A program made the translations under genes and the position numbers. A stretch of DNA of 64,000 bases from IMG/VR virus record IMGVR_UViG_3300021378_001718, positions 1 through 64,000 of that record; one strand, given 5' to 3'. Below are positions 1 to 64,000 of this stretch, piece after piece. This DNA comes from a virus. Positions within the stretch are counted from its first letter, which is position 1. Every line of letters begins with the position of its first letter. The notes under the pieces were generated by a model. It was not told the DNA's origin. It ran no database searches and saw nothing but the letters and a program-made list of their open reading frames with translations.

Positions 1-2
1 GT

Positions 3-500
3 ACTGCTACTTATGTTGGTGATGAACATGCGGCACTTGCTGTATTAATCAACAGAGTTGCAAACTTAATCGCACAAAGAACACGTAGAGGCGCAGGTAA
101 CTGGGCTGTTGTGAGTTCTGCGGCCTTAACTGTGTTACAATCTGCTACTACATCAGCATTTGCACGTACAACTGAAGGTACTTTTGAAGCACCTACTAAC
201 ACTAAATTTGTTGGTACGTTGAACGGCGCTATGCGTGTTTTCGTTGATTCATATGCTCCTGATACTCAAGCAGTATTAGTTGGATATAAAGGATCATCTG
301 AAACTGATGCGGCGGCTTTCTATTGCCCATATATTCCATTAATGAGCAGTGGAGTTGTACTAGATCCAGCAACATTCGAACCAGTCGTTTCATTTATGAC
401 ACGTTACGGATATGTAGAGTTAACTAACACTGCATCATCATTCGGTAACGCGGCTGACTATGTTGGTGAAATCGCAGTTGCAAACTTAACTTTCCAATAA
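3..500 (+). CDS. 23: Major capsid protein, gp23-like (5' truncated)
   Basis: This is the C-terminal 165 residues of the T4-type major head protein that forms the capsid hexamers; its start lies before the window. The frame is open from base 3. It reads NLIAQRTRRGAGNW, then a strand with VDSYAPD, VGYKGSSETDAAAFYCPYIP, and a final FMTRYGYVEL. These match the order of conserved C-terminal gp23 blocks (VGYKG, YCPY, KTRYG). It is followed directly by an intrinsic terminator, as expected for the end of a head operon. I am confident of the family; the symbol follows T4 usage. Confidence 0.93.
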   Translation, partial: TATYVGDEHAALAVLINRVANLIAQRTRRGAGNWAVVSSAALTVLQSATTSAFARTTEGTFEAPTNTKFVGTLNGAMRVFVDSYAPDTQAVLVGYKGSSETDAAAFYCPYIPLMSSGVVLDPATFEPVVSFMTRYGYVELTNTASSFGNAADYVGEIAVANLTFQ

Positions 501-538
501 GCCGATTATCTGATAATCAACTTATTAAAATAAGTTTT

Positions 539-569
539 AGGAAGAGTCTTTTAGGCTCTTCCTTTTTTT
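539..569 (+). terminator. Intrinsic terminator after the capsid gene
   Basis: The 8-bp perfect stem AGGAAGAG/CTCTTCCT has a 9-nt loop and runs straight into seven T residues. It lies 39 nt after the capsid stop codon. Confidence 0.9.
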
Positions 570-586
570 GTGGCTACCCAAAATCG

Positions 587-595
587 TATTAAATA
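587..595 (+). promoter_or_regulatory. T4-type late promoter (TATTAAATA)
   Basis: Matches the TATAAATA late -10 element. It lies just upstream of, and almost abuts, a sigma70 promoter for the same gene (start 650). Confidence 0.55.
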
Positions 596-596
596 C

Positions 597-625
597 TTGA
601 CAATACTTCCCTAAGGTCGTATAAT
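597..625 (+). promoter_or_regulatory. Sigma70-type promoter
   Basis: Perfect -35 TTGACA (597-602), 17-nt spacer, perfect -10 TATAAT (620-625), 24 nt before the start at 650. The upstream GGCTACCCAAAAT (572-584) recurs exactly at 45474-45486 before another promoter. Confidence 0.85.
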
Positions 626-649
626 AGTATATCAGTATGGAGAATATAT

Positions 650-1582
650 ATGGCAAAAAGAATTTTTAGAATTGAAGCCGGTAGATACGGCGGAGAAATG
701 GTTATCGGAGAAGTCGATAAAGAATTTGTAGAACAGTTTATCAATGAAGGAGAAGGTGAATTAATAGAACACCTTACAAGCACAGATGATATGGACTTTG
801 AGGGTATATTACCTAAGAAAGATTATTACATGTGGGAGTGTGATGATATCGAACATATAAATTCTGCATATGCTGATAGCGGGTTCGTTGTAACAGAAGT
901 AACTAACGAAGAAAGTAAGTTTGATTACTCTGAATCTGAGACTGACTTTGAGCCAGTAGGTTGTCTATATAGTAGAGAAGCATATTCACAAGATGAAATG
1001 CCTGATGATGAAGACATTAAAGACGATGATGATTATGTACCTGTAATTAACTTTCATAGTGGAGAAAAAGGTAACTTCGGTTGTTGGTTTGTAGAAACAG
1101 ATGGCGAACCTTTTGACAAATATAAATTCACATATGGAATTGTTGAAACTAACATGGGAGAATTTGTTGACTCTGCATACTACGACGGAGAAGAGTTAGA
1201 GACAGATTATGACTATGCTGAAAGCCTAGGTAAAGGATACTACGCATCAGTAGGTTACTTGAACAAACGTTGGCACGACTCATATGACAAATACACTGCA
1301 AAAAACTTAGACCCTATGTATTGGGAAGACTTTAATGATACAGTAGATTATGAAAAGAAAGAAGCATCGACTACAGTAGCATTGAATATTTCAGCAGAAG
1401 AAATCGTAGGGGAAGTAGGCACAATTGAAAACCCAGGTGAAGTCGATCCTACAATCGAACCTATCGATAAACCACCTGTTGTTAGTCAACAAGAAGCAGA
1501 TTCTTATAAAGAACTACAAGATCAACTGACTCAACTCAATGGACACGATGATGGTAGAGGAGAAGAAGGCGAAGAACTCTAA
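650..1582 (+). CDS. Acidic hypothetical protein, 310 aa
   Basis: I do not recognise a family. The protein is strongly acidic (several runs of Asp/Glu around residues 115-130) and rich in Tyr and Gly. It has a repeated feel (EAGRYGGEM, EFVDSAYYDGEEL) and a low-complexity Glu/Gly tail. No signal peptide or membrane segment is seen. It is preceded by both a sigma70 and a late-type promoter, so it may be made throughout infection. The next gene starts directly after its stop codon, so the two are probably co-translated. Its place next to the capsid gene would fit a head-associated or assembly role, but that is only inference from position. Confidence 0.85.
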   Translation: MAKRIFRIEAGRYGGEMVIGEVDKEFVEQFINEGEGELIEHLTSTDDMDFEGILPKKDYYMWECDDIEHINSAYADSGFVVTEVTNEESKFDYSESETDFEPVGCLYSREAYSQDEMPDDEDIKDDDDYVPVINFHSGEKGNFGCWFVETDGEPFDKYKFTYGIVETNMGEFVDSAYYDGEELETDYDYAESLGKGYYASVGYLNKRWHDSYDKYTAKNLDPMYWEDFNDTVDYEKKEASTTVALNISAEEIVGEVGTIENPGEVDPTIEPIDKPPVVSQQEADSYKELQDQLTQLNGHDDGRGEEGEEL

Positions 1583-2296
1583 ATGGCTAGATGTCGTCCA
1601 GAAGATTGTAATTTAGAAACAGACAACTTAACTATAATTTGGTACCACAATTATTCAGGTGGTAAGTTTATGGCTAATTGTCTAAGTCTATCTGATCACG
1701 GCTTATTCGGTCATAGGGAAATGACTGAAGCACAACTTAGAGGAGAATTCTCTCCAGATGACAAATTAAATTATTTGTTAGGTCAAATATCTGAAATAGA
1801 AAAAGGAATCTTTTGGACTGATCTTAATATATCTGACAATTTCTTTTTTGGTTTTGATAAAAAAGAATACCTTGATCCATGGAGAGGCATCACTTATTTT
1901 GATTATGTTAAAGATGTATCGAACAGTGATTATAAATTCTTTATAGCATCACATTTTAATCCTGAAGTCATTGAAATTAAAAAGATTTGGAAGAATGCAA
2001 ATATTATTTTGTTTACACATCCACATGATTATGTAGAAAAACGAGCAAAGAATGACCCTCAAATTAGTGTCTTCTATGATAGACTAGTTGACTATGAAGA
2101 AAACTTAGCAGAAATGAGAGCATTGCCTAACGTTGTTTATGAATTTGATGTACGAAAGTATGAATCAGAAACTGAAACGTTAGATGCAGTTAAAGAAATG
2201 TATGATCTATTAGGAATCAGAGGGTATGATAGAGAAAAATTATCTATCTATTACAATGATTGGTACAATAAAATAGAAGAAATTAAATACGTATAG
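1583..2296 (+). CDS. Sulfotransferase-like / P-loop hypothetical protein
   Basis: A 237-aa protein whose N-terminus (TIIWYHNYSGGKFMANCLSL) looks like a strand-loop-helix nucleotide or PAPS-binding segment. Its C-terminus (ALPNVVYEFDVRKY, then MYDLLGI and a terminal Tyr-rich helix) resembles the end of small phage sulfotransferase-like proteins. The conserved 3'-phosphate loop (RDP) is not clear, so activity is uncertain. It starts at the base after the stop of the acidic protein gene and its 3' end overlaps the opposing HNH-like gene by 14 nt. Confidence 0.6.
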   Translation: MARCRPEDCNLETDNLTIIWYHNYSGGKFMANCLSLSDHGLFGHREMTEAQLRGEFSPDDKLNYLLGQISEIEKGIFWTDLNISDNFFFGFDKKEYLDPWRGITYFDYVKDVSNSDYKFFIASHFNPEVIEIKKIWKNANIILFTHPHDYVEKRAKNDPQISVFYDRLVDYEENLAEMRALPNVVYEFDVRKYESETETLDAVKEMYDLLGIRGYDREKLSIYYNDWYNKIEEIKYV

Positions 2297-2636
2297 TAGA
2301 ATCTACTGGGGTATCCATCAGTTTTTGACTTTCTCTTATTTTCTTTTTTCTTAGTCTACTACAGTTTGCACAAACTGTCAATATATTTTCTTTTGTTTTA
2401 TTCATAGGATTAAAATCTCTATATGCAATATCTAACTGAATCATGTCTTCAGGTACAAATCCACACTCAATACACATTGTATTCTTCTTTGGTATCTTTT
2501 TATTATAGATTGCTTTAGCACAATCTACACAATATTTGTGCCATTTTTGAAAGCCATGTTTACTGACTCCATTAGGTTTAGCAAAAGAAATGTTGCAACT
2601 AGTGCATTTTGGTCTAACTGGTTGTCTTGTAAGCAT
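2283..2636 (-). CDS. Zinc-binding HNH-like protein
   Basis: 117 aa with two zinc-knuckle pairs: CTSC (11-14) with CVDC, then CIEC with CANC. The second half has the layout of an HNH endonuclease (CxxC, QLD, an N, then CxxC plus a basic helix RLRKKK). The catalytic DH is replaced by a DIAYRD segment, so nuclease activity is doubtful. It lies alone on the minus strand between structural genes, a typical place for phage homing endonucleases. A late promoter element sits exactly 5 nt before its ATG. Confidence 0.65.
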   Translation of the reverse strand: MLTRQPVRPKCTSCNISFAKPNGVSKHGFQKWHKYCVDCAKAIYNKKIPKKNTMCIECGFVPEDMIQLDIAYRDFNPMNKTKENILTVCANCSRLRKKKIRESQKLMDTPVDSTIRI

Positions 2637-2641
2637 AATTT

Positions 2642-2649
2642 TATTTATT
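2642..2649 (-). promoter_or_regulatory. T4-type late promoter, 5 nt from ATG
   Basis: AATAAATA on the minus strand, then AAATT, then the ATG of the HNH-like gene. The expected start site is the A of the ATG (leaderless). Confidence 0.6.
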
Positions 2650-2699
2650 AAAAAAGTGCTGTAGGGTTCTTTTTTATAAGGTAATTTTTATTATATCAG

Positions 2700-2707
2700 C
2701 ATAAATA
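2700..2707 (+). promoter_or_regulatory. T4-type late promoter
   Basis: CATAAATA 25 nt before the fibre gene at 2733. The following bases (ATAAATACAAGATATAA) are nearly the same as those at the minus-strand late promoter near 55301. Confidence 0.75.
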
Positions 2708-2732
2708 CAAGATATAATAATGGAATCAACAC

Positions 2733-4259
2733 ATGGCCGCAGATAAATTTAATTCATTAACAGGATATTCAGCAGGGTTACCCCCTATTGATATAGTAGC
2801 CGCTAACGGAAATATAGTTACAAATCATAACTATCCAGCAGGTAATGTTACATCTAATAAAATCTATGCAAACAATTACTACTATGCAAATGGTGCGGCG
2901 TTTTCAAGTGATCCAGCCGGAGCAAACACTGAAATACAATTTAATAACAATGGTGTATTTGGAGCAAGTGCAAATTTAGTATTTGATACTGCAACTAGCA
3001 GAATTATAACACGTAATGCTACAGTATTAGGTGAAACACTATTAGGAGATGCACAGACTGTTTCTATACAAGGTGGTGTAAACGGATATGTTTTACAAAC
3101 AGACGGAGCAGGTGGATTAAGTTGGACAGCACAAACAGGTGGAGGCGGAGGCGGTAATGGTACCCCTGGTGGATCCAACATGCAAGTTCAGTTTAATAGT
3201 GCAGGAGCATTTGCAGGTGATGCAGGTTTCATTTATGATACAGATACTAATCTTTTAACAGCAACATCACTTGCAGGTGAAGGTGGTAACATATCTAATG
3301 TTACATATGCAAACATTACTGGCATAGGTAATATCTCAGCAGTCAATCTTACTGGAGCAGATAATACTGTTTTATATGCTAACGGTGTGTTTGCAGATAT
3401 CTCAGCAGGAGCAAGTGCAAACTTTGCAAACTTTGCGGGTAATCTTACAGTTGCTAGTCAACCAAACATTACATCTGTAGGTACGTTAACAGGGCTTCAA
3501 GTCGGAGGGGGATTATCTGTAGTAGGTAACATCGGTGGAGCCAATATTGCAATCACAGACACTGCTACATTTACAGGTCCAGTAGTCATTGACTCACTTG
3601 GTAATCTTACAGTACAAGGTAATGCAAACTTACAGACTTCACCTAACATAGAACTTCCAGTAGCAAACTTACACATTGACGGCGGACTCAACGGATATGT
3701 ATTAGCAACTGACGGAGCAGGTGGATTAAGTTGGACTCTTAATTCAGGTGGCGGTGGCGGTGGATCACCCGGCGGTGCTAACACACAGATGCAGTTTAAT
3801 GACGGTGGACTATTTGGTGGAGATGCCAACGTAGTTTACAACAAGTCAACTAACACAATGACAATGGCAGGCACTCTTGTTGCCAACAACATGACAGTTG
3901 GATCAGGTGCATACTCATTTAGAACAACTAAAGTTGCAACAGGTGTATCAACAACTACATCAGCAGTAGAAATCTGTGCAACAGAAGCATCTACTGTGTC
4001 AGCAGTCGATTACACAATCGTTGCTACTGATGCGGCTAACTCATCTAGGCAAACAGTTAAGATTACATCAGCAGTATACGGAACAACAGTTAACTATTCA
4101 GAATACGCAACTATTTCTGTAGGAAGTTTACTTGCTGATTTTGCAGTAACTTATGTTCCGGGAGATGCTTTTAGAAATGCTCAGGTAGTATTATATGCTA
4201 CTCCGGCAACTACTAACAGCACAACTTACAAAATTCTATTAGAAGAATATTCTTCTTAA
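2733..4259 (+). CDS. Tail fibre / adhesin-like structural protein (508 aa)
   Basis: First of five plus-strand fibre genes. The N-terminus (KFNSLTGYSAGLPP) is a version of the FNSVxGFSVGETP motif at the start of two later fibres, so it is probably the virion-docking end. The middle holds two copies of a module with a Gly hinge (GGGGG...PGG) followed by QFNxxGxFGGDA and YDxxTNxL, plus QPNITSVGTL repeats. The end (GDAFRNAQVVLYATPATTNST) is a beta-rich tip shared in form with the 9480 gene. Composition is Gly/Ala/Thr/Asn-rich with no Cys-rich tip. It is likely a distal tail fibre or decoration protein, expressed late from the promoter at 2700. Confidence 0.85.
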   Translation: MAADKFNSLTGYSAGLPPIDIVAANGNIVTNHNYPAGNVTSNKIYANNYYYANGAAFSSDPAGANTEIQFNNNGVFGASANLVFDTATSRIITRNATVLGETLLGDAQTVSIQGGVNGYVLQTDGAGGLSWTAQTGGGGGGNGTPGGSNMQVQFNSAGAFAGDAGFIYDTDTNLLTATSLAGEGGNISNVTYANITGIGNISAVNLTGADNTVLYANGVFADISAGASANFANFAGNLTVASQPNITSVGTLTGLQVGGGLSVVGNIGGANIAITDTATFTGPVVIDSLGNLTVQGNANLQTSPNIELPVANLHIDGGLNGYVLATDGAGGLSWTLNSGGGGGGSPGGANTQMQFNDGGLFGGDANVVYNKSTNTMTMAGTLVANNMTVGSGAYSFRTTKVATGVSTTTSAVEICATEASTVSAVDYTIVATDAANSSRQTVKITSAVYGTTVNYSEYATISVGSLLADFAVTYVPGDAFRNAQVVLYATPATTNSTTYKILLEEYSS

Positions 4260-4310
4260 CAAATAAAAGGGCAAAAAAGGGTATATTAGCACTCTTTATT
4301 GAAACAAAAT

Positions 4311-4318
4311 ACTAAATA
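4311..4318 (+). promoter_or_regulatory. T4-type late promoter
   Basis: ACTAAATA 27 nt before the start at 4346, leaving room for the GGAG ribosome site at about 4333. Confidence 0.75.
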
Positions 4319-4345
4319 CTTATTATAGTTTACGGAGACCAAACC

Positions 4346-6526
4346 ATGGCAATCAAAGCATTTAACTCGGTAGCGGGATTCTCAGTAGGAGAAACACCGG
4401 CCAACATAATTTTATCGAACGGAATGATCACTACGAATGGAGCAACGTTTACAGCAAACATTGCGGCATTAGGTGTTCTTACCGACAATTTATACTACGC
4501 AAACGGCGTACGCTGGGACTTACAAGAACCAGCCGGAGCAAACACTCAAATACAGTTTAATAATGACTCAGATTTTGGAGCATCATCTAAATTAGTATTT
4601 GATACCGCAGTAAGCAACTTAAACGTTGACGGAAATCTTAACTTAACAACAGGTAAGTATTACGGTGACGGTAGTCAGTTAACAGGTATTGACGCAACAG
4701 GTATTCAAAATGGAACATCTAATGTTCGTATACCAGCCGCAGATGGCAACATTGAATTAAATGTTGATGGCGGCTTAGAAGCAAACATTACTTCAACAGG
4801 AGTTAATGTTGCAGGTACATTAAACGTAGTAGGTGTTATTACATCACCTAGTACATCTGGTGCTATCGACATAGCATTAGGAACTCCGACTCAAGGATCT
4901 TTAACATCTAACGCATTGACTTTAACAACAGCATCATCGGTCTCCAACTCAATTGCTCAGTTAAACAATATCTTAGGTAAATTAGTTCCAAGTAGTCCTC
5001 CTGACTTCCCGGCTAGTCAGACTATCGCAATCCAAAGTACTTCATCGTACAGAATGGCAGATGGATTTACTCAGCCAGATAATACAGCAGGTGGATCAGC
5101 GGCAGTGGCTGCAGGTTCAACAGTATCTAAAACACGTAGATCATCAACATATAATGTTAATGCTATTACAAACGCAGGCCCAGGTGATTCAGGAACAATC
5201 TCTGTTCAATTGAATGGTTCAGCCGCAGGTAGCAGAACTTTAACTACTTCTTTAGACGGAGCAGGTACATACAGTAACTTGATCATATCTAATAACGTAG
5301 ACTATAATTCAATTGATTCAAGTGTAGCGGCAGGCTTCTGGTCAGTCTTTACATCAGATGCATCAGGAACTGTAAACAGTGGTTGGAACGAAGTATTAAT
5401 AGATGATACTGCAACAACTTCATCTAATAAAGATACATGGTACTATGACAATTCTTCTCCTGGTACACCTCAGTTTACATCTACATCAATTACAGTAGAT
5501 TCAACACCAAGTTATACATACAGTTCAACTGTACAGCATTATAACAATACGAATGTCTTCCCAATAGCATTTAATGTTAACAGATTATCTGGTAATATGT
5601 ATCCAACAAGTGATACATTTGTTACAGGATCATCCGGTGGAGCATTTAGTTCACCTACTAGTGTAACATATTCAACTGCTGGAGTAACAACTCCACTAGC
5701 GGCTCAGTTACACGTAGCATCAGGAAGTCAAGCAGTAACAACATCTGCTTCAATTATATCAGGATTCGGATCAAGTGCAAGTGGACCTTCAGTAAATGTT
5801 TTCAACTCTTATGCAACAGGTGCTCAAACATTTAACCCGGGTTCAATAGTACTTTATAAAACAGGTACGTCATCTTCTTCAAGCAGAATCGAAGAAGCAA
5901 ACGTATATATTGGTTCAACAATTGGTTCAGGAGCAGGGTTAGCACAAAGAATTATTAATCCAGGATCAACTAATACTCCTTCTTTCTCTGCAAGTGCAAC
6001 TGTGTTTAACAGTGAATCTTCAACATTAGAGACATATGACTCTACAGTTGTAGCAGATGTATTGAGCCATGATGAGACAGATTATTCTTCTGGTTACTTA
6101 CCAGTAGGACCTGACTTATCAGGTGGTACTAGAAGTGGAACACAATACTTTACATTCAAATTTATTAGAACTTCAGTTTCTAAATTTGATCTTAAATTTT
6201 CAGGAACAATTGCAGGTGCATGGGTAGCAGTACCCGGCTCTACAATCGATGCCGCATCTTCATTAAACGGATGGGTTGAATTGACAACAGCATATGCTGG
6301 GTCAGGTGTCCCTGGAGCAAACACAGGAGCTGGTGGTAACGGTTCAGATGGTTGTGCATTAGGAGGAACAATTACAACAGGTAGTTCCGTAACTAATGAA
6401 TCAACAACAGCAACATTTGGTACAGTTAGTACATCATCTACAGCAACAAACGAAATTTATGTTCGTATTGCATTGACATCGGGTCAATCAATTTCAGCAT
6501 TATCATTAGAATCAGCGAGTAACTAA
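4346..6526 (+). CDS. Tail fibre-like structural protein with Ser/Thr-rich tip (726 aa)
   Basis: Begins with the shared docking motif FNSVAGFSVGETP. It then has one QFNNDSDFGASSKLVFD module and a segment GNGSQLTGIDATGIQNGTSN-like that recurs in the next gene. From about residue 190 it changes to a long Ser/Thr/Asn-rich region without the usual repeats, ending in a Gly-rich, beta-strand-like C-terminus. This looks like a fibre with a large receptor-binding or carbohydrate-contacting tip. The gene stops 2 nt before the next starts, so the two are probably translated together. The start has a good GGAG site. Confidence 0.83.
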   Translation: MAIKAFNSVAGFSVGETPANIILSNGMITTNGATFTANIAALGVLTDNLYYANGVRWDLQEPAGANTQIQFNNDSDFGASSKLVFDTAVSNLNVDGNLNLTTGKYYGDGSQLTGIDATGIQNGTSNVRIPAADGNIELNVDGGLEANITSTGVNVAGTLNVVGVITSPSTSGAIDIALGTPTQGSLTSNALTLTTASSVSNSIAQLNNILGKLVPSSPPDFPASQTIAIQSTSSYRMADGFTQPDNTAGGSAAVAAGSTVSKTRRSSTYNVNAITNAGPGDSGTISVQLNGSAAGSRTLTTSLDGAGTYSNLIISNNVDYNSIDSSVAAGFWSVFTSDASGTVNSGWNEVLIDDTATTSSNKDTWYYDNSSPGTPQFTSTSITVDSTPSYTYSSTVQHYNNTNVFPIAFNVNRLSGNMYPTSDTFVTGSSGGAFSSPTSVTYSTAGVTTPLAAQLHVASGSQAVTTSASIISGFGSSASGPSVNVFNSYATGAQTFNPGSIVLYKTGTSSSSSRIEEANVYIGSTIGSGAGLAQRIINPGSTNTPSFSASATVFNSESSTLETYDSTVVADVLSHDETDYSSGYLPVGPDLSGGTRSGTQYFTFKFIRTSVSKFDLKFSGTIAGAWVAVPGSTIDAASSLNGWVELTTAYAGSGVPGANTGAGGNGSDGCALGGTITTGSSVTNESTTATFGTVSTSSTATNEIYVRIALTSGQSISALSLESASN

Positions 6527-6528
6527 AA

Positions 6529-9477
6529 ATGAGTATACCTATTTCACAAAAAGTTGACCTACTTTACAAACAGGCATTTGGTGTCACTAAGACTGACACA
6601 GAAGCAAATAAAAGCCCAAGTAACGAGGCGATAGCAAGTCCACTACTTAATCGTGGTGATACTCTATGGACTCAGGCTGATCAGATACCAGGTGTAGCGG
6701 CCGCAACAGCAGGCATTGTTACAGCATACACTGGAACTGGCGCACAAGAGTGTGTTGCAGATAACACAACTGTCCCAGTTGGGGGTGTTTACCCTACTTG
6801 GAAGACTAACTTAACTTACTGGATCCCAGCAGAATTTGGTGCGACTTATTCTGTATCCGTTTATGTAGACGATTCAGGAGCCGCAGATCCAACTTCATCA
6901 GGTACTCAAATATTTGGTGCTGGTTCAGGTGGTACAGGTGAGTTTTACTATAACTATCAATCAGGTGTTCTAAACTTTATCGGAGAAACAATTCCGGCTG
7001 CCTTAACAAGTAGTAAAGTTCTTTATATCGTAGGTTACAGATACATTGGTAAAACAGGTGTTAATAATCTACCTGATTCACAGATCGGTAACTTAGATAT
7101 AACTAACCAAACAGTTACAGGACAAGTTGTAGATGCTAACATCATCCTTACTCCAAACGGAACAGGACAAGTTGTTACTTCAGGTAATGTAACAGCATCA
7201 TTCTTTTATGGTAATGGTTCTCAGTTAACAGGTATTGACGCAACAGGAATTCAAAACGGAACATCTAATGTTCGTATACCAGTCGCAGACGGCAACGTAG
7301 AATTAAATGTTGATGGTGGACTAACAGCAAACGTTACTGACACTGGCATAGTAATGACTAATGGTAATTTAGACCTTGGCAATGTGATTGCTACTGGTGT
7401 AGGTACATTTACAGGAAATGTTGCAGGTGGAAACATCAGCACAGCCGGTATCTTAGCAGTAACTGGAAATGCTACTGCAGGTAACGTAGCAGGTGGAAAC
7501 TTAGTTTCAGCACCATTCCTTACAGGTACATTAATAGACGGCACCTCAAATGTCGAAATTACAACTAATGCTAATATTGATTTAACAGCAAAAGGAAACA
7601 CAACTGCTGTAATCAGTGATACTGGCGCAAATGTTACTGGTACTTTTAATGCAAACGGCGTAGCAACATTAGGTTCAGTCGTAACAGCACAAGTAACAGG
7701 TGCAGGCAGTGGTAACTTAACATTAACAGCGGGTTCATCAGATGACTACGTTGAAATCAGACCTACAGGAACTGGACAAGTTCACGTTGGTGGTTTCAAA
7801 ATTGAATCATTGGGAACTCCAACTGCATCAACAGATGCGGCAACAAAACAATATGTAGATGATTTAGCACAAGGTCTTGCTATTCAAGCACCAGCAATCG
7901 TAGCATCAACAGGAACACTAGCAACAATGTCTGGTGGTACTGTAACATATGACAATGGTACAGCAGGTGTTGGAGCAACATTAACAATTTCAGGTGACAC
8001 AATAACAGCAATAGACGGTGTTACATTATCAACTGATGATCGTATCGTTATTAAAGACGAATCAACATCAGCACATAATGGTATCTACACTTACACAAGT
8101 TCAACTGTTTTGACAAGAGCAACAGACTTTGACACTCCAACTGAAATGGCTGGCGGTGACTTTGTATTCATTCAACAAGGTACATTATATAATGACACTG
8201 GTTGGGTAATGACTGATCCAGTAGCAACAGTTGGTACTTCAGATGTAACTTTCGTACAGTTCTCTGGTGCAGGATCATTCACAGCAGGTGCAGGTCTTAC
8301 ATTAACTGGCACTGAATTCTCTGTAAATACAGATAATACAACTACAGACATTCAAGGTGGAAACGTAGTTGTTAAAACTTCTGCTCAGTTTACTACTCCA
8401 GATATTGGAGCGGCAACTGGTACAAGTTTAACAGCAACAGGTAACGTAGCAGGTGGAAACTTAACAACAGCAGGTGTTGTAAGTGCAACTGGTAATGTAA
8501 TCGGTGGTAATTTAACAACAGGTGGACTTGTTCTTGCTACTGGTACTGTAACTGGTTCTGCATTGATCACAGGTGGTACAGTAACTGCAACAGGTAACGT
8601 AGCAGGTGGAAACATCACTACTGGAGCAAAAGTTGTAGCAGTAGGAAACATTGATTCAACATCAGGCATCTTTAATGGTGACGGTTTTGGACTATCAAAT
8701 ATCCCAGCCGCAAATATCACAGGCTTAAGTCTATCAGGCATTGCAAATGGTACATCTAATGTAGATATCGCATCAGCAGACGGTAACGTCACAATGGGTG
8801 TTAACGGAGTTGCTGACATAGTAATCGTAGCAGATGACGGAATTGAAGTTAAAGGTACAACTAAATCAAGTGGTACAGTAACTGCACCCGCATTTACTGC
8901 AAACACAGGTATCTTTACTGGAGACGGCTCAGGTCTGTCTGCTATAGCAGGTGCTAATGTAACTGGACAAGTAAACTTCGCCGCAACTGCAAACGCAGTA
9001 GCAGGTGGAAACGTATCTGGTCAAGTAGCAAACGCACTTGTCTCAGGAACAGTATATACAGCGGCACAACCGAATATCACTTCAGTAGGTACTCTAACAA
9101 GTGTCGTAGTAAGTGGTACTGCTAATGTAGCAGGTAATGTAAACATTGGTGCTAGTGAGATTTCAACATTAGCGGCAGGAACAGTAACAACTACAACTAC
9201 TTCTCAGACAACACTTGCAAGTTTTGCAGTATCAGGCGTCAATGGAATAGAGTTTTTAGTTAAAGGTAGAGATGCAACAACAGGTAATACTTCTGTAGCA
9301 TCAGTACTTTGTGTTACAGACGGTTCAACAGTTGATTTTGTTACATACGGGCAATCATTCTTAACAGGATCACCCGGAGTACTAGCAGTAGGACTGAGTG
9401 GTAGTGATTTAGAACTACTTGTCACACCTACAGCAACCAACTCAACAGTTTGGGTTACACAATATAGGTTTATTTAA
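6529..9477 (+). CDS. Long tail fibre-like protein (982 aa)
   Basis: The N-terminus (to about residue 190) is a different docking domain, beginning MSIPISQKVDLLYKQAFGVT and carrying LLNRGDTLWTQADQIP. Next come TGIDATGIQNGTSN modules and many short TGNVAGGN repeats of beta-helix type. A TDAATKQYVDDLAQGLAIQAP block follows, with a domain of about 150 residues after it (YDNGTAGVGATLT, FDTPTEMAGGDFVFIQQGT) that is present again in the 11105 gene. The protein ends in a beta-sandwich-like tip. It is preceded by the 4346 gene with a 2-nt gap. A fibre shaft plus tip is the best reading. Confidence 0.85.
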   Translation: MSIPISQKVDLLYKQAFGVTKTDTEANKSPSNEAIASPLLNRGDTLWTQADQIPGVAAATAGIVTAYTGTGAQECVADNTTVPVGGVYPTWKTNLTYWIPAEFGATYSVSVYVDDSGAADPTSSGTQIFGAGSGGTGEFYYNYQSGVLNFIGETIPAALTSSKVLYIVGYRYIGKTGVNNLPDSQIGNLDITNQTVTGQVVDANIILTPNGTGQVVTSGNVTASFFYGNGSQLTGIDATGIQNGTSNVRIPVADGNVELNVDGGLTANVTDTGIVMTNGNLDLGNVIATGVGTFTGNVAGGNISTAGILAVTGNATAGNVAGGNLVSAPFLTGTLIDGTSNVEITTNANIDLTAKGNTTAVISDTGANVTGTFNANGVATLGSVVTAQVTGAGSGNLTLTAGSSDDYVEIRPTGTGQVHVGGFKIESLGTPTASTDAATKQYVDDLAQGLAIQAPAIVASTGTLATMSGGTVTYDNGTAGVGATLTISGDTITAIDGVTLSTDDRIVIKDESTSAHNGIYTYTSSTVLTRATDFDTPTEMAGGDFVFIQQGTLYNDTGWVMTDPVATVGTSDVTFVQFSGAGSFTAGAGLTLTGTEFSVNTDNTTTDIQGGNVVVKTSAQFTTPDIGAATGTSLTATGNVAGGNLTTAGVVSATGNVIGGNLTTGGLVLATGTVTGSALITGGTVTATGNVAGGNITTGAKVVAVGNIDSTSGIFNGDGFGLSNIPAANITGLSLSGIANGTSNVDIASADGNVTMGVNGVADIVIVADDGIEVKGTTKSSGTVTAPAFTANTGIFTGDGSGLSAIAGANVTGQVNFAATANAVAGGNVSGQVANALVSGTVYTAAQPNITSVGTLTSVVVSGTANVAGNVNIGASEISTLAAGTVTTTTTSQTTLASFAVSGVNGIEFLVKGRDATTGNTSVASVLCVTDGSTVDFVTYGQSFLTGSPGVLAVGLSGSDLELLVTPTATNSTVWVTQYRFI

Positions 9478-9479
9478 TA

Positions 9480-11030
9480 ATGGCAATTAGGTCCTTCAAT
9501 TCAGTTGGCGGGTTCTCAGTAGCCGAAACACCAGTTGAGATAGTCAGTAACGTAGGTAACGTTACACCAACTAACTTAGACGTTAGTACTGGATTATCTG
9601 ATTTAGGTGCTATCGGTAATGTTACAATTACTGGCGGATCAAGCGGACAAGGTATTATCACAGATGGCTCAGGTGGGTTATCATTTGGTTCTACAGGACA
9701 AGCGGCTAATTCAGCCACTAATATGCCTTATCAGATTAATGCTAGTGAAACTTTTGTTGTCGGTGCTAATTTACAAGGTCTATATTCAGAAACAATTGTA
9801 ATTGACGGCGCACTTGCTATTGATGGTATGCTTATTGAAGTTGGCACATCGCAAAATGCGGCTCCAACTGAAATTTACTTTGACAGCAACGGAACATTAA
9901 CTGGTAATACCGGCTTTACTTTTACTGCTGGTACAGGTAACTTAGCAATACCAGGTAATGTAAGTGTTACTGGTAATATTGTCCCTACTGCAAACGTCAC
10001 ATATGACTTAGGTACAAACACACAACGTTTTAATGATTTATATCTATCTGGTACATCTATTAAATTAGGTGATGGTGAAATGCAAGTTGTTGCAAACGGC
10101 GCTATGGTTATGACTAATGGCGACGGTGGACAATTTATATTTGACGGAGCAACAGATTTTGATCATACTGCAATATTCAATGGTACATCTAATGTATCTA
10201 TAGACTCATCTGCTTCAGCAGTCACAATGGGTGTTGGTGGAGTAGCAGATGTATTTAATATGGCATCAACAGGTGTCTTAACTACGACAGGTAATGTCGT
10301 ATCATTAGGTATTAAAACAGACGGTTACTTCTATGCAAATGGACAAGCAGTAACATTTGGTTCAGATGCGGCAGGATCCGATACAGAGATTCAGTTCAAT
10401 GATGGAGGCACATCATTCGGCGGATCAGACAAATTTACAATTAATAAAACAAGTGGTCTAGTAACAGCAACAGGTAATGTAGCAGGTAACAATTATATCT
10501 CTACATCAGGCACAGTTCAATATGGAACTGGTGCAGGAGCAGGTTCAATTTCTGTAGTAACAGGAACTACAACTGCCGGCATATTTACAACAACCATGAC
10601 AGATGTTAACATTGGACTTAATGCTAATGTTGTAATCTGTGGAACAGGAAAAACATTAACAGCACGTGGTAACGTGTCTGCTGATAATTTAAATTCAACA
10701 ACTTTATCAGTTGGGGATTTATATAGTAGCAGAACAGCAGTATCAGTTGGTAGCAGTAACACAACTATCGATTCATTTGCGGCGGCTGATTATAGATCAG
10801 CAAAATATACAATTAGAGTGTCTGATAATACAGGTTATCAGTCAATAGAAGTATTATTAGTACATGATGGGATAACACCTATAATGACTGTATACGGTTC
10901 AATATCGACTACAGGAGCAGATTTAATAACTCTGTCTACTGTATTGTCAGGATCTAATATACTTTTAAGAGCAACACCTGTAAACAGTAGCACTAGTGTG
11001 AATTTATTAGGTACATATGTACCAGACTAA
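9480..11030 (+). CDS. Tail fibre-like protein (516 aa)
   Basis: Starts 2 nt after the previous stop and begins with the shared docking motif FNSVGGFSVAETPVEI. It contains GGSSGQGIITDGSGGLSF, then ANVTYDLGTNTQRFNDLYLSG (a segment common in phage fibres), then a QFNDGGTSFGGSDKF module. The C-terminal 100 residues (from YRSAKYTIRVSDNTGYQSI to LLRATPVNSSTSV) form a beta-rich tip seen in many marine myovirus fibres and, in shorter form, in the 2733 gene. It is probably another receptor-contacting fibre of the same family. Confidence 0.85.
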   Translation: MAIRSFNSVGGFSVAETPVEIVSNVGNVTPTNLDVSTGLSDLGAIGNVTITGGSSGQGIITDGSGGLSFGSTGQAANSATNMPYQINASETFVVGANLQGLYSETIVIDGALAIDGMLIEVGTSQNAAPTEIYFDSNGTLTGNTGFTFTAGTGNLAIPGNVSVTGNIVPTANVTYDLGTNTQRFNDLYLSGTSIKLGDGEMQVVANGAMVMTNGDGGQFIFDGATDFDHTAIFNGTSNVSIDSSASAVTMGVGGVADVFNMASTGVLTTTGNVVSLGIKTDGYFYANGQAVTFGSDAAGSDTEIQFNDGGTSFGGSDKFTINKTSGLVTATGNVAGNNYISTSGTVQYGTGAGAGSISVVTGTTTAGIFTTTMTDVNIGLNANVVICGTGKTLTARGNVSADNLNSTTLSVGDLYSSRTAVSVGSSNTTIDSFAAADYRSAKYTIRVSDNTGYQSIEVLLVHDGITPIMTVYGSISTTGADLITLSTVLSGSNILLRATPVNSSTSVNLLGTYVPD

Positions 11031-11050
11031 AAATTAATGCGGGAAAGAAC

Positions 11051-11058
11051 GATAAATA
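11051..11058 (+). promoter_or_regulatory. T4-type late promoter
   Basis: GATAAATA 46 nt before the fibre gene at 11105, which has an AGGAA ribosome site. Confidence 0.7.
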
Positions 11059-11104
11059 GAATTATGCTGAAAAGGCAAATTTAACTATAATAGGGTAATA
11101 GGAA

Positions 11105-14100
11105 ATGTTAATATTAAAACAAAATACGGCGGCATCAGTCCCCACCCCGGCTGCGGGAAAAGGTACAATCTTCTTAAGTGATTCAGATGTACTGTCAGTC
11201 AAAAAGAGTTCAGGGGCAGTCGAATCGTTTCCAACGGTAAGTGGATCTGATACACAAGTCTTCTTTAATGACAACAATGCAATCGCAGGGGATTCTGCTT
11301 TTGTATGGAACAAGACAACAGATGTCTTAACAGTTACAGGAAACGTAGCGGCTACAAGAGTACTAACAGACAATCTGTTATATGCTAACGGAGCGGCATG
11401 GGACTTACAAGAACCAGCTGGTTCAACAACTGAAGTTCAGTTTAATAATGCTGGACAGTTCGGCGCAGACTCTACATTTACATTTAATTCAGGAACTGAT
11501 ACCCTATCAGCACCCACAGTTACAGCAACTACATTAAATGGTGTACTTGGAACTGCCGCTCAAACTAACATTACTACAGTCGGAACCCTAGGCGCACTAA
11601 CAGTAACAGGAGCAATTGGCACAGGAAGTGTATCAGCAACAGGCGATCTTGGTGGTGTTAACTTAAACATGTCAGGTAACGCAATTATTACTGGTAACTT
11701 AGTAGTTAACGGTACAACAACTTCAACTAACGTAGACAATATGACTGTTGAAGATCCAATCATCAATCTAGGTGGTGGAGCAAACGGAGCGGCCCCTGCT
11801 AGTAACGACGGTAAAGATCGTGGTACAGAAATACAATATTATACATCAGAAGCAATCTTAGGTTTCATGGGTTGGGATAACTCAGAAGGTGAATTTATCT
11901 TCGGAGCAGACGTTCAAAACGCATCAGAAGTCATTACAGTTAACACATATGGTAACGTTCATGGTAACGTATTCATAGGTTCAGGTGCTGGATTATCAGC
12001 AATTGCTGGAGCAAACGTAACAGGAACAGTACCATTAGCAACAGCGGCAACTACTTCAGGTACAGTAACAACAGCCGCACAACCAAACATTACTAGTGTT
12101 GGTACTTTATCATCATTAGCATCAGGAGCATCAGCAACTCCAGCAGATTTCTCAGGAGCCGCAATAATCGGTGCTACAGACAATACAGGTGAGAATTTAG
12201 GTTCACGCATTGGTGTTGTAGGTGAAGCAAGAGGTGACTCTGGTGATACTGACATTACTGGTATTGGTGTATATGGTGTTGGTTCATCTAACGGCGCAAC
12301 TAGAGGTTCTGGTGTATATGGTGTAGGTACAGTTACTGCAACTGGTGATACAGGAGCCGCAGTAGGTGTTAGAGGTATTACATCTGCTACTCATGCTTCA
12401 GGTATGAACGTTGGTTTATATGGTAAAGCATCAGGATCAAGTGTAAACAACTATTCTCTATATCTTGCACAAGGTAGTATTTCAACAATTGAAACTAGCC
12501 CAGTTTGGGAACTACAAGATAATCAAGCAGGTGCACTAAAGTTTGGTTCATCAGGCAAAGCAAATATTTTCTTAATTGAAACAACTGATAACTCAGAAGG
12601 TATTGCAACAACAGGTTACTTAAACGTAACTGGTAATATTACTGCAACAGCAGGTATTAAAACAGACAATTATTATTATGCAAACGGAGCACCATTAGAC
12701 TTTCAACAACCAGCAGGTGCAAACACTCAAGTTATCTTTAATGATGACGGAGACTTCGGAGCAGACTCAACATTTACATTTGATAAAGGAACAGACACTT
12801 TATCAGCGCCAATTGTTACAGCAACTACATTAAACGGTGCATTAGGTACTGCGGCACAGACAGCAATTACATCTGTAGGAACATTAGGTGCATTAGCAGT
12901 TACTGGAAACATTACATCAGGTAATGTAGCAGGAACAGGTGGTGTCTTCACATATGTATCTGGAGACGGAGCAAACTTAACAGCAATCACAGGACAAAAT
13001 GTTTCAGGTGAGGTTGATTTTTCACAAGTAGCAAATTCAGTAGCAGGTGGAAACGTATCAGGCGCAGTTGCATTAGCAACAAGTGCAACATCAGCAAATG
13101 CAGTAGCCGGAGCAAATGTCTCAGGTGAAGTAACATTTGCGGCAACAGCAAACACAGTTGCTGGTGCTAATGTTTCTGGAACAGTTCCTCTTGCAACAAC
13201 AGCAGGAACCGTATCAACAGCCGCTCAAGGCAACATTACATCAGTAGGCACATTAAGTGGCTTAGGTGTTAACGGAACAATTACTGCTTCAGCAATCACA
13301 GCAAACACAGGAGTGTTTACAGGTGATGCAGGTGGATTATCAAACGTTATAGCAGGAAACATCAGTGGTACAGTAGCAACTGCAACAACAGCAGGTACTG
13401 TAACAACTGCCGCACAGCCAAACATTACTTCAGTAGGAACTCTCGCATCTGTAACAACTACAGGAAACGTAGATACTACAGCAAACGTTGTAACTGATAA
13501 CATCATTGGTAAATCAGCAGGCATTACAATTACATCAATTGGAACTAATCAGCCGGTCACACTTGTACCAACAGGGTCAGGTGGAGTATCAGTTAGTTCA
13601 AAACGAATTTTAGACTTAGCAGAACCAACAGCATCAACAGATGCCGCTACTAAGCAATATGTTGATGACTTAGCACAGGGACTTGCAATACAAGCACCTT
13701 GTGTAGCAGGAACACCAGGTACACTAACATCTATTACAGGTGGAACGATCACTTATGATAACGGTACAGCAGGAGTCGGTGCAACGTTAACAACATCTTC
13801 AGGTAACTTTGATACACTAGACGGCATTAGTATTTCAACTGATGACAGAGTTCTAGTTAAAAACGAATCAACAACTGCAAACAACGGTATCTATGTTAAG
13901 ACATCATCAACTGTTCTAACAAGAGCATCAGATTTTGATACTCCAGTAGAGATGGCAGGTGGAGACTTTGTATTCATACAACAGGGTACTACATTAAATG
14001 ACACTGGTTTTGTAATGACAGACCCAGTAGCAACAATTGGTACAGACCCAGCAACGTTTGTTCAGTTCTCAGGAGCAGGTTCATTCTTAGCAGGTGCTGG

Positions 14101-15295
14101 ACTTACACTAACTGGTTCAACATTCTCAATAACAGATACAGCAGTATCTGCACAAGCATACGGTAACGGAACACATAACGCAACATTCACAGTGAATGGT
14201 AAAGGTCAATTGACAGCGGCGGCTAACGTTGAAATTACTGCAGGCGCAGGCGCATTGACTGGTACAGTTCTTAATTCAAGTGTTGTAGATTCATCACTAA
14301 CATCAGTTGGTACAATTGATACAGGTGTATGGGAAGGTACAGCAATCGGAGCGGCATACGTTGCAACTCTGAATCAGAACACAACAGGTACAGCGGGTAC
14401 TGTAACAACAGCCGCACAACCTAATATTACTTCTGTTGGAACATTATCTGGATTAACAGTTAGTAACCCAATAGCAGGTTCAGTCACTGGTTCAGCAGGC
14501 TCTGCTACAACAGCAGGAAGTGTTGACGAGTCAGCAACATTTAACAATAGTGGATCAGGGGTTGCTTCAGGTACAACATACAACGGTGGCACAGCAAGAA
14601 CTATTTCTTATAACACAGTTGGAGCGGCAGGCGCAGACGGTACAGGAGCATCAGGTACATGGGGAATTAACGTCTCAGGTTCAGCAGGAAGTGCAACATC
14701 AGCAACAACAGCAGGTACTGTAACAACAGCGGCTCAACCGAACATTACAAGTACAGGTACGTTAACAGGATTAACTGTCAACGGAACTATGAATGCTGGA
14801 ACAATGCAGTCTACTACAATCACTACAGGATCATCTGCAACAGCAGGTACAATCACTGGTGATTATACACTGACATCAGGTTCAACTCTTAACGCAACAT
14901 ATGCTGACTTGGCAGAGAAATACACAGCAGATAAAGATTATGAGCCAGGTACAGTCGTAGTATTCAACGGAGAAGCAGAACTATCAACTACAGGACAACA
15001 TGGATCTCATTGTGTTGCAGGTATTATTACAACTAATCCGGCTCAAGTCTATAACGCAGAATGTACAGCAGGCGAAGGTGAGCATGTCGTAGAACTAGCA
15101 TTGATTGGACGTGTACCATGTAAAGTAATCGGACCAATCAGTAAAGGTGACATTATCGTAACTTCAGATCAAGCAGGATTTGGATGTGCGGCTGACCCAG
15201 AAACTGTCAAGCCGGGTACAATTATTGGTAAATCATTAGGTTCATTCAACGATGGTCTCGACGGAGTAGTAGAAGTATTAGTCGGTAGATGTTAA
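11105..15295 (+). CDS. Giant tail fibre with C-terminal YADLAE domain (1396 aa)
   Basis: The largest gene in the window. It begins MLILKQNTAASVPTPAAGKG (a common fibre-docking form). It has several QFNxAGQFGADSTFTF modules, over ten AAQPNITSVGTL repeats, and the TDAATKQYVDDLAQGLAIQAP block also found in the 6529 gene. The last 130 residues form the YADLAEKYTADKDYEPGTVV domain, which resembles the C-terminal (Peptidase G2 / intramolecular-chaperone type) domain that trimerises and may cleave itself off fibres. It is followed by a terminator. Probably the main long tail fibre; cleavage is inferred only from family knowledge. Confidence 0.87.
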   Translation: MLILKQNTAASVPTPAAGKGTIFLSDSDVLSVKKSSGAVESFPTVSGSDTQVFFNDNNAIAGDSAFVWNKTTDVLTVTGNVAATRVLTDNLLYANGAAWDLQEPAGSTTEVQFNNAGQFGADSTFTFNSGTDTLSAPTVTATTLNGVLGTAAQTNITTVGTLGALTVTGAIGTGSVSATGDLGGVNLNMSGNAIITGNLVVNGTTTSTNVDNMTVEDPIINLGGGANGAAPASNDGKDRGTEIQYYTSEAILGFMGWDNSEGEFIFGADVQNASEVITVNTYGNVHGNVFIGSGAGLSAIAGANVTGTVPLATAATTSGTVTTAAQPNITSVGTLSSLASGASATPADFSGAAIIGATDNTGENLGSRIGVVGEARGDSGDTDITGIGVYGVGSSNGATRGSGVYGVGTVTATGDTGAAVGVRGITSATHASGMNVGLYGKASGSSVNNYSLYLAQGSISTIETSPVWELQDNQAGALKFGSSGKANIFLIETTDNSEGIATTGYLNVTGNITATAGIKTDNYYYANGAPLDFQQPAGANTQVIFNDDGDFGADSTFTFDKGTDTLSAPIVTATTLNGALGTAAQTAITSVGTLGALAVTGNITSGNVAGTGGVFTYVSGDGANLTAITGQNVSGEVDFSQVANSVAGGNVSGAVALATSATSANAVAGANVSGEVTFAATANTVAGANVSGTVPLATTAGTVSTAAQGNITSVGTLSGLGVNGTITASAITANTGVFTGDAGGLSNVIAGNISGTVATATTAGTVTTAAQPNITSVGTLASVTTTGNVDTTANVVTDNIIGKSAGITITSIGTNQPVTLVPTGSGGVSVSSKRILDLAEPTASTDAATKQYVDDLAQGLAIQAPCVAGTPGTLTSITGGTITYDNGTAGVGATLTTSSGNFDTLDGISISTDDRVLVKNESTTANNGIYVKTSSTVLTRASDFDTPVEMAGGDFVFIQQGTTLNDTGFVMTDPVATIGTDPATFVQFSGAGSFLAGAGLTLTGSTFSITDTAVSAQAYGNGTHNATFTVNGKGQLTAAANVEITAGAGALTGTVLNSSVVDSSLTSVGTIDTGVWEGTAIGAAYVATLNQNTTGTAGTVTTAAQPNITSVGTLSGLTVSNPIAGSVTGSAGSATTAGSVDESATFNNSGSGVASGTTYNGGTARTISYNTVGAAGADGTGASGTWGINVSGSAGSATSATTAGTVTTAAQPNITSTGTLTGLTVNGTMNAGTMQSTTITTGSSATAGTITGDYTLTSGSTLNATYADLAEKYTADKDYEPGTVVVFNGEAELSTTGQHGSHCVAGIITTNPAQVYNAECTAGEGEHVVELALIGRVPCKVIGPISKGDIIVTSDQAGFGCAADPETVKPGTIIGKSLGSFNDGLDGVVEVLVGRC

Positions 15296-15310
15296 TCTAA
15301 ACAAACACAT

Positions 15311-15337
15311 AAAAAGGGGTACTCGTTACCCTTTTTT
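15311..15337 (+). terminator. Intrinsic terminator after the fibre operon
   Basis: AAAAAGGGGTA pairs with TTACCCTTTTTT around a short loop. It closes the fibre operon 16 nt after the stop. Confidence 0.85.
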
Positions 15338-15371
15338 ATTGGTTATAATTTATCAAGCCTAATCTAATACT

Positions 15372-15379
15372 GATAAGTA
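15372..15379 (+). promoter_or_regulatory. Possible late promoter variant (GATAAGTA), 5 nt from ATG
   Basis: Differs from the late consensus at one base (TAAGTA for TAAATA) but lies exactly 5 nt before the ATG at 15385, as at ten other operon heads. Confidence 0.4.
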
Positions 15380-15384
15380 TATGT

Positions 15385-15822
15385 ATGAATACTTTTACTC
15401 TGGGTTTTGATACTCGTCTGACAGAATGGCACAAATTAAGAGAAACATTAAAAGATTCAGAACTAGAAAACGTATGTGTAGAAGTAGATAAATTTTGGCA
15501 ACAATGTCCGTTAAGTAATCATTATCTACACCCGCATGATATAAAAGATTGGCCCAATCCATGGCAACTCATACATGATAACATGTATTGTTATTATGCA
15601 CGTGCTTTGGGTAACATATATACTTTGGCAATATTGGGTATAAAAAACATTGACTTATGTTCAGCAATCGATTATAATAATACAGAAGTAGTATTAGTCT
15701 TAGTGGACAACGCAAAATATGTGTTGAATTACTGGCCCGACTCGGTAGTAAATACTGTGCTGTCAGATTTTACAAATGTCAAATACATTGACATAAAGAT
15801 GCTGGAAAATAAAATAAATTAG
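15385..15822 (+). CDS. Hypothetical protein, 145 aa
   Basis: No family that I can name. It is Trp/Tyr/His-rich in the middle (HPHDIKDWPNPWQLIHDNMY), followed by a helix CYYARALGNIYTLAILG and a strand with VVLVLVDNAKYVL. I have an impression of similar proteins beside nrd genes in marine T4-like phages but cannot confirm it. It ends 7 nt before nrdA, so it probably belongs to the nrd operon. Confidence 0.75.
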   Translation: MNTFTLGFDTRLTEWHKLRETLKDSELENVCVEVDKFWQQCPLSNHYLHPHDIKDWPNPWQLIHDNMYCYYARALGNIYTLAILGIKNIDLCSAIDYNNTEVVLVLVDNAKYVLNYWPDSVVNTVLSDFTNVKYIDIKMLENKIN

Positions 15823-15829
15823 GTAAAGA

Positions 15830-18163
15830 ATGAATATTAAAGTCACTAAAAGATCAGGAAAAATAGTAGAGTTAGAATTAGAAAAGTGGCAAGCACAAAT
15901 AGCAAAAGTATGTGAAGGTGTATCGGACGTATCACAATCGATGATAGAGATTACATCACAACCTCACTTTTTTGATGGCATCACTACCAGAGAAATTGAT
16001 GAACTTACTCTACGTGCTATTGTTGATCTTATCGATGAAGAACAAGCACCAGAAACAGGACACACTAACTATCAATTCGTAGCAGGTAAACAACGTTTGT
16101 CTATGTTACGCAAAGATGTATACGGTCAATATCAACCGCCTCATCTATATCAGATTGTAAAAACCAATGTAGAATCAGGTTTGTATACTCCAGAGTTACT
16201 TGAGTGGTATTCAGAAGAAGACTGGAACAAGATGGATAAGATGATCAACCATGAGAAAGATGAAAATGCATCTTATGCCGCTGTTGAACAAATGATTGGT
16301 AAGTATCTTGTAAGAAACAGATCAACCGGTCAAATCTATGAGACGCCTCAAGTAAGATATATGGTAGCCGCCGCAACAGTATTTCATAAAGAAGAACCTG
16401 AATCAGCAAGAATGAGATACATTAAAGAATATTACAATTGTGCTAGTGATGGATTATTCACTCTAGCAACTCCAGTACTTGCAGGACTCGGAACACCTAC
16501 TAAACAGTTTAGTTCTTGTGTTCTTATTAAAAGTGATGATGACTTAGATAGTATTTTTGCATCAGGTGAAATGATGGCTAAGTATGCAAGTAAACGTGCA
16601 GGTATAGGTCTTGAAATAGGTCGTTTAAGACCCCTAGGGGCGCCTATAAGAGGCGGAGAGATCATGCATACGGGTATGATACCCTTTCTTAAGAAGTGGT
16701 TCGGAGACTTGCGTTCTTGCTCACAAGGTGGTATTCGTAATGCAAGTGCTACAGTATTTTATCCTATATGGCATCATCAATTTGATGACTTAATCGTTCT
16801 TAAAAACAATCAAGGAACAGATGAAACTAGAGTTAGACATATGGACTATGGCGTATGTCTTAATTCATTCTTTTGGAAACGATTTAAAAACAAAGGCAAC
16901 ATTACATTCTTTGATCCAAATGAAGTACCTGATCTTTATGAAGCATTCTATTCAGATACTGCTAAATTTGAAGAACTTTATATCAAATATGAAAGGTCCC
17001 GTAGCCTGCGGAAGAAAGTCATGTCAGCAGAAGAAGTCTTTAAGTCTGGTATCTTAAAAGAAAGAACTGATACAGGAAGAATATATTTAGTATATGTTGA
17101 TAACGTATCTAATCAAGGACCATTCGATACTACAGAGCATCCAATCTATCAAAGCAACTTGTGTTGTGAAATATTATTGCCTACAAAGCCTTTTAAACGT
17201 TTAGATGATGATAAGGGACGTATTGCATTGTGTACACTGGGATCGATCAACTGGGGAGCATTCAGACACCCTGAGGACATGCGTAGAGCATGTCGTATAC
17301 TTCAAAGAAGTCTATGCAACATCTTAGATTACCAAGACTTCTTATCGATTCAGAGTAAGTTAAGTAATGATGAAATACAACCGTTGGGTATCGGTGTTAC
17401 TAATCTAGCATACTGGCATGCAAAACGAGATTACATCTATGGAGACAAAGATGCATTACAAGATGTTAAAGCATGGATGGAACATCAAGCATTTTTCTTA
17501 ACAGAAGCAACAGTTGAAATGGCAAAAGAAAGAGGTAAGTGTTTAGATAGTGATAAGACATGGTATGGTAAAGGCAAGTTCCCTTGGGAACGTAGAGCAA
17601 AAGGTGTAAACAAACTAGCAAACTTTAAGCCAGAATGTGATTGGGAATCATTAAGAAAAGATATGAAAGAGCATGGTGTTAGAAATGCGACTCTAATGGC
17701 GATTGCTCCTGTAGAATCATCTAGTGTAGTAATCAATTCAACAAATGGTATTGAAATGCCAATGAGTTTAATCTCTGTTAAAGAAAGTAAAGCAGGATCA
17801 CTCACACAAGTAGTACCAGACTATCACATTAAACGTGTAAGAAACTCTTATCAGTTGATGTGGGAACAAGAAGACTGTGATGCATATTTAAAAACAGCAT
17901 CGGTGTTAGCGGCATACGTAGATCAAAGTATTTCAACGAATACATTCTACAATCCAGCACACTTTAAAGATCAAAAAGTGCCTACTACGTTAATTGCGAA
18001 AAACTTAATGCAGGCACATAATTGGGGACTTAAGACTTTTTACTATTCTTTAATAAATAAAGCGGGAGTCAAAAGATCAGACGAACAATTACAAGAAATA
18101 GCAAAACAATACATAGCAGAGCCAGAGTTTGAAGATGATGACTGCGAAGCATGTAAATTATAA
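15830..18163 (+). CDS. nrdA: Ribonucleoside-diphosphate reductase alpha subunit, class I
   Basis: Reduces NDPs to dNDPs with NrdB, supplying DNA precursors for phage replication. At 777 aa it is full length. An ATP-cone lies at residues 1-90 (VTKRSGKIVELELEKWQ). The redox pair is C230 (FSSC) and C468 (IALC). The radical site N443-L-C445-C-E447 matches the E. coli N437/C439/E441 layout. The C-terminal shuttle cysteines are CEAC (772-775), which accept electrons from a glutaredoxin or thioredoxin; a glutaredoxin gene follows two genes later. Nothing is missing, so the enzyme should be active. It is transcribed with nrdB (9-nt gap). Confidence 0.97.
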   Translation: MNIKVTKRSGKIVELELEKWQAQIAKVCEGVSDVSQSMIEITSQPHFFDGITTREIDELTLRAIVDLIDEEQAPETGHTNYQFVAGKQRLSMLRKDVYGQYQPPHLYQIVKTNVESGLYTPELLEWYSEEDWNKMDKMINHEKDENASYAAVEQMIGKYLVRNRSTGQIYETPQVRYMVAAATVFHKEEPESARMRYIKEYYNCASDGLFTLATPVLAGLGTPTKQFSSCVLIKSDDDLDSIFASGEMMAKYASKRAGIGLEIGRLRPLGAPIRGGEIMHTGMIPFLKKWFGDLRSCSQGGIRNASATVFYPIWHHQFDDLIVLKNNQGTDETRVRHMDYGVCLNSFFWKRFKNKGNITFFDPNEVPDLYEAFYSDTAKFEELYIKYERSRSLRKKVMSAEEVFKSGILKERTDTGRIYLVYVDNVSNQGPFDTTEHPIYQSNLCCEILLPTKPFKRLDDDKGRIALCTLGSINWGAFRHPEDMRRACRILQRSLCNILDYQDFLSIQSKLSNDEIQPLGIGVTNLAYWHAKRDYIYGDKDALQDVKAWMEHQAFFLTEATVEMAKERGKCLDSDKTWYGKGKFPWERRAKGVNKLANFKPECDWESLRKDMKEHGVRNATLMAIAPVESSSVVINSTNGIEMPMSLISVKESKAGSLTQVVPDYHIKRVRNSYQLMWEQEDCDAYLKTASVLAAYVDQSISTNTFYNPAHFKDQKVPTTLIAKNLMQAHNWGLKTFYYSLINKAGVKRSDEQLQEIAKQYIAEPEFEDDDCEACKL

Positions 18164-18172
18164 GGGTTAATA

Positions 18173-19276
18173 ATGAGCAAAGAACAATACGATTTATCGA
18201 AACAAACAACTTACTTAGAGAACAAAATGTTTTTAGATCCAGCAGGCCCAGTGACTATACAACGTTTTGAAGAAGTCAAGTATGATCAAATAGCAAACTT
18301 TGAAGAAACTGCAAGAGGATTCTTTTGGATACCAGAAGAAATTAGTCTGACTAAAGATGCAGGAGACTTTAAAGATGCCAGTGATGCAGTTAAACACATC
18401 TTCACTGCTAACTTATTAAGACAAACAGCATTAGATAGTCTACAAGGCAGAGGACCTGTACAAGTCTTTACTCCTGTTGTAAGTCTACCTGAACTAGAAG
18501 CATTAATGTATAACTGGTCTTTCTTTGAAACTAATATACACTCACGTTCTTACAGTCATATCATTAGAAACATCTATAATGTACCTAAAGACATCTTTGA
18601 TACTATACATGATACAAAAGAAATTGCTGACATGGCATCTTCAGTGTGTGATTACTATGATGGTTTACATGAAATCAACTGTCAAAAAGAAATGGGCAAA
18701 AAGATCGATGAAGAAAAACACATCAAAGCAATTTGGATGGCTCTACATGCAAGTTATGCCTTAGAAGCATTACGATTTATGGTATCATTTGCTACATCAT
18801 TAGCAATGGTAGAAAATAGAATCTTCATGGGTAATGGCAACATCATTTCATTAATCTTACAAGACGAATTACTTCACAAAGGTTGGACAGGCTGGATCAT
18901 TAAACAAGTTGTCAAAGAAGATCCAAGATTTGCTAAAGCGGCAAAAGAATGTGAGAAAGAAGTATACGATATGTATATGGATGTAATTAGAGAAGAAAAA
19001 GAATGGGCAGATTACTTGTTTAAGAAAGGTCCTGTAATCGGTCTCAATGCAAACATTCTAAAAGAGTTTGTAGACTATACAGCATTAGAATCATTAAAAG
19101 CAATTAATATAAAATATAATGAACCTGCTCCAAAAGCAAGTCCTATCCCTTGGTTTAACAAGCATAGTGACACTAGCAAAAAGCAAACTGCACTACAAGA
19201 AAATGAATCAACTAACTATGTAATAGGTGTTATGTCAGAATCACTTGACTATGACGAGTTACCTGAGTTAGCATAA
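18173..19276 (+). CDS. nrdB: Ribonucleoside-diphosphate reductase beta subunit
   Basis: The diiron-tyrosyl radical subunit that partners NrdA. Its 367 aa carry the expected ligands: the Asp in LDSLQGR, the Glu and His in ETNIHSRSY with the radical Tyr, the Glu in LEALRFMVSFA, and Glu/His in DELLH. The first Glu-His spacing is E-x3-H, whereas E. coli has E-x2-H (ETIHSRSY), an in-frame one-residue difference. The C-terminal tail (YDELPELA) would dock on NrdA. It follows nrdA by 9 nt. Confidence 0.96.
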   Translation: MSKEQYDLSKQTTYLENKMFLDPAGPVTIQRFEEVKYDQIANFEETARGFFWIPEEISLTKDAGDFKDASDAVKHIFTANLLRQTALDSLQGRGPVQVFTPVVSLPELEALMYNWSFFETNIHSRSYSHIIRNIYNVPKDIFDTIHDTKEIADMASSVCDYYDGLHEINCQKEMGKKIDEEKHIKAIWMALHASYALEALRFMVSFATSLAMVENRIFMGNGNIISLILQDELLHKGWTGWIIKQVVKEDPRFAKAAKECEKEVYDMYMDVIREEKEWADYLFKKGPVIGLNANILKEFVDYTALESLKAINIKYNEPAPKASPIPWFNKHSDTSKKQTALQENESTNYVIGVMSESLDYDELPELA

Positions 19277-19300
19277 AATTTATTTGACTGTAGAAAATCG

Positions 19301-19309
19301 TATTAAATA
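19301..19309 (+). promoter_or_regulatory. T4-type late promoter (TATTAAATA)
   Basis: 27 nt before the glutaredoxin start, within CGTATTAAATA, a string shared with the promoters at 585 and 23582. Confidence 0.7.
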
Positions 19310-19336
19310 TACATATAACAATTACTAGGAGAAATA

Positions 19337-19582
19337 ATGAAAGCCATTGTATGGAGTAAAGACAACTGCACTTATTGTGATCAAGCAAAAAAATTGCTTG
19401 AAGAAAAAGGCGTAGAGTTTGAAGAAAAGAAAATCGGACATGGATACACGTTAGAAGACTTACTAGCAGTCGTACCAAATGCACGTACTGCACCACAGAT
19501 ATTTTTAGGTGAAGAATATGTAGGTGGATTTATGGAACTAAAAGAAAAATTTATTAACTTTAACACTAACGCAAACGACTAG
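19337..19582 (+). CDS. Glutaredoxin
   Basis: Dithiol glutaredoxin of 81 aa with active site C11-T-Y-C14 near the N-terminus, the cis-Pro segment TAPQIF, and the GG motif in YVGGFMEL. These are all the parts needed for glutathione binding and disulfide reduction. It probably re-reduces the NrdA C-terminal CEAC pair, as T4 NrdC does. It has its own late promoter and an AGGAGAAATA ribosome site, and is followed after 8 nt by the next small gene. Confidence 0.93.
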   Translation: MKAIVWSKDNCTYCDQAKKLLEEKGVEFEEKKIGHGYTLEDLLAVVPNARTAPQIFLGEEYVGGFMELKEKFINFNTNAND

Positions 19583-19590
19583 GAGTAATA

Positions 19591-19908
19591 ATGGAAAACA
19601 AAGCAGTATCACATATTAAAGTAGGACAAGTCTACACACTTAAAATTTTTAGTGGAGAAGAAGTCGTAGCAAAAGTTGAATCCGTTGAAGATGGTTGGCT
19701 TGAACTATCAGATCCAGTATCATTAGCACCCAGTCAGACTGGAATGGCATTAGTTCCTAGTGTATTCTCTGCAAATGCGACAGAAAACGTAAGACTAAAT
19801 AGTAATAGTGTTTCTTTTGTTGCAACTACAGCAGATGAAGTTAAAGACAAATATAGAGAAGCAACTACAGGTATACAAGTACAAGAAAAGAAAATATTGA
19901 CAGGATAA
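19591..19908 (+). CDS. Hypothetical small beta-barrel-like protein, 105 aa
   Basis: I do not recognise it with certainty. Residues 8-60 (VGQVYTLKIFSGEEVVAKV, then DGWLELSDPVSL) alternate like the strands of an Sm-like or SH3-like barrel, with a conserved SGEEVVAK turn. A Lys/Glu-rich tail follows. It could be an RNA-binding regulator, but no RNA-binding residue set can be shown. It sits between glutaredoxin (8-nt gap) and PAAR (6-nt gap) in one transcription unit. Confidence 0.8.
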   Translation: MENKAVSHIKVGQVYTLKIFSGEEVVAKVESVEDGWLELSDPVSLAPSQTGMALVPSVFSANATENVRLNSNSVSFVATTADEVKDKYREATTGIQVQEKKILTG

Positions 19909-19914
19909 TGTTAG

Positions 19915-20199
19915 ATGCCAAAATTGAGCCGAAAAGATGACAAGAACACTACAGGCGGCAAAATTTTAAAAGGAGCCGAGTCTGTCTTTGCTGTCGGCAA
20001 ACCTGTAGGTCTACATGTTAGTGAGATATCTCCTCACAAACCAAAACCAAAAGAAAAACCTCACAAAAGTGCAAAAACAACTGAAGGTAGTCCTACTGTC
20101 TTTGTAGAAGGAAAACCAGTATTATATTTAGGCTCTGGTAATGATTGTAAACATAAAATAGTTGAAGGCGCAGATACTGTTTTTGTAGAAGGCAACTAA
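19915..20199 (+). CDS. PAAR-motif tail spike tip protein (gp5.4-like)
   Basis: A 94-aa PAAR-type protein that would cap the central tail spike and help pierce the cell envelope. It shows the typical three repeats: GGKILKGAESVFAVGKPVG, then EGSPTVFVEGKPVLYLGSG, then KIVEGADTVFVEGN. His and Cys residues between them could bind the tip metal ion. T4 gp5.4 is the family model. It is followed after 3 nt by the large structural gene, which supports a tail role for both. Confidence 0.88.
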   Translation: MPKLSRKDDKNTTGGKILKGAESVFAVGKPVGLHVSEISPHKPKPKEKPHKSAKTTEGSPTVFVEGKPVLYLGSGNDCKHKIVEGADTVFVEGN

Positions 20200-20202
20200 T
20201 CA

Positions 20203-23200
20203 ATGGCAGATACAGGTAAACAAAGTCCTTTAGGTCAAAACGTTTTAGGTGGCCTCTTACAGAATCGATGTCTTCAAATTAACCCTAATGCTGAATACTA
20301 CATGGGAATTAGTACATCTAACTCTCAATACACTTACGGCGCTCTTGTAGAGAATACTGTGCTTAGAATGCTCACATGGGCTATTAATGACGGCTTTACT
20401 AGAGGTGTTATATCTGATAGTACGTATAATAATCTTATTTCAATTAGTGGCAACGGTAAGTGCCATGCATTAGGAAATTCAAAACCACCTACATATGTAG
20501 CAGAAGACAAATCAGAATCATGGGCTGGAAAAACAGAAGGGTCATTTGATTGTAAATCAGTAGAGTTTGGAGAATCAGCAGGAGTTGCTGGATCAAGACC
20601 AGGACCCGCAAACGCAGGATATTCTGTAACAGGAGATACTGACTACGGACAACAAGCAACTTGGTTACCTTACAATACAACAAACCCTAATAAAAGTATA
20701 ACTCAATGGGGTTGGATTAGATGTCATGCTTTACAAGCACATAACGAATTTAACTATCATGCAAAAGTAGGATCAGAAGGACAACTTTCTCCTCCTAAGT
20801 ATGAATCATTTGCTGGATCAATGAATGAAGCCACAAGTTTTGCTAATTATACTAATAAAACAATTAGCACTTCAGAAAATGCACAAACGTTCTTAGAAGG
20901 TACATTCAGTAATATGGATGATCTTATTACAGGAGATGTAACAGGTGTTAGTTTATTTACTAACGGTCTTGCATATGATCTGCAAAATCTACAAAAAGTA
21001 TTTGATTTTAAAAAATTAGATCGTTTCGGTTATCCTTCTACGTTGCTACAACAATTACATGAAAACGGTGGATTAACACAAGACTTAAATTTAAACTTAG
21101 GATCAGCAGGATTGTCTGCAAAAGAAATTAGAACATTATCTACTGCAAAAACGCACGGTACTCCAGAACAAGAAAGAAAAATATACACCGCTTATTTAGG
21201 AATAACAGGTGATAATTTAGTTGCTTCAGTATCAACATTAACTGATAATGGTTGGTTTTTGCATAGATGTAGTTATGTTGGATCACAAAACAGATATGGA
21301 ATACGCACATTAGCCGATATATTAAATCCATTCTATTTGTTTTATAATAGCAACAAAACACTTACAGTACCTGTTTATAATGACGAATTAGGAAGACCAA
21401 CAGGGTCAAAAACATATTATTTAATATACAATGATGACGGCTCAGTCAATAGTGCAATCAATACAACTAATGTTAAAAACATTGTTGGAACACTTTTTAC
21501 TGATGGGCCTCCAGCACCGTCTACATCTCAATCAAGGGAAACTCCAACAACAACATTACCTAAAGGATTTGATTCTTATTTAGGAGGACCAAACGTTGTT
21601 ATTCCTGCTGAAATAGGATTAGCATGTGCCGCACTTAGATATTCATTTTTACAAATTAGTAACATTGAACAGATAACTCCTGGCAAATTAGGAAATTGTT
21701 TAAGAAACTTACAGATATTAGATGCTGAAAGTGTAGGCTCTGGAGCCAACGGCACACAAGCAGGAGCAGGCAATAATCCAGCAAGTTTACAAAAACCAGT
21801 CGATGAAAACTTAGTAGAAACAATCAATGAAGAAATGGGTTTAGGATCTGGATTTGCCGGTACTTATCGTATGGACGACTTTTTTGGTTGTATGTCAGGC
21901 AATCCATACTGGTGGTCAAGTATATTCAGTTACTTAGCGGGTGATTCGGAAATACAAAATGTCACAGGAGATGCTTATACTTCAGAACTGGCAGCCATAT
22001 ATCAACAGTTATTTTTAGCAGTATCATGGGAAGCACCTACTTTTTCTGTTACATTAGAATATCAGTGTGTACAGAATACACCAAAATATGCAAACCCTGC
22101 GAATCCAGATTATCAACCAGACCCGGCTCAACCCAATTATGATAACTTTCCATACTTAGAGTATAATGATAATAGTATTAAGACAATGGATCAATGGACA
22201 GTTGCTACATTCTACGGTCAATACAGAATTAAAGGTGGAGATGTGTTAACAGGTGATGGTGGAGGATACGGAAGAGGAGGAGCACCTGATCCAGTATGCA
22301 CTATTAACTACGGAAGTTATAGTCCAGACGGAGCAACTGTAACAATTTCTGGCATTGGCAGAAATGATAAAGACACAGGAAGCAATGGCGGTGGAACGTT
22401 CGGAAGAATAAAAGGGGCAACTATCTCAACAGGAACATTTCAACAATGGACTAGTACGCCGATACCGATCCCTGCAACACAAGGTACACCAGACGGACCT
22501 CCCCCGGGCTTTACTGCAATTGCGACACCGCAAGAATCTAATCCAGGTTATAGTGCGCCAGTAGCCGACACAGATATTGTGTTAGAACCTGAATATCCTC
22601 CTACAGGAACTTATAATTGGAAGCCTGCAACAGGAGCAACTAACTCAGCCTTCGGATCATCTTATAATTATAATACAGTAACTCAATACTATATAACTGC
22701 GGCTAACAATTTTATTTTTAACCTTAGTAATAATGGTAGTATTGATGCCTTTTTAACTAGAAATCTTAACGCACTGTGGAATGTGTTGGGTAAACAAATG
22801 AAAGTTGAGCAACGTACTAGATACAATGCTTTAGGTAGAGTAGAAATACCGAGAGATCCTTTTGTTTATACTAACCAAGATATAGTTTCATGGGTTGATA
22901 ATATTCCAGAAATTGTAAAACCGCAATCAGTATATGATTCAATACAAGGAAGAGTTACTATAGAAGCAATTGTAGACAGAGCATGTAATGTAGGACAAAA
23001 TATTGTTGCAATGATGAGAGAATCAAACAATGAACAAGCCCTTGCAAACTGTGGTATACCCCTAAACAATAATATTTCAGATAAACTTCCTAAAAACGTA
23101 CAAGATGCCCTTCACGGTAACGGGACATTTCCAAGAGCAAATGAAGGTATTCCTGTCGGAGACATTGAATGGGTCAATCCAGGGTTTCCTGATATCTTTG

Positions 23201-23556
23201 GCCCAGACGGCCCTACGATCGGACCCGGAGGAAAATATGTATCACCGACTTTTGTACCTATTGATAAATCAACACCCGGTAGTATAGATCCAATACTTAA
23301 TAATGATCCTAATCCTCAAGTAGGCCCTGTTGTTGCTAACGGTCCACCAGAATTGATAATTTCAACTTTACCTCCTCTCTTTACAGGAGATCCTGTTAGA
23401 AAAACTCGCCCTGATGGCGGAGGCGGTGGCGGCAGTAATTCAGGCGGCGGTCAACCAAGCGGACCTAATCCCCCTTTTATACCTCCCCAAACTGCTGAAG
23501 AAGCAATCGACAAAGTTATTCATTGTAACTGTGATTGTTGGGACTTAATAAGTTAA
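20203..23556 (+). CDS. Large virion structural protein (1117 aa), probably tail or baseplate
   Basis: No exact family assigned. The N-terminal half carries YMGISTSNSQYTYGALVENT and FKKLDRFGYPSTLLQQLHEN. These look familiar from very large structural proteins of marine T4-like phages, but I cannot check. A Pro/Gly/Asn-rich middle follows, then EQRTRYNALGRVEIPRDPF, and a C-terminus with a Gly-rich linker (GGGGGSNSGGG) and a final CNCDCW cluster. No membrane segments are seen. Its position 3 nt after PAAR suggests a baseplate or tail-spike-associated protein. Confidence 0.8.
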   Translation: MADTGKQSPLGQNVLGGLLQNRCLQINPNAEYYMGISTSNSQYTYGALVENTVLRMLTWAINDGFTRGVISDSTYNNLISISGNGKCHALGNSKPPTYVAEDKSESWAGKTEGSFDCKSVEFGESAGVAGSRPGPANAGYSVTGDTDYGQQATWLPYNTTNPNKSITQWGWIRCHALQAHNEFNYHAKVGSEGQLSPPKYESFAGSMNEATSFANYTNKTISTSENAQTFLEGTFSNMDDLITGDVTGVSLFTNGLAYDLQNLQKVFDFKKLDRFGYPSTLLQQLHENGGLTQDLNLNLGSAGLSAKEIRTLSTAKTHGTPEQERKIYTAYLGITGDNLVASVSTLTDNGWFLHRCSYVGSQNRYGIRTLADILNPFYLFYNSNKTLTVPVYNDELGRPTGSKTYYLIYNDDGSVNSAINTTNVKNIVGTLFTDGPPAPSTSQSRETPTTTLPKGFDSYLGGPNVVIPAEIGLACAALRYSFLQISNIEQITPGKLGNCLRNLQILDAESVGSGANGTQAGAGNNPASLQKPVDENLVETINEEMGLGSGFAGTYRMDDFFGCMSGNPYWWSSIFSYLAGDSEIQNVTGDAYTSELAAIYQQLFLAVSWEAPTFSVTLEYQCVQNTPKYANPANPDYQPDPAQPNYDNFPYLEYNDNSIKTMDQWTVATFYGQYRIKGGDVLTGDGGGYGRGGAPDPVCTINYGSYSPDGATVTISGIGRNDKDTGSNGGGTFGRIKGATISTGTFQQWTSTPIPIPATQGTPDGPPPGFTAIATPQESNPGYSAPVADTDIVLEPEYPPTGTYNWKPATGATNSAFGSSYNYNTVTQYYITAANNFIFNLSNNGSIDAFLTRNLNALWNVLGKQMKVEQRTRYNALGRVEIPRDPFVYTNQDIVSWVDNIPEIVKPQSVYDSIQGRVTIEAIVDRACNVGQNIVAMMRESNNEQALANCGIPLNNNISDKLPKNVQDALHGNGTFPRANEGIPVGDIEWVNPGFPDIFGPDGPTIGPGGKYVSPTFVPIDKSTPGSIDPILNNDPNPQVGPVVANGPPELIISTLPPLFTGDPVRKTRPDGGGGGGSNSGGGQPSGPNPPFIPPQTAEEAIDKVIHCNCDCWDLIS

Positions 23557-23575
23557 AACTTTTTCTACCTACCCC

Positions 23576-23604
23576 TTGACTCGTATTAAATATTAGTATA
23601 CAAT
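23576..23604 (+). promoter_or_regulatory. Sigma70-type promoter of metK
   Basis: TTGACT (23576-23581), 17-nt spacer, TACAAT (23599-23604). The start codon is 19 nt further. Confidence 0.65.
23584..23592 (+). promoter_or_regulatory. T4-type late promoter (TATTAAATA) inside the metK sigma70 spacer
   Basis: The late element lies between the -35 and -10 of the sigma70 promoter, so one site may serve both early and late expression. Confidence 0.55.
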
Positions 23605-23622
23605 ATACTAAGAGGACTATAT

Positions 23623-24756
23623 ATGAGTTATTATTTTACGAGTGAGAGTGTCTCAGAAGGACACCCGGATAAAGTTGCAGATGCAATCAGTGATGCTATA
23701 CTAGATTCATTTATGCAACACAAAGATCCTACTCTAAGATGTGCGTGTGAGACATTAGTTACTACAAATAAAGTAATAGTAGCAGGTGAATATAAAGGAT
23801 TTATCGACAGTTTAGATGTTGAATATCTTGTACGCAGAGTTGTTAAAAATATTGGCTATGAACAAGACGGATTTCATTGGAACAATCTAAGTATTGACAA
23901 TTTATTACATGGACAATCTCCTGATATCGCATTAGGAACAGATACGTTTGGTGCAGGAGATCAAGGTATAATGTTTGGTTATGCAACTAAAGACACAGAA
24001 ACATACATGCCCGCCCCTCTTTATTATTCACATAGAATTGTAGAAATGCTTACAGCAGTTAGAAAGCAAGGAATTATACCTTGGTTAGGTCCTGATTCTA
24101 AATCACAAGTCACTGTAGAATACAATGACGATAGCACAGTAAAACGCATAGACAAAGTAGTTTGTTCTACTCAGCACTCAGAACAGGTCGATATAGAGAC
24201 TGTGAGGGCACAAATACAAGAAGTAATACAAAAGACTTTGCCTCAAGAACTCTTAGATGAAAAGACACAGTACTTAATCAACCCAACAGGTAGATTTGTT
24301 GTTGGTGGACCTGACGGAGATTCAGGTGTTACTGGCAGAAAGATTATTGTTGACACATATGGTGGAGCCGCACCTCATGGTGGTGGAGCATTCTCTGGCA
24401 AAGACCCATCTAAAGTTGATCGATCAGCGGCATACATGGCTCGTTATCTTGCTAAAAATATTGTAGCATCAGGAAAATCAGATTGGTGTAACATTCAATT
24501 AAGTTATGCAATCGGTGTTGAGCAACCAACAAGTGTCTATGTAGAAAGTGATAGAGATAGTAGAGATTTAACTAAATGGATTACAGAAAACGTAGACTTA
24601 TCTCCTAAAGGCATTATCGACAGATTTAATTTATTCTCCCCTATTTACGGAGCGACTACAAATTATGGTCACTTTGGAAAAGAATATTTACCTTGGGAAC
24701 AAATCAATCTATTCCCTGAAACAAAGCCAAAGAAGAAAGCAGTTAAGAATAAATAG
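23623..24756 (+). CDS. metK: S-adenosylmethionine synthetase
   Basis: Makes SAM from methionine and ATP. At 377 aa it is nearly the usual length (about 384). It has the N-terminal ESVSEGHPDKVADAISDA with catalytic H14 and D16, the ATP-binding hexapeptide GAGDQG (110-115), and the P-loop-like GGAAPHGGGAFSGKD (248-261), so it appears fully functional. SAM would feed SpeD, the methyltransferases and the radical-SAM enzyme in this window. The Lys-rich end (KPKKKAVKNK) is a small extension. It may be expressed early and late through the overlapping promoters upstream. Confidence 0.97.
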   Translation: MSYYFTSESVSEGHPDKVADAISDAILDSFMQHKDPTLRCACETLVTTNKVIVAGEYKGFIDSLDVEYLVRRVVKNIGYEQDGFHWNNLSIDNLLHGQSPDIALGTDTFGAGDQGIMFGYATKDTETYMPAPLYYSHRIVEMLTAVRKQGIIPWLGPDSKSQVTVEYNDDSTVKRIDKVVCSTQHSEQVDIETVRAQIQEVIQKTLPQELLDEKTQYLINPTGRFVVGGPDGDSGVTGRKIIVDTYGGAAPHGGGAFSGKDPSKVDRSAAYMARYLAKNIVASGKSDWCNIQLSYAIGVEQPTSVYVESDRDSRDLTKWITENVDLSPKGIIDRFNLFSPIYGATTNYGHFGKEYLPWEQINLFPETKPKKKAVKNK

Positions 24757-24778
24757 ACTTAGACAAAGGAGTCTAGTT

Positions 24779-24832
24779 ATGAAACAGACTATCAACGCAG
24801 TATCAACAAGAGTTGATACTCATGGCTTATAG
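24779..24832 (+). CDS. Possible 17-aa leader peptide overlapping iscU
   Basis: A short ORF, MKQTINAVSTRVDTHGL, with a good AAGGAG site. It ends 8 nt inside iscU, which itself has no clear ribosome site. Ribosomes reading it would open the hairpin at 24801-24818 and could re-initiate at the iscU ATG. It is a candidate only, because very short ORFs occur by chance. Confidence 0.4.
   Translation: MKQTINAVSTRVDTHGL
24801..24818 (+). promoter_or_regulatory. Hairpin just upstream of iscU
   Basis: Perfect 7-bp stem TATCAAC/GTTGATA with an AAGA loop, ending 3 nt before the iscU ATG. It would hide the weak AGAG site unless the leader ORF is being translated. Confidence 0.5.
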
Positions 24833-25202
24833 TGATAAAGTAATAGACCATTATGAAAATCCTCGTAATGTAGGTAAGATGAATGCTGACGACCCGAATG
24901 TTGGCACTGGAATGGTAGGCGCCCCCGCTTGTGGTGATGTAATGCGACTACAGATTAAAGTTAATGATGAAGGAGTCATAGAAGATGCTAAGTTTAAAAC
25001 ATATGGATGCGGGTCTGCAATTGCATCAAGTAGTCTCCTCACAGAATGGGTCAAAGGTCAAAGCATCGACCAAGCAGAGACAATCAGAAACACTGAAATC
25101 GCGGAAGAACTCGCACTCCCGCCAGTCAAGATCCACTGTTCGGTATTAGCAGAAGATGCAATCAAAGCCGCAGTCAACGATTACAAAACTAAGAACAATT
25201 GA
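24822..25202 (+). CDS. iscU: Fe-S cluster scaffold protein IscU
   Basis: Scaffold on which [2Fe-2S] clusters are assembled before transfer to apo-proteins. All ligands are present: C37 (PACGD), C63 (YGCGSAIASSS), C106 with H105 (KIHCS), plus D39. The LPPVK chaperone motif (99-103), which binds host HscA, is kept. From memory it is very close to the E. coli protein along its whole length, so it looks like a recent acquisition from an ISC-using proteobacterium and should work with the host IscS and HscAB. The ATG at 24822 is chosen because MAYSDKVIDHY is the conserved N-terminus; a TTG lies 9 nt upstream. Confidence 0.95.
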   Translation: MAYSDKVIDHYENPRNVGKMNADDPNVGTGMVGAPACGDVMRLQIKVNDEGVIEDAKFKTYGCGSAIASSSLLTEWVKGQSIDQAETIRNTEIAEELALPPVKIHCSVLAEDAIKAAVNDYKTKNN

Positions 25203-25383
25203 TTCACCTTGTGTAGGTATATGTAATATTGACTACAATACTGAAGAAGAACTTTGTAGAGGATGTGGTAGAACGATTAATGAGATTGCTCAGTGGTCCA
25301 TATTAACTGATGAAAACAAAATGTTAATTAATGAAGTAGCAACAAAACGTATGAAAGAGATCAGTTTTGATCAAGGATTTTAA
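25156..25383 (+). CDS. DUF1289 family protein (Cys-rich)
   Basis: A 75-aa protein whose core, SPCVGICNIDYNTEEELCRGC then GRTINEIAQW, is the DUF1289 signature with four cysteines that may hold metal or an Fe-S cluster. The function of the family is unknown. The only in-frame ATG lies 47 nt inside iscU, so it is either translationally coupled to iscU or starts at a rarer codon nearer the core. Its place directly behind iscU fits a link to Fe-S metabolism, which is inference. Confidence 0.8.
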   Translation: MQSKPQSTITKLRTIDSPCVGICNIDYNTEEELCRGCGRTINEIAQWSILTDENKMLINEVATKRMKEISFDQGF

Positions 25384-25390
25384 AACAGAA

Positions 25391-26326
25391 ATGGATATGT
25401 CTCCTAAAGGATTCGGATTACCAAAAAAACTTTGGCGTCAACTATTTAAATTTAGAAACAAAACTGTAAAGTATTGTGCATCAGATGAAATGTTCAAACA
25501 GATGCCATTCTATAATGCATTCATGCAATTACACCCTGAAAGAGATTTTGAATATACATTCAACTCATGGGGATTTCGTGCTGACTATGACTATGAAGCA
25601 TTAAACGTAGACGGCAAAAAAGCAAAAATAATACTAGCAATCGGCGATAGTTTTACTATGAATGTTGGTGGACCTTTAGAACATAGTTGGCCCAGTCAAT
25701 TACAAGAAAGATGTAACATTCCAATTCTTAATGGTGGAGTAGATGGATTAGGGCCTGACTCTTATCATTTAATTGTAGATAAAATGAGAAAGTACTTTGA
25801 TGTACAACATACTTTTTGTCTATTCAACTTGCATGGTGGAGCCTCAGCAGATCAACTTGCAGATGCTAACTCGACTGAACAAAAAATACATATTTTAAAA
25901 GAATATGAATGGCCAATAGGATCAGAGATTGCATTCATTCCTCCTTGGTGTTGGGATCCTAAAATGAAGCAAATTTTATTAAGTCATTTCCCAGATGCTC
26001 ATGCTTATATGAAAGAGATTCCCTTAATATGGAAAGATATTCCTTATGATATCTTTATGTTGATAGCCCAGCAAGACTATCAGATGTATTCTAATAGCAA
26101 ATGGCCATCACTAGAAGCAATATACACGCAACTGGCAGCCGAGAATCACATGGATAATATGTTAAGTGATTCAGATAGATATTTCTTTATGAAAGCACTT
26201 ACTGTAAGGTGCGGTGGATATGTCTATCGTAATAGAGACTTTAGGCATATGAGTAAAATGTCTAACAGTATGGTTGCTGATTATTTTTACGAGAAACTAG
26301 ATCCAAAATTTATAAAACTTAGATAG
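25391..26326 (+). CDS. SGNH/GDSL-type hydrolase-like protein
   Basis: About 311 aa. Block I of the SGNH fold is clear (IILAIGDSFTMNVGG, with the nucleophile Ser after GD), followed by a Gly in NGGVDGLGPD and a later Asn/His-rich stretch. Such proteins are frequent in marine myoviruses; the substrate (perhaps acyl or acetyl groups on surface glycans) is unknown. The ATG at 25391 lies just after the DUF1289 stop; a TTG at 25367 would overlap that gene. Four proteins of this broad type occur in the window. Confidence 0.75.
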   Translation: MDMSPKGFGLPKKLWRQLFKFRNKTVKYCASDEMFKQMPFYNAFMQLHPERDFEYTFNSWGFRADYDYEALNVDGKKAKIILAIGDSFTMNVGGPLEHSWPSQLQERCNIPILNGGVDGLGPDSYHLIVDKMRKYFDVQHTFCLFNLHGGASADQLADANSTEQKIHILKEYEWPIGSEIAFIPPWCWDPKMKQILLSHFPDAHAYMKEIPLIWKDIPYDIFMLIAQQDYQMYSNSKWPSLEAIYTQLAAENHMDNMLSDSDRYFFMKALTVRCGGYVYRNRDFRHMSKMSNSMVADYFYEKLDPKFIKLR

Positions 26327-26346
26327 TTAATAAGGGGACATATCTA

Positions 26347-26466
26347 ATGAGTGCGAGTAGACGTAGACATGCGAATCGATTGAGATCCAACCAACAAAGG
26401 AATCGTAGAATTCAGTTTTCTAATCAGAAAAAGAAAGTTAAAATTGAAGTAAAACCTAGTGAGTAA
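26347..26466 (+). CDS. Small basic protein, 39 aa
   Basis: MSASRRRHANRLRSNQQRNR then a Lys-rich end. It has an AGGGGACA ribosome site and follows the SGNH gene by 20 nt. Very Arg/Lys-rich, so it may bind nucleic acid. No family recognised. Confidence 0.6.
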   Translation: MSASRRRHANRLRSNQQRNRRIQFSNQKKKVKIEVKPSE

Positions 26467-26632
26467 CTAATTTTATTACTTTGTTTATTCTTCCGGATTT
26501 CATTAATTTATGAAAGGCTTTAAAGTATTTTCGTGCCATGTTTCTCCTATGTGACAGTAATGTTACAAAATTGTGACATATAAGTATATATGCCTATTAA
26601 CACCAAAAAAATATTTTACTACTTAAAAATCA

Positions 26633-26640
26633 AGTAAATA
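26633..26640 (+). promoter_or_regulatory. T4-type late promoter
   Basis: AGTAAATA 41 nt before the peroxiredoxin start. The rest of 26467-26632 shows no gene or clear structure. Confidence 0.55.
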
Positions 26641-26681
26641 CTACACAATCAACAACATTTTACTTTAAAGGAGTATAAAAA

Positions 26682-27203
26682 TTGAAAACAGTAGGCGATA
26701 AATTTCCCGCATTCTCATTGCCGGGTATTGATGAAAACAACGAGTTTGTCCAAGTAGATATACATGAAAGTTACACCCCACATAAAAAAGATTGGTCTGT
26801 AGTTTATTTCTATCCTAAAGACTTTACATTTGTTTGCCCAACAGAAATTGCTGGTATGGATGTTTTATCATCAGAGGCGAATGTTGTTGGTATTTCAGGT
26901 GACAATGAGTTCTGTAAACTTGCATGGAAGAAAGAAAATGCATTGATAGGAGATATTAATCACACTCTAGCCGCTGATTGTGGATTAACACTATCACGTG
27001 AATTAGGTATTGTACATGAACAAGCAGGAGTTTGTTATAGAGCAACGTTTATCTTTGATAAAGAAAGAACTATTCAGCATGTATCGATCAATGCTTTAGA
27101 TACAGGTAGAAATGCAGATGAAGTACTAAGAACATTAAAAGCATTACAAGCAGGCGGACTTACAGGCTGTGCTTGGGACGAAGGTCAAGAACTCTTAGGT
27201 TAA
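26682..27203 (+). CDS. Peroxiredoxin (AhpC/TSA family)
   Basis: Thiol peroxidase that removes hydrogen peroxide and organic peroxides. It is 173 aa with the peroxidatic site FTFVCPTEI (C52) and the Arg of the active site in YRATFIFD. A C-terminal Cys (C163, in GLTGCAWDEG) may act as the resolving residue, as in AhpC-type enzymes. The start is a TTG with an AAAGGAG site 8 nt away; no ATG is available. It stands between its own late promoter and the convergent radical-SAM gene (1-nt gap). It fits with SOD, glutaredoxin and the Fe-S genes as a redox protection set. Confidence 0.92.
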   Translation: MKTVGDKFPAFSLPGIDENNEFVQVDIHESYTPHKKDWSVVYFYPKDFTFVCPTEIAGMDVLSSEANVVGISGDNEFCKLAWKKENALIGDINHTLAADCGLTLSRELGIVHEQAGVCYRATFIFDKERTIQHVSINALDTGRNADEVLRTLKALQAGGLTGCAWDEGQELLG

Positions 27204-27204
27204 C

Positions 27205-28347
27205 TTATAAGTATTGTTGTGTAAAGGCATCATTTAAACCGCATGTCTTTGCACATACTTGAAGTTTGCCATCGTTACAACTAGTCTTTTCCCAACTATC
27301 TTCAATAAGATTAAAATAATTATTCTCTAATATTTCTTCAATTGTATAATTGAGAGCATTGATTTTATCTTTTCCAACTTTATTAATTACAGACCATATC
27401 TGACTACCTTTAGGAGTGTGATACCAGTTGTACATTTGTCCTGCTACCCAGCAACAAGGTTGTAAGATTCCTTCAGCACTTACATAGATACTTTTTTCTT
27501 CTTTTACTTTACATTTAATGGGTGTAGAGTCATAATGTTGTTGAACTTTAGAATGTGGATTGAATAATTCTGGGTTTAAATTACCTAATAAATCTACTTT
27601 TTTTGTTGGAAAAATAATGTCTTGTTCTTCGGCTATACTCGACATCTCTCTAGTATATAAATTGTCGTAGGCCGCCCCTCTGGGCTCTCTGATGACGATT
27701 TCAGAGCCATGTCTGTCGATTGTTTTGATATATGTTTTAGTGCTTCCAGACACACTAGAAAAGAATCTACTAGACGTTTTTACTTGAAACTTTTGGAAAC
27801 CCATTTGCTCTGAAAGTCTTTTGGCCTCTTGGACTTGATGCTCATTATGTTCAAAGACTATATACTCCCAATGAGCAATTCCACCAGCATCTATGAAAGA
27901 CCCTGCGTTCTCCATTATCTTGTCCCATATGGTATTTTTACGATATAAATAATTGGTATCTTCTAGTCCGTCAATACTAAAAATAACATACCCGTCAGTA
28001 CCAATAACTTCTGCTAATTCTTTCCACCAATATGTAGTTCTTGCTGATCCATTAGTATTCATGCTCAAGTATATTGTTGGGTTAACACTTCTAAAGTGTT
28101 TAAATACTTTTAATGTGTCTTTAGCAACTATAGGATCTCCATAATTACCACACATAAACATATGATTTAATCGTTGAATAAATGTGTCAGGAAAAATAGT
28201 AACGATATCATTTAATGATAGTTCAGCATTTTGCAACCAAGGATTATCTTCTCCTCCGTTTATGTTTCTTGCACACATAGGACATGCGGCATTGCATTTT
28301 TCTGTAATTTCTAAATGTACTGTTTTAATGTCATTATAATCATACAT
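27205..28347 (-). CDS. Radical SAM protein with C-terminal Cys-rich domain
   Basis: 380 aa. The N-terminal EITEKCNAACPMCARN gives the CxxxCxxC triad that binds the [4Fe-4S] cluster and SAM. GNYGDP follows, as in radical-SAM barrels, and SMNTNGSART and FSIDGLED match later barrel strands. The C-terminus has a SPASM/Twitch-like set (QPCCW, then SCNDGKLQVCAKTCG) that may hold extra clusters. The substrate is unknown; such enzymes often modify peptides or glycans. It is translated with the upstream methyltransferase (1-nt overlap). The cluster need gives a reason for iscU and erpA in the same phage. Confidence 0.88.
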   Translation of the reverse strand: MYDYNDIKTVHLEITEKCNAACPMCARNINGGEDNPWLQNAELSLNDIVTIFPDTFIQRLNHMFMCGNYGDPIVAKDTLKVFKHFRSVNPTIYLSMNTNGSARTTYWWKELAEVIGTDGYVIFSIDGLEDTNYLYRKNTIWDKIMENAGSFIDAGGIAHWEYIVFEHNEHQVQEAKRLSEQMGFQKFQVKTSSRFFSSVSGSTKTYIKTIDRHGSEIVIREPRGAAYDNLYTREMSSIAEEQDIIFPTKKVDLLGNLNPELFNPHSKVQQHYDSTPIKCKVKEEKSIYVSAEGILQPCCWVAGQMYNWYHTPKGSQIWSVINKVGKDKINALNYTIEEILENNYFNLIEDSWEKTSCNDGKLQVCAKTCGLNDAFTQQYL

Positions 28348-28898
28348 TACTTTCTACCGATGATCATGTAACGATTGTAACTTGAACTCCCATAATCAAA
28401 GTATTTTGTTTCTTCATAAAACAATTCACTCATTTGAAATCGTTCTTTTAATGCTTCTAGTGATGAGCAAGGATTGGTAATTAACCAAGGTTCTTCTTCT
28501 TTAGATACATCACTTGATTGTATACACACTAACGCATTGGGATCAACGTTGGCATACCAGTCATCACTCATGTGTTCTACACTACAGTTAATTACTACAG
28601 TATGTCCTTGCAAATGATAGTTGTCTGCATTTGTACAAGTGTTTCTAATTTGTGAGTTTGTGCCTAGCATATAGCCTTGACATAATATATCAGCGCCTCT
28701 AATCGCCTCTGAGTCGATATCTATGCCTAAGATGTGTTGATACATGCTTTTATTACGAGTTAAAAGCATAAATCCTAACAGATTATACCAACAACCTACT
28801 ATGGCAACTACAGCATTTTTTGGTATATACTGTTCAATAGTTTCACAAAGCCATAGTTTGCTTTGTGTTTGACCATGAGAAAAAGATAATAGATCCAT
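28347..28898 (-). CDS. SAM-dependent methyltransferase-like protein
   Basis: 183 aa with a Rossmann-type start (KNAVVAIVGCWYNLLGFML), an acidic loop after strand 2 (ILGIDIDSEAI), and VVINCSVEHM at the strand-4 position, as in class I methyltransferases. Similar domains are fused to a HAD phosphatase at 61549-62652 in this window. It heads the minus-strand operon with the radical-SAM gene and has a late element exactly 5 nt before its ATG. The substrate is unknown. Confidence 0.75.
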   Translation of the reverse strand: MDLLSFSHGQTQSKLWLCETIEQYIPKNAVVAIVGCWYNLLGFMLLTRNKSMYQHILGIDIDSEAIRGADILCQGYMLGTNSQIRNTCTNADNYHLQGHTVVINCSVEHMSDDWYANVDPNALVCIQSSDVSKEEEPWLITNPCSSLEALKERFQMSELFYEETKYFDYGSSSYNRYMIIGRK

Positions 28899-28903
28899 AA
28901 TAC

Positions 28904-28911
28904 TATTTAAT
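28904..28911 (-). promoter_or_regulatory. T4-type late promoter, 5 nt from ATG
   Basis: ATTAAATA, then GTATT, then the ATG of the methyltransferase gene (start 28898). Predicts a leaderless transcript. Confidence 0.6.
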
Positions 28912-28925
28912 GGGTAATAAAACCG

Positions 28926-28954
28926 TTGACAAAAAATAATGCGACTGCTATAAT
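28926..28954 (+). promoter_or_regulatory. Sigma70-type promoter of the tRNA cluster
   Basis: Perfect TTGACA, 17-nt spacer, perfect TATAAT. The first tRNA begins 23 nt downstream. Confidence 0.88.
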
Positions 28955-28958
28955 ACTC

Positions 28959-28966
28959 ACTAAATA
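28959..28966 (+). promoter_or_regulatory. Possible T4-type late promoter before tRNA genes
   Basis: ACTAAATA between the sigma70 -10 element and the first tRNA. Confidence 0.4.
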
Positions 28967-28977
28967 TATTGATAAAT

Positions 28978-29052
28978 GCTACCGTAACTCAGTGGTAGAG
29001 TAACTGATTTGTAATCAGTAGGTCGTCCGTTCAAATCGGACCGGTAGCTCCA
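28978..29052 (+). tRNA. tRNA-Thr (UGU)
   Basis: Complete cloverleaf with acceptor GCTACCG/CGGTAGC, anticodon TGT in the loop of CTGAT/ATCAG, and T arm GTCCG-TTCAAAT-CGGAC. The 3' CCA is encoded. It reads ACA, the main Thr codon in the fibre genes. Confidence 0.95.
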
Positions 29053-29057
29053 ATTTA

Positions 29058-29133
29058 GGGGCCGTAGTTCAGTTGGGAGAACGTCTGGTTTGCAACCAGA
29101 AGGTCGGCGGTTCGACCCCGCCCGGCTCCACCA
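29058..29133 (+). tRNA. tRNA-Ala (UGC)
   Basis: Acceptor GGGGCCG/CGGCTCC, anticodon TGC between TCTGG and CCAGA, T arm GGCGG-TTCGACC-CCGCC, encoded CCA. Reads GCA, the main Ala codon here. Confidence 0.95.
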
Positions 29134-29150
29134 AGTGCGAAAGAGAGTTT

Positions 29151-29357
29151 ATGAATCTTAGAGAAAAAATAGATAACAGAATGGATCAACTGCAATCTTG
29201 GATGGAGAGCAACTATCATTTAGAAAATGCCCAAGAAGTCTACGACCATACTTTAACAATCAGTAAGTTTTGGTCAGTGATGTCAGAAGAAGACAGAGAA
29301 TATGTACAGATGGCTCAGAATGCTTGTGAAGATAAGCAAGTTTGGGGAAAAGTTTGA
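29151..29357 (+). CDS. Hypothetical protein, 68 aa
   Basis: Begins MNLREKIDNRMDQLQSWMES and is acidic and mostly helical in pattern. The ATG at 29151 has an AAGAGAG site; longer versions would run into the tRNA-Ala. It lies between two tRNA genes. No family known to me. Confidence 0.7.
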   Translation: MNLREKIDNRMDQLQSWMESNYHLENAQEVYDHTLTISKFWSVMSEEDREYVQMAQNACEDKQVWGKV

Positions 29358-29371
29358 TGCAACACAATTTA

Positions 29372-29458
29372 GCCCGGGTGGTGGAATTGGTAGACACAAG
29401 GGACTTAAAATCCCTCGACAGTAATGTCATGCCGGTTCAAGTCCGGCTCCGGGTACCA
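29372..29458 (+). tRNA. tRNA-Leu (UAA)
   Basis: 87-nt class II tRNA with a long variable arm. Acceptor GCCCGGG/TCCGGGT, anticodon TAA within GGGACTTAAAATCCC, T arm GCCGG-TTCAAGT-CCGGC, encoded CCA. Confidence 0.93.
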
Positions 29459-29463
29459 ATCAC

Positions 29464-30177
29464 ATGTTAACAGAAAAAGTATTAGAAGTCAATCATTGGT
29501 CTGATCGTATTTTTAGTTTTAAAACAACTAGAAGTGAATCATTTAGATTTAACTCTGGTGAGTTTGCTATGATCGGTCAAATGATTGCTGATAAAAAAAT
29601 AATCAGAGCATATAGTGTTGTTAGTCCTCCTTGGGCTGATCACTTAGAGTTCTTAAGTATTAAGAACGTAGGTCTTTTAACTAATGAGTTAGCAAACATT
29701 AAAGAAGATGATGAACTTATACTTTTACCTAAATGTACTGGGACTTTGCGTAATACATTTCTAACTGAAGGAGGTAAAAGATTAGTTCTACTTGCAACAG
29801 GCACAGGACTTGCTCCTTTTATGTCAACTATAAGAGACATAGATTTAATAGAAGCCTATGAAGAAATTCATTTAGTTCATAGTGTGAGAGACAGAGATGA
29901 TTTAGCATACTGGTATGAGTTGTTGTCTGTTTTTGAAAACGAGCCTGACTTGCATGAACTATTAAAAGACAAATTTGAATATACAGCCTTGGTAACAGGT
30001 CAAGGAGATCCACGTATAGATGCAAGATTTATACAAGCAGATGATCGTGTTATGGCATGTGGTAATTTACAATTTAACTATGATGTGGTCGAGTGGTGTA
30101 AAGAGTTAGGCATGACTGAAGGATCAAATAGAGAGCCTGGTCAGTTTGTTATTGAAAAAGCATTCGTGGATCAATAG
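29464..30177 (+). CDS. Ferredoxin/flavodoxin-NADP reductase
   Basis: 237 aa, related to bacterial Fpr. FAD-binding RAYSVVSPPW (residues 43-52), the NADP-binding ATGTGLAPFMS, and the C-terminal EPGQFVIEKAFVD with an aromatic near the end are all present. It would pass electrons between NADPH and ferredoxin or flavodoxin. Likely users are the radical-SAM enzyme, Fe-S assembly or RNR. The ATG is only 6 nt after the tRNA-Leu CCA end, so the message is probably released by tRNA processing and has almost no leader. A terminator follows. Confidence 0.93.
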   Translation: MLTEKVLEVNHWSDRIFSFKTTRSESFRFNSGEFAMIGQMIADKKIIRAYSVVSPPWADHLEFLSIKNVGLLTNELANIKEDDELILLPKCTGTLRNTFLTEGGKRLVLLATGTGLAPFMSTIRDIDLIEAYEEIHLVHSVRDRDDLAYWYELLSVFENEPDLHELLKDKFEYTALVTGQGDPRIDARFIQADDRVMACGNLQFNYDVVEWCKELGMTEGSNREPGQFVIEKAFVDQ

Positions 30178-30183
30178 CCAAAA

Positions 30184-30208
30184 AAAAGCAGACCGAAATC
30201 TGCTTTTT
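30184..30208. terminator. Bidirectional intrinsic terminator
   Basis: AAAAGCAGA and TCTGCTTTTT with a CCGAAA loop, flanked by A and T runs. It sits between the convergent reductase and small membrane protein genes. Confidence 0.88.
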
Positions 30209-30220
30209 AATATTCTAAAT

Positions 30221-30442
30221 TTACTCTTTTGTAAATAAATGAATCAGTATTATTGCTACTAACAGTCCAACTAACCCTTGTTCACCAAGAGTGTTAACTA
30301 TATTAAGCAATCCGCCGACAACATCGATACCCATTAGGTCACCGAATAGAATGCCTGCTAAAACACCAAGACCTAATAGGCCCATAAAGATGCTTGTTAG
30401 TCCTTTGACTAGGTCATTGACTATTGCTATTACATTATTCAT
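30221..30442 (-). CDS. Small hydrophobic membrane protein, 73 aa
   Basis: Two hydrophobic segments (about 12-33 with a Gly-rich GLLGLGVLAGILFG, and 52-68, LGEQGLVGLLVAIILIHLF) joined by a short loop, with a charged end. It has a very strong GAGGAGG ribosome site. Size and layout would suit a holin or another inner-membrane protein, but there is no adjacent lysin gene, so function is open. A late element lies 46 nt upstream. Confidence 0.75.
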   Translation of the reverse strand: MNNVIAIVNDLVKGLTSIFMGLLGLGVLAGILFGDLMGIDVVGGLLNIVNTLGEQGLVGLLVAIILIHLFTKE

Positions 30443-30487
30443 ATTGAGTCCTCCTCAAATATTTGCATTATTGCATTTCCTCACTAA

Positions 30488-30495
30488 TATTTAGT
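30488..30495 (-). promoter_or_regulatory. T4-type late promoter
   Basis: ACTAAATA on the minus strand, upstream of the 30442 start. Confidence 0.6.
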
Positions 30496-30563
30496 GGATT
30501 TTAGGGTGTTTATAAAGAAGTATTCTTTAATTGCTGTTAAATAACGGTTTTTTTGGGTAAATA

Positions 30564-31193
30564 TTAGACTTTTCGGATAACCCACATACGAGAATGAGCA
30601 GATGCTTCATTGTTTGGCATAACTACAAACGGATCAGAAATTAAATCTAATTCAATAATATTGTCTTCTTCAAGTTGATCAATCTTATCTTTAAAGCCCA
30701 TTGACTCAAAAATATTCTCACCTATCGAACAAACTAAAAGTCCGTTTGGTTTTAATATTCTAAAGAACTCATCTAAACATTCTGTACCTAGATGTCCTCT
30801 TGCTAAAAATCCTACACACAAAATTGCATCAACAGAATCTGTATCTATATTAATTGGTTCTTTTAAATTTGTTTCAGTAAGAGATGTATAAATATTTTTC
30901 TTTTCTGCTTCTGCTAACATCTCCGGAGAGTAATCAAGACCATGTAAATTTGTGTAGCCTATATCAGCAAGAGTTTGTCCTGGCCATCCCGACCCGCACC
31001 CTGCATCTATAATCTTAGCATCTTTGGCAATCCCAACATTAGGAAATATAGATTTAATATATGTGGGATATGCATATCCACCTTCTACCATTTCTTCATC
31101 ATACACTTTTGACCAGCCTACATACAAATCTTTTAATTTAGTATTATCGGTTTCATCATAAGTTACTTTTAGCCAATTAACGTGATCGTTCAT
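30564..31193 (-). CDS. Class I SAM-dependent methyltransferase
   Basis: 209 aa. Motif I is IIDAGCGSGWPGQTLAD (about 60-76), motif II is LHGLDYSPEML, motif IV is DAILCVGFLARGHL, and post motif FFRILKPNGLLVCSI follows. This is a complete methyltransferase fold. The substrate cannot be told. It has an AGGAGAAAAA ribosome site and a late element upstream at 31250-31257. Confidence 0.88.
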   Translation of the reverse strand: MNDHVNWLKVTYDETDNTKLKDLYVGWSKVYDEEMVEGGYAYPTYIKSIFPNVGIAKDAKIIDAGCGSGWPGQTLADIGYTNLHGLDYSPEMLAEAEKKNIYTSLTETNLKEPINIDTDSVDAILCVGFLARGHLGTECLDEFFRILKPNGLLVCSIGENIFESMGFKDKIDQLEEDNIIELDLISDPFVVMPNNEASAHSRMWVIRKV

Positions 31194-31249
31194 TTTTTCT
31201 CCTGAATTTATTTAATTATACATAAATAACGGTTTTTTACATATAATAC

Positions 31250-31257
31250 TATTTAGA
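31250..31257 (-). promoter_or_regulatory. T4-type late promoter
   Basis: TCTAAATA, about 56 nt before the methyltransferase start. A 6-bp inverted repeat (AACGGT/ACCGTT, about 31228-31263) surrounds it. Confidence 0.5.
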
Positions 31258-31270
31258 CCGTTAAAAACCT

Positions 31271-31278
31271 GCTAAATA
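31271..31278 (+). promoter_or_regulatory. T4-type late promoter
   Basis: GCTAAATA, divergent from the minus-strand element at 31250 and 55 nt before the small ORF at 31334. Confidence 0.6.
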
Positions 31279-31333
31279 ATAACACGGGAATGCATTTTGC
31301 ACCCCGTAGAGTGAAATCAATGGAGGAAACAAT

Positions 31334-31489
31334 ATGGATTTTCAAACAATACTAGCAATTGCAATTATTGCAGGCGTTGTGTTCTTTGTGATGAAAAATC
31401 GCAAAGGCAAATCTACAGGTGGTTCAGGTCGTGCCAAATCAGGTGCGGGCGGTTCTATCTCTAAATACAAAAACGCAAAACGTAAGTAA
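31334..31489 (+). CDS. Single-pass membrane protein, 51 aa
   Basis: Starts MDFQTILAIAIIAGVVFFVM (one transmembrane segment) and continues with a basic, Gly/Ser/Lys-rich cytoplasmic tail. It has a perfect GGAGG site. It precedes the outer-membrane porin gene and is likely in its operon. No known family. Confidence 0.75.
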   Translation: MDFQTILAIAIIAGVVFFVMKNRKGKSTGGSGRAKSGAGGSISKYKNAKRK

Positions 31490-31542
31490 GAACTAACCCA
31501 TCTTATCAAATAATAACATTGCTAAATGCAAGGAGAGAAAAT

Positions 31543-32199
31543 ATGTTAGAAAGCATTAAGAGTCTTATATCGGCTCATTTCGATAACGTAATAAAATTAG
31601 TGATAGCACTATCATTAGTTTGTATTGCATCAAGTGTCAACGCCGCTCCCACAATGAGCGGAACAGTTGGCGTATCATCAGACTATATCTTCAGAGGTCA
31701 GTCACAACACGTAGGTAACCATCAACTATCAGCATCGTTAGATGCAGAGTGGGCGGGTATGTACGGAAGTGTATGGGTATCAGAAGTAGACTTCGGTGAC
31801 GGCAAAGCCTCACATGAAATCGATACAGTTGTCGGTCTTAAGAAAGACTGGGAACACATTGGTTTTAACGTAGCCTATATTGATTACGCATATAGAGGTG
31901 ATGAATCTTTAGACCGCGAAGAAATATTATTGTCTGCATCTATCGCCGGTGTTACGATGTCACATTTTATGGGACAAGACGAAGCACCAGACTACACAGA
32001 ATTTTCAACAGGTCTTTTAAAGATCGTTGATGTGGCGTATGGCGACAGAGATGGAGTAGGCACACACTGGTCAATTTCAAAAGGATTTGATATGGCGAAA
32101 GGTCGTGTCTCTGTAGGTTGGACAGAATTTACTGCTGATGATTTTTCAGGACACTTGGATGAAGATAACTTATATGTAAGTTACCTGTACACATTCTAA
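31543..32199 (+). CDS. TorF-like putative outer-membrane porin
   Basis: 218 aa. Hydrophobic signal segment at about residues 15-34 (VIALSLVCIASSVNA, cleavage after AxA). The next residues, GTVGVSSDYIFRGQSQHVG, match the start of the Gcw_chp/TorF-family barrel. Alternating strands follow and a terminal aromatic (YVSYLYTF) suits insertion by the BAM machinery. The ATG at 31543 follows AGGAGAG; an upstream TTG is less likely. A phage gene for an exported outer-membrane barrel is unusual. It might change host uptake or block other phages at the surface. A terminator follows. Confidence 0.82.
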   Translation: MLESIKSLISAHFDNVIKLVIALSLVCIASSVNAAPTMSGTVGVSSDYIFRGQSQHVGNHQLSASLDAEWAGMYGSVWVSEVDFGDGKASHEIDTVVGLKKDWEHIGFNVAYIDYAYRGDESLDREEILLSASIAGVTMSHFMGQDEAPDYTEFSTGLLKIVDVAYGDRDGVGTHWSISKGFDMAKGRVSVGWTEFTADDFSGHLDEDNLYVSYLYTF

Positions 32200-32215
32200 G
32201 TTAGTTACGAACACC

Positions 32216-32247
32216 AGGCGCCTCTCATTTTGATTGGCGCCTTTTTT
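32216..32247 (+). terminator. Intrinsic terminator after the porin gene
   Basis: AGGCGCC and GGCGCCT (7 bp) with a 13-nt loop, then a run of T. Confidence 0.9.
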
Positions 32248-32278
32248 GTGGCTAAAAATAATGTTTTTAAATATGAGG

Positions 32279-32286
32279 CATAAATA
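32279..32286 (+). promoter_or_regulatory. T4-type late promoter
   Basis: CATAAATA upstream of the run of tiny membrane ORFs. Confidence 0.65.
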
Positions 32287-32354
32287 GAGTCGAAACATTT
32301 ATAACCTTACGTTATAAAGTTTTATAAGGGTCATGAATAAAGGGAATAACACAC

Positions 32355-32447
32355 ATGCACAGAACACATAGAGTAAAAGAACAAATAGAATTGGTATGCC
32401 TCATTAGTATCTTCTGTTTTTCAATTCTCGCAATCAGCCCTATATAA
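32355..32447 (+). CDS. Tiny membrane protein, 30 aa
   Basis: MHRTHRVKEQ followed by a hydrophobic segment (LVCLISIFCFSILAIS). First of five short ORFs. Weak on its own, but it shares the layout of its neighbours. Confidence 0.45.
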   Translation: MHRTHRVKEQIELVCLISIFCFSILAISPI

Positions 32448-32470
32448 TATTACACACAGAGAATATAAAA

Positions 32471-32614
32471 ATGGTCATTGACACAAAAGTTAGGTTTAGT
32501 TTTTACACAATGCTTATGATATCTTTACATACACTAGATAGTGGTGCAGGGATAATGGCAGCATTAAGAAATTATGAAGGTACATCACACTACAGACAGA
32601 CAGGAGAATTATGA
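32471..32614 (+). CDS. Small protein, 47 aa
   Basis: Moderately hydrophobic in the middle (FYTMLMISLHTL). Its stop overlaps the next start as ATGA, which suggests translational coupling. Confidence 0.5.
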   Translation: MVIDTKVRFSFYTMLMISLHTLDSGAGIMAALRNYEGTSHYRQTGEL

Positions 32615-32742
32615 ATACTATCAAATTAGTAATCAATAAATCAGGCATTTTTAAGAAAGTAGATCAGAAGTTAGAAGCATTATGTTATGCTATGCTTTGG
32701 GGATCGATGTTTTTATGTATGTCACAATTATTTTACATGTAA
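32611..32742 (+). CDS. Small membrane protein, 43 aa
   Basis: Basic N-terminus (MNTIKLVINKSGIFKKVDQK), then a Met/Leu/Cys-rich hydrophobic segment. It starts in an ATGA overlap and has a CAGGAGAA site in front. Confidence 0.6.
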   Translation: MNTIKLVINKSGIFKKVDQKLEALCYAMLWGSMFLCMSQLFYM

Positions 32743-32748
32743 GATAAC

Positions 32749-32916
32749 ATGAGAGACGCAACACCAAAAGAACAACAAGCATGGTTTGAAGAAGACTTCT
32801 TTATGAAAGGAGACTTTGATGTAATGAAGTTGTTTGTAGTTGTCCCGGCAGTAATACAAATTATGTGTTTGGGTATGATGGGTTTGGTGATGTTATTTAA
32901 CTCATATTTGTTTTAA
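32749..32916 (+). CDS. Small membrane protein, 55 aa
   Basis: Acidic N-terminal half, then a transmembrane segment at about 28-50 (LFVVVPAVIQIMCLGMMGLV). It ends in a TAATG overlap with the next ORF. Confidence 0.65.
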   Translation: MRDATPKEQQAWFEEDFFMKGDFDVMKLFVVVPAVIQIMCLGMMGLVMLFNSYLF

Positions 32917-33077
32917 TGTTAAAAAATGCTTTAAAAGCCCTTATGGGTTTGGGTAAGCCGAGTGGACCAATTGAGTTGACTGCTACAAATATTTTGATTT
33001 TTGCATTCCTCCTTGCTTCACTATTTTTGGGAACAGTTTCAGTTCTTCTGCTCGGTACTTACTTTTTAAACAACTAG
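32916..33077 (+). CDS. Small membrane protein, 53 aa
   Basis: MLKNALKALMGLGKPSGPIE, then one long hydrophobic helix (about 26-50). It starts within the preceding stop (TAATG), and its 3' end overlaps the convergent acetyltransferase gene by 12 nt. Confidence 0.65.
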   Translation: MLKNALKALMGLGKPSGPIELTATNILIFAFLLASLFLGTVSVLLLGTYFLNN

Positions 33078-33593
33078 ACTATTAATTTCTACTTCATCAA
33101 ACATTTTAATACAACGAGTATTAACTTCATTGTCCCTTGTTATCCATTCAAAATTAAATGACTTTCCAGTTCGTTGAAATCCTGCTCCAGCATATGATAA
33201 CCATGCTGTATTTTTGGGGAAACTCCAACAACCTATTGCGTTTTCATGGTAAGCCTGTGAAACAGTTTTAAGTAATAATTTTTTTCCTATAGCCCTCTTT
33301 CTGTATTCTTCTTGTACAAATAAACCTCTTGATCTATATAATCGATCCATTGTCATGTGCCCAGAGTTACAACCTACAAGTTTATCATTATCAAATGCTC
33401 CCCAAAACGTAGGAGTAAATTTTTGATTTTCTAAATCATAATGATCAATGAATTCAAACTTATATGTTTCTTCATTTTTAACTCGCATTAAAAAACAACT
33501 CATAGCACTTGTCGGTTCTAAAGACATATTAGGCATATACTTTGTCCACATAGTTAGTATATCATCGTATGTAATTTTTTTAATATGAATCAT
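33066..33593 (-). CDS. GNAT family N-acetyltransferase
   Basis: 175 aa. The acetyl-CoA loop is GLFVQEEYRKRAIGKKLLL (Q/R-x-x-G-x-G/A pattern, here RKRAIGKK), preceded by a strand with VGCNSGHM and followed by WLSYAGAGFQ near the C-terminus. The substrate is unknown. Its start overlaps the end of the 2OG oxygenase gene by 4 nt (ATGA), so the pair is co-translated. Confidence 0.85.
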   Translation of the reverse strand: MIHIKKITYDDILTMWTKYMPNMSLEPTSAMSCFLMRVKNEETYKFEFIDHYDLENQKFTPTFWGAFDNDKLVGCNSGHMTMDRLYRSRGLFVQEEYRKRAIGKKLLLKTVSQAYHENAIGCWSFPKNTAWLSYAGAGFQRTGKSFNFEWITRDNEVNTRCIKMFDEVEINSLVV

Positions 33594-34363
33594 ATAGGAA
33601 AATCTATTTTATACATTGCTTTATCCAGTGAGCCTGGTAAATACAAATCGTCTTTATGAGCCCAACGCACAGTAAATGCTAGTCTAGGTTTTTTATCTGG
33701 ACTCATGTTAGAATTAACTCCGTGAAATGCGGCATTCCCGTTAATAGATATTGCTTCATTTTGTTTGGGTCTATAAACGTAACCGCTCAGAAAGTATAAC
33801 TCTCCACCATGCCCAGGAACATGATCGTGTAAGTAAAATGTAAGTGATCTTGCTCTTGCATGTCTGGCTGAAGGAGTATTAAAAAACTGATCAGCCATAT
33901 CTGCATGTGCATGAAGATAACTTTGATAGTCTAAGTAATTAAGGTGAAGTCTAAAAGGTATCCAATCTTTATTATGTGGGTTTTGATTCTTAAATGTATG
34001 AAGATGATGAAAGAATACAGGATGAATTGTTTTTCTTAAATGATGCCACGTCCAATCAACTATAGAATCAGACGATTGAAACCACCAATCTTTTTCAGAA
34101 GTTAAATCATAAACTACTTCTTGTTCTCTGTTGTTTTGTTTATGTGATGCAAGATGAATTCGTTTATCATCATACGTAAATGAAGTTCTATGAGTTTGGT
34201 GTGTTAATCTATTAGGTCTATCTAAATGTGTTTTAACTGTTTCTTTTAATGTTTTATAGAAATGATCGTCATACACAGAGGAAAATTTATATGCATGTAA
34301 AGGTTGTGCGATGTCTGACCAATGCTTGTTGGGCTTGTCTTCTTTGTATTCTTCAACGATCAT
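33590..34363 (-). CDS. 2OG-Fe(II) dioxygenase-like protein
   Basis: 257 aa. The Fe ligands HxD (HAHAD at about 136-140) and a distal His (AAFHGV) are followed by RLAFTVRW, whose Arg would bind 2-oxoglutarate. The GGELYFLSGYVY strand is typical of prolyl-hydroxylase-like enzymes. It is one of at least five such proteins in the window. It heads the operon, and a late element lies exactly 5 nt before the ATG. Confidence 0.85.
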   Translation of the reverse strand: MIVEEYKEDKPNKHWSDIAQPLHAYKFSSVYDDHFYKTLKETVKTHLDRPNRLTHQTHRTSFTYDDKRIHLASHKQNNREQEVVYDLTSEKDWWFQSSDSIVDWTWHHLRKTIHPVFFHHLHTFKNQNPHNKDWIPFRLHLNYLDYQSYLHAHADMADQFFNTPSARHARARSLTFYLHDHVPGHGGELYFLSGYVYRPKQNEAISINGNAAFHGVNSNMSPDKKPRLAFTVRWAHKDDLYLPGSLDKAMYKIDFPI

Positions 34364-34368
34364 AAAGA

Positions 34369-34376
34369 TATTTATG
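34369..34376 (-). promoter_or_regulatory. T4-type late promoter, 5 nt from ATG
   Basis: CATAAATA, then TCTTT, then the ATG at 34363. Predicts a leaderless transcript. Confidence 0.65.
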
Positions 34377-34392
34377 ATCTAAATTTAGGTCA

Positions 34393-35100
34393 CTAACATT
34401 TACATCCTTTAATAAAACAAGTAGAATCAGAAGCATGTATTACTCCGCACATACATCTACTAAAATAAGGTTGTTGTTTTATATAAGAACACAATTCTAT
34501 ATCTTTTTTGAATTTGTTTTGCATCCAGTTTAAATTGTCATTACTAATTGCACTTGGTCCTATACCGATGAAATTGTTGTTAGTCACATTTAGTGGTGTG
34601 TTAATTAGCAGTTCTTCTTCTAAATATGGCATCATTTGTAATACACTATCTTTAAGGCTTGAAAAATCAAAGACTCTCATTATTTTATGTTCATGTTGTT
34701 TGAAGTTAGCAAGCCATGTCTCACTGATAGTATCAAAAAAATGATGATTAGGATGACCGTGCTTTCTGTACTCTGTTATACAATTATCTATTGAAAGACT
34801 TCCTAACTCTTGTCCGTTATGATGTTGAAATACATGTCTTAATGCACTTAAAAATCTTTCGATTGGATCTCTTAATATAAACACAACACTAGTGTCTATA
34901 TTTTCTATTGTGTATGCGTGATTATTGGGCCCAGTTGCATGTACTAACTCTCTGAACCAAGTGCCACCTGTCTTTGGGATATGTAAGAAATTTGAAGTAC
35001 CTTCGCAACAAAAGATTTTCCAACTAAAAGTGCATAATCCCGATGCCTGTGTGGCATACACGTTAGGAGTTACTGACTTTGAACCACTGCCCCGGGTCAT
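34393..35100 (-). CDS. Sulfotransferase-like protein with Cys-rich tail
   Basis: NFLHIPKTGGTWFRELV is the 5'-phosphosulfate (PAPS) loop and VVFILRDPIERFLSALRH the 3'-phosphate loop of Golgi-type sulfotransferases, so the family is clear. The last 35 residues contain seven cysteines (CMCGVIHASDSTCFIKGCKC), an unusual tail that may bind metal. The conserved domain begins only at about residue 37 and the open frame overlaps the neighbouring gene by 38 nt, so the true start may be a later GTG. It may decorate surface glycans or virion parts. Confidence 0.8.
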   Translation of the reverse strand: MTRGSGSKSVTPNVYATQASGLCTFSWKIFCCEGTSNFLHIPKTGGTWFRELVHATGPNNHAYTIENIDTSVVFILRDPIERFLSALRHVFQHHNGQELGSLSIDNCITEYRKHGHPNHHFFDTISETWLANFKQHEHKIMRVFDFSSLKDSVLQMMPYLEEELLINTPLNVTNNNFIGIGPSAISNDNLNWMQNKFKKDIELCSYIKQQPYFSRCMCGVIHASDSTCFIKGCKC

Positions 35101-35464
35101 CGAACTTCATAAAGTATTTGAAATCATACTTTGGCTTGTCTTTCCAATCATAAGGATCATCGAATCTGTTTTCTAAGATGTAAGTCTTACCGTCTATAGC
35201 AACACCACATACTAAATGATCTTCACCTGTTTCAGTAACACAGTATATCACAGAGACATCTTTTCTGTCAATACCTTCTTTGATTAATAACTCTGCACAT
35301 GTATTAGCAAAGCCATCACAATCATCTTTGAATTGTTCGCCGGCTAGAACTGCATCTGCATGACTAGTCCAATGTTCGGCTTGCATGTATTGCTTGTCAT
35401 CATGTAGATATGTAAATTTACTTTCGACTAATGCATGAACTTTTTTTGCGATTTGATTACTCAT
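35063..35464 (-). CDS. Transglutaminase-like cysteine protease (BTLCP type)
   Basis: 133 aa. It matches the bacterial transglutaminase-like Cys proteinase pattern: a Trp-rich lead (EHWTSHADAVLAGE), the Cys in DDCDGFA, the His in GEDHLVCGV, and the Asn/Asp in YILENRFDD, the last three being the likely catalytic triad. No signal peptide. It overlaps the lipoprotein gene by 8 nt. Its target is unknown; it lies in the same minus-strand cluster as a subtilase. Confidence 0.85.
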   Translation of the reverse strand: MSNQIAKKVHALVESKFTYLHDDKQYMQAEHWTSHADAVLAGEQFKDDCDGFANTCAELLIKEGIDRKDVSVIYCVTETGEDHLVCGVAIDGKTYILENRFDDPYDWKDKPKYDFKYFMKFDDPGQWFKVSNS

Positions 35465-35666
35465 CTTCTACCTCTTCTTCTTTGCAAAGAATAGATTCAG
35501 GTTCTCGTTCACACATTTCTTTTTGTCCCTTAAGGACGATGTTGACAGGTTCTCCTGTCATCTCTGTTGGACCTGTTTCTTCGACAACAGTAGTGGCGCA
35601 ACTTACTAAAAAGCAAATTGCAAATAGACTGATTAGTCTTTGTATTCTTCTTTCCATAATGTCCAT
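35457..35666 (-). CDS. Small lipoprotein, about 66-69 aa
   Basis: A short basic N-terminus (MERRIQRL), a hydrophobic stretch and a lipobox LVSC give a lipid-anchored, acidic periplasmic peptide ending EEEVEDE. Size and anchor resemble an outer-membrane spanin (Rz1-like), but no inner-membrane spanin partner is obvious. The start could be the second Met (MERRIQ). It overlaps both neighbours. Confidence 0.75.
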   Translation of the reverse strand: MDIMERRIQRLISLFAICFLVSCATTVVEETGPTEMTGEPVNIVLKGQKEMCEREPESILCKEEEVEDE

Positions 35667-35833
35667 CCACCGTATACGATAGCGGCGTAAGCAACTATAG
35701 TTGCAATGCCTTTAAACATTAAAAAGCATACACCGGCTGTAATTAAAGCGGCTCCGTCCCAAGATGTTCTTTCTTTTAATCTTGCACTTACCCAACCTTT
35801 AACGAAACTGAAAATTGATTTAATTTTATCCAT
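35633..35833 (-). CDS. Small membrane protein, 66 aa
   Basis: Starts MDKIKSIFSFVKGWVSARLK, an amphipathic basic helix, then one or two membrane segments (GAALITAGVCFLMFKGIATI, VAYAAIVYGGW). The ATG at 35833 has an AAAGGAAAT site; an upstream ATG in frame is unlikely. Together with the overlapping lipoprotein gene it could form part of a lysis set (holin-like), which is inference. Confidence 0.7.
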   Translation of the reverse strand: MDKIKSIFSFVKGWVSARLKERTSWDGAALITAGVCFLMFKGIATIVAYAAIVYGGWTLWKEEYKD

Positions 35834-35843
35834 AATATTTCCT

Positions 35844-37658
35844 TTATTTAATATTTCTAGCCCAGTATGCAAAGAAACTGATACTATTAATATCTGTTAA
35901 TGCTAGTGTTACGTCAGAACTTAAAGTACTGTTTTCATCAGTAGCGGCCCCGTCTCCCCATTCGTTAGTGTGGAAGTAAAAAATATTATTAGTTGACAAT
36001 TTAACTTTGCTTGTTTCTCCATGACCAACAAACTCTACCATTTCTAATTTAGTATCTTCGGGTAGTACAACTTCTTTAGCAGTCGTAATAGAAATAAGAC
36101 CTGTCTCAGAATCAATAGACATATAAGGAGCATATTTTGCTTCTATCGCAGGGTCTACAAATTTAAATGAGTAAGAAGGTTTATCTTCTGGATATAATTT
36201 AAGCCAAGTTGAAAAGTTTAAGTTTGAATTTATATCAACAACCATCGGACTATCGTCATCACCGTTATTAACTACGCCAAGATATGAAACCATTCCTGAT
36301 TCTTTGTAATTAGCAAGTGGATCAGCAGTGAATACATATGCCAATCTATTTTGATTTTCAGTAAATGTAGTATCTTCAAATAACAATGCGTTTGGAGTCG
36401 CAGTTGTCATAATTGTTTCTTTCATTTCATTAGAACTTACCATACCTGATGTCATTGATCCAACTACACCACATATGCCAGCAACTAAAGGCGCCGCAAA
36501 CGATGTACCTGATGTGATACCGTATTGTTCTGTTGATCCTGCAGTATGTGCTACCATGATGCTTTCACCTGGAGCAAATAAATCTAATGACATACCTGCC
36601 GCTGTTGTTAAATCTTCATCTCCAGGAGAGATGTTGTTGAAACCTGCTGGGATATCATACTTATCACTAGCACCGACTGTTAAACAACCGTCTATGCCTG
36701 CTGGAGTAACTAACTCAACATCGATACCACTGTTACCAGCAGCCGCAATGACTGTTACACCTGCACTTATTAATGATTCAATTTTTGCATCTAAGAATGA
36801 TGAACGTGCAACACCCCAAGATATGTTTAATATACGTGTTGTGTCTGGATCTGCAACACAATCTGCTTCTATTGCATCTAAACATTGACCTAATTCTAAG
36901 ATTGATGCTTGTTTGCCTACACCTGGATCAATTAATTTACCGTCATCGTCAATTTTATTACCTGCAATTTTTGCTACCTTAAGTTTGACATTATCTGAGA
37001 TACCTAAGTTAGTACCTACTGCCATTGATGCAACTGAAGTTCCGTGACCTAGTTGATCTCCGTCTTCCCATATGCCCGGTACAGTCCACCAATTTTCAAT
37101 TTCTAAATCTGCACCTTGAAACTCTGGATGAGTTTTGTCAATGCCTGTATCCATAATATATAGTTCTGGTTTTCGCACATAAGTTGTATCATTCATTGTA
37201 TATGATGATACTAGTGGACGATATGTTGATGCAACTCTAATACGTGCCCATTGACCATCTGCACTGAGAGGATCTGTACTAGAACTTGAATCTACATTCA
37301 TTCCCCCAAGACTACTTGTTGCCAAGAACTCTACTGGAGAATCTGAAATATCTATGCCTTCAACTGCTTCACCTAATGCTAAGCCTTTTGTTGATTTAAC
37401 TCTAAAGAAACCGTTGCCTAAATCTTCTTCTACACTTGATCCGTCAAGTGCATCAATAGTGGCTTTATCGCCTTTAACGATGAATTCATGTTCATCTTCA
37501 TCTTTCTGCTCAAGGGAGCAAGAGGTATCTTTGATTGCATCTTCGGCTAGATGCCACTCTAAATCGAGTGAGTCCCCTTCAGGGGTTGACAGTTTCCACT
37601 TATCTGCGAATGCTTTTGCATTTGCTTCACTGTCAAATGTAACTTTTAATTTACTCAT
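35844..37658 (-). CDS. Subtilisin-like serine protease (S8)
   Basis: 604 aa with a complete catalytic triad: Asp in YIMDTGIDKTHPEF, His in GHGTSVASMAVG, Ser in GTSFAAPLVAG, and the oxyanion Asn in AAAGNSG. About 125 residues before the domain look like a pro-region (KLKVTFDSEANAKAFADKW). A 150-residue beta-rich C-terminus follows, without a membrane anchor. No signal peptide is seen, so it acts inside the cell, in the virion, or after lysis. The ATG at 37658 follows GGAG. Full-length subtilases are rare in T4-like phages. Confidence 0.92.
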   Translation of the reverse strand: MSKLKVTFDSEANAKAFADKWKLSTPEGDSLDLEWHLAEDAIKDTSCSLEQKDEDEHEFIVKGDKATIDALDGSSVEEDLGNGFFRVKSTKGLALGEAVEGIDISDSPVEFLATSSLGGMNVDSSSSTDPLSADGQWARIRVASTYRPLVSSYTMNDTTYVRKPELYIMDTGIDKTHPEFQGADLEIENWWTVPGIWEDGDQLGHGTSVASMAVGTNLGISDNVKLKVAKIAGNKIDDDGKLIDPGVGKQASILELGQCLDAIEADCVADPDTTRILNISWGVARSSFLDAKIESLISAGVTVIAAAGNSGIDVELVTPAGIDGCLTVGASDKYDIPAGFNNISPGDEDLTTAAGMSLDLFAPGESIMVAHTAGSTEQYGITSGTSFAAPLVAGICGVVGSMTSGMVSSNEMKETIMTTATPNALLFEDTTFTENQNRLAYVFTADPLANYKESGMVSYLGVVNNGDDDSPMVVDINSNLNFSTWLKLYPEDKPSYSFKFVDPAIEAKYAPYMSIDSETGLISITTAKEVVLPEDTKLEMVEFVGHGETSKVKLSTNNIFYFHTNEWGDGAATDENSTLSSDVTLALTDINSISFFAYWARNIK

Positions 37659-37696
37659 GTGTTTGGGCTCCAAAATTTGTGTGCATAACTATATTG

Positions 37697-37704
37697 TATT
37701 TATC
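37697..37704 (-). promoter_or_regulatory. T4-type late promoter of the subtilase gene
   Basis: GATAAATA, 38 nt before the start at 37658, with room for the GGAG site. Confidence 0.6.
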
Positions 37705-37760
37705 ACTAATAGAGAATACTGTAGGATAAGCACAGATATATTTCACATTACTATTTATCG

Positions 37761-37768
37761 ATTAAATA
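37761..37768 (+). promoter_or_regulatory. T4-type late promoter, 5 nt from ATG
   Basis: ATTAAATA, then ATTGT, then the ATG at 37774. Predicts a leaderless transcript. Confidence 0.55.
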
Positions 37769-37773
37769 ATTGT

Positions 37774-38598
37774 ATGTCTTTCAAAGTACATCTAATACAT
37801 GATTTAAATTACGGTTTTAACGAGCCAACAGAAGCCGCTGACTTAGAGTTACCTGACTGTGATTTAGTTATACTCAATGGTAATTTAGCAGAACATAGTA
37901 AACGTAGCATGTTATATGCGTATGAATTGTGTGAGAAATACCCCGATATACAATTTGTTTATAATGAAGGTTATAAAGAAAGATTTAGAGGTATCGTAGA
38001 TAAATGTAATTATGAATATGAAGACAGCATACTCATAAGATTAGCACAACCAGACTGGCCTGACAATTTGCATTGGAAAGATCCTAGATCACCACATGGA
38101 TTAAGTATTCTTTTGCAAACAAATCAAACAATTTCTGTATGGACTGCGTTTGGATTTCCTAATATTATCAACTATGAAGGTGAGTGGGAAGATACGTGGT
38201 TCTATTGTAATATAAGTGAAGGACAGATTCCAGTATATAACTTAGAGTCAGATATTTTGCCTGATACAGATTTAAAAATTTACGGAGACATTGATAAGTG
38301 GGCAACTAAAGAATATATTCAACAAAGATTCATAGAACAAGAAGACATGATTAGAGATTGGGAAACTAAAGAAATTGCACACAAACATTACGGCATACTC
38401 GTAACACATTTAAATCCATATAAAGATCCAAGACTAGATGGTATTACATACAAGTCTTATAACATTCATTTGCATAACAGACTGTGGGCAACTACTAATC
38501 AGAAATCAACAATCAATTATGTGGGTGCTGACTTAGTTGCGAATCCAGGACGTGGATCAGGGCCTCGCGGGGAAGTGCTTGTAGTAGATCGAATCTAA
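37774..38598 (+). CDS. Metallophosphoesterase-like protein (degenerate)
   Basis: 274 aa. DLVILNGNLAEHSKR resembles the GD strand of calcineurin-like phosphatases. The C-terminus (VGADLVANPGRGSGPRGEV) matches their closing strand, and HLHNRLWATT takes the place of the GHxH block. Metal ligands at the usual sites appear partly lost (GN for GD or GN[HD]), so it may be inactive or changed. The ATG at 37774 is chosen over an upstream open frame that is antisense to the subtilase. Its end overlaps the convergent PP-loop gene by 42 nt. Confidence 0.65.
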   Translation: MSFKVHLIHDLNYGFNEPTEAADLELPDCDLVILNGNLAEHSKRSMLYAYELCEKYPDIQFVYNEGYKERFRGIVDKCNYEYEDSILIRLAQPDWPDNLHWKDPRSPHGLSILLQTNQTISVWTAFGFPNIINYEGEWEDTWFYCNISEGQIPVYNLESDILPDTDLKIYGDIDKWATKEYIQQRFIEQEDMIRDWETKEIAHKHYGILVTHLNPYKDPRLDGITYKSYNIHLHNRLWATTNQKSTINYVGADLVANPGRGSGPRGEVLVVDRI

Positions 38599-39558
38599 AA
38601 ATACTTTTTGTTCTGCTTTTAAATCTATCTTATACTCATTCATATCTTTATTGACATTTGGTCCCTTGGCTAATGGATCTCTGAACTGTCTTTCAAATGC
38701 CCAACCATCTCCTGTCTTTTCTTCAAAAAAATCTTTAACTTTTTCAAATCCTGTATACTTAGTATCTTGTTGCATGATATCAAAACCTATACGTTTGTAT
38801 CCAATAATCTTTTGCTCATACTTTGCATGACGTATTTTTTTGTATGTTTCCCAATCTGCATGATCTTCTTCTAATTTAACACCTGCTTCAGGAGTAGAGA
38901 CTGCGAGTGCTAATGCTAACTCAGGACTAAAAGATAAAAAACTACCTTGTACTGCTATTTGAAACTTATCATGGCATTTGAGCCAATGCATTGCATTTTT
39001 TTCAAAGTTAGTGCCATAGTCTCCATTAACTCTGTCAGGCGCTCCTCCTCCAAAACATACACCTGTATAACCCATATGAGTTAAGATTTCTACAAATCTA
39101 TAATGTGTATTAAACTGTGGACTAAGTCCACCATATTGTTCTGTCATTGCTAGATTGTCTCTAGTTAAAAATGACACAATATCAAATTCTATTTCTCTGT
39201 AAGGTATGTCAAATGTATGACAGTATGCTTTAGCATGATCTACATCATGTTTGTTTAAGCCATCTTTAAACGTAAAGATAATAACATGAGCCTCTAAATC
39301 TGCTTCTGCAAAACAATGTAACATTGCTTGACTATCGATGCCACCACTAAAACATAATGCTGGAAACTGACCCAGTGTTGCATGACATCTTTCTGCGGCT
39401 TCTATTCTCCACTTCTTTAATTTCTCGTCAGTAAAATTTTCTAATTCTTGTATAGTTTTTATAGGAACATTAATTTTATTTCCCTTACCATTTTCATTAA
39501 GAAACCCTGAAGTATCTAACCAATTATTATAAAAAGGAACTGTTTTATATTGCGACAA
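38557..39558 (-). CDS. PP-loop ATPase (asparagine-synthase/ATP-pyrophosphatase type)
   Basis: 333 aa. FPALCFSGGIDSQAMLHCF is the SGGxDS pyrophosphatase loop, followed by HVIIFTFKDGLNKHD at strand 2, as in asparagine synthase C-domains and tRNA-thiolation enzymes. There is no glutaminase domain, so ammonia or another donor would be used. The C-terminus (RQFRDPLAKGPN) is not typical. It may be an amide- or peptide-bond-forming enzyme. It overlaps the upstream oxygenase gene by 14 nt. Confidence 0.8.
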   Translation of the reverse strand: MSQYKTVPFYNNWLDTSGFLNENGKGNKINVPIKTIQELENFTDEKLKKWRIEAAERCHATLGQFPALCFSGGIDSQAMLHCFAEADLEAHVIIFTFKDGLNKHDVDHAKAYCHTFDIPYREIEFDIVSFLTRDNLAMTEQYGGLSPQFNTHYRFVEILTHMGYTGVCFGGGAPDRVNGDYGTNFEKNAMHWLKCHDKFQIAVQGSFLSFSPELALALAVSTPEAGVKLEEDHADWETYKKIRHAKYEQKIIGYKRIGFDIMQQDTKYTGFEKVKDFFEEKTGDGWAFERQFRDPLAKGPNVNKDMNEYKIDLKAEQKVFLDSIYYKHFPARP

Positions 39559-40177
39559 CTTTTTTCACCATTTTATTTAATATATGTTCATCTGTGTTAA
39601 TGTTTAATACTAACATTAAACAATTATCAACAAAACTAAACAAACTATGTAGTCTGCTTGTGTTAATAAAATATGTTGCACCTAATTCTAAGTTCAACAC
39701 ACGATCTTCTTGTATCCACTTCATGTCGTTAGGACCAAAGTTATATATAGGTACAAGAATTCTAAATGTTGGTACTGCTACTATTGCACCATTATCTCTA
39801 TGCGGTGGAAAAAATCCACCTTTATCTAATCTTAAAAAATGTGTTCTACCTAGATTAGGTTCCCAAAAATTTAAAAATTCGTCTAGTTCTGGTATCAATG
39901 CACAGACATTTGTTCTAGTTGTGAAGTCTCCTTCATTGTAAGACTCACCATGTATTCTATCCCACTCTCTCAAACTGTTTAAATCAGGGCCGTCAAACTT
40001 ACCATCTAAACTTGTAACACTTAAGCCGTGTCGATTATTGGGCTTCTTATGACCTTGATATTCTTTCCATCCTGGGTGCTTACCACATACGTCTTTGACT
40101 CTATTCAAGTCCATTTTGGGGAAGTCTAATTCTACAACTTCTCCCCAGTTAACAATAAAGTCAGTTAGTGAAGCCAT
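39545..40177 (-). CDS. 2OG dioxygenase, aspartyl/asparaginyl hydroxylase-like
   Basis: 210 aa. GGFFPPHRDNGA gives the HxD iron ligands, TFRILVPIYN the following strand, and INTSRLHSLFSFVDN the second His. The shape is that of small aspartyl/asparaginyl beta-hydroxylase-like proteins frequent in marine phages. A late element lies 6 nt before the ATG, divergent from the one for the 40206 gene. Confidence 0.82.
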   Translation of the reverse strand: MASLTDFIVNWGEVVELDFPKMDLNRVKDVCGKHPGWKEYQGHKKPNNRHGLSVTSLDGKFDGPDLNSLREWDRIHGESYNEGDFTTRTNVCALIPELDEFLNFWEPNLGRTHFLRLDKGGFFPPHRDNGAIVAVPTFRILVPIYNFGPNDMKWIQEDRVLNLELGATYFINTSRLHSLFSFVDNCLMLVLNINTDEHILNKMVKKVVAI

Positions 40178-40183
40178 ATATCA

Positions 40184-40191
40184 TATTTATT
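40184..40191 (-). promoter_or_regulatory. T4-type late promoter, 6 nt from ATG
   Basis: AATAAATA, then TGATAT, then the ATG at 40177. It forms a compact divergent pair with the plus-strand element at 40193. Confidence 0.55.
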
Positions 40192-40192
40192 C

Positions 40193-40200
40193 AGTAAATA
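40193..40200 (+). promoter_or_regulatory. T4-type late promoter, 5 nt from ATG
   Basis: AGTAAATA, then GTAGT, then the ATG at 40206. Confidence 0.6.
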
Positions 40201-40205
40201 GTAGT

Positions 40206-40640
40206 ATGCAATTAAAATTTATAGTTCCCCAAGAAGATGCTTACGCAATCAAATGTAAAATAGCACGTTCAATTTGTGAAGGTGTATCAGCATTAATGTC
40301 GTTACCTGACTCTTTAACTATAGAGTTTGTAGCAATGCCTAGCAATGTATACGGAGACTCTACATTAGATAACAAAAGTAACAAGTTAGTCAGACTTAAC
40401 TCACAGTTACGTGTAAACGATCTAATGATACCTCTCGTACATGAACTAATACATGTGAATCAAATGCATGAAGGTAAACTAATGATTACACACGATGGTA
40501 TATTTATTTGGGATACTCTTCCTTATGAACTTAACTTAGAAGACATGCATTGGAGAGACTATCAAATGTTACCATGGGAAGCAGATGTCAGACATAGACA
40601 ACCGAAGTTATTAGAAGAATTACTTAAATCTTACAAGTAA
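40206..40640 (+). CDS. HExxH metallopeptidase-like protein
   Basis: 144 aa with the zinc motif HELIH (in PLVHELIHVNQMHEGK) and a downstream acidic residue (LPWEADVRHRQ) that could be the third ligand, as in minimal gluzincin or SprT-like folds. No signal peptide. The ATG at 40206 is taken because the earlier open frame is antisense to the oxygenase gene. It overlaps the convergent glycosyltransferase-like gene by 17 nt. Confidence 0.78.
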   Translation: MQLKFIVPQEDAYAIKCKIARSICEGVSALMSLPDSLTIEFVAMPSNVYGDSTLDNKSNKLVRLNSQLRVNDLMIPLVHELIHVNQMHEGKLMITHDGIFIWDTLPYELNLEDMHWRDYQMLPWEADVRHRQPKLLEELLKSYK

Positions 40641-41490
40641 TAGAAGGTGTATCTTTGTAATCATTTATAGATACGCCATAGTGTTCACACAAATTGGTTT
40701 TTGTTTCAGAATCTAATGTTGGCCATTCACTTATTGAATCTATTATTTTGTCATTATCCCTCTGATCTTTCCAGTCAAGTTTAAATGCATTGGGTCTTAT
40801 CATATATGCTTTGACCCAATCAGTAACACACAACGACATTTCATTTTGACTAAAGTATTCTCTTAACTCTATCTGGGTCCCAGGACCATTGCCTAGTTCA
40901 TATACATATTTGTCTGAATGATATCTTAACGTTGTTTTTTCAAACGTATCACTGTCGCAGTATAAGAACCAATCTTGTATGGCAATATCTTTACCTTGTT
41001 TATGATCACTTAGATTTGTATGTAGTTCTAATCCTGTTGTGTAGACTGTATTTTTTGTCGGTGGAATAATTTCTATTGGCATTCCTGCCCTGTCTCCCCA
41101 AATGTGTTTGAGTCTGACTGGCATAACATCAGGTCTAGTATCAAATACACAATCATATTTTCGATTTAATTCTTTTTCTCGTAATCTTTTATACGGTAAT
41201 ATAAGTGTGTTCATAAAAGCAGGACCAAGATGTCCATTATAATATTTGCCTTCTGGATCACCTTCTAATATACTATTATCTAGTTCTGAACTTATAATTT
41301 GAAAGTGAATTAAATTTTGATATTCAAATGTTTCTTTGACGCCATCGATACTAGATGTATCCCAAGTTGTAAAGTAATAATCAACATTATCTGCAATCTT
41401 ATTATAAAAGTCAAAGACTTTTGATGCATTAAAATTCCATGTTCGTACATGTCCTCTTAATACTACAGCAATGTTTTTCATCTTTTTCAT
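40624..41490 (-). CDS. Putative glycosyltransferase
   Basis: 288 aa. IAVVLRGHVRTWNFNASKVF is the N-terminal strand-loop seen in a family of GT-A-like proteins, and KYDCVFDTRPDVMPVRL resembles the metal-binding DxD-type region (D-x-R-x-D). QDWFLYCDSDTF is at a position expected for an acceptor loop. It is last in a minus-strand operon with sugar nucleotide and phosphate-handling genes, which supports a glycan role. Confidence 0.7.
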   Translation of the reverse strand: MKKMKNIAVVLRGHVRTWNFNASKVFDFYNKIADNVDYYFTTWDTSSIDGVKETFEYQNLIHFQIISSELDNSILEGDPEGKYYNGHLGPAFMNTLILPYKRLREKELNRKYDCVFDTRPDVMPVRLKHIWGDRAGMPIEIIPPTKNTVYTTGLELHTNLSDHKQGKDIAIQDWFLYCDSDTFEKTTLRYHSDKYVYELGNGPGTQIELREYFSQNEMSLCVTDWVKAYMIRPNAFKLDWKDQRDNDKIIDSISEWPTLDSETKTNLCEHYGVSINDYKDTPSITCKI

Positions 41491-41726
41491 CGTCTTTTCT
41501 TTTTAGTCTTCTGTACAGGTTTTCTCTTTATGGGCGACAATTCATCAACATAATCCCAATCTTCTCTGAATAGACAGAAACGTCTGTTCTTATCAAGTGT
41601 TTCATAAACAAATTGCATTGCTAACATCTGTACAACTTTGCCTTCAAATCTGCCGTTGAGTTTACATATGTGATATATTAAGTCTCCTACTTGTGGATTC
41701 TTTTTGCTTTTCTTTTTAATTACCAT
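41487..41726 (-). CDS. Small basic protein, 79 aa
   Basis: Lys-rich at both ends, with a middle (VGDLIYHICKLNGRFEGKVVQM) like a KOW/SH3 barrel. It overlaps both neighbours by 4-7 nt. Probably a nucleic-acid-binding or ribosome-related protein, but unassigned. Confidence 0.7.
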   Translation of the reverse strand: MVIKKKSKKNPQVGDLIYHICKLNGRFEGKVVQMLAMQFVYETLDKNRRFCLFREDWDYVDELSPIKRKPVQKTKKKRR

Positions 41727-42559
41727 AGTTCTTTCTCTCTACAATGTTGATATAAATATTCAGCCCAGTGCTTGTGTCCTTCAGCACTAGGATGAAAAAT
41801 AATAAAAACTTCTTCAGCAGTTCCTTTAGTTAACATATGTTGCCATGCAGTCGTGTCTCTAATAAACGTATCACTGTCAATATCTTCCCATAGTGCTTTA
41901 TCGCCTGGCGTAATCTTATTAAAATTCTTTTCGTATTCTTCATCGTCCCATTGATAAATCATCTTTTCATGGTGATGATAAAATGCTTGATGCATAACAA
42001 ACTTAATGTTATAGTTTTTTAGTATCTTTGACATTTGCCAAACTTGATTAATGTGTCTATGTATAAACTCAGACTCTGACCAAAACTTATCAAAGTATAA
42101 ACGAAAGAATTTATTTAAATCTTCATCACCTTCATGGTCTTGATCCATACTCCACGGACCGAATGCAATATAATGATCATCAAATCCTGTTTCACTATGA
42201 CGCCATGGCTTTCTAGTATGAAACTCTCTACGTTCTGGACTAGACCAACCGATCGATATAAACAAGTCCGCAGTATCTCTACCTGTAAAGTATCCTTCTG
42301 TAGACAAGTACTCCATTAAAACTCTTACGATTGCATCATTTGATAATGACGGCTCACTTAAATCTACTAGTTCATCTGCATTCATCATGTCTGCAAATCG
42401 ATTGATATATCTATTCTTTAATCTGTATTCTATGTTCTCTGGTATGCTTTGTCTTTCAAATCCACCACCTGGTAAGTTCATAATTGGATCTGGGTCTATA
42501 GCAGGGTCTACTAACTCTGCACCCCAACACCAACTATCTCCTACTCCAATTAGTTTCAT
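41720..42559 (-). CDS. SGNH hydrolase-like protein
   Basis: 279 aa. IGVGDSWCWGAEL is block I (Ser nucleophile in GDSW), SLSNDAIVRVL could carry the block III Asn, and HPSAEGHKHWAEYL near the end has the catalytic His (DxxH-like, here HPSAxGH). This is a good fit to marine-phage SGNH proteins. In this operon it might remove or move acyl groups on a sugar. Confidence 0.8.
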   Translation of the reverse strand: MKLIGVGDSWCWGAELVDPAIDPDPIMNLPGGGFERQSIPENIEYRLKNRYINRFADMMNADELVDLSEPSLSNDAIVRVLMEYLSTEGYFTGRDTADLFISIGWSSPERREFHTRKPWRHSETGFDDHYIAFGPWSMDQDHEGDEDLNKFFRLYFDKFWSESEFIHRHINQVWQMSKILKNYNIKFVMHQAFYHHHEKMIYQWDDEEYEKNFNKITPGDKALWEDIDSDTFIRDTTAWQHMLTKGTAEEVFIIFHPSAEGHKHWAEYLYQHCREKELW

Positions 42560-43011
42560 GCTCTCATCACTTTAATTTTCTGTACCCAATCACTACATAT
42601 ACCTGCACAGTCTACGTTTAGTATATTCTTTAATGTTTCATCTTGTACTTCTGGCATAACCATAATACTACGGTTCGTTAATTCTCTACCTATATTAGTC
42701 CATACATATTTTTTGTTTGTTAATGTGTAATCATCATATTCGTGCCAAAATGCATTTGTTTCATTCATTTCGATGCCACAAAAGAAACGTAATGCTTCTA
42801 GGTTCTTACAATGCATCCAATATCTTTTGTCTAATGATGTAATATTAACAGTATATTGAGGTTCGTCATGACCAAAGACTATCTCTCCGTCTATAACCCA
42901 AGTATCAACTTCTACATCAAAGCCTGCTTGTAATGCTTCTCTTATATGATCAGGATGATTTTCTAATGCAGACGGCCCGTTCATGTTTCCTCTGTGTGCA
43001 ATGTATTTCAT
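42556..43011 (-). CDS. Glycerophosphodiester phosphodiesterase-like protein
   Basis: 151 aa. IAHRGN at the start (H6, R7), ALENHPDHI, DVEVDTWV (metal-binding E/D) and FGHDEP (second catalytic His) follow the GDPD order, but the protein is only about half the usual length. It may handle a phosphodiester on a glycan or lipid. The ATG at 43011 overlaps the upstream stop as ATGA. I judge the family likely and the activity uncertain. Confidence 0.8.
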   Translation of the reverse strand: MKYIAHRGNMNGPSALENHPDHIREALQAGFDVEVDTWVIDGEIVFGHDEPQYTVNITSLDKRYWMHCKNLEALRFFCGIEMNETNAFWHEYDDYTLTNKKYVWTNIGRELTNRSIMVMPEVQDETLKNILNVDCAGICSDWVQKIKVMRA

Positions 43012-43730
43012 AGTGTTTTTAGTATTTCCCAAGTTTCTTTATAACCGTTATCTATTTTATAAGTTTTACCTCGATTGTCTGGGAGCCATTCTAATTTTGT
43101 TGCAAGGGGAGTATCAATGCCATACTTTCCATATTGATCACAAAAGAAAATAATAGTGTCTTCTCCAGTATCTATTAATTCTAGTATTTGACCTTTGTTT
43201 GCACCACGTAAACAGATATCAATGCTCACACTTCCACCTGCATATGCTTCAAGTCTAGGAAAATTATCATTTAGTTGAATGATAAAGTTTTCTCTTTCGT
43301 TATACAACTTATCATGCTCCATATAATGACTTCTAAGTTCTCTGTCTTTACTTCTAGTTGCTAGAGAAAAGTTATAACTGCCTTGTCTTTTTTCTATGAC
43401 TGTATCGAACTCAGGTTTTTGATCATATATACTTCTGCTCCAAAAACTATAGAAGTGATTCATTTCATCTTCAGTAAATTCAAATTCATTAATAAGAACT
43501 TCTCCACCTGCTGGGGGATAGATAGCATTACCTATGCAATGAAAGCCGATCTCTTGGTGATCAGGAATTGCTCTGCCGATTTGATCAATTGTTTTTTCTT
43601 TATGACTACCTGTAACTAGATAGTATGTTTTATCTTTGGACCAGCATTGAAAGTAGTTACTAAACTCGTCATCAATAAGTTGACCAGTATCACAAAGCAC
43701 ACCGTCGACATCAAAAATATATTTTATCAT
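43008..43730 (-). CDS. HAD-family phosphatase, phosphomannomutase-like
   Basis: 240 aa. FDVDGVLCDTG (nucleophile D7, acid D9), LVTGSHKEKT (motif II Thr/Ser), RGANKGQILELI (motif III Lys region) and FFCDQYGKYGIDTP (motif IV) are in order. The middle (NFSLATRSKD, then YNERENF) recalls eukaryotic-type phosphomannomutases, so it may be a sugar-phosphate mutase or phosphatase. Next to a nucleotidylyltransferase this suggests synthesis of an activated sugar. Confidence 0.85.
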   Translation of the reverse strand: MIKYIFDVDGVLCDTGQLIDDEFSNYFQCWSKDKTYYLVTGSHKEKTIDQIGRAIPDHQEIGFHCIGNAIYPPAGGEVLINEFEFTEDEMNHFYSFWSRSIYDQKPEFDTVIEKRQGSYNFSLATRSKDRELRSHYMEHDKLYNERENFIIQLNDNFPRLEAYAGGSVSIDICLRGANKGQILELIDTGEDTIIFFCDQYGKYGIDTPLATKLEWLPDNRGKTYKIDNGYKETWEILKTL

Positions 43731-44047
43731 ACAAGGTACTTATCCTTAGAATCGCCAGGTACTTTAATGCAAACAATAGTACAGTCTTCATAAAACGTTG
43801 GGTCTGCTATTTCATCAGGTTCAATGATAAACGTATCTCCTGTTGTTAAATCAGTATTACACACGTTCATTGATCCTTTGATTAATATGTTGTATTCAGT
43901 TCCCTGCTTGTGATAGTGTGCAGTCCACTTTTCGTCTTTTAGATGTGTTAGTACACCAACTTCAAAATCTTTAGTCTTAAGTAAACTAGGCTCAAAGTCA
44001 CCAATGACCCAACCCCTAGTTGTGTCTGATAACTTCCCTACGATCAC
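43727..44047 (-). CDS. Cupin-like protein
   Basis: About 106 aa from a GTG (44047) that overlaps the upstream stop as GTGA. WTAHYHKQGTEYNILIKG gives a cupin motif 1 (HxHx...E) and GDTFIIEPDEIADPTFYED a motif 2 lacking its His. Cupins in sugar operons are often isomerases or epimerases, or sensors. The longer open frame to 44140 runs inside the nucleotidylyltransferase gene and is not used. Confidence 0.8.
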   Translation of the reverse strand: MIVGKLSDTTRGWVIGDFEPSLLKTKDFEVGVLTHLKDEKWTAHYHKQGTEYNILIKGSMNVCNTDLTTGDTFIIEPDEIADPTFYEDCTIVCIKVPGDSKDKYLV

Positions 44048-44751
44048 TTTTCTAAGTAGTCTGCTAAATCTTGAGGAGTACCGATGAATGAAATGTCTTT
44101 GGATTCTATTTGATAGAAGCCAGCCTCGCCTTCGAACCAATTATAAACAGGTCCGATGTAGTATTCTCCTTGAGACTTCATACCTGATTGCATCATTAAA
44201 CGAGTGCTAGTTATAAAGTCTGAGCCTTTCTTAAAGTAATGAAGTCCAGTTAATGCCATGTTACCTGCTTGTACTTCTTTTTCAAAAATAGCACCAGTTA
44301 CTAAATCTAAGTAACTATGTTTTGGATCATCACTTTCAAGGCAAATAATTCCTGCTTCAAACTCTCTTAGTTTTTCAAACACATCATCTCTTAATTTGTC
44401 GTCCCAATGCATAATTTGATCACAGTTTGCAATCAATAGTTCTTCATCATTTTCAATATATTGGTGTGCTTGAATAGCAGTCTGAGCGGCACCTTCTGTT
44501 TGTCCCACTACAACTAAAACTTTACATCCTGGAAACTCTGCTTGTAACCGAGTACCCAAAAGATTATGTGTATCATCTAACATGTCTTCAGGAAGCAAAA
44601 AGATAAATTGATTACCGTCTTTGTTTAATCCTAGACTTTTTGCGGCAGCCACTAACATAGGGTCGCCCTTTACGTCTATCATATTTTTAGGTGAATCATG
44701 GCTCTCTTTAAAACGAGTTCCTAGTCCTGCGGCTGGTATTAATATGTTCAT
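44044..44751 (-). CDS. Sugar-phosphate nucleotidylyltransferase
   Basis: 235 aa. MNILIPAAGLGTRF and SPKNMIDVKGDPM form the nucleotide- and sugar-binding signature of NTP transferases (GxGTR, PK). LLIANCDQI holds the metal-binding Asp and GLHYFKKG a later conserved strand. It activates a sugar phosphate to NDP-sugar; which sugar is not clear. First gene of a six- or seven-gene operon. A late element lies exactly 5 nt before the ATG. Confidence 0.9.
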   Translation of the reverse strand: MNILIPAAGLGTRFKESHDSPKNMIDVKGDPMLVAAAKSLGLNKDGNQFIFLLPEDMLDDTHNLLGTRLQAEFPGCKVLVVVGQTEGAAQTAIQAHQYIENDEELLIANCDQIMHWDDKLRDDVFEKLREFEAGIICLESDDPKHSYLDLVTGAIFEKEVQAGNMALTGLHYFKKGSDFITSTRLMMQSGMKSQGEYYIGPVYNWFEGEAGFYQIESKDISFIGTPQDLADYLEK

Positions 44752-44756
44752 GCTTA

Positions 44757-44764
44757 TATTTAGT
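44757..44764 (-). promoter_or_regulatory. T4-type late promoter, 5 nt from ATG
   Basis: ACTAAATA, then TAAGC, then the ATG at 44751. Heads the glycan operon. Confidence 0.65.
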
Positions 44765-44798
44765 AGGTTTTTAGGCTCTAAAAAATTTTTAAAAAGAC

Positions 44799-44827
44799 TT
44801 GACTTTATACCCAAAACCCAGTATAAT
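44799..44827 (+). promoter_or_regulatory. Sigma70-type promoter
   Basis: TTGACT (44799-44804), 17-nt spacer, TATAAT (44822-44827). The spacer holds TACCCA (44808-44813), a half-site of the palindrome found in the promoters at 49714 and 50293. Confidence 0.8.
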
Positions 44828-44907
44828 AGTATTATATCATCAAAAAGAACGATTGCTATCATAAGAACCATTGCTCTAATTGATATATACAACAAAAGGG
44901 TAAAATA

Positions 44908-45507
44908 ATGTCTCAATTTTTCACAGCAGATTTACATTTTGGTCACAACAACGTGATCAATTTCACCTATCCGGATGGCACAAAGTGTCGTCCATATGAT
45001 TCTGTGGAAGACATGGAAGATGATATGGTTCAAGCACACAATGAGATTGTGAAGCCAACTGATAAAGTCTACATGTTGGGAGACATTGCCTTTAATGCTA
45101 GAGGACTTGAGAAAGTCAAGCAAATGAACGGCATCAAAATACTTGTCAAGGGTAACCACGATCAGTTAAAGTTGAGCAAGTACGTAGATGTATTCAAAGA
45201 TGTCAGAGGTTGTCATGTAATGAACGGGTTAGTGTTTACTCACATACCAATACATGTTGATCAGTTAGGCAGATTTGGATGCAACGTACATGGTCACTTA
45301 CATGGTGGCAAAGTGATGCAAGGTGATAAGATTGACCCTAGGTTCTTGTGTGTCTCTGTTGAGCATACAGACTTAAAGCCTATTGAGTTTGAAGATATGG
45401 TTGAAAAAATTGTAGCACAAGGTGGTAAGTTAGGTATGGTACAAGGTAACGGTCCGACTCCCAAGAAAGATCAGGCTACCCAAAATGCTTTATTTAACTC
45501 CCACTAA
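44908..45507 (+). CDS. Calcineurin-like metallophosphoesterase
   Basis: 199 aa. All ligand blocks are in place: TADLHFGH (DxH), YMLGDIAF (GD), LVKGNHDQ (GNHD), FTHIPIH and VHGHLHGG (GHxH). It is likely active on a phosphomono- or diester, perhaps a nucleotide. It resembles small phage and bacterial phosphoesterases of the YfcE-like group. Read from the sigma70 promoter at 44799, so probably early. Confidence 0.93.
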   Translation: MSQFFTADLHFGHNNVINFTYPDGTKCRPYDSVEDMEDDMVQAHNEIVKPTDKVYMLGDIAFNARGLEKVKQMNGIKILVKGNHDQLKLSKYVDVFKDVRGCHVMNGLVFTHIPIHVDQLGRFGCNVHGHLHGGKVMQGDKIDPRFLCVSVEHTDLKPIEFEDMVEKIVAQGGKLGMVQGNGPTPKKDQATQNALFNSH

Positions 45508-45517
45508 GTTGTATAAT
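45489..45517 (+). promoter_or_regulatory. Possible sigma70 promoter (strong -10, weak -35)
   Basis: TATAAT at 45512-45517. The -35 is poor (TTTATT), but GGCTACCCAAAAT at 45474-45486 repeats the 13 bases upstream of the 597 promoter. Confidence 0.5.
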
Positions 45518-45578
45518 ACATCACATGACGCAAAACGTTAAATTGCTATCTATTGCTAAGGGTTGTGTCGAACAAGTT

Positions 45579-45643
45579 AGAGTCTCTTCAGGCACCCGCT
45601 GAAGGGTTAGGTAAGTCTTAAGATTTACACTGTTAGAGACTCT
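45579..45643 (+). ncRNA. Candidate structured RNA (three-way junction with pseudoknot)
   Basis: P1 AGAGTCTC (45579-45586) pairs perfectly with GAGACTCT (45636-45643). Inside, P2 is TTCAG/CTGAA (45587-45591, 45599-45603) with a 7-nt loop. The ACCC of that loop (45594-45597) can pair with GGGT just after P2 (45604-45607). P3 is GTAAGT/ATTTAC (45611-45628). P1 is followed by a U-rich run and then an AAGGAAC ribosome site. It lies about 55 nt after a -10 element. It could be a riboswitch, an attenuator or a small RNA; I match it to no named class. Confidence 0.6.
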
Positions 45644-45662
45644 CTTTTATTTTAAGGAACAA

Positions 45663-45812
45663 ATGAACGAAGTAGTACAAGAACCAAAGCCAGTAAGTCA
45701 CATAGGAAACTTCTGGTGTCACATTAGAAAAGACTTTTTTAAATGGGACGAACTTATTGCATATTATAAATTATGCGATTTAATTGAAAATCAAAATAAC
45801 TCTAAAGGATAG
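45663..45812 (+). CDS. Hypothetical protein, 49 aa
   Basis: Begins MNEVVQEPKPVSHIGNFWCH and continues with Trp/Tyr/Lys and a helix. It has an AAGGAAC site and follows the structured RNA candidate, which may control it. It ends 3 nt before the next start. Confidence 0.65.
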   Translation: MNEVVQEPKPVSHIGNFWCHIRKDFFKWDELIAYYKLCDLIENQNNSKG

Positions 45813-45815
45813 TTT

Positions 45816-46130
45816 ATGACTACAATGACTCCGGATCAAAATTGGACTGATGAAGAATGGAACAGTTTTAGATCACAAGTTAAAGATGTACTCGTTAAGG
45901 ATGTAGTAGAAGTTACTTTTACAAAAATCAATGGTGATGAACGTATAATGACTTGCACACTACAACCAGACAACTTACCTAAAGTTGTAATCAAAGAAGG
46001 TGAAGAAAAGAAAGAAAGGGTTATAAAAAATCCTGAGAAAAGTCTTGCCGTCTATGATACAAAAGCAGAAGGTTGGAGAAGTTTCCTTATCAGAAACATC
46101 AAGTCAGTAAATACAACCCCGCGCCTGTAA
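45816..46130 (+). CDS. WYL_2 / DUF2693-type SH3-like protein
   Basis: 104 aa. VVEVTFTKINGDERIMTCTL followed by a hinge and LAVYDTKAEGWRSFLIRNI is the typical two-part pattern of the small barrel proteins common in T4-like phages (DUF2693), thought to bind nucleic acid or protein. Its stop codon lies inside the 5' end of the tRNA-Arg gene. Confidence 0.8.
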   Translation: MTTMTPDQNWTDEEWNSFRSQVKDVLVKDVVEVTFTKINGDERIMTCTLQPDNLPKVVIKEGEEKKERVIKNPEKSLAVYDTKAEGWRSFLIRNIKSVNTTPRL

Positions 46131-46197
46131 CTCAGTTGGATAGAGTACCTGGCTACGAACCAGGAAGTCGGAGGTTCGACTCCTTCCAGGCGCGCCA
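46121..46197 (+). tRNA. tRNA-Arg (ACG)
   Basis: Acceptor GCGCCTG/CAGGCGC, anticodon ACG between CTGGCT and AACCAG, T arm GGAGG-TTCGACT-CCTTC (one imperfect pair), encoded CCA. The first 10 nt overlap the preceding CDS. The A34 would need editing to inosine by the host. Confidence 0.92.
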
Positions 46198-46219
46198 ATC
46201 AACATAAGGAAAAGTTTTA

Positions 46220-46295
46220 CCGCTCTTAGTTCAGTGGATAGAACAACTGCCTTCTAAGCAGTAGGTCCCAGGTTCGAATCCTGGAGGGCGGGCCA
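46220..46295 (+). tRNA. tRNA-Arg (UCU)
   Basis: Acceptor CCGCTCT/AGGGCGG (one G-U), anticodon TCT in ACTGCCTTCTAAGCAGT, T arm CCAGG-TTCGAAT-CCTGG, encoded CCA. Reads AGA, the main Arg codon in this genome. Confidence 0.94.
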
Positions 46296-46315
46296 AATAA
46301 CAAGGTCACTATAAT

Positions 46316-46495
46316 ATGAAAAAGAAACAGAGAATACCCTTGAAGGGCGGTGCAGAGTATGATGCACTAACCAAGGCACGTGGGTTTTACGTCTATCTAA
46401 CGAACAGTGGTGTTGCTAAGTCAATCAAACGTGGATACAACAAACGATTTAGAAGACACCAAAAAGAAGAACTACGCAAAGGAGACGAGGAATGA
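46316..46495 (+). CDS. Small basic protein, 59 aa
   Basis: MKKKQRIPLKGGAEYDALTK, then GFYVYLTNSG and a strongly basic end (IKRGYNKRFRRHQK). It overlaps the next gene as ATGA. Likely nucleic-acid-binding; no family recognised. Confidence 0.7.
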   Translation: MKKKQRIPLKGGAEYDALTKARGFYVYLTNSGVAKSIKRGYNKRFRRHQKEELRKGDEE

Positions 46496-46797
46496 GTAGT
46501 CCAAGTCAATGTCCAAGTTGCAATATTGCATGGGAAGAAGAGGAAACGATTACTGAACACTTTGAACGTAAAGGCTATACTCTGCGTAAAGCATTACAGA
46601 CAGGTGCAATGTATGGGTGTACACCAGATACACCAAAACACTTTGGTAAAAACGTAATCGGCATGGAAGTACGAGGCAAATACGATGGTGTCAGTTACTG
46701 GAAGTGTACTGTATGTGAAGTAGTACATGACCGATGGACATTACAACCCATAGATGAAAAGTTTGATAACAAAAAAAGGGCGAATAAAAATGTGTAG
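46492..46797 (+). CDS. Zinc-ribbon protein, 101 aa
   Basis: Two CxxC pairs, CPSC (7-10) and CTVC (about 72-75), could bind one zinc. The region between is Glu-rich (WEEEETITEHFERKG). Possibly a regulator or an HNH relative without the catalytic part. Unassigned. Confidence 0.75.
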   Translation: MSSPSQCPSCNIAWEEEETITEHFERKGYTLRKALQTGAMYGCTPDTPKHFGKNVIGMEVRGKYDGVSYWKCTVCEVVHDRWTLQPIDEKFDNKKRANKNV

Positions 46798-46811
46798 GTT
46801 GCTGAAATCTC

Positions 46812-46819
46812 ACTAAATA
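46812..46819 (+). promoter_or_regulatory. T4-type late promoter of the polyamine operon, 5 nt from ATG
   Basis: ACTAAATA, then TTGTT, then the ATG at 46825. Predicts a leaderless late transcript. Confidence 0.65.
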
Positions 46820-46824
46820 TTGTT

Positions 46825-47799
46825 ATGAATAAAATAGAACATATTGACTTTACAAAAATGGATGTGAGTGACTATGTGGAATCATTAGAACATACATCTT
46901 TTACTTCCAGAGAACTCTACAATGCTTGTCAGTTATTCAAACAAATGAATGAAGACGAGAACTGCACAATCATTCTAACGATTGCTGGCTCAACGCAAGC
47001 CGCTGGTTGTCTTCAACTATATAGAGACTTAGTAAAACTTAATATGGTAGACATAATAGTTGCTACTGGAGCAAGTATTATCGACATGGATTTGTATGAG
47101 GCATTAGGATATCATCACTATAAAGGAACAACTAAAGTCGATGATGATGAACTCAGACAGAAAGGTATTGACAGAATCTATGATACTTATATACATGAAG
47201 AAGATTTAAAGAAAGTCGATCAATATGTTTGTGATATTGCAACTCAATATAGTGAAGGAAGTATAATGAGTTCCAGAGAGTTTCTACATCTTTTAGGAAA
47301 ACATACTCCAAACAGTTTAGTTAATGAATGTTATGAAGCAGGCGTACCCATCTTCTGCCCTGCTTTGAATGATAGTGCCGCAGGATTCGGATTGCTCAAA
47401 CATAGAATAGAAGAAGAATACTATTGCATTATCGATAGTATAGCAGACCTCAAAGAATTAACTGAATTAAAAATCAAAGCAAAAGATACAGGATTGTTTA
47501 TGGTCGGAGGCGGAGTACCAAAAAACTTTGCACAAGATATTGTAGTCGCGGCCGAAATGTTAGGAACCGAGGTACCACTGCATAAATACGCGGTTCAAAT
47601 TACAGTAGCCGATGTGAGAGACGGAGCATGTTCAAGTAGCACATTAGATGAAGCATGTAGTTGGGGCAAAGTAAGTAATCAACAGACTCAAATGGTGTAC
47701 GCAGAAGCAAGTCATATCTTACCGATCATAGCAAATTATGTTTATGTAAATTCATTACCAAGACCAGCACAGAAATTAAATGAACTTATTGGGAGTTGA
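46825..47799 (+). CDS. Deoxyhypusine synthase-like protein (possible homospermidine synthase)
   Basis: 324 aa. It follows the deoxyhypusine synthase fold: TIAGSTQAAG (54-62), DIIVATGASIIDMDL, GIDRIYD, VPIFCPALNDSAAG, FMVGGGVPKNF (226-235), and EACSWGKVS, where K282 matches the catalytic Lys of the human enzyme. The human H288 position is N234. Bacteria lack eIF5A, and bacterial members transfer an aminobutyl group to putrescine (homospermidine synthase) or act on related amines. In an operon with agmatinase-like and SpeD genes a polyamine role is very likely; the exact product is not known. Confidence 0.9.
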   Translation: MNKIEHIDFTKMDVSDYVESLEHTSFTSRELYNACQLFKQMNEDENCTIILTIAGSTQAAGCLQLYRDLVKLNMVDIIVATGASIIDMDLYEALGYHHYKGTTKVDDDELRQKGIDRIYDTYIHEEDLKKVDQYVCDIATQYSEGSIMSSREFLHLLGKHTPNSLVNECYEAGVPIFCPALNDSAAGFGLLKHRIEEEYYCIIDSIADLKELTELKIKAKDTGLFMVGGGVPKNFAQDIVVAAEMLGTEVPLHKYAVQITVADVRDGACSSSTLDEACSWGKVSNQQTQMVYAEASHILPIIANYVYVNSLPRPAQKLNELIGS

Positions 47800-48562
47800 A
47801 GAATATAGTTACGAGGATTGCAATGTTCTCGTAGTACCTTATGGCAAAGCAGATGGTTGTTCATGGGGAGCAGAAACTAAAGAAGGACCTACAGCCATAA
47901 TACGTGCAAGTCAAGAGGTAGAATTACATCCGTGGCCAGATAATATAAAAATACATACAATGGATCATTCATTGATATATCGTAATGTAGATGTGTATAG
48001 TGGTGTAATCGAACAAGCAAAGAAAGATAACAAGTTTGTATTCACGTTAGGAGGAGACCATAGTTTAACTTCTCATGCATTCAAACATTATGATTGTGAT
48101 ATCGTACAGTTTGATGCTCATTGTGATCTACGAGATAGTTATGATAATAATCCTCAAAGTCATGCATGTGCAATGCGTAGATGTATGGACTTAAATGAAG
48201 ATACAGAACTATATAGTTTTGGTATACGCAACATGAGTAAGAGTGAAGATGAATACATTCAACAAAATAAACATAGGATATTTAGAAACACACTGCCAAA
48301 GGGTAAAGAATTATATCTAACGTTTGATGTCGATGCATTTGATGTATCGATTATGCCTGCAACAGGTACTCCAGAACCGGGAGGCTTGTTATGGGACGAA
48401 ACGATAGAATTAATTAAAACAATATGTTATCAAAATAAAATTGTAGCAGTAGATGTAGTAGAACATGCACCAATAGCAAATATACCGGCGTATGATTTTG
48501 TTACTGCTAAGTTATGCTATCATATTTTAATAGAGTCATTAAAAAAACAACTAAAAAGGTAA
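47780..48562 (+). CDS. Agmatinase/arginase-family ureohydrolase
   Basis: 260 aa. All Mn-ligand motifs are present: LGGDHSL (H94), QFDAHCDLR (D112, H114, D116), SHACAMR (H128) and TFDVDAFD (D183, D185), followed by ATGTPEPGGL. That combination fits agmatinase, which would cleave agmatine to putrescine and urea, or an aminopropylagmatine ureohydrolase. It overlaps the deoxyhypusine-synthase-like gene by 20 nt and is followed by speD after 4 nt, so the three are one operon. Confidence 0.92.
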   Translation: MNLLGVEEYSYEDCNVLVVPYGKADGCSWGAETKEGPTAIIRASQEVELHPWPDNIKIHTMDHSLIYRNVDVYSGVIEQAKKDNKFVFTLGGDHSLTSHAFKHYDCDIVQFDAHCDLRDSYDNNPQSHACAMRRCMDLNEDTELYSFGIRNMSKSEDEYIQQNKHRIFRNTLPKGKELYLTFDVDAFDVSIMPATGTPEPGGLLWDETIELIKTICYQNKIVAVDVVEHAPIANIPAYDFVTAKLCYHILIESLKKQLKR

Positions 48563-48566
48563 AGTT

Positions 48567-48956
48567 ATGCAACCCACAATTCCTGAACATAAACATTTAA
48601 TAGTTCGTGCAGAAATTCACAACCCACCAAAAGATCCTGATTGGGTCAAAGAGTGGTTAACATCGTTAGTAGATAAGATCGGTATGAAAATATGCAGTGG
48701 CCCTCATACAGCATATGTAGATATTCCAGGCAACTCTGGAGTAACAGGGGTAGTAGTTATTGAGACAAGTCATATTGCAATTCATGTATGGGACGAAGCC
48801 GACCCTGCACTTTTACAATTAGATGTATACACCTGTGGTCCTTTTGATATGGACATTATCTTTGATGATATACAACAGTTTAATCCAACAAAAGTAGAAT
48901 GGAAATATTTAGATAGAGAGCATGGTCTAAATGAAGTGAGCAAATCTGTCCATTAG
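48567..48956 (+). CDS. speD: SpeD-type pyruvoyl decarboxylase (AdoMet decarboxylase family)
   Basis: 129 aa, class 1b size. VVIETSHIAIHVWDE and LDVYTCG hold the processing Ser (S68), proton-donor His (H73) and Cys (C90) of the pyruvoyl enzyme. The residue before the self-cleavage Ser is Thr (T67), where the enzymes I know have Glu (ESH). Classic members make decarboxylated SAM for spermidine; some homologues decarboxylate arginine or ornithine instead. No spermidine synthase gene is seen here, so either the host supplies it or this is such a variant. SpeD genes are known in cyanophages. Confidence 0.9.
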   Translation: MQPTIPEHKHLIVRAEIHNPPKDPDWVKEWLTSLVDKIGMKICSGPHTAYVDIPGNSGVTGVVVIETSHIAIHVWDEADPALLQLDVYTCGPFDMDIIFDDIQQFNPTKVEWKYLDREHGLNEVSKSVH

Positions 48957-49006
48957 ACTTGACAACACCGGCTCTTTATAGTAAACTACTATCAAATTGT
49001 AAGGGG

Positions 49007-49014
49007 TCTAAATA
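49007..49014 (+). promoter_or_regulatory. T4-type late promoter of the lysin gene
   Basis: TCTAAATA, 26 nt before the start at 49041 and in front of a good CAAGGAG site. Confidence 0.7.
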
Positions 49015-49040
49015 CAGTACATTCTTGCAAGGAGACTATT

Positions 49041-49673
49041 ATGAAAAAGAACCTTATTAAGGTCTGTGTTTTAGTACTAATGGTGTTTAGTGTATCTCAA
49101 TTGCTTAAACAACCAACTGAGACACATATACAACAGAAGGTAGTAATCGTAGAGGTTCCAGTATTTGAAATAGGTTCTTATGAACTTGAACAAATTTTAA
49201 AGGAAAGTGAAGGACTCGAACCATTAATCAAAGAAGACATGACTCCACATGTCATTGTTGTAGACAACTCTGATATGATATATGAAGATATAGATGTGTT
49301 TTGTCTAGCAAAGAATATTTTCCATGAAGCGGGTATAGAGTCTGATATCGGTAAATATGCTGTAGCCCAAGTGACTCTTAATCGTGTAGCAAGTCGCAAA
49401 TACCCCAATTCTGTCTGCAAAGTAGTTCTACAAAGATATCAATTCTCGTGGGCAAATAAAAGATCCATGCACTGGACACACCCAAAAGGACCTAATTGGA
49501 ACAGATCATATGAGATTGCCCAGCAAGTTATGGGCGAAGGATATCGTGTAAAAGGACTAGAAAACTCCAAATATTATCATGCAGACTACATAAAACCCCA
49601 TTGGTCACGTAAAATGACGCATGTTTCTACCATAGGAAGGCATATTTTTTACACAAATGATGCAATCTATTGA
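49041..49673 (+). CDS. SleB-type cell wall hydrolase (endolysin candidate)
   Basis: 210 aa. Residues 1-25 are a basic start plus hydrophobic helix (LIKVCVLVLMVFSVSQLL), either a signal or a signal-arrest-release anchor. The C-terminal 130 residues match SleB/CwlJ hydrolases: LAKNIFHEAGIE (catalytic Glu), AVAQVTLNRVASRKYP, VVLQRYQFSWAN, and KYYHADYIKPHWS. It would cut peptidoglycan for lysis. Its own late promoter fits late lysis. It is the only clear lysin in the window. Confidence 0.9.
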   Translation: MKKNLIKVCVLVLMVFSVSQLLKQPTETHIQQKVVIVEVPVFEIGSYELEQILKESEGLEPLIKEDMTPHVIVVDNSDMIYEDIDVFCLAKNIFHEAGIESDIGKYAVAQVTLNRVASRKYPNSVCKVVLQRYQFSWANKRSMHWTHPKGPNWNRSYEIAQQVMGEGYRVKGLENSKYYHADYIKPHWSRKMTHVSTIGRHIFYTNDAIY

Positions 49674-49713
49674 TTTATAAGACAATTTAATTTCACTTTT
49701 TTTCAAAAAAGGC

Positions 49714-49742
49714 TTGACATTGGGTACCCAATCCAGTATAAT
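49714..49742 (+). promoter_or_regulatory. Sigma70 promoter with palindromic operator
   Basis: TTGACA, 17-nt spacer, TATAAT, all perfect. The spacer contains the perfect 14-bp palindrome ATTGGGTACCCAAT (49719-49732), placed where a bound protein would block RNA polymerase. Confidence 0.9.
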
Positions 49743-49776
49743 ATACTATATTAAACGATAAAGGAAAGGGAAATAT

Positions 49777-50010
49777 ATGCAAATCAATACTCAACTAGCA
49801 AAAGCATTCAACCGAGCAGTTACTACTGCTGAAAACATCAATAATGATGGTTCTATCAATTGGAACTTTGTTGATGCTGATTGTTACATGGACCTAGCAG
49901 ATATCAATTCTGATCTCCCTGCTAACATTGATTACATTGAGCAATTTGACTATTTGGCTGATTGCTACACTGGCAAGGTTACTCTTGCTGATCGTCTCGT
50001 AACTGCATAA
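49777..50010 (+). CDS. Hypothetical protein, 77 aa (early)
   Basis: Starts MQINTQLAKAFNRAVTTAEN. Acidic, with a Tyr/Asp-rich second half (FDYLADCY). No family known to me. Driven by the palindrome-containing promoter; the next gene follows after 10 nt. Confidence 0.75.
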   Translation: MQINTQLAKAFNRAVTTAENINNDGSINWNFVDADCYMDLADINSDLPANIDYIEQFDYLADCYTGKVTLADRLVTA

Positions 50011-50020
50011 GGAATAATTC

Positions 50021-50284
50021 ATGGGATTTTATACTCATACTCAGGACCCTATTGGTGTTTTTGTTGAGAAAGATTGTGGTAACTTTTTTGAATGGTCACT
50101 CAATGATGATCCATTCTTTAAAGAAGAAGATTTCCCCCATAAGATTTGGGTAGGAGACACAATCGGATCTCCATATCGATATGGTATAGTCAAAAAGACT
50201 GTTGCGTATGTCTGTGTAGATGAAGATGAATTCGGTCTTCCAGTACTCGAAAAATGGCACCTAAAAAAATGTCAAAAATATTGA
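50021..50284 (+). CDS. Hypothetical protein, 87 aa (early)
   Basis: MGFYTHTQDPIGVFVEKDCG, then GDTIGSPYRYGIVKKTVAYV, suggesting a small beta-barrel. Unassigned. It ends just before the second palindrome promoter. Confidence 0.72.
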   Translation: MGFYTHTQDPIGVFVEKDCGNFFEWSLNDDPFFKEEDFPHKIWVGDTIGSPYRYGIVKKTVAYVCVDEDEFGLPVLEKWHLKKCQKY

Positions 50285-50292
50285 AAAAAGGC

Positions 50293-50321
50293 TTGACAAT
50301 GGGTACCCATTTTGCTATAAT
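50293..50321 (+). promoter_or_regulatory. Sigma70 promoter with palindromic operator
   Basis: Perfect TTGACA and TATAAT with a 17-nt spacer carrying the perfect palindrome AATGGGTACCCATT (50298-50311). The flanking AAAAAAGGC before the -35 is shared with the 49714 promoter. Confidence 0.9.
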
Positions 50322-50352
50322 AGTTGTATAAATTAAATCAAAGGAGAAGTTT

Positions 50353-50628
50353 ATGTCTATAACAAGTAATCGTCAGTTGGATGATATCAAAGCATCAATT
50401 AGCAAAGGTCATTTTGATCTTCAGCAATTGAATGAGTTGCGTTCTTTCATCGTTTCAGTATCCGTAAGCAATGCTAAACGTTCTATCTCAGTAGGAGATA
50501 ATGTTTGGATTGTTCAAAAGACTAAACGTGAGCAAGGCGTTGTTGTTAAAGTCAACATCAAAAAGGCTGTAGTCGAAATGAGAGGCGGACGTTACAATGT
50601 TCCCCTATCAATGCTGGAGTTAGTGTAA
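50353..50628 (+). CDS. Hypothetical KOW-like protein, 91 aa (early)
   Basis: A helix-rich start, then SVGDNVWIVQKTKREQGVVV and KKAVVEMRGGRYNVPLSML, the shape of a KOW/SH3 barrel that may bind RNA or RNA polymerase. A good AAGGAG site. It overlaps the next ORF by one base (TAATG). Confidence 0.72.
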   Translation: MSITSNRQLDDIKASISKGHFDLQQLNELRSFIVSVSVSNAKRSISVGDNVWIVQKTKREQGVVVKVNIKKAVVEMRGGRYNVPLSMLELV

Positions 50629-50801
50629 TGCAGGCAACACATAGTTATAGTAATGAAGTCTACGAATGGTGGACTATCGCAAACATCGATGGTTACCCTC
50701 AAAGGGTATACTGCATGGCAACCAATGCATATGAGGCTAGTAATATCTTCAGATCATTGTACGGTAGCCAATTGGTAAACGAATACGCCTCAAGGGTGTA
50801 A
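50628..50801 (+). CDS. Hypothetical protein, 57 aa
   Basis: MQATHSYSNEVYEWWTIANI, then YCMATNAYEASNIFRSLYG. Translationally coupled by TAATG to the KOW-like gene. No family recognised. Confidence 0.65.
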   Translation: MQATHSYSNEVYEWWTIANIDGYPQRVYCMATNAYEASNIFRSLYGSQLVNEYASRV

Positions 50802-50894
50802 CAGAATTTGTGGCAATAATGCCACAAAGGTATGCAATGGGAGTTGCATGTATTTTAATGAGTTAAACTTAGTTTATATTTTAGGAGAAACATT

Positions 50895-51248
50895 ATGACA
50901 ACTCAAACTTTTTCGGTAGTTGGTATTACTGAACACAACGGTAATTCAAAAGTCCGATTCACAGATGACATGGTTAGGCGTGTCAAGCAATTCAGCAAGG
51001 GCGGTGCAACTCGTTGCGAGTTTATCTCTCTACCTGAATCAATGACTAAACTAGATGCACTAGAATTCATGCTTACGCATGACATGTTCTCGTCACCTGA
51101 AGATCAAGCAACGATCTCAGATGCGATTGCAGATCGTTCTAAGACATCTGGTAAAGTAAAAGTGACCATGTCACTTGATGCTATCCGTGAACGCGGTAAG
51201 CAAGATGCTGATACATTAGAATCAGTGTTGAATGCTGTAGTTAGTTAA
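50895..51248 (+). CDS. Hypothetical protein, 117 aa
   Basis: MTTQTFSVVGITEHNGNSKV then VRFTDDMVRRVKQFSKGG. Compact and charged, with alternating strands at the start and helices after it. The AGGAGAAAC site is strong. Directly followed by a terminator. Function unknown. Confidence 0.75.
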   Translation: MTTQTFSVVGITEHNGNSKVRFTDDMVRRVKQFSKGGATRCEFISLPESMTKLDALEFMLTHDMFSSPEDQATISDAIADRSKTSGKVKVTMSLDAIRERGKQDADTLESVLNAVVS

Positions 51249-51261
51249 TAACAACAGCCAC

Positions 51262-51287
51262 AAAAAAAGGGCTTTCGGGCCCTTTTT
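51262..51287. terminator. Bidirectional intrinsic terminator
   Basis: AAAAAAGGGC and GGCCCTTTTTT (TTTCG loop region) between the convergent early gene and the lectin-like fibre gene. Confidence 0.9.
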
Positions 51288-51300
51288 TATTGGGTAAGAT

Positions 51301-52107
51301 TTATGTTGTTGGTGCGGCGTTTTTGTATGGGTGACTTACTGGTAAGTTACCTTGTAGTCCCCATTTCCATGCTAAGTAACCTTCTGCTTTTTCTACATTA
51401 GAGACATCAGTACCACCTGTACCTGTAGGTCCTGCTACCCAAAAGAATTCAGCGGCTTTACCTTGCAATTCAACAGAGGCTCTGTTACGCATTAATCTAA
51501 AGTCTGCTGTAGAACTCATAGAGGTGCTGTATGGATCACCGGCTGATGCAACTGCCCCGTTTATTCTACCAAAGATTTCATTACCTGTTTTATTAAAGGT
51601 TGTAGAAACTATAGCCCAAGTGTTTATTGAAATTGGTACTGTAAAGTCTTGTTTTGCTTTTCCTGTTGAAATCGAATTCGATCCATCATAATCAATTTCA
51701 CCTGGCCAACTGCTACTAGCATTACTACTGCTGAGTGCATATGTTCTGGTTGCATCAGCACTCCAAAAACTATCTCTTGTACTAGTGGTCACGTTAAACT
51801 GAAAAATGCCTGCGGCATAATGATTTCCACTACTTGCATAAGGACCGGTTCCAGTACTAATAATACTTTCATTACCGTCAAAAGTTCCTGTAGTCAAGCC
51901 GTTTAGTGTTGTAAGAACACTTGGCGTACCGTTAACTGTTAGAGTAAAGTTACCTGCTTTATCTGTTAGAGCAGTGATGTTGCTCCCTGCTAGAGTGTAT
52001 GAGGATGAATCACTGAAGTCAACCCAAACATCAGGGTTAAGATTTTCTGCGGTTAATAAATCAGCACTATGCCACGCCATTTGCGCCATCATCATTGCGC
52101 CAGCCAT
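51301..52107 (-). CDS. Lectin-like (concanavalin-fold) adhesin, 268 aa
   Basis: NPDVWVDFSDSSSYTL starts a laminin-G/ConA-type sandwich seen in many marine surface proteins. It ends with AEGYLAWKWGLQGNLPVSHP, a C-terminal signature that often follows such domains. It probably binds a sugar at the tip of the fibre made by the gene directly before it (stop and start adjoin). Expressed late through the promoter near 54330 if co-transcribed. Confidence 0.85.
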   Translation of the reverse strand: MAGAMMMAQMAWHSADLLTAENLNPDVWVDFSDSSSYTLAGSNITALTDKAGNFTLTVNGTPSVLTTLNGLTTGTFDGNESIISTGTGPYASSGNHYAAGIFQFNVTTSTRDSFWSADATRTYALSSSNASSSWPGEIDYDGSNSISTGKAKQDFTVPISINTWAIVSTTFNKTGNEIFGRINGAVASAGDPYSTSMSSTADFRLMRNRASVELQGKAAEFFWVAGPTGTGGTDVSNVEKAEGYLAWKWGLQGNLPVSHPYKNAAPTT

Positions 52108-54303
52108 TTAACTTACTCCAGTGCCGCTAATAAACCATGTATCAGTGTCAACTTTCATTAATGTTGCTACTCCATATGTTGAAATCACTCTGTTACCTGC
52201 AGTTGAATTACCTGCATGATAAAGAGTTACACCAGAGATAGCATTAACTAGAATGTTACCTGCGGCTTGTTCGACAATACTGATTGCTGTTCCTGTTGGG
52301 AATGCAACAGTTGCGTTTGTAGGAATCGATAATGTGATATTTCCTGCTGTTGTTGATCTGAAATGTTTACCTGAATCTTCAAGTGCGATTGTATCATTTG
52401 TTGATAATACGACAGGGGGAATTTCTTTATAACCTAATGCAAATCCGTTTGTATTTGCGTTAATGTTTCCACCTGAAATGTTTCCTGTTACGTCTAATGA
52501 TGATAAAGTACCAACACTACCGATGTTTGGTTGTGCTGAATTAATTACTTCTTGTGCAAGAGTTGCTGTACCAATTGTACCACTAATGTTGGCTGCCGCT
52601 ATATTTGATATGCCTCCGCCATCACCAGTAATAACACCTGAGCCTGTAACTCCAAGTGCACCATTAACTGTTAAACTTGTTAACGTGCCTGTTGACGTAA
52701 TGTTTGGCTGTGCGGCAGTCGAAACTGTTCCTGATGTAGTTGCGAGTGGAACTGTTCCACTTACATTAGCACCAGCAACTGCGTTTGCTGTTGCGGCGAA
52801 TGACACTTCTCCAGTTACGTTAGCACCTGCTAGTCCAGATAAACCAGAACCAACACCTGTTATAACACCAGTTGTTGTAATTGTATTTGAGCCAAATGCA
52901 TTTAATAAAGTAACAACGTTTGAATCACCGTATGAACCACCACCTGGTGCCGCGGCGAATACACCGTTACCATATAAGACATTAGCGGCTGCGCCGTCAA
53001 TGTTAATAGTAGAAATGTTACCTAATGTTGGTGTACCTGATACGTTTGCATAAGCAACTGCGTTAGCAGTAGCGGCGAATGTTACTTCTCCAGTTACGTT
53101 AGCACCTGCGACTGCATTAGCAGTACCTGCAAAAGTTACTGCACCAGTTACATTTGCTCCTGCGATTGCTGATAAGCCAGATCCGTCACCTGCAATTACG
53201 CCTGTATTTGCAGTTATTCCGACAGCAGTGATTGTTCCATTAACGTTTAATCCTGTTAAAGTGCCTGTTGATGTGATGTTTGGTTGAGCGGCAGTCGTTA
53301 CAGTTTGTGCTGTTGTTGCCGATACAGGAGCAAATGCTCCGTTACCATATAGTACATTTCCTGCGGCTCCGTCGATATTAATAGATGCGATATTACCTGC
53401 ACCACTTACGTTTGCAAGTGTGACTGAATTTGCAACTGCGGCGAAGCCAACTTCACCAGATACATTTGCACCAGCAACTGCATTAGCAGTACCTGCAAAT
53501 GTTGCTAAGTTTATTGTACCAGAAATATTTGCGGCTACGACATTAGATATGCCTCCACCGTCACCAGTGATTAAACCAGTTGTTGTAATTGTGTTTGATC
53601 CGAATGCATTTAATAGAGTAACAACATTACTGTCACCATATGCAGTATCTGAGTCTGCGGCAAATGTACCGTCTCCTCTAAGAACATTAGAGACATTGCC
53701 ATCTAAGTTAAGAGGGGAAACATTACCTAATGTAGGAGTGCCTGTGACATTTGCATATACAACATTAGATATTCCACCTGCATCGCCTGTGATAATACCT
53801 GTTGCATTTAGTGTTCCTGCTACGTTAGCACCAGTTGTTGTTACGATCAATACGTCTGCTGTGCCACCAACTCCTACAGTTACGTTTCCATCTGTTGTGG
53901 GGATATCAACATTAGATGTTCCGTCTGTAATTTTAGTTGCTGTACCAGCAGGTAAATTTGTTAAGTTTGCTCCGTCGCCTGAGAAGTATGCGGCTACAAC
54001 TGCTGTAGTTGCGTTTACGTTGCCTGCATCTAAGTTTCCTGTGACGTTTGCACTTGTTAGATTTCCTACAGATGTGATGTTTGGTTGAGCGGCAGTCGTT
54101 ACTGTTCCCGCTGTCAGAGCAATGTTGGCTGGTTTGAAGTTGCTTCCACCTGCACCGTCAAGTATCAAATTACCCATTAATTGGACTGTTGATTTCTTGG
54201 TCTCTGCTGTACCATTCATGTCTACAACGGCTAATAAGTCGTTATATGTCATGTTTGCACTTGTTATGTCTGATAGTGCTGTAATTTTAATGTTTGTTGC
54301 CAT
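52108..54303 (-). CDS. Tail fibre-like protein (731 aa)
   Basis: Same family as the plus-strand fibres at 2.7-15.3 kb: many ANVTGEVTFAATANAVAGAN and AAQPNITSTGTL repeats, and SGDGAGLSNV-type modules. The C-terminus (from SIVEQAAGNILVNAISGVTL) is a beta-rich tip. The N-terminus MATNIKITALSDITSANMTY with DLLAVVDMNGTAETKK is a docking domain typical of marine phage fibres. It is on the opposite strand and 37 kb away from its relatives. Late element 24 nt upstream. Confidence 0.85.
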   Translation of the reverse strand: MATNIKITALSDITSANMTYNDLLAVVDMNGTAETKKSTVQLMGNLILDGAGGSNFKPANIALTAGTVTTAAQPNITSVGNLTSANVTGNLDAGNVNATTAVVAAYFSGDGANLTNLPAGTATKITDGTSNVDIPTTDGNVTVGVGGTADVLIVTTTGANVAGTLNATGIITGDAGGISNVVYANVTGTPTLGNVSPLNLDGNVSNVLRGDGTFAADSDTAYGDSNVVTLLNAFGSNTITTTGLITGDGGGISNVVAANISGTINLATFAGTANAVAGANVSGEVGFAAVANSVTLANVSGAGNIASINIDGAAGNVLYGNGAFAPVSATTAQTVTTAAQPNITSTGTLTGLNVNGTITAVGITANTGVIAGDGSGLSAIAGANVTGAVTFAGTANAVAGANVTGEVTFAATANAVAYANVSGTPTLGNISTINIDGAAANVLYGNGVFAAAPGGGSYGDSNVVTLLNAFGSNTITTTGVITGVGSGLSGLAGANVTGEVSFAATANAVAGANVSGTVPLATTSGTVSTAAQPNITSTGTLTSLTVNGALGVTGSGVITGDGGGISNIAAANISGTIGTATLAQEVINSAQPNIGSVGTLSSLDVTGNISGGNINANTNGFALGYKEIPPVVLSTNDTIALEDSGKHFRSTTAGNITLSIPTNATVAFPTGTAISIVEQAAGNILVNAISGVTLYHAGNSTAGNRVISTYGVATLMKVDTDTWFISGTGVS

Positions 54304-54326
54304 GTTCTATTATCCCCTAATAGTAG

Positions 54327-54334
54327 TATTTATC
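54327..54334 (-). promoter_or_regulatory. T4-type late promoter
   Basis: GATAAATA, 23 nt upstream of the fibre start at 54303. Confidence 0.7.
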
Positions 54335-54344
54335 TTTTACCGAG

Positions 54345-55268
54345 TTAAACAGCACTGTCATCACTGACATATGACCAACGTGTATTTGTCGTATCATAAT
54401 ATGCCATCTTGCCACCAGGTGTACTATCACTAATAGCAATTAATTGTCCAACTACCCCTGTTCCGGGCTTAGTTGCAACTGTATAAACAGGTACTTTGTT
54501 AAACTCTACATCAATGTCGCCAATAGATGTAATTGGACCACCAGTTACTGTTAAAGTATCACTAGTAAGACCTACACTTTGTACTGTACCTTCTGCTAAA
54601 TTTGTTGAACTTACTGTAACGTTTCCGTTTGCACCACTTACTGCTATACCTGATCCAGCATTTAGTCTTGTTACACCAGTGTTAGTAACTGTAATGTTAC
54701 CTGTTGTAGTGATCGGACCACCTGATACTGATATACCTGTGCTTGGATTTAGTCCAACACTAGTAACTGTACCACCTGCTGTTCCATTTGCAATAGCAGT
54801 AACTCTACCAAATGCGTCAACTGTCACGTTTGCTTGTGCATAGGAGCCGGCTGTAACGCCTGACGTTGCTAAGTCTAAAGCAATAGTTCCAGAAGACACT
54901 ATAGGACTTCCTGAGACAGTTAAACGAGATGAGTCTGTTGAAACTGCTATACTTGTTACAGTACCACCAGCACCACCGCCTCCACCATTAGCAGAGATTG
55001 TTATGTTACCTGTAGTACCACTTAAAGTTACACCTGTGCCTGCTATTAAACGAGCAACACCTGTATTTGTTATAGTAACAGTACCTGTAGTAGTATTAGC
55101 AGTAACACCGATAGCATCACCTGAACTAAACGTTGTAAAATTACTTGCGTTTGCAAATAACGTATCAAAGTTTACATTGGTTTTAGTAAATGCAGTGTAT
55201 AGTGAATCACTACCAACTGATTCGTTTGGTAGTCCTACATTGATTGATTGTTTTCCTGTTATAGCCAT
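54345..55268 (-). CDS. Tail fibre-like protein (307 aa)
   Basis: MAITGKQSINVGLPNESVGS with DSLYTAFTKTNVNFDTLF is a docking start, followed by GDAIGVTANTTTGTVTITNTG and repeated GTGVTLSGTTGNITI motifs and a Gly linker (GGGGAGGTV). It ends with QLIAISDSTPGGKMAYYDTT, a segment found at the tips of several phage fibres. Its own late promoter lies upstream. Confidence 0.83.
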   Translation of the reverse strand: MAITGKQSINVGLPNESVGSDSLYTAFTKTNVNFDTLFANASNFTTFSSGDAIGVTANTTTGTVTITNTGVARLIAGTGVTLSGTTGNITISANGGGGGAGGTVTSIAVSTDSSRLTVSGSPIVSSGTIALDLATSGVTAGSYAQANVTVDAFGRVTAIANGTAGGTVTSVGLNPSTGISVSGGPITTTGNITVTNTGVTRLNAGSGIAVSGANGNVTVSSTNLAEGTVQSVGLTSDTLTVTGGPITSIGDIDVEFNKVPVYTVATKPGTGVVGQLIAISDSTPGGKMAYYDTTNTRWSYVSDDSAV

Positions 55269-55293
55269 ACTTGTATAAGTTCCTTATATCTTG

Positions 55294-55301
55294 TATTTAT
55301 C
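55294..55301 (-). promoter_or_regulatory. T4-type late promoter
   Basis: GATAAATA followed by CAAGATATAAGG, almost identical to the late promoter at 2700. Confidence 0.72.
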
Positions 55302-55312
55302 AATAAGGTTAA

Positions 55313-55636
55313 TTAGTATGGAGCGAATGAACTTCCGCAACCGCATGTGGTTTGTGCCATTGGGTTGCTGATAGAAAAACGTGAGCCTTGAAGATCATCT
55401 TTGAAGTCTACAACTGCATTTTCTAAGTATTGCATAGATAAAGAATCAACTAACACATTAGTATCTCCAGCTGGTATTTCAAAGTCATCATCGTTTTGTC
55501 CTTCTTCCATAGAAAAACCATATTGAAATCCAGAGCATCCTCCACCTGTAACATACATTCGTAGTGCAGTTTCCGGACTCTCGTCTTCTAATACTTCTTT
55601 AATTTTACTTTGTGCTGATTCTGTTATTTGTATCAT
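55313..55636 (-). CDS. erpA: A-type Fe-S carrier protein, ErpA-like
   Basis: 107 aa. C34 (GGGCSGFQYGF) and C98/C100 (TTCGCGSSF) are the cluster ligands of the HesB/IscA family, and the sequence around them is closest to ErpA. It would take clusters from IscU and pass them to target proteins. The ATG at 55636 overlaps the upstream SOD stop as ATGA, so the two are co-translated. Paired with iscU at 24.8 kb it gives the phage a scaffold and a carrier. Confidence 0.93.
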   Translation of the reverse strand: MIQITESAQSKIKEVLEDESPETALRMYVTGGGCSGFQYGFSMEEGQNDDDFEIPAGDTNVLVDSLSMQYLENAVVDFKDDLQGSRFSISNPMAQTTCGCGSSFAPY

Positions 55637-56211
55637 TTTCTTACAGTGTGTCCCCAACGAGTGGAAATTACATTCCAGTTAATAATCTTCCATGTTTCTC
55701 TAAGATACTTTTTCTTATCTGACCCATAGTCTAAAATAAATGCATGTTCCCACCAGTCGATCAATAGTAATATATCATCTCTGACTTCGTGGTTTTCTAT
55801 AGTTTTAACTTTACCGTCATTCGATAAGTATACCCAACCTGATCCTTCAATAGCCATTGCTTTGAATTCTACTTCTTTTTGAAAGACTTCGTATGTACCG
55901 AAATGCTTTTCAATGAATCCTTTCATGGGACCGTTTGGTTTATTATTATCTCTAACTTTTCTAAATTGAGGAAAATAGATGTTATGTAAAAATGCACCTG
56001 CATAATTAAATTCAGGGTTGCCTTCGTTATGATTATATCTTTTAGCATAACCTTTTGCTAACTTATCGTAATGTAAGTCTAGTGTATCTCTACTCATTAC
56101 TGGCTTGACTTCTTTTGCATCAAAGTTAAGAGGGATAATTTCTATGTCTCTAGGTCTTTTTACTTTTGCTTCAGTAATAGGCTGTTGACGATACATTGTT
56201 TGAATACTCAT
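55633..56211 (-). CDS. Fe/Mn-type superoxide dismutase
   Basis: 192 aa. The four metal ligands are present: H47 (LHYDKL), H76 (AGAFLHN), D152 and H156 (LLIDWWEHAF). The gateway Tyr (Y55) and the GSGWVYL strand are also kept. The second-shell His/His after the first ligand is lost (DKLA, where bacterial enzymes have GKHH) and the usual Gln/His near the second ligand is not evident. It may be active with altered properties. It heads an operon with erpA, and a late element lies exactly 5 nt before the ATG. Confidence 0.87.
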   Translation of the reverse strand: MSIQTMYRQQPITEAKVKRPRDIEIIPLNFDAKEVKPVMSRDTLDLHYDKLAKGYAKRYNHNEGNPEFNYAGAFLHNIYFPQFRKVRDNNKPNGPMKGFIEKHFGTYEVFQKEVEFKAMAIEGSGWVYLSNDGKVKTIENHEVRDDILLLIDWWEHAFILDYGSDKKKYLRETWKIINWNVISTRWGHTVRK

Positions 56212-56216
56212 AATAG

Positions 56217-56224
56217 TATTTATC
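56217..56224 (-). promoter_or_regulatory. T4-type late promoter, 5 nt from ATG
   Basis: GATAAATA, then CTATT, then the ATG at 56211 (SOD-erpA operon). Confidence 0.68.
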
Positions 56225-56870
56225 GATCTTTAGCACTAGGAAAAAATTCAAGGGCTTGGAGAATATTCTCTGCTGTGTTTATATGTGATTTGGGTCCTGC
56301 ATGATCACCGTCTGTTCCTTTATCAATATCGTTGTGCCATATCATCATTGAATGAGGATGTTTTGTGATTTTGGCATGCATGACATCTATGATCTTAACT
56401 GGTATTATTTTGTGTAACTGTTGATAAGATATTTCTCCTTTGAGATATAATGCATTATGAGCCAAAGTTATAAACTTCGACTCTGACCACATACCAGCTG
56501 GACATAAATTTACTTGATTCCATCTATCTTGTATAAAACGCCCATAGTCTGGCCATTCAACTATAATTGCTTTTGGGTGTTTATCATGTTTTAAGAACCA
56601 CATTAAGAGATTATGTTCGACAGCATCAATTCCGCCGCCACCTACTCCTAAATTAACTTGATCACATCTCATTACTGCTGATACTAAATGAGCAAATGTT
56701 TGATCTGGTTTGACCCCTACTCCTTCTGTATGACTTGACCCAGCAAACAGTATATAGTTATCCATATCAATATCAGCAAACTCTTTGCATCTGAAACCAT
56801 GAGTATTATACTCAGGATCGCCGTCAGGTCCTCCTGTTATAAAGTCTTTTTGTGTTACTATATCCATCAC
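56220..56870 (-). CDS. SGNH hydrolase-like protein
   Basis: 216 aa. ILFAGSSHTEGVGV holds a block-I-like Ser (AGSSH), QVNLGVGGGGIDAVEHN a Gly block, and a final GPKSHINTAENIL the His region. It is of the same broad family as the proteins at 25.4, 41.7 and 56.9 kb. It overlaps the neighbouring SGNH gene by 4 nt (ATGA), suggesting a pair that acts together. Substrate unknown. Confidence 0.75.
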   Translation of the reverse strand: MMDIVTQKDFITGGPDGDPEYNTHGFRCKEFADIDMDNYILFAGSSHTEGVGVKPDQTFAHLVSAVMRCDQVNLGVGGGGIDAVEHNLLMWFLKHDKHPKAIIVEWPDYGRFIQDRWNQVNLCPAGMWSESKFITLAHNALYLKGEISYQQLHKIIPVKIIDVMHAKITKHPHSMMIWHNDIDKGTDGDHAGPKSHINTAENILQALEFFPSAKDR

Positions 56871-57517
56871 GGAGAGATCACTTTATGTGCTTCTAGGAAG
56901 CCCTCAGAGACGATCTCAGCAACTTTAGCATCGTCTGAGTGATCAAGTTCAAGTGTGTTTATAACGTCTGAGACTGCTACAGGCTCGTCATTAGGACCCA
57001 AAATAAGATAGATAGGTATGTCAATTTGATCTAATAGTTTAGTAAATAAACGTGTTCTTCCTCTCCAATATCCTACGATATCAGCATGTTTAGATGCTTC
57101 TTGTGTATCAATATCATCATAGTCTGCACCTAAAAAACAGTTAGCCCATTCACAGCAGATAAAGATCATTTTGGGTTTACTATATTGATGTAACCAGTTG
57201 AATAGATTATATTTTACGCCTTCTAATCCAGAATTAGATACAGCAAGATTGTAATATTGATAATTGATTGCTTTAGATAATAGACAAGGCCATGTTTCTT
57301 CTATTGGCTTATGCATATGTAAACATGCATTGTCTCCTAATACAAGAAAGTATCTTTCAAACTGTAAGTCATTGCCGAGTACTTCTTTAATTTCTTTACA
57401 TCGATGACCTAATGAATTAAGATGTTCTCCAGTATCATTATATAAAAAACCTTCATTGATGTTTGGAATTGTAGGATACACAGTCCCCTCAGAGGCATGC
57501 GCCATCAATTGAGACAT
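56867..57517 (-). CDS. SGNH-like protein, probable loss of nucleophile
   Basis: 216 aa, a paralogue of the 56220 gene (same NxxGHRCKEI and NLAVSNSGLEGVKYN pattern). The block I position reads VLGDNACLHM, so the catalytic Ser is Asn or displaced. It may be a non-catalytic partner of its co-translated neighbour. Confidence 0.72.
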   Translation of the reverse strand: MSQLMAHASEGTVYPTIPNINEGFLYNDTGEHLNSLGHRCKEIKEVLGNDLQFERYFLVLGDNACLHMHKPIEETWPCLLSKAINYQYYNLAVSNSGLEGVKYNLFNWLHQYSKPKMIFICCEWANCFLGADYDDIDTQEASKHADIVGYWRGRTRLFTKLLDQIDIPIYLILGPNDEPVAVSDVINTLELDHSDDAKVAEIVSEGFLEAHKVISP

Positions 57518-57732
57518 TAGTTTCTCCTTACTATACGACCTTGGGTCAAATCATACGGTGAGATTTCAACTTGGACTTCATCGCCCATGATAATTTTAAT
57601 TTCAAATTTACGCATTTTGCCACCAACATATGCTTTTAAGACATGACCATTTTCTAATTTAACATTGAATCTAGCATTGGGAAGTACTTGTATTACTTTC
57701 CCGGTCATTGTAATATGGTCACCTTTACTCAT
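57517..57732 (-). CDS. infA: Translation initiation factor IF-1
   Basis: 71 aa, the exact size of bacterial IF-1. It follows the family from end to end: MSKGDHITMTGKVIQVLPN, ARFNVKLENGHVLKAYVGGK, MRKFEIKIIMGDEVQVEISP, YDLTQGRIVRRN. All the OB-fold strands are there. It binds the ribosomal A site during initiation. The ATG at 57732 is chosen from the family N-terminus and overlaps the previous stop (TAATG). An IF-1 gene in a phage is unusual and could favour initiation on phage messages, including leaderless ones. Confidence 0.93.
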   Translation of the reverse strand: MSKGDHITMTGKVIQVLPNARFNVKLENGHVLKAYVGGKMRKFEIKIIMGDEVQVEISPYDLTQGRIVRRN

Positions 57733-58130
57733 TAATCTTTTAAGATATCCCACACCTTGTTTTTCTCAATCAATTCTTTTTCAAGTTTGACATAACGTTC
57801 TCTGAGTTCTCTTAACTCTGACCATTGTTCTTCTAGTGCAGGGTTAGGTTGTAAGATTGCAAGTTTCTTGTTTACTTCTTCTTGCCAATCTTGTAGACCA
57901 TCTAATGCTTTTAGTTTACTTTCAGTGATAGTTTGTCCATTAAGAGTAATACTGTCTTTATAGTTGTTGCTATCCCAATTAGAACTTATTGTAAATGTAT
58001 CTGCTGGATTAGTAACAAAACAATCTGTAGATAAACTATCTAAGATGTTTGTGCCATGTGGAGTTGTAACTGTAATGCCGTCTCCATAATCAAAATCTAA
58101 ACTGTATTGCGTATCAATTGTTGAACTCAT
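57732..58130 (-). CDS. Hypothetical protein with C-terminal coiled coil, 132 aa
   Basis: The first 75 residues are Thr/Asp/Asn-rich and look like strands (YSLDFDYGDGITVTTPHG). The last 50 (LEEQWSELRELRERYVKLEK) are a clear coiled coil. Possibly a virion-associated or assembly protein. It lies between the AbrB-like gene (2-nt gap) and IF-1 (1-nt overlap). Confidence 0.75.
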   Translation of the reverse strand: MSSTIDTQYSLDFDYGDGITVTTPHGTNILDSLSTDCFVTNPADTFTISSNWDSNNYKDSITLNGQTITESKLKALDGLQDWQEEVNKKLAILQPNPALEEQWSELRELRERYVKLEKELIEKNKVWDILKD

Positions 58131-58132
58131 TG

Positions 58133-58318
58133 TTAATCTGCCTTCTTTAAAAATATAGTGCCGTTCTCGTTGACACCGATAGCCAGTTCAGTTTCTTCTG
58201 ACCAGCCCAATGACTTAAGTAAAGGTGCAGGTAAAGGAATAATAACGTCACCTGAGCCGTCATCTGCTTCTTGTGTGATTACTTCGTACCGTGCTTTATC
58301 TGTCTCGTTTGGAGTCAT
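58133..58318 (-). CDS. AbrB/SpoVT-like DNA-binding protein
   Basis: 61 aa. DVIIPLPAPLLKSLGWSEET and IGVNENGTIFLKKA match the swapped-hairpin AbrB fold (I-P-x-x-LxxxLG-W pattern). It is a possible transcription regulator or antitoxin-like protein; no toxin gene is next to it. It has a late element exactly 5 nt before its ATG and heads the operon with IF-1. Confidence 0.8.
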   Translation of the reverse strand: MTPNETDKARYEVITQEADDGSGDVIIPLPAPLLKSLGWSEETELAIGVNENGTIFLKKAD

Positions 58319-58323
58319 ACAGA

Positions 58324-58331
58324 TATTTAGT
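58324..58331 (-). promoter_or_regulatory. T4-type late promoter, 5 nt from ATG
   Basis: ACTAAATA, then TCTGT, then the ATG at 58318. Heads the AbrB-IF-1 operon. Confidence 0.65.
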
Positions 58332-58356
58332 TAGAGAAATGATTGAGCAAATAAAT

Positions 58357-59019
58357 TTACCAGGCTCTACAAGACCAGTAACGTGCTTTCCATTTAGGAC
58401 CTGGGTTCTTGCAATTATGTCTTGCTCTAAATGATTTACGTGCGCCAGGGTTGCCTTTCTTAATACTCATTCCCTTTTGTCCGAAATTAACTTTGACTAC
58501 ATTACCTTTTGCATTTTTAACATAAACCTTTGATTTCTTAGTATCGCCTTGCATTGGCTTATTAAGTGTGACTTTGCGTCCTTGATATTCGGCTTCATGT
58601 ACTTCGACTTCAGGATCTTTACCAGTTACATTATCATCTGCTACACGTTCTTCATCATTCTTATTGATGCTACCAATTGGTGATGCTACTGCTTGATTAA
58701 AGTCACCTGGATTAGGGTTTTCAGTTAATCGCATAATGTCTGCAAGATCATCTTCATAAGGAGTATATAGATTGGCTGACTTTGCATCTTCAGTTTCGAT
58801 TACATTAATTTCTTCCATCATAATGTCATTAAGTTCTAAGAACTCAATAGTCTCATCATCTGCTTCTAAGATAATGCCGTCATCAGTATAACCGATTACG
58901 CCTGTCTCAATAACAAAGTCTTCTGATAATTCAATATCAAAAGAATCGTATAAGAAGATAGAGTTATCGTCTTCTGCTAATCCATCAATTGCGGAAATGT
59001 AATTTTTCATATCTGCCAT
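58357..59019 (-). CDS. Hypothetical protein, 220 aa, acidic with basic end
   Basis: The first 100 residues are strongly acidic. The C-terminal 60 (KVYVKNAKGNVVKVNFGQKG, then RKSFRARHNCKNPG and ARYWSCRAW) are basic with two Cys. I have an impression of this C-terminal block in many marine T4-like phages, where it may belong to a head-scaffold-associated protein, but I cannot confirm it. Late element 25 nt upstream. Confidence 0.75.
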   Translation of the reverse strand: MADMKNYISAIDGLAEDDNSIFLYDSFDIELSEDFVIETGVIGYTDDGIILEADDETIEFLELNDIMMEEINVIETEDAKSANLYTPYEDDLADIMRLTENPNPGDFNQAVASPIGSINKNDEERVADDNVTGKDPEVEVHEAEYQGRKVTLNKPMQGDTKKSKVYVKNAKGNVVKVNFGQKGMSIKKGNPGARKSFRARHNCKNPGPKWKARYWSCRAW

Positions 59020-59029
59020 AGTAATATTC

Positions 59030-59659
59030 CTAAAGTATACGTGTATTTATGCCCTTTTGTATGAATTCATCAAAATGTATGTCATAACTCATCTGAATAA
59101 AGACTCTAGGTGGCGCCAAATCCAATACTCTTACATTATGCCAATTCTGAACATTCATTAATGTTGGATGATTTTCACTGTATTGTCCTACTTGATCTGG
59201 AGTCGGCGCAATGTCTGGTTCATTTATTCCATTAGGTCGAGCAAAGGTAATTCTGCTTTCTCCGGGTTGTGTTTGCTCTACCATCGGATATATTGTTTCA
59301 TCATCGTAGAAATATACAGGTTCCATTTTGTCGTAATAAACAGGAATGTTTACACATGATTGTCTATATTCGTCTTTGTGTATTACTTTTAGATAAAACT
59401 TATCTTGGTATAGTTCATCAGTGTATTTAGGTATGGATCCATCATGTAATTGTATAATATAATCTTTAGGTTTCTCTCCTAATACATTTTCTATGTCTAG
59501 TAATAAGTGCTGATAGTATGCAGTAAAAAAATCTAAACTCACATAATTACGTTTTCCCCATTCAAAGTCTCCGGCAAAAACTAATTGTTCGGCCCATGCC
59601 GCACGTAAACTTTCGATGTTTATGCTCACATCTAGGAGTTCTGCTAAATTATTTTTCAT
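59030..59659 (-). CDS. Hypothetical protein, 209 aa, near 2OG oxygenases
   Basis: The end (NVQNWHNVRVLDLAPPRVFI then QMSYD) resembles the second-His/Arg strand of 2OG oxygenases, but no clear HxD is seen, so it may be an inactive relative or another phage fold. It overlaps the next oxygenase gene by 11 nt and ends close to the 58357 gene promoter. Confidence 0.65.
   Translation of the reverse strand: MKNNLAELLDVSINIESLRAAWAEQLVFAGDFEWGKRNYVSLDFFTAYYQHLLLDIENVLGEKPKDYIIQLHDGSIPKYTDELYQDKFYLKVIHKDEYRQSCVNIPVYYDKMEPVYFYDDETIYPMVEQTQPGESRITFARPNGINEPDIAPTPDQVGQYSENHPTLMNVQNWHNVRVLDLAPPRVFIQMSYDIHFDEFIQKGINTRIL
59044..59051 (-). promoter_or_regulatory. T4-type late promoter
   Basis: CATAAATA, 24 nt before the 59019 start; the gene has an AGGAA site. 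Confidence 0.65.
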
Positions 59660-60260
59660 ACCACGACATTCCTATAAACATTCTGAGTGGGCATTCTTTA
59701 ACTATAGGAGTCATCCAATGTGGATGATGACGATTCCATATAATAAAACTATTTGGATCTGGATTTTGTATGGTTGTTTCAGTACCGTCCATTGATTCTA
59801 CCTTAAACAGTCCTCCCCAATCATTGTCCCATTTAGGATGAGTAAAAATCATTGATGTAAAACAATTTTCAAACGTTGCATTATGTATTGTTCCATCACT
59901 GTGTCTGTGCATTTGTGTTTTAGTATCGCCATATTGAAACCATACATTGCTAAGTTTAATATTTTTCCAGCCTTTATCAATCAAATAGTTTTTAACTTGT
60001 AACAATACTTTTTCAATGTCTGGTCCAAAGAACTCAACAGTTTCTTTCATTACATCGTCACCGTTACACCAAAATCTAAATCGCATTGCTTCTTGTACTG
60101 CTTTATCTTTGTTGTAAATACCAATAGAAGGATTTGTTTCGTCTAAAGAAATATCCATAGTGGATAATTCTGGCTTAGATAATTTATATAGATATTCAGA
60201 TTTCTTTGATAATAAATCAAACAAGTTATCGTCTAAGAATTTTTCTTCACTAAAGATCAT
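59649..60260 (-). CDS. 2OG-Fe(II) dioxygenase, prolyl-hydroxylase-like
   Basis: 203 aa. VWFQYGDTKTQMHRHSDGTI gives the HxD (HSD) iron ligands, DWGGLFKVES the central strand, IIWNRHHPHWMTPI the distal His, and PLRMFIGMSWYE the 2OG-binding Arg. All are in order. The GDxKTQ lead is typical of the 2OG_FeII_Oxy_5/6-like phage group. It overlaps the frameshifted oxygenase gene by 11 nt. Confidence 0.87.
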   Translation of the reverse strand: MIFSEEKFLDDNLFDLLSKKSEYLYKLSKPELSTMDISLDETNPSIGIYNKDKAVQEAMRFRFWCNGDDVMKETVEFFGPDIEKVLLQVKNYLIDKGWKNIKLSNVWFQYGDTKTQMHRHSDGTIHNATFENCFTSMIFTHPKWDNDWGGLFKVESMDGTETTIQNPDPNSFIIWNRHHPHWMTPIVKECPLRMFIGMSWYEK

Positions 60261-60893
60261 AAAATTCTCCTCTTCCTTGTTGCGCCTCTATTGAACTCCA
60301 TCCAGTTCCAAAGAATGATCTTTTAAAGTTAGGTATATCTACTGTGACTTTTTGTACAGCATGCCATTCATCTCTGCTCCATATTAACATTCTGTTAGGT
60401 TTGGGTTTGATAACATGAGTTAAATTTGTTAATCCAGTTGCCGCTAATCTTACTTGTGTAGCATTAATATCTGCCCCTTCAAATACAGGCTCCCCTACTA
60501 TAAACTCTCCTCCCAACCTTCTTGCCAATCACTAGTGTAAAGAATAGAAGTATAAGTGTTTGCTTGATCACTTTTACGTAAGCCTTGGTCTTGATGTACT
60601 GGTATAGTCATAGTATCAATAATATACTGATACCATATCGACCAGTTCTTTAACTCTTTTATACCTAAGTCTTCCATAGTTGTAATCATTTTCTCTATTG
60701 CTGGACGACACTCATGCCCGAAAAAGTTTAATGCTTCTTCCCAGTCACCGGAGTGATCATGGTGTGTAACTCTTAGTGGTTCATCACTGTTTTCTACTAG
60801 ACTACTTGTATCACCTCTAAAACCACTCTGCACTCTTTTCGCCAATGCATCAAATTGATCTTGTGGTAAAAAGTTATCTACATAATAGATCAT
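60250..60893 (-). pseudogene. 2OG-Fe(II) dioxygenase gene with a one-base frameshift
   Basis: The first part (MIYYVDNFLPQDQFDALAKR to YTSDWQEGW) and second part (GGEFIVGEPVFEG to FFGTGWSSIE) lie in different frames. They join without a gap when compared with the tandem neighbour at 60890-61552 (YTSDWKPNWGGEFVVGKPVF). One G is missing from a G-run (CCC at 60512-60514 on the plus strand; four would restore the frame). HQD, H and R residues are otherwise intact. The heptamer is not a slippery site. It is either a true broken gene or a homopolymer error. Confidence 0.82.
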
Positions 60894-61552
60894 TCTATTT
60901 CCGTAAAATGAAATCGTTGATAAGGATTTTGATTGTGTTCTTTTCCTTCTATAGAACTCCAACTGCTTCCCATAAATGATCTTACATAGTCAGGATCATT
61001 AACAGTTAATGCATTAACCATATGCCATTCATCTCTACTCCATATAGTCATACGATTTGGCTTGGGCTCAATAACATGACTAAAGTCAGTTAATGATTTT
61101 ACATTGCCACCTGGTCTATCAAAGACAGGTTTGCCAACAACAAACTCTCCTCCCCAGTTAGGCTTCCAATCACTTGTGTAGATAACAGCACTGTATGTGT
61201 CTTTAGGTTCACTCTTTCTTACTGCTTGATCTCTATGTACAGGAAGAGACATTGTATCAACTGAATATTGAAACCAAGATGACCAATTCATTAATTCTTT
61301 TATGCCTAATGATTTCATTGTTTCTTCCATTTTTTCTAAAACAGGAATGCATTCTAATGCATGTGGAATACAATAATCCATCCAGTTACCTGATCGTGCT
61401 ATGGGTTGAAGAATAAATTTGTCTGGTTCTTGTCTAAAGTCATAGTTAGTAAATAACTCTCTAGGTTTGATGGGCTCGTACTTTGCTTCTACTTTTTTCT
61501 TTAGGGCTAAAAATTGATCTTCTGGTAAGAAGTCATCTACATAATGTATCAT
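60890..61552 (-). CDS. 2OG-Fe(II) dioxygenase
   Basis: 220 aa. SLPVHRDQAVRKSE holds the HxD ligands (HRD), NWGGEFVVGKPVF the central strands, IWSRDEWHMVNALTV the distal His, and YVRSFMGSSW the Arg. It is the intact tandem copy of the frameshifted gene downstream; the two share nearly the whole layout, so they come from a duplication. It overlaps the HAD-methyltransferase gene by 4 nt. Confidence 0.88.
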   Translation of the reverse strand: MIHYVDDFLPEDQFLALKKKVEAKYEPIKPRELFTNYDFRQEPDKFILQPIARSGNWMDYCIPHALECIPVLEKMEETMKSLGIKELMNWSSWFQYSVDTMSLPVHRDQAVRKSEPKDTYSAVIYTSDWKPNWGGEFVVGKPVFDRPGGNVKSLTDFSHVIEPKPNRMTIWSRDEWHMVNALTVNDPDYVRSFMGSSWSSIEGKEHNQNPYQRFHFTEIE

Positions 61553-62652
61553 TTAACACCTATTTTCATAAATCTTTCATACTCAGTCTCTGGATCTTTC
61601 AGTTCAACTTCGTCTAAGAAATATGTTTTTCTAAGTGGGTATTGTTTATCAAATTCTTCTAGTGTTCCATGTCTTCCTTGCATTGCAACAAGTGTGCCTT
61701 TAGGAATATTGTTTAACCAATCATCTCCGTCGATGTCATTAGTTGATGTATTAATGACTAGTCCAGGTTGTTTGAGTTGTCTATAGTCTAATGTGTTGAC
61801 ATCTTTGTTCATATGCTCTACTTTATCAGATATGCCAAGTTTATCTAACAGTTTTTCTCCTGTTGTCAATGTCTCTTTGTCTATGTCAACATTAATTAAC
61901 TTGTCGAATCCTAGTTTGTTGGCAACTAAGAACAATCCCATGTTGCTATACCAACTACCCAAATTATAGATAGTATCTAGTTTTTTTATTTTGGATTTCT
62001 TTAATATCTTTTGTACTTCGTCTAGTAACCAAACTTTGCTGTATTGTAGATCAGGGGTAAAACTACCCTGTAATGTGTTAGGACTTGCTTCATCTATCTC
62101 ATCTTTATCTAAGTAGATGTCTTCTAGTGCTTTAATTGTTGGACCCTCATCAAATGGGTCATGCTTGATGCCTATACCCCCTTTATCGTTCCAAGGGACT
62201 GTATTCTTGCCAAAATCATCGATTAGAACGTTCGGACGACCCTCACTGTCAGTTGCATACTTAGACTTGTCCGATGCGAATATGGCGCTCTCAGACGCTC
62301 CTGCGTGGTGTTGATCTAGCCATTCTTTCTTTCCCATGATGCTGGCCTGATGCTCATAACGCAACGGAGCAGAGAGTATTGTATAGGGTATATCATGCTC
62401 TTGTAACCAGTCAATCACTCTTAGGCCGCCCCTGAGGGTCGGTAAATCACGGAAAAAGCGGTATACTTTCTCGGGCCCTTGTGATGCTAGTTCTTTGATA
62501 GATGCTTCTGGGTCTTTTATCTCTTTATAGTCATCTACTCCAGCAAACCTAGACCATGAGTCAAAAAAGTCCGCTTGGACCCCGTCCATATCTAAATATA
62601 GATGCGGTTTATATTGAGAATCGTTCTCAGTTAGAAATTCTTGTCCTTTCAT
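61549..62652 (-). CDS. HAD nucleotidase-methyltransferase fusion protein
   Basis: 367 aa in two domains. Residues 15-165 are a HAD phosphatase of the 5'(3')-deoxyribonucleotidase type: HLYLDMDGVQADFFDSW (D21, D23), TILSAPLRY (motif II Ser), KSKYATDSEG and VLIDDFGKN (motif IV). Residues 200-367 form a methyltransferase-like Rossmann domain (DTIYNLGSWYSNMGLFLVAN, LINVDIDKETL, LVINTSTNDI). It might couple nucleotide dephosphorylation to a methyl transfer, but this is a guess from domains. It overlaps the next upstream gene by 26 nt. Confidence 0.83.
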   Translation of the reverse strand: MKGQEFLTENDSQYKPHLYLDMDGVQADFFDSWSRFAGVDDYKEIKDPEASIKELASQGPEKVYRFFRDLPTLRGGLRVIDWLQEHDIPYTILSAPLRYEHQASIMGKKEWLDQHHAGASESAIFASDKSKYATDSEGRPNVLIDDFGKNTVPWNDKGGIGIKHDPFDEGPTIKALEDIYLDKDEIDEASPNTLQGSFTPDLQYSKVWLLDEVQKILKKSKIKKLDTIYNLGSWYSNMGLFLVANKLGFDKLINVDIDKETLTTGEKLLDKLGISDKVEHMNKDVNTLDYRQLKQPGLVINTSTNDIDGDDWLNNIPKGTLVAMQGRHGTLEEFDKQYPLRKTYFLDEVELKDPETEYERFMKIGVK

Positions 62653-62824
62653 TCTTTAGTACCCAATCATCAGCATACAATTCAGCGGCATCTTCATTTG
62701 CTACTTCTTCTGTATGTGACATTTCTCCATTTTCATATGCTTCGACAAGCCATTTATTAGGCCATACTGCAAAGACTTCGGCTTTACGGTTGTCATTTTC
62801 AAATGTGTGATATTGCTCTTTCAT
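62627..62824 (-). CDS. Hypothetical protein, 65 aa
   Basis: MKEQYHTFENDNRKAEVFAV then a Trp-containing, acidic sequence with ANEDAAELYADDW. It may be a small beta-alpha protein. A late element (62826-62833) ends one base before its ATG, too close for it, so that element probably serves other genes downstream. Confidence 0.68.
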   Translation of the reverse strand: MKEQYHTFENDNRKAEVFAVWPNKWLVEAYENGEMSHTEEVANEDAAELYADDWVLKNERTRISN

Positions 62825-62825
62825 A

Positions 62826-62833
62826 TATTTATC
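62826..62833 (-). promoter_or_regulatory. T4-type late promoter
   Basis: GATAAATA on the minus strand, 1 nt from the 62824 ATG. The predicted start site lies inside that gene. Confidence 0.5.
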
Positions 62834-62842
62834 GGATATTCT

Positions 62843-63379
62843 CTATCCTCCTCCTGTTATTTGTTGAAATATTTTAATGTAATGTTCTTCGCCATCGGCT
62901 ATATTATCTAACCAATCTGTGTCTGCCCCTTCGTCTGCTTGATCACTGACATATTTGAAGCATTTAAAGTCAACATGTTGATTAAGACATGCTTTACCTA
63001 TTGCATATGCTTCCATGTCAACTACATGTGCTGGTATCTCTAAGTCAGGATCTGTGACAAAGTTGTCTCCAGTCGAACATGTATATCCGATTCCAAAAGA
63101 AATCACTTGTGGGTCAGTTGGTAGCACAAGATTAATTGATTCCGGGCATTTACCTTTATCACGTTCAACAAAATTTTTCATTTCATGTAAGCCAGATTCT
63201 AATTTGATTCCACCTGCTGTACCGAAATTCCAAACAGTTCTAGGTTGATATCTTTCAATTAATTTACCTGCTGTCAATGCCGCATTCACTTTACCTACTC
63301 CGGTAAAGAATACATTTTCCCACTTAGCCATTTTGGGTGCTTCGTGCTCCAATGCCATTATAATAATATCTTTCATCAT
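62843..63379 (-). CDS. MTA/SAH nucleosidase-like protein
   Basis: 178 aa, PNP/UDP phosphorylase fold. IIIMALEHEAPKM carries the Glu that activates water in MTA/SAH nucleosidases. GVGKVNAA, WNFGTAGG and TGDNFV follow, and VDMEAYAIG with YVSDQADE gives the purine- and ribose-binding Glu and catalytic Asp. It would split methylthioadenosine or S-adenosylhomocysteine into adenine plus a thioribose or ribosyl-homocysteine. Both are by-products of SAM use in this window. It is shorter than E. coli MTAN (232). APRT, two genes upstream, would recover the adenine. Confidence 0.87.
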   Translation of the reverse strand: MMKDIIIMALEHEAPKMAKWENVFFTGVGKVNAALTAGKLIERYQPRTVWNFGTAGGIKLESGLHEMKNFVERDKGKCPESINLVLPTDPQVISFGIGYTCSTGDNFVTDPDLEIPAHVVDMEAYAIGKACLNQHVDFKCFKYVSDQADEGADTDWLDNIADGEEHYIKIFQQITGGG

Positions 63380-63380
63380 A

Positions 63381-63539
63381 TCACCAGTTATGTATGTTTC
63401 CTGCTATAATAAAGAAACAAGTAATAAAGTTAACACCAACTATAATTGTTCGTATCATTGCTATCTTGTCTGCTTCTTTGTCTGTTGCCCCTTCTTTTTC
63501 GCCTATTGCTTTAGCCCATAGTCGCCATGCGTTTTTCAT
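63381..63539 (-). CDS. Small membrane protein, 52 aa
   Basis: MKNAWRLWAKAIGEKEGATD, a charged helix, then one transmembrane segment (MIRTIIVGVNFITCFFIIAG). I have an impression that a similar small protein occurs in marine T4-like phages. It overlaps the upstream APRT stop by one base (TAATG). Confidence 0.75.
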   Translation of the reverse strand: MKNAWRLWAKAIGEKEGATDKEADKIAMIRTIIVGVNFITCFFIIAGNIHNW

Positions 63540-64000
63540 TATGCACCTTCAAAATCAATTAAAGTTTTTACATTGTATCCTTGTTCTCTTATCAACTTGC
63601 TACCATTTAAGTCTGGTAAGTCAATGACTGATAAAATCAAAATATTTTTCTTTGGTATCTTCCAATTCTCATGTATCAAATCTGCACATGCTAATGCAGT
63701 TCCACCTGTTGCAATCAAGTCATCTATGATTACAATCTTTCCCATAATAGGAGAAATTTCTTGTATATGAAGTTCTGCTTCTCCATATTCTAACGTGTAT
63801 GCTTTGCTAACAGTTGCATTAGGTAACTTGCCTGGTTTACGTGCTAAGACTAGTGGCAAGTCTAAATCAAATGCTATTGGCGCTCCAAAAATAAAGCCTC
63901 TGCTTTCTATACCCACGATAGAATTACAGTTAAATTCCATACATGCCGATGTCAATGACATTATTGATTCTTTAAATGCATTAGGATCTTCTAATAATCC
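63539..64000 (-). CDS. apt: Adenine phosphoribosyltransferase (5' truncated by the window end)
   Basis: At least 153 aa; the frame stays open to the window edge. ESRGFIFGAPIAF and LARKPGKLPNATV are typical of APRT, and KIVIIDDLIATGGTALACAD is the PRPP-binding loop. It joins adenine and PRPP to AMP. With the MTA/SAH nucleosidase in the same operon it would return adenine freed from MTA or SAH to the nucleotide pool, linking it to the metK-speD genes. Confidence 0.93.
   Translation of the reverse strand, partial: GLLEDPNAFKESIMSLTSACMEFNCNSIVGIESRGFIFGAPIAFDLDLPLVLARKPGKLPNATVSKAYTLEYGEAELHIQEISPIMGKIVIIDDLIATGGTALACADLIHENWKIPKKNILILSVIDLPDLNGSKLIREQGYNVKTLIDFEGA

Follow-up and report, generated by a model that had tools for sequence, protein, structure and literature searches.

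A phage operon predicted to encode a route from arginine to homospermidine

Polyamine gene sets in cells and viruses

Single polyamine genes, above all speD, are known in phages. A 2023 survey of the virosphere found one phage only with more than one polyamine enzyme, and recorded no viral SpeY and no phage orthologue of arginase (PMC9992855). The SpeD of pelagiphage HTVC201P (PMC9992855) belongs to the same SpeD family as the phage enzyme described below and has the same active-site stretch, but its gene adjoins ribonucleotide reductase genes, with neither speY nor an agmatinase gene next to it. In Microcystis phage MaAM05 (MW495066) annotated agmatinase and SpeD homologues occur together, as in the phage studied here; however, this record carries speE and two speD genes without speY, representing an aminopropyl (SAM-based) pathway. 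In MW495066.1, a record named as phage, speB, speE and the two speD genes lie at 246315-249093, near purine genes. Virus-encoded routes from arginine to homospermidine have been described for Imitervirales and chloroviruses (PMC9992855). These are viruses of eukaryotes, however, with a homospermidine synthase (HSS) that is not homologous to SpeY and with PLP-dependent decarboxylases.

The closest parallels in gene content are cellular. Bacterial speD_A-speB-speY clusters, for example in Ca. Marinimicrobia, comprise the same three enzyme families, with homospermidine as predicted product and a SpeD that is a proven arginine decarboxylase (PMC10407285). In the tree of PMC10407285, this SpeD and the pelagiphage type fall into different lineages, and none of the closest cellular speY loci that we examined showed a SpeD within 4 kb. 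An operon of Ca. Pelagibacter (PMC9992855; L084 in our set) has an arginine decarboxylase gene followed by speY and an agmatinase gene, the latter two arranged as in the phages. Its decarboxylase is a PLP-dependent, ornithine decarboxylase-like enzyme of ~390 amino acids, compared with 129 for the phage SpeD, and its SpeY is only 54-57% identical to phage SpeY, which forms a separate clade. In Thermus thermophilus, the SpeY-type enzyme CdmS and the ureohydrolase SpeBap convert agmatine to homospermidine in vitro: two agmatines are coupled to caldomycin, from which the ureohydrolase yields homospermidine (Kobayashi et al., PMC10981699). Cyanobacterial SpeY, in contrast, has been described as putrescine-using (PMC9992855; PMC10981699).

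Here we describe a phage locus combining speY, an agmatinase gene and speD. A description of a phage SpeY operon was not found in our literature search, which had preprints and most subscription papers outside its coverage. Both a SpeY encoded by a phage and the complete pathway in phages appear to be new, whereas the bacterial trio and phage SpeD-type arginine decarboxylases were already known.

The operon, its surroundings and its relatives

The window, i.e. the whole stretch of 64 kb that was analysed, is part of a virus record of 71,046 bp. Three intact genes lie on its plus strand: a speY-type deoxyhypusine-synthase homologue (46825..47799, 324 amino acids), an agmatinase-family ureohydrolase (47780..48562, 260 amino acids) and a SpeD homologue (48567..48956, 129 amino acids). 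Their products matched the Pfam families DS (297 bits), Arginase (150 bits) and AdoMet_dc (61 bits), each above the gathering cut-off. An earlier note on this DNA had described three contiguous genes, with a 20-nt overlap between the first two and a 4-nt gap before the third, coding for deoxyhypusine-synthase-like, agmatinase-like and SpeD proteins; the ORF coordinates and Pfam matches bear out both the layout and the families. The phage context of the record includes head-decoration-like and structural-protein-like ORFs, a ribonucleotide reductase and a phage-family phosphoesterase. The closest matches of NrdA are in phages of Xanthomonas and Stenotrophomonas (52-57%) and those of one other ORF in Caulobacter jumbo phages (33-35%); the only nucleotide-level match of window positions 39500-64000 is a tRNA. 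A Terminase_6N family search gave no match in this phage and the related records, and in a Portal_T4 family search no control matched.

A relative of speY was found in 17 other IMG/VR contigs, in which the triad recurs as a block: SpeD is present in all 17, and agmatinase in all 15 that have sequence beyond speY. A scan seeded with agmatinase retrieved 15 close loci, all of them in contigs of this same set. Synteny of the three genes across 17 further viral contigs means that the linkage is not due to chance, and a phage-encoded polyamine operon, as the earlier note proposed, is well supported. The contigs fall into two groups. Group A (four contigs, L001-L004) has the order speY-agmatinase-speD and flanking genes in common with the window, and SpeY proteins 79-97% identical to that of the window. 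Group B (13 contigs), with SpeY 65-67% identical, has the order speD-speY-agmatinase. Group B looks like the Ca. Pelagibacter-type operon with SpeD in the place of the decarboxylase. Among annotated phage records no relative of the window speY was found. In L012, the only contig of group B to be annotated, the triad is surrounded by genes for a T4-type sliding clamp, a clamp loader, a family B DNA polymerase and UvsX, and the closest matches of this polymerase are in T4-like cyanophages (47-48%); where checked, group B phages are therefore T4-like. The agmatinase of L012 (10282-11138) lies in two overlapping frames; either the gene is frameshifted or the contig is misassembled here. We disregarded one further IMG/VR match (L106/L163), with 79% identity to SAR11 speY along a fragment, as being probably of cellular origin.

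The three genes had also been credited with one late promoter, and this was not borne out: in the window, CTAAATA occurs 20 times against 18.2 expected from shuffles and TATAAATA three times against 8.3, so that the motif counts are at chance. The motif copy at the operon ends 5 nt before the ATG. The stretch directly preceding speY (46804..46824, plus strand) was aligned in L001, L002 and L003. As its TAAATATT block is kept upstream of speY in these three of the four group A relatives (it is absent at the assumed start in L004), a promoter or leader signal at this position is possible. Genes for two arginine tRNAs, with the anticodons ACG and TCT, are found about 530 nt upstream of the operon, at 46121-46295; a tie between this pair and the predicted use of arginine by the operon is speculative. 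Directly 3' of the operon lies a gene for a SleB-like (endolysin-like) cell wall hydrolase (49041-49673), which is kept in all four group A relatives.

Predicted activities of the three enzymes

Window SpeD is predicted to be a pyruvoyl-dependent arginine decarboxylase. Its putative pyruvoyl serine lies in the motif ETSH, and the processing serine, the catalytic histidine and the cysteine of the YTC motif are all aligned. It has 47-52% identity with most SpeDs of pelagiphages, and the pattern ETSHIAxHxWDExxPAxxQLDVYTC in common with the HTVC201P enzyme. The latter was purified by Li et al. and decarboxylates arginine, not ornithine or lysine; furthermore, it failed to restore spermidine in an Escherichia coli speD mutant (PMC9992855). 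Group B SpeDs are more divergent than that of the window. SpeDs ~71% identical to window SpeD are also encoded on the viral contigs L115-L123, without speY or agmatinase genes in the sequence examined.

Alternatively, SpeD might be a real SAM decarboxylase, its product being used by a host spermidine synthase while metK supplies SAM and the nucleosidase and APRT recycle MTA. Indeed, the speD genes of several cyanophages and other phages code for true SAM decarboxylases (PMC9992855), and metK, a nucleosidase gene and an APRT-like gene are all in the same record. Moreover, in eight of ten SAR11 (Pelagibacteraceae) genomes SpeD and spermidine-synthase domains were found near each other in one apparent frame of ~350 amino acids, suggesting a SpeD-SpeE fusion, and such a host could therefore use decarboxylated SAM. 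However, window SpeD clusters with the HTVC201P enzyme, apart from the proven or standard SAM decarboxylases of S-PM2, phiYS40, P2559S and Thermotoga maritima (support 98/93), and its active-site stretch is that of a proven arginine decarboxylase. Its cleavage site is Thr-Ser-His, as opposed to Glu-Ser-His in those four enzymes, and it scored 55 bits against the SAM decarboxylase model TIGR03330 (cut-off 75.65). It also has WDE instead of WPE. This proline has been described as telling SAM decarboxylases from arginine decarboxylases (PMC10407285), but it is missing from the phiYS40 enzyme, a proven SAM decarboxylase, as well, and its absence is therefore supporting evidence only. Furthermore, the agmatinase gene is always adjacent, and a spermidine synthase (PF01564) was not found in the record and eight related records, some of which are fragments. 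We consider a SAM decarboxylase very unlikely.

These findings also bear on the supposed near-complete SAM and salvage set of the phage, which is not supported: SpeD groups with arginine decarboxylases, a spermidine synthase was not found, and homospermidine synthesis is NAD-using and produces no MTA (PMC10407285), so that it does not call for metK or for the nucleosidase and APRT-like genes. Of the individual genes, metK (at 23623) is firmly identified, with 474 bits against TIGR01034. The proposed MTA/SAH nucleosidase (62846-63379, minus strand) does belong to the PNP_UDP_1 family, but that specificity is not backed by its best NCBIfam model, the generic PRK05634, which it matched below cut-off (86 vs 129 bits). 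The proposed APRT is recognizable as an APRT-like ORF (63542-63961, minus strand), although the part within the window scores below curated cut-offs, cut as it is by the window edge; the whole ORF codes for 175 amino acids. MazG-like and dCMP deaminase-like ORFs, read by eye, adjoin these two genes, which makes general nucleotide salvage the simpler reading of both. The region from 61549 to the end of the window and on to ~65000 of the record, with nucleosidase, APRT-like, MazG-like, deaminase-like and nucleotidase-like ORFs, resembles a nucleotide salvage cluster. Among the related records, themselves fragments, metK and the nucleosidase gene were found in some but not in others.

The ureohydrolase has predicted metal ligands at His94, Asp112, His114, Asp116, Asp183 and Asp185 (GGDH, DAHxD and DxD motifs), all six invariant in the alignment. 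It scored 143 bits against the agmatinase model TIGR01230, below the cut-off of 174.3, as did group B (167) but not SAR11 (194); such a score is as expected of a divergent phage protein. A different route, from arginine through ornithine and putrescine to homospermidine, would require the ureohydrolase to be an arginase and SpeD to decarboxylate ornithine. Some phage SpeDs do act on ornithine (PMC9992855), and Imitervirales use arginase, ornithine decarboxylase and homospermidine synthase. This route is nevertheless very unlikely in our view, because the agmatinase model scores double the arginase model (69 bits) and the active-site stretch of SpeD is closest to that of an enzyme without ornithine activity.

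Window SpeY belongs to the deoxyhypusine-synthase fold family PF01916, and its Lys282 corresponds to the catalytic Lys329 of human deoxyhypusine synthase by alignment. The human sequence, which served as a yardstick together with that of T. maritima SpeD, is in agreement with the aligned PDB chain. The best model for window SpeY, by 175 bits, is the caldomycin-synthase model NF002699 of NCBIfam, with 450 bits against a cut-off of 500, which was also missed by the other phage SpeYs tested; SAR11 SpeYs (L084, 3950-4987, and other loci) scored 545-567 bits. The key residues of window SpeY are Ser56, Glu125, Asp132, Phe188, Cys269, Glu276 and Lys282. Six of the seven residues discussed for the Thermus enzyme match by position, with Cys269 replacing Leu286, in a mapping based on spacing and the human alignment rather than on direct comparison with the Thermus sequence itself. 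The pocket residues are the same in every bacterial SpeY checked, including those of Nostocales and Sphingomonas, and therefore do not discriminate between agmatine and putrescine; their use as proof of an agmatine route was dropped. A structure prediction for SpeY (nine sequences, mean pLDDT 67) was left out of the analysis.

The shared fold and Pfam family might instead denote a true deoxyhypusine synthase, modifying a host or phage protein rather than producing a free amine. Bacteria have EF-P in the place of eIF5A, which counts against this, and the residues of SpeY argue against it as well: both substrate aspartates of the human enzyme, Asp243 and Asp316, are replaced, by Phe188 and Cys269. 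A pair of deoxyhypusine synthase and agmatinase has been proposed to modify aIF5A in haloarchaea (PMC5178350), yet deoxyhypusine synthase models gave at most 275 bits with window SpeY, well short of its NF002699 score. A protein-modifying role thus appears extremely unlikely, and window SpeY is predicted to couple either two agmatines or two putrescines.

Taken as a whole, the operon probably constitutes a complete pathway from arginine to homospermidine that requires neither SAM nor PLP. SpeD would cleave itself at the serine of ETSH, generating the pyruvoyl group, and decarboxylate arginine to agmatine. With NAD and through an imine on Lys282, the SpeY-type enzyme would join two four-carbon units, and the ureohydrolase would strip the guanidino groups as urea. 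The last two steps could occur in either order: two agmatines may first be joined, giving 1,9-bis(guanidino)-5-azanonane (caldomycin), with hydrolysis following as in T. thermophilus, or agmatine may be hydrolysed to putrescine and two putrescines coupled. We lean slightly towards coupling first. Homospermidine would be the product in both cases and would presumably add to the polyamines of the infected cell. The earlier note had allowed for agmatine as a product of SpeD and for homospermidine as a product of the deoxyhypusine-synthase homologue; in its reading, the phage would make polyamines late in infection, perhaps to neutralize packaged DNA. The genes themselves, with their active-site residues, linkage, purifying selection and phylogeny, are observed, while we infer each activity, as well as the product, the timing and the benefit.

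Age of the module and implications

In a tree of SpeY, groups A and B formed one phage-only clade against 34 cellular sequences (support 100/100), and the agmatinases likewise formed a phage-only clade (99/97); both trees are unrooted, with cellular sampling from the best 80 loci. Within group A, dN/dS values were 0.04-0.24 for the three genes (0.05-0.14 for speY), and in group B 0.10-0.28 for the two genes tested. The triad genes are under purifying selection. Although hosts are the source of many phage metabolic genes, a recent host capture carried without function is barely conceivable given these dN/dS values, the deep phage-only clades and a block conserved across both groups of phages; the module seems to be long established in phages and maintained by selection.

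A pathway conserved as a triad in two phage groups would mean that some phages supply every step between arginine and a triamine, not one rate-limiting step, and such a phage route would run without SAM, PLP or phosphate. The triad is also a small, clonable system for studying the role of homospermidine in infection. It is possible, but put forward tentatively, that both phage groups encode a self-contained pathway free of SAM and PLP which proceeds from agmatine through caldomycin to homospermidine. If true, this would be the first virus-encoded route by way of a guanidino-polyamine, and the similar operon of SAR11 would be suggested to run through caldomycin too. The SAR11 SpeYs score above the cut-off of the caldomycin-synthase model, so that SAR11 homospermidine may also arise by agmatine coupling. 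This raises the question whether the SAR11 'SpeY' is really an agmatine-coupling enzyme.
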